The position numbers and the translations under genes are program-made. A DNA stretch of 23,310 nt, from NCBI GenBank assembly GCA_900769845.1, contig CAAGIF010000216.1, positions 1 through 23,310 of the forward strand, written 5' to 3'. Shown piece after piece: positions 1-23,310 of this stretch; position 1 is the stretch's first letter, and each line of letters opens with the position of its first letter. The notes below the pieces were generated by a model. It did not search any database and had not been told where the DNA came from. It saw nothing but the letters and a program-made list of their open reading frames with translations. This DNA comes from an uncultured Oscillospiraceae bacterium. GTDB lineage: Bacteria; Bacillota_A; Clostridia; Oscillospirales; Oscillospiraceae.

Positions 1-108
1 AAGGGCCGGCGATACTCAAACAAGCCCGGGTGTGGGAATTCATCCCTGCTGTAGCGGATTGCAGGTACAGGGCACCGCTATCTCCCCGACTAGTGCGACC
101 TTGTTATA
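1..108 (-). ncRNA. ffs: Large-type SRP RNA, 5' Alu domain (partial)
   Basis: On the minus strand, positions about 97 to 35 closely follow the 5' domain of the large signal recognition particle RNA (scRNA) of Bacillus and Clostridium as I remember it: GCACTAG, then GGGGAGATAGCGG, TGCCCTGTACCTGCAATCC, GCTACAGCAGGG and GAATTCCC. The complementary blocks agcgg/ccgct and cctgc/gcagg of the Alu fold are present. The RNA leaves the window at position 1, so the S domain that binds Ffh is not visible. The exact 5' end is uncertain; I place it near 108, next to an inverted repeat. It lies only about 36 nt after acpP on the same strand and no good separate promoter was found, so processing from a shared transcript is possible. 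Confidence 0.85.
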
Positions 109-130
109 AGCCGGTACGCAATAACAAGGT
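98..130 (-). repeat. 10-bp inverted repeat at SRP RNA 5' end
   Basis: The arms accttgttat (98-107) and ataacaaggt (121-130) are perfect inverted copies separated by 13 nt. The hairpin lies between the acpP stop codon and the conserved SRP RNA sequence. No T-run follows it on either strand, so it does not look like an intrinsic terminator. It may be a processing structure or part of the 5' end of the SRP RNA precursor; this is inference. Confidence 0.5.
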
Positions 131-144
131 TATTCTTTTGTAAA

Positions 145-366
145 TCAGTTCAGCTTGGACTCGATAAAATCAGCAAGCTCCTGGAAGGTAGAGATCTTCT
201 GATCTTCCATATCCAGTTCAATGCCCAGTTCGGTTTCCAGGTCCATGATCATCTCGACGATGTCCAGAGAATCAATGCCCAGGCTCTCGAAGGTGCTGTC
301 GGGTGTGATTTCAGATGCGTCCAGTTCCAGCTGCTTGGCAGCGTAATTAACGAGTTTTTCAAACAT
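145..366 (-). CDS. acpP: Acyl carrier protein
   Basis: This 73-aa acidic protein is a standard type II acyl carrier protein. It carries growing fatty-acyl chains as thioesters on 4'-phosphopantetheine for cytosolic fatty-acid synthesis. The attachment motif GIDSLD is present, with the modified serine at residue 33, and the four-helix length (70-80 aa) is normal. The start is set by GGAGGG about 8 nt upstream. It has its own near-consensus promoter at 409-437, so it is probably expressed independently of the flavoprotein gene upstream. No fab genes are adjacent, so this acpP is outside any fatty-acid synthesis cluster visible here. Identification is secure, although a second ACP elsewhere in the genome cannot be excluded. 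Confidence 0.95.
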   Translation of the reverse strand: MFEKLVNYAAKQLELDASEITPDSTFESLGIDSLDIVEMIMDLETELGIELDMEDQKISTFQELADFIESKLN

Positions 367-408
367 TGTTTAGTCCCTCCAAAATTACTTCTAGCACTAT
401 CCTAGTGT

Positions 409-437
409 ATTTTAGTATAACTCTAACTGTTTGTCAA
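409..437 (-). promoter_or_regulatory. acpP promoter (sigma-A type)
   Basis: On the minus strand TTGACA (432-437) and TAAAAT (409-414) are separated by 17 bp. The -35 box overlaps the stop codon of the flavoprotein gene. An imperfect short dyad CACTA-gga-TAGTG lies just downstream of the -10, near the expected transcription start. It resembles an operator position, but it is too short to assign to FapR or another regulator. Confidence 0.8.
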
Positions 438-1663
438 TCCTGGATTTCCGCGGCGGCCATACCGGAAGCATGGGCAGTAGACCAGGCGATCTGTAAATTG
501 AAGCCGCCGGTATAGGCATCGCAGTCAATGATCTCCCCGGCAAAATATAGACCCGGCACAAGCTTCGATTCCATGGTTTTGGGGTCAATCTCAGCGACTT
601 TAATACCGCCGGAGGTGATAATCGCCTCGCTGACAGGGCGTTTCCCAACAATTTCAACGGAAAATCCCTTCAGCAGTTCCACCAGCTCCCGGCGTTTTAT
701 CCGGGTTAAGCTGTTTGCCTGCATGGCAGGATCGATCCCCAGTCTACGCAAGACCACGGGAATCATACTTCTGGGCAGTAGATCCGTCAGTGCATTTTCC
801 ATGGCGCGATTCTGATACATATCCAGATCCCGCAGGATCCGGTCGTTCAGCTTGTTCTCCTCCAGGGCAGGTTTCAGATCAATGATCAACCTGCAGCCTT
901 CCCCCTTCAGATGGCAGCTTGCGGAAAGCACAGTAGGGCCGGACACGCCGAAATGGGTAAACAACAGCTCGCCGAAATCCTTAAACAAAACCTTCCCCTT
1001 GGCATTGACAAGTTTTACAGCCACATTCCGCAGGGTAAGGCCCTGCATATCCTGGCAGTCTGTTCCGGCTGTTTCCAAAGGAACCAAGCTTCCCTGGGGC
1101 TCCACAACCGTATGTCCAAGGTCGCGGGCCATGTCATAGCCATCTCCCGTGGAACCGGTGGTGGGATAGGAGACGCCGCCGGTGGCCAGGATGACCCTCG
1201 GCGCATAAAAACAATCTTTTTCCGTGCGGACACCATGAACACAGCCATTTTCCGTAAGGATTTCCTTTACTCTTCCGGTACACACCTGCACATTCCATTT
1301 CCGCAGGGCCTTCTGAAGTGTATCCAGCACAGAACGGGAAAGATCAGATACGGGAAATACCCGGTTACCCCGTTCGGTCTTCAGCGGACATCCGTTCTGT
1401 TCAAAAAACTCCATAACAGAGCCAGGACCAAAGGAATCCATAGCGCTGTACAGAAAGCGTCCGTTCCGCGGCACATTCTGCAGAATCTCCTGGCCGGAGC
1501 AGTTATTGGTCACATTGCAGCGACCCTTGCCGGTGATCAGGAGTTTCTTGCCCAGGCGATCATTTCGCTCCAGAAGAAGAACTTTTTTGCCCTGAGCGGC
1601 AGCAGTGATGGCGGAGAACATGCCCGCTGGGCCACCGCCGATGACAATAATATCATAGGTCAT
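434..1663 (-). CDS. BaiN/HI0933-family FAD flavoprotein (NAD(P)/FAD oxidoreductase)
   Basis: The 409-aa protein belongs to the HI0933/YhiN/BaiN flavoprotein family. The N-terminal dinucleotide fold GGGPAG (about residues 9-14) is followed by the family stretch GKKLLITGKGRCNVTNN. A central LATGGVSYPTTGSTGDGY and a C-terminal TSGGI...FAGEIIDCDAYTGGFN...A complete the FAD site. Family length is about 400 aa, so it is full length. Members are cytosolic; BaiN of Clostridium scindens has been proposed as a bile-acid 7-alpha-dehydroxylation reductase, but the family is broad and no bai genes are present, so the substrate here is unknown. The start overlaps the end of the RpiR regulator by 11 nt, which implies translational coupling and co-transcription. 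Confidence 0.9.
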   Translation of the reverse strand: MTYDIIVIGGGPAGMFSAITAAAQGKKVLLLERNDRLGKKLLITGKGRCNVTNNCSGQEILQNVPRNGRFLYSAMDSFGPGSVMEFFEQNGCPLKTERGNRVFPVSDLSRSVLDTLQKALRKWNVQVCTGRVKEILTENGCVHGVRTEKDCFYAPRVILATGGVSYPTTGSTGDGYDMARDLGHTVVEPQGSLVPLETAGTDCQDMQGLTLRNVAVKLVNAKGKVLFKDFGELLFTHFGVSGPTVLSASCHLKGEGCRLIIDLKPALEENKLNDRILRDLDMYQNRAMENALTDLLPRSMIPVVLRRLGIDPAMQANSLTRIKRRELVELLKGFSVEIVGKRPVSEAIITSGGIKVAEIDPKTMESKLVPGLYFAGEIIDCDAYTGGFNLQIAWSTAHASGMAAAEIQD

Positions 1664-2528
1664 TGGTAGTTACCTGCTTTTCATATACATGATACTGATC
1701 CCAGATGTGTTCCAGGGTTTCAAATGTGCGGTGGACTTCGGTTTCCTTCTTTGCAGCAATGGCGACGATCAGCGCGTTGACAACACTCAAAGGGGCAACC
1801 AGGCTGTCCACCAAACTGACCATATCGCTCTTGGCGCAGATTGCATGATCCGCAAAGGGACACAAGGGGGATTGCTGTTTATCCGTAACCGCTATGACTT
1901 TAGCACCGACACTGCGGCAATATTCCGCCGCTTTCAGAGTGGAAGCGCCGTATCTGGGGAAACTGAAGGCAATCACCACATCTTCAGCGCTGACACCGAC
2001 GATCTGCTCAAACATCTCCCCCGTGCCGGATGCCGTCACGATATGAACATTTCTGAGCATATAGTTCAGATAATACCCAAAAAAGCTTGCAAGAGGTGCA
2101 GTCGAACGCACGCCGATAATGTACACGCTTCTCGCCCTGACCACAGCATCCACAGCCGCATCAAATGCCTGCCGGTCAGCAGTTTCCAGAGTCTGGCGCA
2201 GCTTATCCATATCGGAATGCAGCACAGAGGCCAAGACATCCTGGCTGTCGATCCGGTTACTAGCGACCTCAATTCTCTGGACAGAGGTAAGGCGGTTAAG
2301 CACCATTTCCTGCATGGCCCTCTGCATACTGGGATAGCCGTCGAAGCCAAGATCTGCAGCAAACCGAACCACCGTGGACTCAGAAACGCCTACGGTTTTT
2401 CCCAGTTTGTTCGCCGTCATAAAGGCCGCTTTGTCATAGCTGGTGGCAATATAAGCCGCGATCAGCTTTTGTCCCTTGGAAAAACCATGAGATTTTTCCT
2501 TCAAAAGGTTAAAAAAATCCTTATCCAT
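1653..2528 (-). CDS. MurR/RpiR-family transcriptional regulator with SIS domain
   Basis: This 291-aa protein has an N-terminal RpiR helix-turn-helix (about residues 1-80, including KTVGVSESTVVRFAADLGFDGYPSMQ) and a C-terminal SIS domain (about 125-255) of the type that binds phosphosugars. The usual SxSGxT loop is replaced by AFSFPRYGAST, a variant seen in one branch of RpiR regulators, so the ligand need not be a typical sugar phosphate. GGGAGGA lies 7 nt before the ATG. A promoter at 2559-2587 precedes it. Its last codons overlap the BaiN-type flavoprotein, so the two are one transcription unit and the regulator probably controls that enzyme or itself. The ligand and targets are not visible. 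Confidence 0.9.
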   Translation of the reverse strand: MDKDFFNLLKEKSHGFSKGQKLIAAYIATSYDKAAFMTANKLGKTVGVSESTVVRFAADLGFDGYPSMQRAMQEMVLNRLTSVQRIEVASNRIDSQDVLASVLHSDMDKLRQTLETADRQAFDAAVDAVVRARSVYIIGVRSTAPLASFFGYYLNYMLRNVHIVTASGTGEMFEQIVGVSAEDVVIAFSFPRYGASTLKAAEYCRSVGAKVIAVTDKQQSPLCPFADHAICAKSDMVSLVDSLVAPLSVVNALIVAIAAKKETEVHRTFETLEHIWDQYHVYEKQVTTNDL

Positions 2529-2558
2529 AGCCGAATCCTCCCGGTATGTTTCAAGAAT

Positions 2559-2587
2559 ATTTTATCAAATTATGTGGGAATTTGCAA
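2559..2587 (-). promoter_or_regulatory. Promoter of the RpiR-flavoprotein unit
   Basis: On the minus strand TTGCAA (2582-2587) and TAAAAT (2559-2564) have a 17-bp spacer. The site lies in the 81-bp gap between the pseudouridine synthase stop and the RpiR start. No clear terminator hairpin was seen in the same gap, so some read-through from the scpA operon is possible. Confidence 0.65.
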
Positions 2588-2609
2588 GATAACGAAGGAA
2601 ATCCTGCAA

Positions 2610-3314
2610 TTATTTCAGCCGTGACAATTCCTGTGACGTTAGATAGCGCCACTTGCCCTGGGGTAGATCTCCAAGCTTCAGGCTCCCCTCGGATATCCGA
2701 AGCAACCGAACCACCTGCATGCCTGCATTGGCGCACATTTTGCGAACCTGGCGGTTTTTCCCTTCATGAATGGTGATGTGAAGAATGGCCCTGTCAGTAT
2801 CTTCCTCAGTTTTGATAACACGAACCTCGGGTTTACAGATCCGGTAGCCCTCCAGTTCTTTCTGATCCTCCAGAAGCATCACATTGTCGGGAGTGTAGCC
2901 GCGAACTGTAACACGGTAGGTCTTATCCACCTGATGCCTGGGGTGCATCATATAATTGGCAAACGTGCCGTCGTTGGTAAAAAGCAACAGGCCTTCCGAA
3001 TCCATGTCCAGTCTGCCCACGGGATAAACCCGGCAGCCGCAATCAATCAGCTGAGCGGCATTGGGTCTGCCCTTCTCGTCGGAAAGGGTGGTCACATAAC
3101 CCCGGGGTTTATTAAGCATGATGTACACAGGGTTTTCCGGGGATGGAAGAGGCCTTCCATCCACAATAATCACATCTGCTGAAGGATCTGCCCGCTCTCC
3201 AAGAACGCACACTTTTCCGTTGCAGGTAACCCGTCCCTCCAAGATCAGTTCCTCTGCTTTTCTGCGGGAGCAAAGTCCCCGCTCCGCTAAGATCTTCTGT
3301 ATTCGTTCGGACAT
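2610..3314 (-). CDS. rluB: Pseudouridine synthase, RluB/RsuA type
   Basis: This 234-aa enzyme converts a uridine in rRNA to pseudouridine; RluB-type members act on 23S rRNA. It has an N-terminal S4 RNA-binding domain (about residues 2-48, MSERIQKILAERGLCSRRKAE) and a catalytic domain with the GRLDMDSEGLLLFTNDG motif, where Asp103 is the expected nucleophile. The C-terminal IHEGKNRQVRKMC motif is also present. The start at 3314 is chosen because GAGGG sits 6 nt before it; the ATG at 3320 abuts that ribosome site, and longer forms to 3518 run into dacF. It follows dacF by 17 nt as the last gene of the scpA operon. The choice between RluB and RsuA/RluF rests on overall resemblance. Confidence 0.9.
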   Translation of the reverse strand: MSERIQKILAERGLCSRRKAEELILEGRVTCNGKVCVLGERADPSADVIIVDGRPLPSPENPVYIMLNKPRGYVTTLSDEKGRPNAAQLIDCGCRVYPVGRLDMDSEGLLLFTNDGTFANYMMHPRHQVDKTYRVTVRGYTPDNVMLLEDQKELEGYRICKPEVRVIKTEEDTDRAILHITIHEGKNRQVRKMCANAGMQVVRLLRISEGSLKLGDLPQGKWRYLTSQELSRLK

Positions 3315-3331
3315 TTGCATCCCTCTTTCCC

Positions 3332-4417
3332 TTATTGCCTGTGAAATAGTCTGTAAAACAGACCTCTTTCCTCTGTCTGCTGTTCCACGGTTTGTCCGTA
3401 TACCAACGGAACCCGGCCGATATTTTTTCCGTTCAGCAGGATATGGGCATATCCTGCATCCGCGCCCTGGGCAACCGGAGCATACACAAAGCCCGGACCG
3501 GACAGCTTGACCTCCCACTTTTCACCGGGACACACCGCATAATCAAAGTCCTTTGCGGCATGCAATCCCACCATACCACACTGTCCGCCAGCAATTTCAA
3601 TGTTGCCGATCAGATCGCCTGCTGACATAATCCGCTCTACGGAATAATTAGAAAATCCCTGTTCCAGCATAACGCTGTGATCCTGCCAGTCATCGGGATC
3701 ATGGATTGTGACAGCAATCAATGTCCGCCCCATTCGCGTGGCGCTGGAAACCAGAATCCGTCCCGCCGCCCGGGTGTAGCCGGTTTTAACACCGTCCGCG
3801 CCCTCTACCTGCCACAGGAGCTTATTGTGATTTCGAAGATATCTATTTCCGACGGTTACTGTTTTTGTGGATACCGTTTTGCGGAAAATGGGATTTTCCA
3901 TAGCATATGCCGCCAAACGGGCAAGATCCCTGGCGCTGGCGTAATGATCCGGCGCATCCAGCCCGTTGGGATTCACAAAGTGACTGTCAGCAAGTCCGAG
4001 GCTTCTCGCCTTGTCATTCATCAGCTCTGCAAAGCTATCAACTGTGCCGCCGCAGTAAATGGCCAAAGCCACCGCGGCATCATTTCCGGAATGAAGCATC
4101 ATACCGTAGAGCAGCTCCTGAACTGTAAGAATCTCTCCCTCCTGCAGATACATGGAAGATCCTTCAATACCAACCGCTTCCTTTGGAATCCGTACCCGAT
4201 CCAACACATTGCACTGCTCGCATACTACCAGAGCAGTCATGATTTTCGTGGTGCTGGCAATCAGACTTTGGCTATCCGCATCCTTTTCGTATAGGACCCG
4301 TCCGGTCGTACCATCCAAAACAATCGCCTTCTGGGCGGAAATGGCGTAACACCGGCAGGGTAAAAACAGAACGACGGCCAGCAATGCAGCCGCCGTTCCG
4401 GCGATAAATCGTTTCAT
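3332..4417 (-). CDS. dacF: D-alanyl-D-alanine carboxypeptidase, DacF/PBP5-like
   Basis: The 361-aa protein is a low-molecular-weight penicillin-binding protein that trims the terminal D-Ala from peptidoglycan pentapeptides outside the membrane. An N-terminal signal peptide (residues 1 to about 25, KRF then a hydrophobic core and CRCYA) precedes the peptidase S11 domain. The three active-site motifs are STTK (Ser55-Lys58), SGN (110-112) and KTG (211-213). A PBP5-type C-terminal beta-sheet domain follows. The ATG at 4417 gives a proper signal peptide; longer forms overlap gerW. The neighbouring gerW and DUF2953 genes, and a forespore-like promoter directly upstream, favour the sporulation-specific DacF over a housekeeping DacA. 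That subtype is inference. Confidence 0.92.
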   Translation of the reverse strand: MKRFIAGTAAALLAVVLFLPCRCYAISAQKAIVLDGTTGRVLYEKDADSQSLIASTTKIMTALVVCEQCNVLDRVRIPKEAVGIEGSSMYLQEGEILTVQELLYGMMLHSGNDAAVALAIYCGGTVDSFAELMNDKARSLGLADSHFVNPNGLDAPDHYASARDLARLAAYAMENPIFRKTVSTKTVTVGNRYLRNHNKLLWQVEGADGVKTGYTRAAGRILVSSATRMGRTLIAVTIHDPDDWQDHSVMLEQGFSNYSVERIMSAGDLIGNIEIAGGQCGMVGLHAAKDFDYAVCPGEKWEVKLSGPGFVYAPVAQGADAGYAHILLNGKNIGRVPLVYGQTVEQQTEERGLFYRLFHRQ

Positions 4418-4433
4418 TCTTCTCACCCGAGGA

Positions 4434-4463
4434 TAGTTTATCCCGGGCAAGCTGCCATTATAC
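4434..4463 (-). promoter_or_regulatory. Candidate forespore (sigma-F/G-type) promoter of dacF
   Basis: On the minus strand GTATA (4459-4463) is followed after 15 nt by GGATAAACTA (4434-4443). These match the sigma-F patterns GYWTA and GGnnAnAnTA as remembered for Bacillus. The site straddles the gerW stop codon and ends 17 bp before the dacF start. dacF is a sigma-F gene in Bacillus subtilis, which fits. The call is by pattern only. Confidence 0.5.
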
Positions 4464-4835
4464 GCTCTGATTCCGGCTGTCGATAAAGGCAGCGATCTTA
4501 TCCAGAGTATCGGGCACCATCTCCACCAGACGGTCTGCCGTAGTACTGGCAGGCGCTGCAACGGGCATCATCCGAACCGTACCGTCCTTGATGATCAAAA
4601 AGCAGGTCGGAGTAACCTTTACGCCGCCGCCGACTCCACCGCCAAAGGGTTCACCGGAGCCCACATTCTTGACATAATCGGAACCGCCGCCGCCAAAGCC
4701 CACGCTGACCTTGGAAACCGGTACAATCGTCACATCCCCAACAACAATGGGTTCTCCGATCACATTGTTCACATCCACCATTTCACGAATCTTGGAAATG
4801 GTATCCTGAAGCATGTTAGGTAAATTCTTACTCAT
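4458..4835 (-). CDS. ytfJ: GerW-family sporulation protein (YtfJ)
   Basis: This 125-aa protein matches the GerW/YtfJ sporulation family. It has an N-terminal amphipathic stretch, the IGEPIVVGDVTIVPVSKVSVGFGGGG core, a glycine-rich segment (about residues 47-73) and the VTPTCFLIIKDGTVRMM ending. In Bacillus, YtfJ is made in the forespore and affects germination; its biochemical role is unknown. The start overlaps the DUF2953 stop by 4 nt (ATGA), showing coupling; the ytfI-ytfJ pairing is typical of spore-formers. It is 40 nt upstream of dacF. Confidence 0.9.
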   Translation of the reverse strand: MSKNLPNMLQDTISKIREMVDVNNVIGEPIVVGDVTIVPVSKVSVGFGGGGSDYVKNVGSGEPFGGGVGGGVKVTPTCFLIIKDGTVRMMPVAAPASTTADRLVEMVPDTLDKIAAFIDSRNQSV

Positions 4836-5488
4836 TGAGAGGCACCGCCTTTTCTTTTCTTACTGATTTTTGAATACTCTCGAAACACATTAAAGCCATG
4901 AACAGCCGCTGTGGCAAGAAGCCTGCCAAGGGTAATGGTCAGATCCAGCCGGGCTGTGATCAATGTCTGGGTGGCTGTAAAGTCGCACTCCACATCGATA
5001 TCCCGTTTCTTGATCACAAATGCTCTTTCCAGCCGGGGAAGCAGGTTTCCGATAGCTGCCCATGCCCGACCGTAATTCACCGCTACATCGTAAGGATCGT
5101 CCGCTGCCAGAACCACTTTCAGCCGCAGCAGGTTGACACGCAGCCGTCTTTTAAATACATCCAGCATTTTAAGGATCACGCGGATCAGCGGATCAAAATC
5201 CTTAAGGGATCCGCCTGACTTCTTTTTCTGCCCCGGAGCAGACTTTTCATCCGTCTCCATGGCTGTGCTTCCGCTTTTTTCAGCCGCCGGTTCATCAGAG
5301 GAGTTTTCTGCATCCGCAGTCCGGGTCTTCTTTGGTTTCTTCTCTTTCTTCTTACCCGGTATCAGGGTATACTTCAGTGGACCGACGATAAGAAGGACAA
5401 GCGGTCCATCCTCATCATAGGAGGCGCGGATACCCAGGGGAAGCACGGCAAGTAGTATGAGAACACCAAGGGTGATCAGCCAACCCAT
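4832..5488 (-). CDS. ytfI: DUF2953 domain protein (YtfI-like)
   Basis: The 218-aa protein has an N-terminal membrane segment (residues 3-21), a short predicted beta region, a long charged low-complexity linker rich in Lys, Glu and Ser (about 48-95), and the C-terminal DUF2953 domain (about 110-212) with LRLKVVLAADDPYDVAVNYG. Function is unknown; the family occurs beside YtfJ in endospore-formers, and membrane attachment is suggested by the first segment. Its ATG overlaps the scpB stop by one base (TGATG), and its end overlaps gerW. The linker may vary greatly between species. Confidence 0.85.
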   Translation of the reverse strand: MGWLITLGVLILLAVLPLGIRASYDEDGPLVLLIVGPLKYTLIPGKKKEKKPKKTRTADAENSSDEPAAEKSGSTAMETDEKSAPGQKKKSGGSLKDFDPLIRVILKMLDVFKRRLRVNLLRLKVVLAADDPYDVAVNYGRAWAAIGNLLPRLERAFVIKKRDIDVECDFTATQTLITARLDLTITLGRLLATAAVHGFNVFREYSKISKKRKGGASQ

Positions 5489-6048
5489 CAGGTTTCCTCC
5501 GGCGCAGGTTCCTCAATGGTCAGCTGCTGTCCGAAATCCACCCGCTCAATGGGAGGCAATTCGTCCAAAGAAGAGAAACCGAATGTACGAAGAAATGCAT
5601 CTGTGGTCCGATACTGAATGGGGCGACCGGGAACATTCAGTCTTCCGGCTTCCTCGATCAATCGTTTATTGATCAGCGCGCCGATGGAGTAACTGCTGTC
5701 CACACCACGGATTTGTTCCACCATAGCTTTCGTAGCAGGTTGATAATAGGCAACAATGGTCAGCGCCTCCAGCTGGGATGAGGAAAGCTTGGGAGGCTTT
5801 CTGGTTTCAAGCGCTTTTGTCACATAATCCGCCATCTCACCGGAGGATACCATTTGATATCCTTTTTCCAGGCGAAGAATCCGGATCCCCCGGCGCTGAA
5901 AAGCAAATTCATCAGCCAGCGCATCCACCGCGCTGCGGATCTCATCCTCATCTACTTCCAGCGTATAGCTTAAACGGGAGATATCCACCCGCTCACCGGC
6001 GGCAAACAGGATTGCTTCCACCGCTCTCTGTATTTCAATTTGCTCCAT
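5488..6048 (-). CDS. scpB: Segregation and condensation protein B
   Basis: This 186-aa protein is ScpB, the winged-helix kleisin partner that binds ScpA in the Smc-ScpAB condensin and helps resolve and segregate chromosomes. Family signatures include AVEAILFAAGERVDISRL near the start and LEALTIVAYYQPATKAMVEQIRGVDSSYSIGAL in the second winged helix, with a GRPIQYRTTDAFLRTFGFSSLDELP ending. The start is placed at 6048 because GGAGGTG lies 6 nt before it; an upstream ATG at 6063 is part of that ribosome site. It overlaps the end of scpA by 14 nt. Smc itself is not in the window. Confidence 0.95.
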   Translation of the reverse strand: MEQIEIQRAVEAILFAAGERVDISRLSYTLEVDEDEIRSAVDALADEFAFQRRGIRILRLEKGYQMVSSGEMADYVTKALETRKPPKLSSSQLEALTIVAYYQPATKAMVEQIRGVDSSYSIGALINKRLIEEAGRLNVPGRPIQYRTTDAFLRTFGFSSLDELPPIERVDFGQQLTIEEPAPEET

Positions 6049-6841
6049 GGATATCACCTCCATTGTTCTTTTCCTTTTCCATCAGCCGAACGCTGGGATT
6101 TTCGCCGGAACTGTCGCCTTCCAAAGTAGCAGAACCGGTTTTGCACAGATCCAGGATCGCAAGAAATGTTGCAACGATCTCGGAACGGCTGCGATTGCCC
6201 TTAAACAGGTTCTTCAGCCGCTCCACGCCTTTCAGAAGCAGACGGCGCAGGACCTCTCCTGCCTTTCGGCTTACAGGATAGGGCTCTTTACCCACAATAC
6301 CTTTGAAATTATTCGTGGGCGGAGGCAGATGCTTGTTGTTGCGCTCAGAGATGGCATCCAGCGCCCGAAGCAGATCCAGTGGATCGTGGCGGTACTCGTA
6401 CTCCCGATCCCGGCGCAGGGGCTCCGGCTCCTTGGTAAAGACGCATCTGCCGATCTCGTTTCTGGGTTCCAGGGCGGATACTGCCATGCGGATCTGCTCG
6501 AGAGCTTCCTTCCGCTGGCGCTCGATCAGGGATTGCCGCAGAAGATCCAGTTCGCTTTCCGCTTCCGCCTGCTCGGCGGCAGAAAGAAGCATCTTGGTTT
6601 TGATCAGCATTAAATGGGATGCCATGGTAATAAACTCGCTGGCGATCTCCATATCCAGCCGCTTCATTTCATCCAGGTAAGCCAGATACTGCTCGAGAAT
6701 GGCGGTAATGGACACATCCTGAATCTCTATTTTATTTTTACTCAGCAACAGAAAAATGACATCCAGCGGACCTTGGAAATCTTCCATTTCCTCCGTACGG
6801 GTATGGACAATACCCTCCAGATGATATTGCGGTTCCAACAT
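6035..6841 (-). CDS. scpA: Segregation and condensation protein A
   Basis: The 268-aa protein is ScpA, the kleisin subunit of the Smc-ScpAB complex, which bridges the Smc heads. The N-terminal DFQGPLDVIFLLLSKNKIEIQDVSITAILEQYL motif and the ASEFITMASHLMLIKTKMLL helix are characteristic. A charged middle follows, then a C-terminal winged helix with VATFLAILDLCKTG. An extra roughly 20-residue tail after this domain is polar and probably disordered. AAGGAG lies close before the ATG. It is the first gene of the scpA-scpB-ytfI-ytfJ-dacF-rluB operon, driven by the promoter at 6880-6908. Confidence 0.95.
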   Translation of the reverse strand: MLEPQYHLEGIVHTRTEEMEDFQGPLDVIFLLLSKNKIEIQDVSITAILEQYLAYLDEMKRLDMEIASEFITMASHLMLIKTKMLLSAAEQAEAESELDLLRQSLIERQRKEALEQIRMAVSALEPRNEIGRCVFTKEPEPLRRDREYEYRHDPLDLLRALDAISERNNKHLPPPTNNFKGIVGKEPYPVSRKAGEVLRRLLLKGVERLKNLFKGNRSRSEIVATFLAILDLCKTGSATLEGDSSGENPSVRLMEKEKNNGGDIHGAN

Positions 6842-6879
6842 AATCGCTCCTTAATCAACACATGCACATACTTAGTAAC

Positions 6880-6908
6880 AGTATAACATTTATTTCCTTA
6901 TGACGCAA
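6880..6908 (-). promoter_or_regulatory. scpA operon promoter
   Basis: On the minus strand TTGCGT (6903-6908) and TATACT (6880-6885) are spaced by 17 bp, 39 bp before the scpA start. It is divergent from the promoter at 6964-6992. Confidence 0.65.
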
Positions 6909-6963
6909 GTATTTATTATGAAATGGTTCTTTAACATTTCTTTCTACTTTTCTCGATAAATGA

Positions 6964-6992
6964 TTGCAATTTTCGGCAAACCGTGCTATGAT
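6964..6992 (+). promoter_or_regulatory. Promoter of the 110-aa membrane protein
   Basis: TTGCAA (6964-6969) and TATGAT (6987-6992) are separated by 17 bp, and a GGGAGGG ribosome site follows at 7011-7017. This places transcription start near 6999 and argues against translation starts upstream of 7024. Confidence 0.7.
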
Positions 6993-7023
6993 GTACGCAG
7001 AATTTTATTCGGGAGGGATTTTT

Positions 7024-7356
7024 GTGGCAAATCGCATGCGCTACAAGGATATGGAACGGGTTTTAACCTTTATTTTGATCGGTGCTGCAGTAGTATTTGT
7101 GCTGTATCTTGTATTTGCGGGTGTGGGTATCACCGCTATGAAGATCATCACTTCCATTATTGCCATCGTTGCCTGCGTTTTATCCCTGGCTTACCTGTAT
7201 ATCTGCGGTGAGCTGAAGACCCGCAGAAGCCGCTGGATGGTGCTTGGATTCATCTGCATCGCAGTGTGTCTGCTGGTTTCTCTCATCCTGAACTTCCCCG
7301 CCCCCGCTATTGATGTCATCGAAAAGATTCCGGAAATCGAGTCCGCTGTGGGTTGA
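7024..7356 (+). CDS. Small three-helix membrane protein, unknown function
   Basis: I do not recognise a named family. The GTG at 7024 is chosen because GGGAGGG lies 6 nt upstream and the earlier ATG falls inside the promoter. The 110-aa product has a short basic N-terminus (ANRMRYKDMER), hydrophobic segments at about residues 14-34, 38-60 and 70-90, and a basic loop ELKTRRSRW between the last two. It ends in an acidic tail IDVIEKIPEIES. This pattern suggests an integral membrane protein with a charged tail. It is monocistronic, with its own promoter and a strong terminator. Nothing in the neighbours reveals its role. Confidence 0.8.
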   Translation: MANRMRYKDMERVLTFILIGAAVVFVLYLVFAGVGITAMKIITSIIAIVACVLSLAYLYICGELKTRRSRWMVLGFICIAVCLLVSLILNFPAPAIDVIEKIPEIESAVG

Positions 7357-7375
7357 TCTTAACAGAAGAACAGAA

Positions 7376-7412
7376 ACGCCAGTCTTTCACGACGAAAGAC
7401 TGGCGTATTTTT
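7376..7412. terminator. Terminator shared by the membrane protein and rsmE
   Basis: A perfect 13-bp stem acgccagtctttc / gaaagactggcgt (7376-7388 and 7394-7406) with a 5-nt loop is followed by attttta on the plus strand. It lies between convergent stops. On the minus strand the following sequence GTTTCTGTT is only moderately T-rich, so termination is probably stronger in the plus direction. Confidence 0.88.
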
Positions 7413-8142
7413 AAAATTCACCGGATGCATACATCACGGCAGAAAGCGCGCAAAGCGGCGCTGTTTCACAGCGGAGAATCCGGCTGCCCAAGGTGCAGAT
7501 CCGAAGGCCTGCCACTCTTGCCTGCTCCACTTCCCCTTCCTCCAGGCCGCCCTCCGGGCCGGTCAGAAGACTTACGGTGGAAAAGGGCTTTTCCTCCAGC
7601 GCCATGCGAAGAGTGGTAGCATGTTCATTTTCATAAAACAGAATGGAAATATCTGCACGGACCGCCTCGGAAAGCGCTTCCTTGTAGCTGCCCAGAAGCC
7701 GAACTTGGGGAATTCTGCCTCGTCCGGATTGCTCTGCCGCAGATACTGCGATCTTCTGCCAGCGCTCCTGCTTCTTTTTCAGACTCTTTTCGTCCGGTTT
7801 GGAGATACATCTGGCGGAAGGAAACGCCACAATCTCGTAGGCGCCAAGTTCCGTTGCCTTCTGGATCACATGCTCCAGTTTATCTGCCTTGGGAAATGCC
7901 AGAAACAGGCTAACCCGGGCAGCAGGCTCTGATTTACTCTCTCCCCGTTCCAACACGGCAAGGGCGGTTTCACCGGCAGAAAAGCTTTCCACGGCACACA
8001 GGCACTCCATGCCCTCGCCGTCGCAGACGATTACCCGCTCCCCTTCTTTCAGCCGCAGAACCTTGGCATGCTGAGCATTTTCACCCGTCAGATAAACGGT
8101 ATTTCCTCCAAGTTCTTCCGGTGTAACAAAAAATCTGACCAT
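7411..8142 (-). CDS. rsmE: 16S rRNA (uracil-1498-N3)-methyltransferase
   Basis: This 243-aa protein is RsmE, which methylates U1498 of 16S rRNA using S-adenosylmethionine. It has an N-terminal PUA-like domain (about residues 1-70, MVRFFV...NAQHAKVLRLKEGE) and a C-terminal SPOUT knot with LTGPEGGLEEGEVEQAR and the family signature LGSRILRCETAPLCAL. Length is typical. GGAGG lies 7 nt before the ATG. It has its own promoter at 8173-8201. In many Firmicutes rsmE follows prmA, but that is not the case here. Confidence 0.95.
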   Translation of the reverse strand: MVRFFVTPEELGGNTVYLTGENAQHAKVLRLKEGERVIVCDGEGMECLCAVESFSAGETALAVLERGESKSEPAARVSLFLAFPKADKLEHVIQKATELGAYEIVAFPSARCISKPDEKSLKKKQERWQKIAVSAAEQSGRGRIPQVRLLGSYKEALSEAVRADISILFYENEHATTLRMALEEKPFSTVSLLTGPEGGLEEGEVEQARVAGLRICTLGSRILRCETAPLCALSAVMYASGEF

Positions 8143-8172
8143 GGATATTCCTCCATTCTCTTTCTATGTGCC

Positions 8173-8201
8173 ATAGTACCATAAATCCAAAGCTGAATCA
8201 A
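8173..8201 (-). promoter_or_regulatory. rsmE promoter
   Basis: On the minus strand TTGATT (8196-8201) and TACTAT (8173-8178) are separated by 17 bp, 30 bp before the rsmE ATG. Confidence 0.6.
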
Positions 8202-8224
8202 TGGTCTTTTATGCATTTCAATAG

Positions 8225-8253
8225 TTGCGCCTGCATCTAATTCTTGCTAAAAT
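8225..8253 (+). promoter_or_regulatory. Promoter of the MATE transporter gene
   Basis: TTGCGC (8225-8230) and TAAAAT (8248-8253) have a 17-bp spacer and lie 38 bp before the ATG, back to back with the rsmE promoter. Confidence 0.55.
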
Positions 8254-8291
8254 AAATAAAAACAATTATTTGAAAGACAGGTAGATTTTCC

Positions 8292-9686
8292 ATGAGAGCT
8301 ATCCTTCAGAAAAGTCCCCGCATTCTTTCTCCAAAACAGGGAAAAGATGTGGATATGACTCAGGGCAATATCACAAGGCATCTGATCCAGTTCGCCATTC
8401 CCCTGCTGATTGGCAATCTGTTTCAGCAGCTGTACACCACCGTGGATACCTGGGTGGTTGGCAAATATGTCAGCAATGAAGCCTATGCCGCCGTGGGCAG
8501 TGTGGGTCCCATTGTCAATATGCTGATTGGCTTTTTTATGGGTCTGTCCTCCGGTGCCGGCGTGGTAATCAGCCAATACTACGGCGCAAAGCGGTATGAG
8601 GATGTAGGCCGGGCGGTTCACACCGCCATGGTCATGACCCTGATTCTTGGTATCCTCTTCACCGGTCTGGGTCTTACCATTGCCCCTTATATGCTGAGGC
8701 TGATGAAAACGCCGGACAATGTGCTGCCCGAATCCACTGCCTATTTAAGCATTTATTTTTCCGGTGTACTGGGACTGATGTTCTATAATATCGGAGCAGG
8801 TATCCTCCGGGCAGTGGGCGATTCCAAGCGTCCCTTCTATTTTCTTGTTGTCTGCGCCGTAATGAACACCGTACTGGATCTTGTCTTTGTTCTGTATTTT
8901 GATATGGGCGTCCGGGGCGTGGCTCTGGCTACCATTGTGTCCCAGATCACCTCCGCTCTGCTGATCATCATTACCCTGCTTCGCACTGACGAATGCATCA
9001 AACTCCGGATTTCCATGCTGAAAATCCACTGGGATATGCTGGCTAAGATTTTCAAGGTAGGCATCCCCGCCGCGCTGCAGATGGCGGTCACCGCATTTTC
9101 CAATATTTTTGTACAGAGCTACATCAACTTCTTCGGGGATAACTGCATGTCCGGCTGGACGACTTACGCAAAGGTAGATCAACTTCTGTTCTTGCCCATG
9201 CAATCCATCGCCCTGGCATCCACCACCTTCGTGGGACAGAATCTGGGCTGCAATCAGATCGACCGGGCCAAGAAGGGCGTTAGAAATGCCATCATCCTCT
9301 CCCTGTGCTCTACCGTCCTTCTGATGATCCCTGTGATGATCTTCGCCCCCGGTATTGTGGCATTCTTCAACAACAAACCGGAAGTGATTTCCTACGGAAC
9401 CATGCTGCTACGCTGGCTCTCCCCCTTCTATGTGCTGTGCTGTTTTAATCAGATCTATTCCAGCGCGCTTCGGGGCGCAGGTAACAGCAAGGCGCCCATG
9501 ATCATCATGCTGACCTCCTTTGTGGCTTTCCGTCAGGTATATCTGTTTGCCATGTCTCGAATCTGCAATGAGATTCTTCCCATTGCCATGGGTTACCCCG
9601 CCGGTTGGCTGCTATGCAGCACCCTTACGACCCTGTATTATAACAAGGTAAAGCTGGGCAAAAACCGTTTGATTGAAGATAAATGA
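8292..9686 (+). CDS. MATE family efflux transporter
   Basis: The 464-aa protein is a multidrug and toxic compound extrusion transporter, probably exporting drugs or metabolites in exchange for Na+ or H+. It has the family opening DMTQGNITRHLIQFAIPLLIGNLFQQLYTTVD, two MatE repeats (about residues 35-195 and 255-415) and about twelve hydrophobic segments. Length is normal for the DinF/NorM-like group. The ATG at 8292 is preceded by a modest AGGTAG; another possible start is Met22 (DMTQG). It is monocistronic and ends at a hairpin directly after the stop. Substrate cannot be read from sequence. Confidence 0.92.
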   Translation: MRAILQKSPRILSPKQGKDVDMTQGNITRHLIQFAIPLLIGNLFQQLYTTVDTWVVGKYVSNEAYAAVGSVGPIVNMLIGFFMGLSSGAGVVISQYYGAKRYEDVGRAVHTAMVMTLILGILFTGLGLTIAPYMLRLMKTPDNVLPESTAYLSIYFSGVLGLMFYNIGAGILRAVGDSKRPFYFLVVCAVMNTVLDLVFVLYFDMGVRGVALATIVSQITSALLIIITLLRTDECIKLRISMLKIHWDMLAKIFKVGIPAALQMAVTAFSNIFVQSYINFFGDNCMSGWTTYAKVDQLLFLPMQSIALASTTFVGQNLGCNQIDRAKKGVRNAIILSLCSTVLLMIPVMIFAPGIVAFFNNKPEVISYGTMLLRWLSPFYVLCCFNQIYSSALRGAGNSKAPMIIMLTSFVAFRQVYLFAMSRICNEILPIAMGYPAGWLLCSTLTTLYYNKVKLGKNRLIEDK

Positions 9687-9687
9687 C

Positions 9688-9720
9688 AGAAGGGCAGCCG
9701 ATGGCTGCCCTTCTTATATT
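9688..9720 (+). terminator. Hairpin after the MATE transporter gene
   Basis: A perfect 12-bp stem agaagggcagcc / ggctgcccttct (9688-9699, 9703-9714) with a 3-nt loop begins just after the stop codon. The T-tract (tatatt) is weak, so termination may be partial. Confidence 0.65.
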
Positions 9721-9730
9721 CCGAAATCGA

Positions 9731-9804
9731 CAGAATCCCCTTGGATTCTGACACCGCTATCCACTATACTGATCTCAGGCAGATACCCCTGCGACACTCT
9801 GCCT
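9731..9804. repeat. Two further hairpins in the MATE/DUF3794 gap
   Basis: cagaatcc/ggattctg (9731-9738, 9743-9750) forms an 8-bp stem with a 4-nt loop. aggcaga/tctgcct (9777-9783, 9798-9804) forms a 7-bp stem with a 14-nt loop. They lie between two stronger hairpins. No ORF is apparent in this gap. Confidence 0.5.
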
Positions 9805-9806
9805 AA

Positions 9807-9843
9807 CCGCCGTATCGGATCTCCCCCGATACGGCGGATTTTT
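9807..9843 (+). terminator. Strong intrinsic terminator
   Basis: A 12-bp perfect stem ccgccgtatcgg / ccgatacggcgg (9807-9818, 9826-9837) with a 7-nt loop is followed by attttt on the plus strand, and ends just before the stop codon of the convergent DUF3794 gene. It would stop transcripts from the MATE side. The minus-strand side has no T-run. Confidence 0.8.
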
Positions 9844-9845
9844 CG

Positions 9846-11342
9846 TTACAGCACCGGTATCAGCAGCATTTGTCCTTTCTGGGGTTCTCCTGCCAGACCG
9901 TTGGTTTCCCGGATCTTCTCCACGGTGGAACCGGCCCGCTTTGCGATCTGCCAGAGATTCTCCTCAGTCACTCTGCAAAGTATCAAGGAGGGTCTGTCTG
10001 TATCTCTTTGCCGTATTTCACCGAGTTCCATTCCGCTAAGCATGGAGATTGGCTGCTCCGTATTCACTGTCATATCCAGCAGCACATTCCCCGTAACGGT
10101 CATTCCATCCGTACCGGGAGCGCATACTGGGATTCCGTCTGTGGAGGGAATGATCCGAATTCCCGATTTTACATCTGCAGGAAGATCGAGTTTCGCCTCC
10201 CATCGGACATTGGAACCCTGCAGATTCCCTTCATCGGAACAGGAAAGAATCTGAAATACACCGGCTAGCTCCAGTTCCACACCGACATCTGAACGGTACT
10301 GTCTTGGAAAATCCGGCAATATGCTGCCGTCCGCCGGAATTCCCGCCAATCCGGGAATCGACTGTTCAGCCCGCAAAATTTCCTGCCGCTGATCCAAAAT
10401 TACGGGAAATACCCGGTCTTCTCTTTGCATTTGCAGTTCCCGTTGGGGGCTGTATGCATCCACACCAACCTCAATCAGCTGACGGTCGATGATCCGATAT
10501 TGACAGACCATACTGCATTTCAGACGGATTTTTCCCGGCTCCACAACATCTGTTTCCAGATTGGTAACCGCCCCCAGTATATCCGCCCGGGCATCGGAAC
10601 TGAAAGAGGCGGGTAATTCTCCGTACTGGGAAAATGGAAGTTTTATATGACGGAATGCGATTTTGCCGTCCTCTTTGCGGAAGATCAGATGCACCTGTCC
10701 GTTTCCACGAAATACAATCCGGTTACCAGTTATACCGGTATCGGTAATCTCCGGTATCACTCTGGCGCACAGGAGCTTATCTTCCTCCGACATATCCGGT
10801 ATTACCATGTCCTCATCCAGGTGGAAGTGCTTTTCTCCCACATTCCGTATCAATGACAAGGGATAGAACTCCTTCAGAATCTGCACATCCCCCGGCGCCT
10901 CCGGCGGGGATGGAATCTCCTGGCATACAGGCGCAAATGCCTGAAGCAAAATCCCTACGCCCACACGAACGATCAGTTTTCTTGCAGAGATCCCCCGACT
11001 GTCGGCAAATCGGACAATGGGATACACACGGACAGGACCGTCATCCTCGGCATCAGGAATTTCCCACTTATGCTGGAAGGGCATCCAGCATTCTGTTACT
11101 CTGGCCTCCTGCTCACCTTCCGGCATGTAGAGAATATGGGCCATCACACCACCGGACACCGTAACGGAACCGGGATAACGTTCCTTGCTGCGAAGCTGAA
11201 CCTGGGCCCAGGTGGTGATCACCCGACCAATATCCGGCATACCGTCAGGAAGACGAATTTCCTGGGTCAATTCCTTATTCTCAACGGAATCCAACTGACA
11301 GGATAAATAGGATACGGGAATTTTATGAAACTGCAATTCCAA
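9846..11342 (-). CDS. DUF3794 (SPOCS) and LysM domain protein, spore-coat type
   Basis: This 498-aa protein contains repeated DUF3794/SPOCS domains, of the kind in SpoVID, SafA partners and CotE-associated proteins. The N-terminal QEIRLPDGMPDIGRVITTWAQVQ and internal repeats (about residues 30-130, 180-270 and 310-420) are visible. A C-terminal LysM motif (about 452-497, LWQIAKRAGSTVEKIRETNGL...LLIPVL) should bind peptidoglycan. It has no signal peptide, as expected for mother-cell proteins that build the spore envelope. The start is a TTG at 11342 with AAGGAG 9 nt upstream; no ATG fits. A sigma-E-like promoter lies 33 bp upstream. The coat role is inferred from the family and the promoter. 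Confidence 0.9.
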   Translation of the reverse strand: MELQFHKIPVSYLSCQLDSVENKELTQEIRLPDGMPDIGRVITTWAQVQLRSKERYPGSVTVSGGVMAHILYMPEGEQEARVTECWMPFQHKWEIPDAEDDGPVRVYPIVRFADSRGISARKLIVRVGVGILLQAFAPVCQEIPSPPEAPGDVQILKEFYPLSLIRNVGEKHFHLDEDMVIPDMSEEDKLLCARVIPEITDTGITGNRIVFRGNGQVHLIFRKEDGKIAFRHIKLPFSQYGELPASFSSDARADILGAVTNLETDVVEPGKIRLKCSMVCQYRIIDRQLIEVGVDAYSPQRELQMQREDRVFPVILDQRQEILRAEQSIPGLAGIPADGSILPDFPRQYRSDVGVELELAGVFQILSCSDEGNLQGSNVRWEAKLDLPADVKSGIRIIPSTDGIPVCAPGTDGMTVTGNVLLDMTVNTEQPISMLSGMELGEIRQRDTDRPSLILCRVTEENLWQIAKRAGSTVEKIRETNGLAGEPQKGQMLLIPVL

Positions 11343-11374
11343 ACAGAATCACTCCTTGTACATGTTGATACTGC

Positions 11375-11403
11375 ATTGTATGGTGGGAAGGACAAGGATA
11401 TGC
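11375..11403 (-). promoter_or_regulatory. Candidate sigma-E promoter of the DUF3794-LysM gene
   Basis: On the minus strand GCATATC (11397-11403) is followed after 14 nt by CATACAAT (11375-11382). This fits the sigma-E pattern kmATATT-N14-CATACAnT with one mismatch in the -35. No vegetative -35 is placed correctly for this -10. It predicts mother-cell expression. Confidence 0.6.
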
Positions 11404-11404
11404 C

Positions 11405-11554
11405 CTATTTTTTCGTCAAACAGCAAACGCCAATGACCAGAAGCGCAAAACCGCCGCAGGTACACAGAAATCCCGACTCCAAGCACTGTCCGATTAGCAG
11501 CCCCAAACCAAAGCCAAGGAGAATACACCCCTTCAAGTGATCCTTTCTGCACAT
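11405..11554 (-). CDS. 49-aa Cys- and Gly-rich membrane protein
   Basis: A short ORF of 49 residues begins MCRKDHLKGCILLGFGLGLL and ends CCLTKK. It has six cysteines, two glycine-rich hydrophobic segments (about residues 10-22 and 32-46) and basic ends, so it could form a small hairpin membrane protein. GGGGGTG is 5 nt before the ATG, but that site is also the 3' arm of the terminator that follows livF. The stop lies next to the sigma-E-like promoter of the DUF3794 gene. No named family is recognised, and no separate promoter was found. The +1-frame 67-aa reading (11349-11552) is less protein-like. Confidence 0.7.
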   Translation of the reverse strand: MCRKDHLKGCILLGFGLGLLIGQCLESGFLCTCGGFALLVIGVCCLTKK

Positions 11555-11589
11555 AAAAACACCCCCTGCAAAGCCTATGCAGGGGGTGT
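11555..11589 (-). terminator. Liv operon terminator overlapping a ribosome site
   Basis: A perfect 12-bp stem (11559-11570 with 11578-11589, arms acaccccctgca / tgcagggggtgt) and a 7-nt loop is followed on the minus strand by TTTTTATG. It begins 13 nt after the livF stop. The 3' arm holds the GGGGGTG used by the 49-aa ORF. Confidence 0.85.
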
Positions 11590-11601
11590 ATCCGATTTCA
11601 C

Positions 11602-12309
11602 TCAGCCGCCAAGATACGCCTTTCTGACTTCGTCAGACCGGGATAGTTCCAGACCGGTTCCGGACAGGGTAACATTACCCGTTTCCAGAACATAGGCCCG
11701 ATCTGCAAGCTGCAAGGCTTTGCTTGCATTTTGTTCCACCAGCAAAATAGTCGTGCCGTCAGCATGCAACTGCTTGATAATATCAAATATCTGATCCACC
11801 AGAATGGGCGCAAGACCCATGGAAGGCTCGTCCAGCATCATCAGCTTGGGATGGCTCATCAGCGCCCGGCTCATAGCCAGCATCTGTTGCTCACCGCCGG
11901 ATAGCGTGCCGGCAATCTGTTTTCTGCGTTCCTTCAGCCGGGGAAAATAGGAAAATACCCGATCAAGGTCTGCCTGGGACACATCCTTGCGGATATAGGC
12001 GCCCATCTCCAGGTTTTCCTGGACAGACATTTGCAGGAAGATTCTTCTGCCTTCCGGAACATGGGCAAGGCCGTGGCGAAGAAGTTTGTATGCATCCGAA
12101 TGGGTGATATCCTGTCCCATAAATTGGATCTTACCGCTGCGGGGATGCATCAAACCAGAAACGGTTTTTAGAATCGTGCTCTTACCTGCGCCGTTGGCGC
12201 CGATCAAGGCAACGATTTCGCCCTCATGCACCTCAAAGGAAACCCCCTTGATGGCATGGATCGCACCGTAGTACACATGGATGTCCTCTATTTTCAGCAT
12301 CACAGCCAT
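11602..12309 (-). CDS. livF: Branched-chain amino-acid ABC transporter ATP-binding protein LivF
   Basis: This roughly 235-aa ATPase is one of the two nucleotide-binding subunits of the LivJHMGF importer at the inner face of the membrane. Walker A is GANGAGKST (about residues 37-45), the signature is LSGGEQQM and Walker B is LMMLDEPSMGL. The ATG at 12309 overlaps the livG stop (TGATG), but its GGAG is only 3 nt away; GTG at 12303 and ATG at 12300 (MLKIED, the commonest LivF start) have better spacing. Last gene of the operon; the terminator follows. Confidence 0.95.
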   Translation of the reverse strand: MAVMLKIEDIHVYYGAIHAIKGVSFEVHEGEIVALIGANGAGKSTILKTVSGLMHPRSGKIQFMGQDITHSDAYKLLRHGLAHVPEGRRIFLQMSVQENLEMGAYIRKDVSQADLDRVFSYFPRLKERRKQIAGTLSGGEQQMLAMSRALMSHPKLMMLDEPSMGLAPILVDQIFDIIKQLHADGTTILLVEQNASKALQLADRAYVLETGNVTLSGTGLELSRSDEVRKAYLGG

Positions 12310-13142
12310 CAACTCCTTCCCAAATATGCTTCAATAACCGCGGGATTGTTCTTGATCTCCTCCGGTGTGCCCTTGGCAATAATCTTACCGTAATTGACAA
12401 CAACAATACCTTCGCAGACATTCATAACCAGGTTCATATCATGCTCGATAAGGAAGATGGCGATCTGAAAAGTATCCCGAATCCGACGGATCTGATGCAT
12501 CAATTCCGTTGTTTCACTGGGATTCATGCCCGCTGCCGGCTCATCCAGCAAAATAATTGCAGGATTGGAGGCCAGCGCTCTACATATCTCCAGCCGGCGC
12601 TGAACGCCATAAGGCAACGATCCCGCTTTCTGATCCGCAACATCTGCAAGTCCCATAAAATCAAGCAGTTCCATCGCCTTCTGATTGGCCTTTTTTTCCG
12701 CCTTATAATATCCGGGAAGATGCAGCAGAGAGGAAATAAAGGAACATTTAATTTCGTTATGCATGCCGACCTTAACATTATCCAGCGCCGTCATCTCATT
12801 AAACAGGCGGATATTCTGAAAGGTTCTGGCAATTCCCATTTTATTGACCTTGGAGGTGGTCATGCCCTTGGTATCGATGCCCTTGAGCAGAATGGAACCC
12901 CGGGTGGGCTGGTACACACTGGTCAAAAGATTAAAAATGGTGGTCTTGCCGGCGCCGTTAGGGCCGATCAATCCGGAAATCTCCGTGGGACCGATGGTCA
13001 TTTCAAAACCGTCCACCGCAGTCAATCCGCCGAAATCAATACCAAGATTTCGCACATCCAGCACCGGCGGCTTATCAATATCCTGTTCCCGAAGGTAGTT
13101 TGTGCTGGAGACCTTAATAAGTTTTCTGGAATATTCATTCAT
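12309..13142 (-). CDS. livG: Branched-chain amino-acid ABC transporter ATP-binding protein LivG
   Basis: The 277-aa protein is the second ATPase of the liv importer. Walker A is GPNGAGKTT (about residues 77-85), followed by the LivG-type IARTFQNIRLF, a signature LPYGVQRRLEI in place of LSGGQ (normal for LivG) and Walker B IILLDEPAAGM. The C-terminal NYGKIIAKGTPEEIKNNPAVIEAYLG is typical. An N-terminal extension of about 25 residues precedes the ABC core. AAAGGAGG lies before the ATG. It starts 5 nt after the livM stop. Confidence 0.95.
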   Translation of the reverse strand: MNEYSRKLIKVSSTNYLREQDIDKPPVLDVRNLGIDFGGLTAVDGFEMTIGPTEISGLIGPNGAGKTTIFNLLTSVYQPTRGSILLKGIDTKGMTTSKVNKMGIARTFQNIRLFNEMTALDNVKVGMHNEIKCSFISSLLHLPGYYKAEKKANQKAMELLDFMGLADVADQKAGSLPYGVQRRLEICRALASNPAIILLDEPAAGMNPSETTELMHQIRRIRDTFQIAIFLIEHDMNLVMNVCEGIVVVNYGKIIAKGTPEEIKNNPAVIEAYLGRS

Positions 13143-13147
13143 AACCC

Positions 13148-14212
13148 TCAGGCCTCCTTTCTCGTCACACGGAACTTATCCTTAACAGCAGCAACAATAC
13201 GGTCCATAAACCCCTTGCAGGCAGGACTCCATGTAAACAGCATAACAACAATCAGCACCACAGCATACAGTATCATTCGATAGTCCGCAAGGAAACGCAT
13301 TGCCTCCGGCAGGACATACAGTACCGTGGCGGAAATAACGGAACCGAGAATATTGCCCATTCCGCCCAGAACCACAAAAACAAGAATATCGATAGAGGTA
13401 GTAAATCCGAATTTGCTTGCAGCAACCGCAGAATAATTCAACCCATACAGTGCTCCTGCCATCCCCGCCAAAAATGCAGATACCACAAACGCCTTCAGCC
13501 GGTATGCCGTAATGGGAATACCCACAGATTCTGCGGCAATCCGGTTATCCCGGATAGATTTGATGGCTCTGCCTTCCTTGGAATTGATTAGATTCAGCAC
13601 CACAAAGAGTGTGAAAAGGATCAGAAGAAAACCAGCAAAAAATGTGGAGATTCTCTGAATACCCGTTGCTCCCAGCGCGCCGCTGAGAATCATTTTCCCG
13701 TCTGCCTCCAGATGAAGCTCGGTCTGACTCAGGGCAACACGCAGGCCGGTGGAATCTTTGCCGATGTAGAGATTGCCCACAATATTCTTAAGGATCTCGC
13801 CGAAAGCCAGTGTCACAATGGCGAGATAGTCACCACGAAGCCGCAGTACAGGAATGCCGACCACAAAACCTGCAATACCTGCCACGATACCGCCCACAAA
13901 GAGGGCTGCGACCAAGCGAAGGAAATCCTGTTCCAAAGCACCCTGCAGACACGCAGCGGTGACGATTCCCGCAAAAGCGCCCACGCCCATGAACCCTGCG
14001 TGACCAAGACTCAGTTCGCCGGAAATACCAACCACAAGGTTCAAGGAAACCGCCAGAACTATGTAGGAACAGATTGGGATCAGGTATCCGTTTACACTGC
14101 GGGAAAGCATACCGGCATTGGAAAGGCTCTGCATGACAAGATAGCCAACAATTACAAGGCCATAGGTTGCAAGATTTATGCCGTGGATTTTCATATATCT
14201 TTTAAACCGCAT
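13148..14212 (-). CDS. livM: Branched-chain amino-acid ABC permease LivM
   Basis: This 354-aa integral membrane protein is the LivM permease. It has about eight to ten hydrophobic segments and the family block LVVGISGELSLGHAGFMGVGAFAG (about residues 59-82). The later conserved LRLRGDYLAIVTLAFGEI and GGMGNILGSV are also visible. It starts 9 nt before the end of livH, with AAGGTG as ribosome site. It pairs with LivH to form the pore. A C-terminal cytoplasmic tail is rich in Lys and Arg. Confidence 0.95.
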   Translation of the reverse strand: MRFKRYMKIHGINLATYGLVIVGYLVMQSLSNAGMLSRSVNGYLIPICSYIVLAVSLNLVVGISGELSLGHAGFMGVGAFAGIVTAACLQGALEQDFLRLVAALFVGGIVAGIAGFVVGIPVLRLRGDYLAIVTLAFGEILKNIVGNLYIGKDSTGLRVALSQTELHLEADGKMILSGALGATGIQRISTFFAGFLLILFTLFVVLNLINSKEGRAIKSIRDNRIAAESVGIPITAYRLKAFVVSAFLAGMAGALYGLNYSAVAASKFGFTTSIDILVFVVLGGMGNILGSVISATVLYVLPEAMRFLADYRMILYAVVLIVVMLFTWSPACKGFMDRIVAAVKDKFRVTRKEA

Positions 14213-14221
14213 ACCTTCACC

Positions 14222-15103
14222 TTACACTTTCTCCTGAACGACCTTACCCATAAGGCCGGCAGGTTTGACCAAAAGCACAATGACCAGCACAAGGAATACG
14301 ATGGCATCGCTGAACTGTGTGGATAGATAGGCTTTGGTCATGGTCTCAATAACACCAAGCAAAATACCTCCCAGCATGGCGCCGGGAATGGAACCGATGC
14401 CGCCAAAAACCGCCGCTGTAAAGGCGCGGATACCGGGCATGGAACCGGTGGTGGGCTGAAGGGTAGGAACTGTGGAGCACAGAAGCACGCCGGCAATGGC
14501 GGCCAAGGCCGAACCGATGGCAAAGGTCATGGAAATCGTCCGATTCACATGAATGCCCATCAGCTGTGCAGCATCCCGATCCTCAGAAACAGCCCGCATA
14601 GCTTTTCCCATCTTGGTTTTTCCGGTAAACAGGGTCAGAGCTGTCATAATCAGAATACTGGCTGCAATGGTTATGATCACTTCACCGGTAATGGTCAACT
14701 TATCCTGAAACAGTTTAATGGGAGCAAATCTGACAATACTGGTAAAGTTCTTGGGGGCAGAACCCCATATAAGCTGAGCAGCATTCTGAAGAAAATAGCT
14801 TACGCCAATGGCAGTAATCAAAACCGCAAGGCTGGGCGCGCCACGAAGAGGCTTATAAGCAAGACCCTCTATGAAAATACCCAGCAAAGTGCAGACGATC
14901 ACGGCAATTCCGATTCCTGCAACAGCGGGCAGCCCCAAATACTGGGTAGCTGAGAAAGACATATACGCGCCCACCATGATAATATCGCCATGGGCGAAGT
15001 TCAGCATTTTGGCAATGCCGTAAACCATGGTATAACCCAATGCGATGATGGCATATACAGCGCCTATACTGATTCCGTTGATCAAGTATTGAAGAAACTC
15101 CAT
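14222..15103 (-). CDS. livH: Branched-chain amino-acid ABC permease LivH
   Basis: The 293-aa permease is LivH. It opens with the family sequence INGISIGAVYAIIALGYTMVYGIAKMLNFAHGD (about residues 9-41) and carries RAVSEDRDAAQLMGIHVNRTI, the cytoplasmic coupling loop contacting the ATPase. Around eight membrane segments are seen. GAGGGAAG precedes the ATG. A 151-bp gap with stem-loops separates it from livJ, which probably lets the binding protein be made in excess. Confidence 0.95.
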   Translation of the reverse strand: MEFLQYLINGISIGAVYAIIALGYTMVYGIAKMLNFAHGDIIMVGAYMSFSATQYLGLPAVAGIGIAVIVCTLLGIFIEGLAYKPLRGAPSLAVLITAIGVSYFLQNAAQLIWGSAPKNFTSIVRFAPIKLFQDKLTITGEVIITIAASILIMTALTLFTGKTKMGKAMRAVSEDRDAAQLMGIHVNRTISMTFAIGSALAAIAGVLLCSTVPTLQPTTGSMPGIRAFTAAVFGGIGSIPGAMLGGILLGVIETMTKAYLSTQFSDAIVFLVLVIVLLVKPAGLMGKVVQEKV

Positions 15104-15254
15104 TTATCTTCCCTCTCTTTCCCGACAGTCTAGGACAACGCTTCAGAAACCGAAGCGCTCTCATGGACTGTCGATGCTTTCTAACACAGGGGAAGCCGGA
15201 CAGGGTTGCCCCTGTCCAGCTATCCGGGTTTGGTTCGCATTATTTCCGTTTAGA
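15104..15254 (-). promoter_or_regulatory. Structured livJ-livH spacer
   Basis: Two stem-loops occupy this gap. The first has cgacagtc (15123-15130) pairing with gactgtcg (15166-15173) and an inner cgcttc/gaagcg stem (15139-15144, 15152-15157). The second pairs ggacaggg (15198-15205) with ccctgtcc (15210-15217). Neither has a long T-run, so mRNA stabilisation or partial attenuation is more likely than full termination. Confidence 0.5.
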
Positions 15255-16412
15255 TTATTCCACGCCAACATAGACGCCGTTCTCGATCTTAACAGCCATG
15301 GGCAGCTTGGAAACAGCGCCGTCAGTGCCCCAGGTCATGCCTGCGCCGGTCAGACCGTCAAAGCTCATGGACAGGATCTGTTCTGTCATGATCTGGCAGA
15401 TCTGCTCGGCGGTCATATCCGCAGTCACACCGCCGTCCGTGCAAGCCTTGTAGATCACATATGCCACATCATATGCGTCAGCAGCAAACTGGTTGGGAGC
15501 GATGCCGTACTTTTCGGTATATTTCTTGACAAATTCCTGGGTAGCAGTATCCTCTGCGGTGGCATCAAAGGGAGTCAGCAGCATAACGCCTTCTGCCAGT
15601 TCTGCATGAAAGCCTTCAGTGGTCAGAATGCCGTCCAGACCGTCACAGCCAAAGAAAATGGGGCTGTAACCGATCTTATCCGCGCAGGTCAGAATCTGAG
15701 AAGCCTCAGCCGCATAAATGGGCAGGAACACCACATCACAACCTGCAGCCTGGCACTTGGTAACCTGGGTGGACAAGTCAGCCTTGTTATCGGCGGTAAA
15801 GGCTTCGGTAGCAACCACTTCCAGGCCCAGCTCCGTCGCCTTTGCCATGAAATTGGTGAAAATACCGTTGGAATAAGGGGAAGAAGAATCGTAGATCACG
15901 CCAACCTTGGTGCCCAGCTTATGGGAGAAAATGTAGTCGGCAGAACCGACGCCCTGGTTAAAGTCCGTGAAGCAGATCTGGAAAACATTATCGCCTGCAA
16001 CAATGACATTGGGGTCTGATGCGGAAGGTGTCAGCATGAACACCTTATCATTGGCGCATTCAGCCGCGGTAGCCAGAGCAGAGCCGGAGGTAACAGGGCC
16101 CGCCATAATCTGCATACCCCAGTCCATCAGGGTATTATAGGCATTCACTGCCAGTTCGCTGTCTGCTTCGTCATCTTCTGCCCGGACTTCAAACTGCAGA
16201 CCGCCCAGAGCATTGATTTCCTCAAACGCCAGCTTCAGGCCGTATTCCACAGCCTTGCCGTACACAGCATAGTCGTTGGTCAGAGGACCGCTGGTACCGA
16301 TTTTAATTACATTAGAAGCAGAGGACCCGGAGGGATCACCCTCACCGGCGCAGCCGGCAAACAGAGATACTGTCATCAGAACAGCAATGAGGATCGCAAA
16401 TACCTTTTTCAT
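15255..16412 (-). CDS. livJ: Branched-chain amino-acid ABC transporter substrate-binding lipoprotein
   Basis: This 385-aa protein is the extracellular receptor of the importer. A lipoprotein signal (KKVFAILIAVLMTVS then LFAGC, acylated Cys20) is followed by a Gly/Ser-rich linker and the Peripla_BP_6 fold starting IKIGTSGPLTNDYAVYGKAVEYGLKLAFEEINA. The leucine-type ligand site motifs GPVTSGSALATAAE and TPSASDP are present. Length is normal. AAGGAG lies 8 nt before the ATG. It is first in the operon, behind a leader ORF and attenuator-like hairpins. The exact ligand (Leu/Ile/Val or another amide or amino acid) is inferred from the operon. Confidence 0.95.
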   Translation of the reverse strand: MKKVFAILIAVLMTVSLFAGCAGEGDPSGSSASNVIKIGTSGPLTNDYAVYGKAVEYGLKLAFEEINALGGLQFEVRAEDDEADSELAVNAYNTLMDWGMQIMAGPVTSGSALATAAECANDKVFMLTPSASDPNVIVAGDNVFQICFTDFNQGVGSADYIFSHKLGTKVGVIYDSSSPYSNGIFTNFMAKATELGLEVVATEAFTADNKADLSTQVTKCQAAGCDVVFLPIYAAEASQILTCADKIGYSPIFFGCDGLDGILTTEGFHAELAEGVMLLTPFDATAEDTATQEFVKKYTEKYGIAPNQFAADAYDVAYVIYKACTDGGVTADMTAEQICQIMTEQILSMSFDGLTGAGMTWGTDGAVSKLPMAVKIENGVYVGVE

Positions 16413-16447
16413 AAAACATTCTCCTTTTTCGTTTTCACTCAGATTAT

Positions 16448-16504
16448 AAAAAAGCGGCTGCGTCTAACGCAGCCGTTCTTCCATACATAAGAATCGGTCT
16501 GCGT
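16448..16504 (-). promoter_or_regulatory. Mutually exclusive antiterminator and terminator before livJ
   Basis: On the minus strand a terminator pairs CGGCTGCGT (16467-16475) with ACGCAGCCG (16455-16463), loop of 3 nt, then C and TTTTTT (16448-16453). The upstream segment ACGCAGaCCGaTTCTT (16489-16504) can instead pair with AAGAACGGCTGCGT (16467-16480), giving a 14-bp hairpin with two single A bulges and an 8-nt loop. Both use 16467-16475, so only one can form. The left arm starts inside the stop codon of the 52-aa ORF. The structure suggests attenuation of livJHMGF. Confidence 0.65.
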
Positions 16505-16662
16505 CAAAAAGTCCACAGTCGCAGAATCATCAGGCAAACAGAAATGGACACTGCGAAAACAGCAGTGTCCATTACAAGAGCAAAACGGGCAGAGGTAGTC
16601 GCTGCTGCAGAAGCTGTGCAGCAGAAAGAAGACTGATGGTTGTAGCTTTTCCGTGCAGTCAT
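16504..16662 (-). CDS. 52-aa leader ORF upstream of livJ
   Basis: GGGAGGT lies 7 nt before the ATG, and the ORF starts about 22 nt from the expected transcription start. The peptide begins MTARKSYNHQ, contains a Ser/Ala/Thr/Cys-rich middle, and ends with a hydrophobic run in which V, L, I, L and L occur in the last 11 residues (VCLMILRLWTF). Two strong hairpins lie in its coding RNA: 16544-16572 (11 bp, loop 7) and 16602-16624 (8 bp, loop 7). The context fits a leader peptide sensing branched-chain aminoacyl-tRNA, but a small membrane protein is an alternative. The unusual length for a leader, and hairpins inside the ORF, leave doubt. Confidence 0.6.
   Translation of the reverse strand: MTARKSYNHQSSFCCTASAAATTSARFALVMDTAVFAVSISVCLMILRLWTF
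16544..16572 (-). repeat. 11-bp hairpin within the leader ORF
   Basis: Perfect inverted arms atggacactgc (16544-16554) and gcagtgtccat (16562-16572) flank a 7-nt loop. On the minus strand the 3' arm TGTCCAT can also pair with a downstream GTGGAC just before the ORF stop, so this stem could take part in the leader fold. Confidence 0.6.
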
Positions 16663-16690
16663 ATCTCTTACCTCCCGTGAATTTGTTCTA

Positions 16691-16719
16691 ATTGTATCTC
16701 CATTGAGAACATTTGTCAA
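16691..16719 (-). promoter_or_regulatory. Consensus promoter of the livJ leader
   Basis: On the minus strand TTGACA (16714-16719) and TACAAT (16691-16696) have a 17-bp spacer. A 6-bp inverted repeat tgttct/agaaca (16684-16689, 16706-16711) spans the spacer and start region and could be an operator. Confidence 0.85.
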
Positions 16720-16783
16720 CGAGGTAAATACACTAGAATTTAGAATTCACGGAATGTATTTTTGTACATTTTACACAAGTAAA

Positions 16784-18160
16784 TTATGATTTTCTGTCAA
16801 GAACAGATTTACACACAGCAAGGACATCCTTCAAAATCGGAACACAGGTGGCGCTTCCGTAACCGCCGTTTTCCACCACAACAATAAACGCCAGCGGATA
16901 GGCTTCATCTGCAACAAAGCCTGCGAACATGGCATTGGGGGTAAGGTCGCCGCCCAATTCACTGGTTCCGGATTTGGCGCACACAATTAGTCCCGGAAAG
17001 TTTTCTGCGCCGTAAACTGTTTCAACATTGTTACGCATGTAGTCTGTAAGGGTCTGGGCAAGCTCCTGGGACATGATCCGCTCCGAAGAAATGATATCCG
17101 CCTTGTAGGTTATCTCATCCCCCAGGCTGACCTGCTTCACAAGATATGGCTTCGCAGTCACTCCCCCTCCGGCGATCATGCCCATAAAGGTCATGTAGCG
17201 GCAGGGATTAATCATATCGGTATACTGACCGATGCCTGCCCAGCCAATCTGCACCGGAGCCGCCTTGGCAAGATCAAACTTTCCCCGGGCAGTGGTCACA
17301 CCATCGAACCGCACAGGTTCCGTGATCAGAAACTGGTTGGCATAGTCCTCCAGGTTTTCCTTTCCAACCAAATTGGCGATCTGGGTAAAGCAGCAGTTAC
17401 AGGATTTTGCCAACGCGTCTTTAAGATTCAGCGTGCCGTGAGCTTTTTCACAGGTGACCCGGTCGATGCCATAGGCATATTCCCCGGCGCAGGTGAATTT
17501 CATATCCAGAATGCCATCCACACAGTCAAGGGCAGCAGCCGTGGTAACGATCTTGAAAATAGAGCCAGGAGGATAGGTGTTCTGGACAAACCGGTTCATG
17601 TACACGCCTTCGTAGCGGCCGGTGTCATCCTTCTCGATATCCGGCACATTATCCGGGTCATAGCTGGGGCTGGTAACGGCGCAGAGGATCTCTCCGGTCT
17701 TATAATTATAAATACCTACCGTGCCCTTTCTGTCACCAAGGGCCTTGAGTGCCGCCGTCTGGACATCGGAGGATAAGGTAAGCTCTGCCTGTCCCTGGAT
17801 TCCATTATAAGAATAAAGTCCATTCACCCGGTCATAGCCGGTCATTTCCTTGCCGTAATGGGCAATAGCCGGGGCGCTGATTCTCCCCTGCCGGTCTCCA
17901 AGCCAGTGCAGGGTAGCCATACGGAGAGCGGGATCCTCCGAATAGACCCGGCTGTTTGTCAGATCCAGCAGAAGCTCGCCGGAGCTGTCCAGGATCTGCC
18001 CGCAGCCGATATTACTGGAATTGAAAACATGGGGCGAACCTGTTGATAAGATCCACTTTTCCGCATCCGCAACATATTCACAAAGGAAAAACACCAGACC
18101 GGAAAGCAGAGCAATCACGAGGAGCAGAATGGCGGATGCCCGCCGGGATATTCTATTCAT
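16784..18160 (-). CDS. Penicillin-binding protein (class B-like transpeptidase)
   Basis: The 458-aa protein is a peptidoglycan transpeptidase of the PbpA/FtsI-like group that partners SEDS glycosyltransferases. A single N-terminal membrane anchor (residues 10-30) is followed by a short dimerisation-type region and the transpeptidase domain. Active-site motifs are SIFK (Ser200-Lys203), SCN (253-255) and KSGT (396-399). It is shorter than classical PBP2 (about 600 aa or more), matching the PbpA type. The ATG at 18160 has GGAGGA 5 nt before it and overlaps the FHA-SEDS gene by 8 nt; a longer form to 18241 is therefore rejected. The two proteins probably act as one synthase. Confidence 0.92.
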   Translation of the reverse strand: MNRISRRASAILLLVIALLSGLVFFLCEYVADAEKWILSTGSPHVFNSSNIGCGQILDSSGELLLDLTNSRVYSEDPALRMATLHWLGDRQGRISAPAIAHYGKEMTGYDRVNGLYSYNGIQGQAELTLSSDVQTAALKALGDRKGTVGIYNYKTGEILCAVTSPSYDPDNVPDIEKDDTGRYEGVYMNRFVQNTYPPGSIFKIVTTAAALDCVDGILDMKFTCAGEYAYGIDRVTCEKAHGTLNLKDALAKSCNCCFTQIANLVGKENLEDYANQFLITEPVRFDGVTTARGKFDLAKAAPVQIGWAGIGQYTDMINPCRYMTFMGMIAGGGVTAKPYLVKQVSLGDEITYKADIISSERIMSQELAQTLTDYMRNNVETVYGAENFPGLIVCAKSGTSELGGDLTPNAMFAGFVADEAYPLAFIVVVENGGYGSATCVPILKDVLAVCKSVLDRKS

Positions 18161-19877
18161 CCGTCTCCTCCTTTCTGCGTTTAGCAAGCCGGACAGCGAA
18201 GCTGGCATTCTGGCGGGTATCAGCCGCCTTGATAAAAGCAAGCAACCCCCAGGCGCCGATCATACTGGAACCGCCATTGGACAGGAACGGAAAGGTAACA
18301 CCCGTAAGGGGAACCACATCCACCGTGCCGAGGCAATTCAGGATCACCTGGGTCAGCAACACTGCCGATGCAGTGATGGCGCCGATGGTATAAAAGCTGC
18401 TTCGGGCAAGCGTTGCGGTTCGCAGGGAAAACAGAGCAAGTCCCACAATGGCAAGCACTGTCAGACATGCCATGATCAATCCCCACTCCTCCGCCACAGA
18501 AGCAAAAACAATATCCGAATCCGCAGCAAACACCCGTTTCAGAAGTCCCCTTCCGGCGCCAAGTCCGAACAAGCCGCCAGAAGCAATGCACATAATAGCC
18601 CGGGTCTGCTGGAAGCCCTGTCCATAGGGGTCTTCCCAAATGTGCCGCCAGATGGAGAATCTCCGCAGGGCGTGGGGCGCGATCTTAACTGCGATCACAC
18701 CGGCAAATCCCAGCGCTGTGCAGGCCATGCCTACTGTTCCAACACTGCCGGAACGCATATAAGCGATGATCAAAAACGCTACAAAGAAAATCAGCGCCGT
18801 ACCAAAATCGTTCATCAGCGCCAAGCAACCGCAGATCATCACAGAATACAGAATAAACATGATCATATTCCGTTTCTGCATCAAACGATCCATGGTTGAC
18901 GCGCCGGCATAAACAAAGCAGACCTTGCTCAGCTCCGACGGCTGAAGAGTCAGACCGCCGATTTTGACCCAAGCTCTCGCTCCGTAGTTTTCCTCACCGA
19001 AAAGCAAGGTAAACACCAATAGACCGATGCCCACGATCACCGCAAGATACCGGCATTTCTTTGCCCGCTCCAGATCCCGCATGGACCAGCCAATTATCAA
19101 AAATGTCAGGACTCCAAGAAACATAGAGACAAGCTGCTTCACGGTTTCCCCGGGCTTGACGGAGGCAATCACCGCCATTCCTAAACTGCAAAGGAAAAAT
19201 GCAACAGTTTCCACCTCAAAGGAGCTTCTTCGGATGATTCCGTAAAACAGAAGCAGCACCCACTGGCAAAGCAGGATGCCGGCAAATCCGGAAATGATGC
19301 TGTTATAATTCTCCGCAACCCCGGTAAACAGGAACGCGATACAGCAAAGGCACTGAAAAATCGACAAAAGCAGCAGATTGACCACACTGTCAAGACCTCT
19401 GCCGGCTTTGGAGCGGGCCTGAGCCATCAGCTGTTCCTGTCTGCCGCTGATGGGGGTAAGTGTCATATCCAGACCACCAAGGGTGATTACATCCCCCGGC
19501 TCCAGAGCGCAAATCTGCACCGGCTCGTCGTTGACCAGAACACCGCTTTTGGAATTGGCATCCGTTATGGTCCAGCTTCCGTCATCATACCGGGTCAGAA
19601 CCGCGTGATTTCTGGATATGGTGGACAGATCAATGCGGACATCAGCAGATCGGCTTCTGCCGATGATATTCTCCCAATGGGTAAGGGCATATTTTGTTCC
19701 ATCCTCAAGATACAGCCACGCCCAGATCTCCGGCTCCCGTCTAAAAAACAACAGCGGTCGCAGACAACGCCACAGAAGCAGCGCGGCAAGCGCAGGCGCG
19801 GCATAACGCATAAAGCCGATATAAACTTCCACATACACATCCTTTGCCTGGGATATCCACAAATAGAGCGCGTCCAC
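18153..19877 (-). CDS. FHA domain fused to FtsW/RodA/SpoVE (SEDS) protein
   Basis: This roughly 574-aa membrane protein is a lipid II glycosyltransferase of the SEDS family with a cytosolic FHA domain. The order is: first membrane segment (about residues 20-46), FHA domain (about 70-140, with GRS at 73-75 and SRNH at 88-91), then about ten membrane segments. SEDS landmarks include ARAWVKIGGLTLQPSELSK, NDFGTALIFF, SGGLFGLGAG, DIVFASVAEEWG and GVTFPFLSNGGSSM. FHA domains bind phosphothreonine, so a Ser/Thr kinase may control it. The GTG at 19877 is preferred because no ribosome site precedes the ATG at 19913. It overlaps the PBP gene. Confidence 0.92.
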   Translation of the reverse strand: MDALYLWISQAKDVYVEVYIGFMRYAAPALAALLLWRCLRPLLFFRREPEIWAWLYLEDGTKYALTHWENIIGRSRSADVRIDLSTISRNHAVLTRYDDGSWTITDANSKSGVLVNDEPVQICALEPGDVITLGGLDMTLTPISGRQEQLMAQARSKAGRGLDSVVNLLLLSIFQCLCCIAFLFTGVAENYNSIISGFAGILLCQWVLLLFYGIIRRSSFEVETVAFFLCSLGMAVIASVKPGETVKQLVSMFLGVLTFLIIGWSMRDLERAKKCRYLAVIVGIGLLVFTLLFGEENYGARAWVKIGGLTLQPSELSKVCFVYAGASTMDRLMQKRNMIMFILYSVMICGCLALMNDFGTALIFFVAFLIIAYMRSGSVGTVGMACTALGFAGVIAVKIAPHALRRFSIWRHIWEDPYGQGFQQTRAIMCIASGGLFGLGAGRGLLKRVFAADSDIVFASVAEEWGLIMACLTVLAIVGLALFSLRTATLARSSFYTIGAITASAVLLTQVILNCLGTVDVVPLTGVTFPFLSNGGSSMIGAWGLLAFIKAADTRQNASFAVRLAKRRKEETDE

Positions 19878-19950
19878 ATTCTCACCGTCCTTTCTGTTTC
19901 CATAGCATGACATGACATTATCATAAAGTCAAATGAATATTTTATTAAGA

Positions 19951-20772
19951 TTACAATTGCCGCAGCAGGGCGATCTCTTTTTGATATCCGGAAAGCTCAT
20001 TGGGGGTTTCCAGGATCATAGGCAGGCCCAAAAGACGGGGATGATTTACAATTGCCCGGAAGGTTTCCAGACCGATGCTTCCCCCGCCTATTATTTCATG
20101 TCTGTCCTTATGAGAAGCAAAAGGATTCTTGGAGTCATTGAGATGGAGGGCGCGAAGCCTGTCCAGACCTACCACACGGTCAAATTCTTCCAGAACTCCG
20201 TCAAGATCATGAACAATGTCATAACCGGCATCGTACACATGGCAGGTATCCAGACAAACCCCCACCCGATCACTGCCAACGGCATCGATGATGGCTTTCA
20301 ACTCTTCGAATCTTCCGCCGATCTCACTGCCCTTCCCCGCCATGGTTTCCAGCAGCACCGTAGCGGGATAGTCGGGCTCCAGGGCATTTTTCAGCGCAGA
20401 GGAAATATATTCGATTCCCCGCTCCGTCCCCTGTCCCACATGGCTGCCGGGGTGGAAATTGTAATACTGACCGGGAATCGCTGCCATACGGCGCAGATCA
20501 TCACATAAAACATCCCGGGCAAAAGCTCTGGCGTCGGCATCTGCGGTGCAAAGATTCATGGTATAGGCGCCATGGGCGACCAAGGTGCCAAATTGAAGAT
20601 CCTTCAGCGCAGCGCAGGCCGCGGCGGCATCAACGCTATCCTCTTTCCTGGCGCGGGATCCTCTGGGATTGCGGGTAAAGAAAGCAAAGGTATTGGCATC
20701 AATAGACTTCGCGGTACGAATCATCGCCATATAACCTTCCGATGCAGAAAGATGGCACCCGATAAACCTCAT
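19951..20772 (-). CDS. nfo: Deoxyribonuclease IV (AP endonuclease, Nfo)
   Basis: The 273-aa enzyme is endonuclease IV, which cuts DNA at abasic sites in base-excision repair. It is a TIM barrel with all expected trinuclear zinc motifs: GCHLS, VAHGAY, NFHPGSHVGQG, LLETMAGKG, CLDTCHVYDAGYD, HLNDSKN, DRHEIIGGG and ILETP. Length is typical. The ATG at 20772 is chosen because CAGGAGGTG lies 6 nt before it; the upstream start at 20781 is inside that ribosome site. It is divergent from the WYL regulator. Only 73 bp follow before the FHA-SEDS start and no terminator was seen, so co-transcription is possible. Confidence 0.95.
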   Translation of the reverse strand: MRFIGCHLSASEGYMAMIRTAKSIDANTFAFFTRNPRGSRARKEDSVDAAAACAALKDLQFGTLVAHGAYTMNLCTADADARAFARDVLCDDLRRMAAIPGQYYNFHPGSHVGQGTERGIEYISSALKNALEPDYPATVLLETMAGKGSEIGGRFEELKAIIDAVGSDRVGVCLDTCHVYDAGYDIVHDLDGVLEEFDRVVGLDRLRALHLNDSKNPFASHKDRHEIIGGGSIGLETFRAIVNHPRLLGLPMILETPNELSGYQKEIALLRQL

Positions 20773-20797
20773 AGAAAACACCTCCTGTTTGCTTAAC

Positions 20798-20826
20798 AGT
20801 ATAGCATATCTCCCCTAAAAATGCAA
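20798..20826 (-). promoter_or_regulatory. nfo promoter
   Basis: On the minus strand TTGCAT (20821-20826) and TATACT (20798-20803), extended by an upstream TGC, have a 17-bp spacer. Confidence 0.7.
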
Positions 20827-20830
20827 ATCC

Positions 20831-20856
20831 GGCGGTGATCAACCGGGATCACCGCC
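20831..20856. promoter_or_regulatory. Candidate operator between nfo and WYL promoters
   Basis: A perfect 10-bp inverted repeat ggcggtgatc/gatcaccgcc (20831-20840, 20847-20856) with a 6-nt centre lies between the two divergent -35 boxes. No gene ends here, so termination is an unlikely role. Confidence 0.5.
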
Positions 20857-20865
20857 ATTCATGGT

Positions 20866-20893
20866 TTGCAATCTGGAATTGTTATGCTATAAT
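20866..20893 (+). promoter_or_regulatory. WYL regulator gene promoter
   Basis: TTGCAA (20866-20871) and TATAAT (20888-20893) are 16 bp apart, with a TGC extension before the -10. The ribosome site GGGGAGGTG follows at 20908-20916. Confidence 0.75.
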
Positions 20894-20920
20894 GGAATAA
20901 ATCGATTGGGGAGGTGCTTT

Positions 20921-21898
20921 ATGGCGAAATCGGACAATCAAAAACTGAAGATTCTTTACATTCTGGATTATCTGCAGCAATACTCCCACGAGGATCATCC
21001 CATCCGCGCTGCTGAACTGATCCAAATGCTGGAGCAAAATCACAACATCCTCTGCGAACGAAAGACCATCTATTCGGATATTGCGGCTCTGCAGGATTAC
21101 GGCGTGGATATCATCTCCATTCCCGGGAAAAATGGCGGCTATTACATCGCCTCCCGGAACTTTGAACTGCCGGAGTTGAAGCTGCTGATCGATGCGGTGC
21201 TCTCCAGCCGTTTTCTTACAGAAAAGAAGTCCCGGGAACTGATTGAAAAACTCTGCAACCAGTGCAGTATCCATGACGCAAAGCTTGTGCGCCGGGATGT
21301 GCTGGTTTCCGGCCGGGTCAAGAGCATGAATGAAACAATCTACTATAATGTGGATACCATTCAGGAAGCGATTGCCCAGAACAAGTCTATCCGGTTTCGA
21401 TATTTTGACTGGGGTTTGGACGGAACCCGGAAATACAGATCCAAAGACTACGAAGCAAGTCCCTACGGATTGTGCCAGGACAACGAAAACTGTTATCTTC
21501 TTGCCATGGCCCAGCGCCACGGCATCACCTCCTACCGGGTGGACCGGATGAGTGATATCCGGATCACCGAGGATCCCCGGCTCCCCTGTCCGGAACTGAC
21601 AGGAAAGAATCTGACAGCGCATGCCAACCGTCTGTTCCAGATGTATGCCGGCGATTCCTTCATCGTGAAGATGCGTTTTCACAAAAGTCTCATCAATGTG
21701 GTGGTGGACCGTTTTGGCAGGGACACCATGCTGATCCCAGACGGCGAAGAGCATTTCGTCTTTACAGAGGAAGTCGCAGTATCTCCTATTTTCCTGAGCT
21801 GGGTTATGAGTTTTGGCAACAAGGCAAGGATCCTCTATCCCCAGCAGGTAATCGACCGGTTCTGCGCCATGTGCCGGGAAGCCATGGAACAGTATTAA
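20921..21898 (+). CDS. WYL-domain transcriptional regulator
   Basis: This 325-aa protein has an N-terminal winged helix-turn-helix (about residues 5-65, LKILYILDYLQQ...CERKTIYSDIAALQDYGVDI), a WYL domain (about 140-220, with IRFRYFDW and SPYGLCQDNENCYLLA) and a C-terminal WCX-type region (SFGNKARILYPQQVIDRF). WYL regulators are thought to bind nucleic acid or nucleotides, and several respond to DNA damage or phage. The start is fixed by GGGGAGGTG 4 nt upstream. Divergence from nfo and the shared dyad suggest it regulates DNA repair and itself; that is inference. Its stop overlaps the convergent lipoprotein stop. Confidence 0.92.
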   Translation: MAKSDNQKLKILYILDYLQQYSHEDHPIRAAELIQMLEQNHNILCERKTIYSDIAALQDYGVDIISIPGKNGGYYIASRNFELPELKLLIDAVLSSRFLTEKKSRELIEKLCNQCSIHDAKLVRRDVLVSGRVKSMNETIYYNVDTIQEAIAQNKSIRFRYFDWGLDGTRKYRSKDYEASPYGLCQDNENCYLLAMAQRHGITSYRVDRMSDIRITEDPRLPCPELTGKNLTAHANRLFQMYAGDSFIVKMRFHKSLINVVVDRFGRDTMLIPDGEEHFVFTEEVAVSPIFLSWVMSFGNKARILYPQQVIDRFCAMCREAMEQY

Positions 21899-22383
21899 AT
21901 CAACTTAAAGGACTCGAACAATCCGTTCCATATCTCCTGATATTCCAGTATCAGATCTGCAGAAATATTGGTGGTCAGAACATAGTGGTAGTTCCCGTCA
22001 TCCAGGATCGTCCCCCGACAGATTTGCTGACCGCTTTCTTCCGAGGATGTCCAGACAAATTCATACCGGTCGATCTCCCCGGAGGCTGTTTGGATGAAGG
22101 TCAGATCCGACATCTCAAAACCGGACACGGACCGCACCGTTTTCTCCAGATCCCCGCTTTCCATGGTCTGAAGCAGGATGTCATAGTCTTCACACATGTA
22201 AAGCTTTCCGGAATCCGTCTGCATAGCGGGCATAGCAGATTCCTCCGGCAGTTCCAGATAGACCTCCCGGGGTTGCGCCATGACGCTTTGAATGATCTCA
22301 TCGGAGATTGTTTCAAAGGTCGAGGCTTCGTCGCATCCGGTAAAAAGCAGACAGATCATCAGTATCCATACAACATTTTTCAA
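21895..22383 (-). CDS. Putative lipoprotein, unknown function
   Basis: I do not recognise the family. The TTG at 22383 is chosen because GGAGGG lies 6 nt before it and it gives a good lipoprotein signal (KNVVWILMICLLFTGC, Cys16 or so acylated). The 162-aa product is acidic with no repeats or catalytic motif seen; it reads as a small exported alpha/beta domain ending FESFKLI. It would be tethered to the outer face of the membrane. The stop codon shares bases with the WYL stop, with no terminator between them, so transcripts of the two genes may collide. The DUF1294 gene starts 29 bp upstream on the other strand. Confidence 0.75.
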   Translation of the reverse strand: MKNVVWILMICLLFTGCDEASTFETISDEIIQSVMAQPREVYLELPEESAMPAMQTDSGKLYMCEDYDILLQTMESGDLEKTVRSVSGFEMSDLTFIQTASGEIDRYEFVWTSSEESGQQICRGTILDDGNYHYVLTTNISADLILEYQEIWNGLFESFKLI

Positions 22384-22412
22384 GTTAATCCCTCCTGAAA
22401 GGTAATCATGAC

Positions 22413-22679
22413 ATGATTGAAACGATCCTGTGTACATACCTCATCTCAATCAATGCGCTTGGCTTGCTGCTTATGCATCTGGACAAGCAAAAAGCACGGA
22501 AGGGACGCTGGCGGATATCAGAAGCCACACTAATAACGGTTGCCCTTCTGGGCGGAAGCCTGGGGATTTTGGCGGGAATGCTTCTGTTCCGGCATAAAAC
22601 AAGACACGCCAAGTTTTTTCTTGGCGTGCCGGCGATTCTGAGCCTTCAGATTCTATTATTCATGTTTTTACGAGGGTAA
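22413..22679 (+). CDS. DUF1294 family membrane protein
   Basis: The 88-aa protein matches the DUF1294 (YsdA-like) family. It has three hydrophobic segments (about residues 4-22, 41-60 and 68-86) and the diagnostic DKQKARKGRWRISE and HKTRHAKFFLGVP motifs. Function is unknown; some members are fused to cold-shock domains, which is absent here. AAAGGT lies 9 nt before the ATG. It has little room for a promoter of its own outside the lipoprotein gene and ends 6 nt before a bidirectional terminator. Confidence 0.9.
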   Translation: MIETILCTYLISINALGLLLMHLDKQKARKGRWRISEATLITVALLGGSLGILAGMLLFRHKTRHAKFFLGVPAILSLQILLFMFLRG

Positions 22680-22685
22680 AAATGG

Positions 22686-22719
22686 CACCGGGCTGGGTTC
22701 CAGCCCGGTGATTTCTTTA
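22686..22719. terminator. Bidirectional terminator between DUF1294 and CPBP genes
   Basis: An 11-bp perfect stem caccgggctgg / ccagcccggtg (22686-22696, 22700-22710) has a 3-nt loop. The plus side is followed by atttcttta and the minus side by CCATTTTTA. Confidence 0.88.
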
Positions 22720-23310
22720 TAATTTGCTGATCATCATTACAAATGTGCTGATCATGCTGATACCCATAATCACAGAAAACACGATCATGCCGGGACTGGA
22801 CAGGAAGCATTTCAGATAAAGTCCTGGAATTTTTCCCTGCCTTTTGTATTCTTTTACTGCCTTTCGGTTAACAATCAATACGACCACAGCTCCGATTCCC
22901 GTGAGGATCAGTACTCCCCATGAGATCACAGATGCGGCAGCTTCGGGCATAAAGGATGTAATCCGGTTGATCATATCTGCCACAACAAGATTGTTGATCA
23001 TATGCAGCAGCATGGCCCAGACAATAGAGTATTCCGATGCAACATAGCCAAGCACCAAACCAACCAGGAAGGCAAATCCGGATTGCAGAAGATTGCCGTG
23101 GAAGATGCCAAAGGTAAATGCCGAACAAAAAATAGCAAACCGTCTGCCGAATGGCATCAATTCCTTCTGAACAAGACCCCGAAAAAGTATCTCCTCTGAA
23201 ATGGGCGCCAGAACAGCGCCATAGAGGAACAGGCTGAAGAAGTCCATATCCAAAGCCATCTCCGCCATTCCCTCCAGAAAGGTAAGGACAAAGCAGTTAA
23301 GAAGCATTTC
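22717..23310 (-). CDS. CPBP family intramembrane metalloprotease (N-terminus outside window)
   Basis: At least 197 residues belong to the CPBP/Abi family of membrane metal-dependent proteases related to CAAX prenyl protease 2. The motifs are EEILFRG, FGIFHGN and HMINN, the expected metal and catalytic residues, so the protease is likely active. Five or six membrane segments are visible. The reading frame continues past 23310; the first internal ATG (23305-23307) is not a convincing start, as family members usually run to 220-330 aa. Substrate is unknown; relatives act in bacteriocin immunity or membrane protein processing. It ends at the shared terminator. Confidence 0.88.
   Translation of the reverse strand, partial: EMLLNCFVLTFLEGMAEMALDMDFFSLFLYGAVLAPISEEILFRGLVQKELMPFGRRFAIFCSAFTFGIFHGNLLQSGFAFLVGLVLGYVASEYSIVWAMLLHMINNLVVADMINRITSFMPEAAASVISWGVLILTGIGAVVVLIVNRKAVKEYKRQGKIPGLYLKCFLSSPGMIVFSVIMGISMISTFVMMISKL

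Follow-up and report, generated by a model that had tools for sequence, protein, structure and literature searches.

The liv locus and its leader

What controls transcription of the putative branched-chain amino acid importer on contig CAAGIF010000216.1 of an uncultured Oscillospiraceae bacterium? The window analysed here, which is the whole stretch of 23,310 nucleotides, carries five livJHMGF-type genes on the minus strand. Upstream of them, between the end of a penicillin-binding-protein gene with a transpeptidase domain (16784) and the start of livJ (16412), lies a leader on the same strand, for which a first-pass annotation had proposed attenuation by a translating ribosome. The five genes were assigned by their best NCBIfam match, in each case below the curated cut-off. 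Judged by homology, they probably encode an importer that would supply the amino acids the leader is proposed to sense.

15255..16412, minus strand: LivJ-type substrate-binding protein (Peripla_BP_6); best PDB matches are branched-chain amino acid binding proteins
14222..15103, minus strand: LivH-type permease; top NCBIfam family LivH, under the curated cut-off
13148..14212, minus strand: LivM-type permease; top NCBIfam family LivM, under the cut-off
12309..13142, minus strand: LivG-type ATPase; top NCBIfam family LivG, under the cut-off
11602..12312, minus strand: LivF-type ATPase; top NCBIfam family LivF, under the cut-off

The leader begins with a promoter, a Shine-Dalgarno (SD) sequence and a short open reading frame (ORF).

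16691..16719, minus strand: sigma-70-type promoter TTGACA-17-TACAAT; from promoter prediction
16669..16676, minus strand: leader SD with 3' flank (GGGAGGTA), the SD GGGAGG being 16676-16671; also the 5' arm of hairpin P1
16504..16662, minus strand: leader ORF (52 codons and a stop), MTARKSYNHQSSFCCTASAAATTSARFALVMDTAVFAVSISVCLMILRLWTF; 11 close relatives share its plan

The consensus promoter claimed in the first-pass annotation was recovered with 11 of 12 consensus matches, and so was the 52-codon ORF (16662-16504), which ends in V C L M I L R L W T F, 11 residues that contain the V, L, I, L, L described there. Within 16380-16820, two promoter-like sites (0.9 expected) and two terminator-like sites (0.4 expected) can be observed. 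Among 13 relatives, the promoter TTGACAAATGT..GATACAAT is exact in 11 and differs by 1-2 bases in L009 and L016. The leader RNA (16690-16410) folds better than 200 out of 200 dinucleotide shuffles, with a z-score of -4.2.

A short ORF with its own SD, predicted to be translated, thus precedes the structural genes in the window and in 11 close relatives. No known small-protein family was matched by the peptides searched: the window's peptide, searched alone against 5.8 billion proteins it found itself as the sole match, and five of the 45 leader peptides collected gave no match at cut-off in Pfam and NCBIfam. A peptide-profile search returned 38 proteins including the query, the sole informative name being 'hypothetical protein' of Oscillibacter sp. 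A plasmid collection gave no match.

Conservation in close relatives

A LivJ search of genome contigs yielded 163 relatives, of which the best 80 were kept; the upstream DNA of 12 of these, and then of L020, was read by eye. The same leader is found in L001, L002, L072, L006-L010, L016 and L020, and in L111 from a later search; together with the window they form a close group of 12 leaders (L161 and L162 are from the same genomes as L001 and L111, respectively). These relatives are metagenome-assembled genomes titled Oscillospiraceae, Candidatus Faecousia, Bacillota or uncultured Clostridia. By automatic criteria, nine of the 80 loci display an ORF, a hairpin within it and a terminator, and L010 was added by eye; by the same criteria no such leader is present at the remaining loci, which include Gemmiger and Lachnospiraceae.

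All 11 close relatives keep the ORF, the antiterminator P4 and terminator P5 described below, and the position of the stop codon at the 5' arm of P4. Homologous leaders with neither arms nor ORF, which the first-pass annotation had named as the observation that would speak against it, are therefore absent from this group, whereas the near relatives L003, L004 and L005 keep the promoter and lack the ORF. At these three loci (about 4840-4975 in L003 and L005, about 4870-4990 in L004) the promoter is very similar, and L003 and L005 also carry a terminator-like hairpin.

Antiterminator and terminator

Two mutually exclusive hairpins can be formed at the end of the leader.

16489..16506, minus strand: 5' arm of P4 (antiterminator), starting in the stop codon; duplex computation
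16465..16480, minus strand: 3' arm of P4, overlapping the 5' arm of P5; duplex computation
16448..16475, minus strand: P5, intrinsic terminator; stem-loop (stem 16475-16455) with T6 tract (16453-16448)

P4 starts at 16506, within the TGA stop codon (16506-16504), and has 16475-16467 in common with the stem of P5, in agreement with the competing hairpins, the overlap with the stop codon and the T6 terminator of the first-pass annotation. Its estimate of the antiterminator has to be amended in one respect: the two unpaired A residues (A16498 and A16494) are confirmed, but the computed duplex contains 16 pairs instead of 14. With -20.7 kcal/mol this duplex is more stable than any found in 200 shuffles of the upstream region (mean -12.2 kcal/mol). 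The distance from the end of the stop codon to the start of the P4 5' arm is -8 to +5 nucleotides in all 12 close leaders. For 10 non-redundant close leaders the combined P4 value against dinucleotide shuffles is p 7e-8; the evidence is comparative throughout, and since the leaders share ancestry this and the other pooled p-values given here overstate independence.

The arms of both hairpins covary in the close relatives. When arms were swapped between species, the mean energy rose from -15.2 to -11.8 kcal/mol for P4 and from -17.4 to -12.7 kcal/mol for P5, with none of 20000 permutations as good in either case, and a leader's own arms surpassed the swap mean in 10 of 10 leaders for both hairpins.

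The effect of a ribosome was computed by folding the RNA up to the P5 loop, with the ribosome masking 13 nucleotides ahead, and expressed as a P4 pairing index, whose scaling to the P5 stem lets it exceed 1. Placing the ribosome on the stop codon abolishes P4 (index 0-0.23) in every close leader but L009 (0.69), hence in 11 of 12. With the ribosome at Leu/Ile/Val codons at least five before the stop (the last nine such codons of each leader), the index amounts to 0.55-1.09, and with no ribosome it is 0.61-1.08 in 11 of 12 leaders and 0.08 in L020. The computation thus bears out both halves of the earlier proposal, that a finishing ribosome masks the antiterminator and that one stalled upstream leaves it free. 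For the full transcript at equilibrium, with a ribosome ten codons before the stop, P5 dominates in 8 of the 12 close leaders. The switch therefore needs co-transcriptional kinetics, in which P4 forms first.

Outside the close group P4 is less distinct. Taken one by one, 11 of the 45 leaders reach p<=0.05 for it, and the 33 divergent leaders are weakly significant when pooled (p 0.004), with p>0.05 in most of them. Mutually exclusive antiterminator and terminator structures are accordingly assigned to the window and its close group.

Hairpins within the leader ORF

Three elements that had been missed in the first-pass annotation are located within or at the ORF: P2 (16624-16602), P3 (16573-16543) and a pairing of the SD with 16597-16591, here termed P1.

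16591..16597, minus strand: anti-SD (TACCTCT) within the ORF, 3' arm of P1; p 0.64 for the window alone
16602..16624, minus strand: P2 hairpin CTGCTGCA..TGCAGCAG within the ORF; from the fold, with related hairpins seen by eye in relatives
16543..16573, minus strand: P3 hairpin (GGACACTGC..GCAGTGTCC) of 12 bp within the ORF, with U-rich ATTTCTGTTT on its 3' side; either a pause hairpin or a first terminator

Pairing between the SD and the ORF's own codons gives a combined p of 4.6e-13 over 44 leaders. It reaches p 0.05 individually in 14 of them, the window not included, and the pairing site is situated at codons 11-22 in 37 of the 44; in L281 the SD matches its own ORF over 11 bp.

The arms of P3 pair much better with each other than with those of other leaders (-12.8 versus -8.3; 0 of 5000 permutations; 41 leaders), and both arms have changed at several positions between leaders. 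The assignment required an in-frame Ser codon (L169 has none, and L166 was misplaced); because it chose arms that pair, counts of unbroken pairs hold by construction. Directly 3' of P3, at least five T per 8-nucleotide stretch are found in all 32 divergent leaders and in nine of the 12 close ones, the mean being 6.4 T versus 2.8 in the rest of the same tails in divergent leaders and 5.1 versus 3.2 in close ones. The tract is also present in the four leaders of branched-chain enzyme genes described below, although weaker in L271. With this tract, P3 of the divergent relatives has the appearance of an in-ORF intrinsic terminator. The window and its close group have a weaker U-tract, and there P3 is just as likely to be a pause hairpin.

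The branched-chain attenuators of E. coli possess an early pause hairpin, and in the untranslated RNA the antiterminator strand is tied up by an early hairpin. P3, in contrast, does not overlap P4, and an early hairpin of this enterobacterial kind, which goes with superattenuation, was not found in the close group: in the computed folds of ribosome-free RNA, all 12 leaders but L020 form P4.

Leu/Ile/Val codons before the antiterminator

Between P3 and P4 lies the stretch of codons proposed to exert control.

16507..16545, minus strand: codons after P3 rich in Leu/Ile/Val (ISVCLMILRLWTF), the proposed control codons; from codon counts

In 39 leaders, Leu, Ile and Val account for 470 of 1042 in-frame codons (45%) after P3, compared with 18% and 10% in the other two frames and 180 of 1368 codons (13%) in frame before P3. 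The split was attempted for 43 leaders, of which the window, L020, L210 and L214 have no assigned P3, and it is rough for five of the 39 (L169, L230, L122, L114 and L117), in which P3 was set at another hairpin.

Positions were also counted from the point where a stalled ribosome would contact P4 (42 of the 45 leaders, three being omitted). In the 15 codons upstream of this point, Leu/Ile/Val amount to 56% in the 12 close leaders, 65% in the eight divergent leaders with P4 p<=0.1 and 53% in the other 22 divergent leaders. Beyond it the values fall to 37%, 21% and 22%, and more than 30 codons upstream to 3%, 14% and 14%, respectively. Codons for the end products are hence concentrated before the antiterminator.

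Codon choice in the tails is likewise peculiar. In the close group, Ile is encoded by ATT in 97% of 37 cases and never by ATC (background 36% and 55%), and Val by GTA in 37% of 43 cases (background 13%), the background being long frames of the same loci, some non-coding frames included. Over all leaders of the position analysis, ATT makes up 77% and ATC 12% of the Ile codons, compared with 20% and 80% in the livJ genes. The sequence CGAATT or a near variant (Arg followed by Ile or Val) recurs in the tails of L001, L006, L007, L020, L112, L113 and L115 and also in the SSAR-I head part of some close leaders; no role was found for this repeat.

Could the ORF instead code for a small membrane protein that has a function of its own and is transcribed together with livJ, with the terminator merely lowering downstream expression? 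The Leu/Ile/Val-rich tails are hydrophobic, basic residues close several of the long relatives, as is usual for small membrane proteins, and many divergent tails resemble a membrane helix with a basic end. However, hydrophobic segments of the window's LivH, LivM and FtsW-like proteins contain 38% Leu/Ile/Val and 47% Phe, Met, Trp, Ala, Gly, Tyr, Ser and Thr, whereas the tails contain 45% and 30%. The peptides, moreover, vary from 47 to 106 residues with unconserved tail sequences, and a membrane protein would leave P1, P3, P4 and the codon bias unexplained. We regard this explanation as improbable.

The confinement of the enrichment to one frame, just before P4, also weighs against a riboswitch or protein-bound RNA, in which the 5' structures would sense a metabolite and the ORF would be incidental. 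Such an element would account for the strongly covarying P3 and the recurring P2 in the 5' half, but the alignment of nine leaders displays no long conserved unpaired core, and at the Rfam gathering score there is no match in the window and, in 20 related loci, none except a tmRNA elsewhere in L178. Neither the T-box nor any other Rfam covariance model matched the leader, and a riboswitch is very unlikely. The tmRNA gene (RF00023) occupies positions 3685-4032 of L178, close to the livJ gene.

Proposed mechanism

The anatomy of the leader, its conservation and covariation, the placement of the codons, the computed masking and the association with genes for branched-chain amino acids together argue that it is, with high probability, a ribosome-mediated transcription attenuator sensing charged Leu, Ile and Val tRNA; we infer that the ORF is translated, that ribosomes stall within it and that termination changes with amino acid supply. 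In this mechanism a ribosome would bind the leader SD and trail RNA polymerase. With ample Leu, Ile and Val it would reach the stop codon and cover the 5' arm of P4, P5 would form and transcription would terminate before livJ. With these amino acids scarce, the ribosome would stall in the codon run between P3 and P4, P4 would form in place of P5, and livJHMGF would be transcribed. Arrest of the nascent peptide at or near the stop codon, in place of codon-by-codon stalling, is scarcely credible as the setting of the switch, since the last residues are unconserved, even if some tail residues recur (Arg followed by Ile, Leu or Val; VRIILP in L112, L113 and L115), and arrest at the stop would favour P5 instead of read-through.

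The roles of P1, P2 and P3 within the attenuator are less certain and are deduced from their positions and pairing. P1, by which the SD sequesters itself, and P3 with its U-tract may hold ribosome and polymerase in step and may end transcripts that no ribosome has entered; such a checkpoint is proposed because P4 would otherwise form by default without a ribosome. In the more elaborate version of this idea, the leader is a tandem-terminator attenuator, in which P3 is a first terminator before the Leu/Ile/Val codons, P5 a second, and the SD is sequestered by the ORF's own codons. P3 would be passed only with a ribosome that loads early and follows closely, and P5 only if this ribosome starves for Leu, Ile or Val. 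We put this version forward tentatively, as a possibility somewhat short of probable. If it is true, the RNA works as an AND gate that requires both available ribosomes and a shortage of branched-chain amino acids, and does so in several lineages of Clostridia, covering genes for import as well as enzyme genes.

Comparison with known attenuators

Attenuators of this kind are already known, Gram-positive bacteria included. Ribosome-mediated attenuators for branched-chain amino acids have been studied experimentally at the ilv genes of Staphylococcus aureus (PMC5794164) and Listeria monocytogenes (PMC5864092), and according to these papers and a review (PMC6123439) they are also predicted in L. 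lactis, Streptococcus and Corynebacterium. The first-pass annotation, which considered this type of regulation unusual for Firmicutes, is therefore too strong on this point and only partly right. A search of open-access papers, which leave out most subscription journals, found no report of such an attenuator for a liv importer or in Oscillospiraceae.

The closest parallel is Rli60 of the ilv-leu operon of L. monocytogenes, which combines a short ORF of branched-chain codons with overlapping antiterminator and terminator before a branched-chain operon in a Gram-positive host (PMC5864092). As described in the available sections, its peptide has 13 amino acids and its operon is biosynthetic instead of encoding an importer; start-codon and SD mutants are superattenuated, with reduced expression, whereas in the window's leader P4 would form even if no ribosome loads, and those sections mention no terminator within the ORF. 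The ilvD leader of S. aureus likewise has a Leu-rich attenuator peptide and a predicted terminator and antiterminator in a Gram-positive host, but, in the portion of PMC5794164 consulted, controls biosynthesis and is combined with CodY. A leader ORF of branched-chain codons with antiterminator and terminator is also shared with ilvGMEDA, ilvBN and leuABCD of E. coli, as outlined in part of PMC6123439. An intrinsic terminator within the leader coding region, with ABC transporter genes downstream, is found in the bmrB leader of Bacillus subtilis (excerpts of PMC4191407), which is antibiotic-responsive, precedes exporter genes and has one terminator, while the window's leader has a second terminator after the ORF and Leu/Ile/Val codons.

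The leader suggests another solution for the untranslated state: a terminator inside the leader ORF in place of a hairpin that sequesters the antiterminator. It also provides a testable sensor of branched-chain amino acids for mostly uncultured gut Clostridia.

Distribution of the leader

A covariance model (R1) built from 11 leaders was searched in 20 genomes and gave 10 strong matches, never more than one per genome, all of them livJ leaders already found; of its weak matches there, L101 and L091 are not leaders. In 400 genomes of the family of G001, R1 matched 27 at E<=1e-4 (28 matches, three strong). Sixteen of the 28 were read, of which 12 are leaders before LivJ-type genes; on reading, L119, L120, L121 and L125 turned out to be of another kind. 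A profile of 22 leader peptides matched 24 of 400 family genomes, and 22 of the 24 matches precede a LivJ-type gene. The other two were discarded as weak: L157 lies inside LivJ, and L160 has no LivJ-type gene after it.

For a less biased census, LivJ was searched at E<=1e-60 in 200 genomes of the family and found in 96, at 97 places, of which 95 were usable (G128 and G101 have no usable start). By strict criteria 27 of the 95 livJ-type genes are preceded by the leader and 68 are not, so that it is common yet far from universal in the family. The 27 include two members of the close group, G001 and G155. The automatic count was 32, from which G042, G202, G138, G098 and G165 were removed because the ORF is the end of the upstream gene, which we take from its sequence to be a short-chain dehydrogenase. 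Six further genomes, G217, G114, G181, G108, G179 and G100, are leader-like by eye, and the leaders of the first two (L203 and L180) belong to the 45-leader test set. Some LivJ genes without this leader have short leaders. At L177, L184, L186 and L187, a leaderless livJ has a palindromic promoter region (GTTGACAAT..AT(T)GTCAAC), which suggests control by a repressor instead.

Beyond the family, a profile of 42 peptides (A3) matched 10 of 345 genomes of the order and five of 341 of the class, several being family members seen before; the weak matches L274 (not leader-like) and L270 (stops inside) were discarded. At three class-level loci (L271, L272 and L273), and at L281 among 16 genomes of G917's family, the leader precedes genes of branched-chain amino acid type. 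L271 is followed (region L275) by an amidohydrolase, a LeuA-like protein (HMGL-like and LeuA dimer domains, below NCBIfam cut-offs), an AMP-ligase fusion, a branched-chain aminotransferase and VorB of 2-ketoisovalerate oxidoreductase (VOR), the last two above cut-off, with VorB's partner subunits. After L272 (region L276) an amidohydrolase by resemblance, an aminotransferase and a VorB of the same families, both above cut-off, and an MbcS-like acyl-CoA synthetase below cut-off can be found, after L273 (region L277, where the contig ends early) an amidohydrolase by resemblance and a LeuA-like protein, and after L281 a LeuA-like gene by resemblance. Both the L275 and the L276 operon also encode an unassigned protein with a GSGKT motif; the LeuA-like protein and the AMP ligase occur in L275 only.

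The same leader is thus found on two kinds of branched-chain amino acid genes, and the enzyme genes provide independent support for what it senses. Ligase, VOR and aminotransferase could make branched-chain amino acids from branched-chain fatty acids. The L275 and L276 operons possibly serve such a synthesis from branched-chain acids, which would fit induction by a shortage of branched-chain amino acids.

One of the R1 matches of another kind, L121, carries on its reverse complement (about 1470-1700) a Phe-rich ORF of 43 codons and a terminator before a TrpX-like substrate-binding protein (ABC_sub_bind; NCBIfam TrpX below cut-off), and is perhaps an attenuator for another amino acid.
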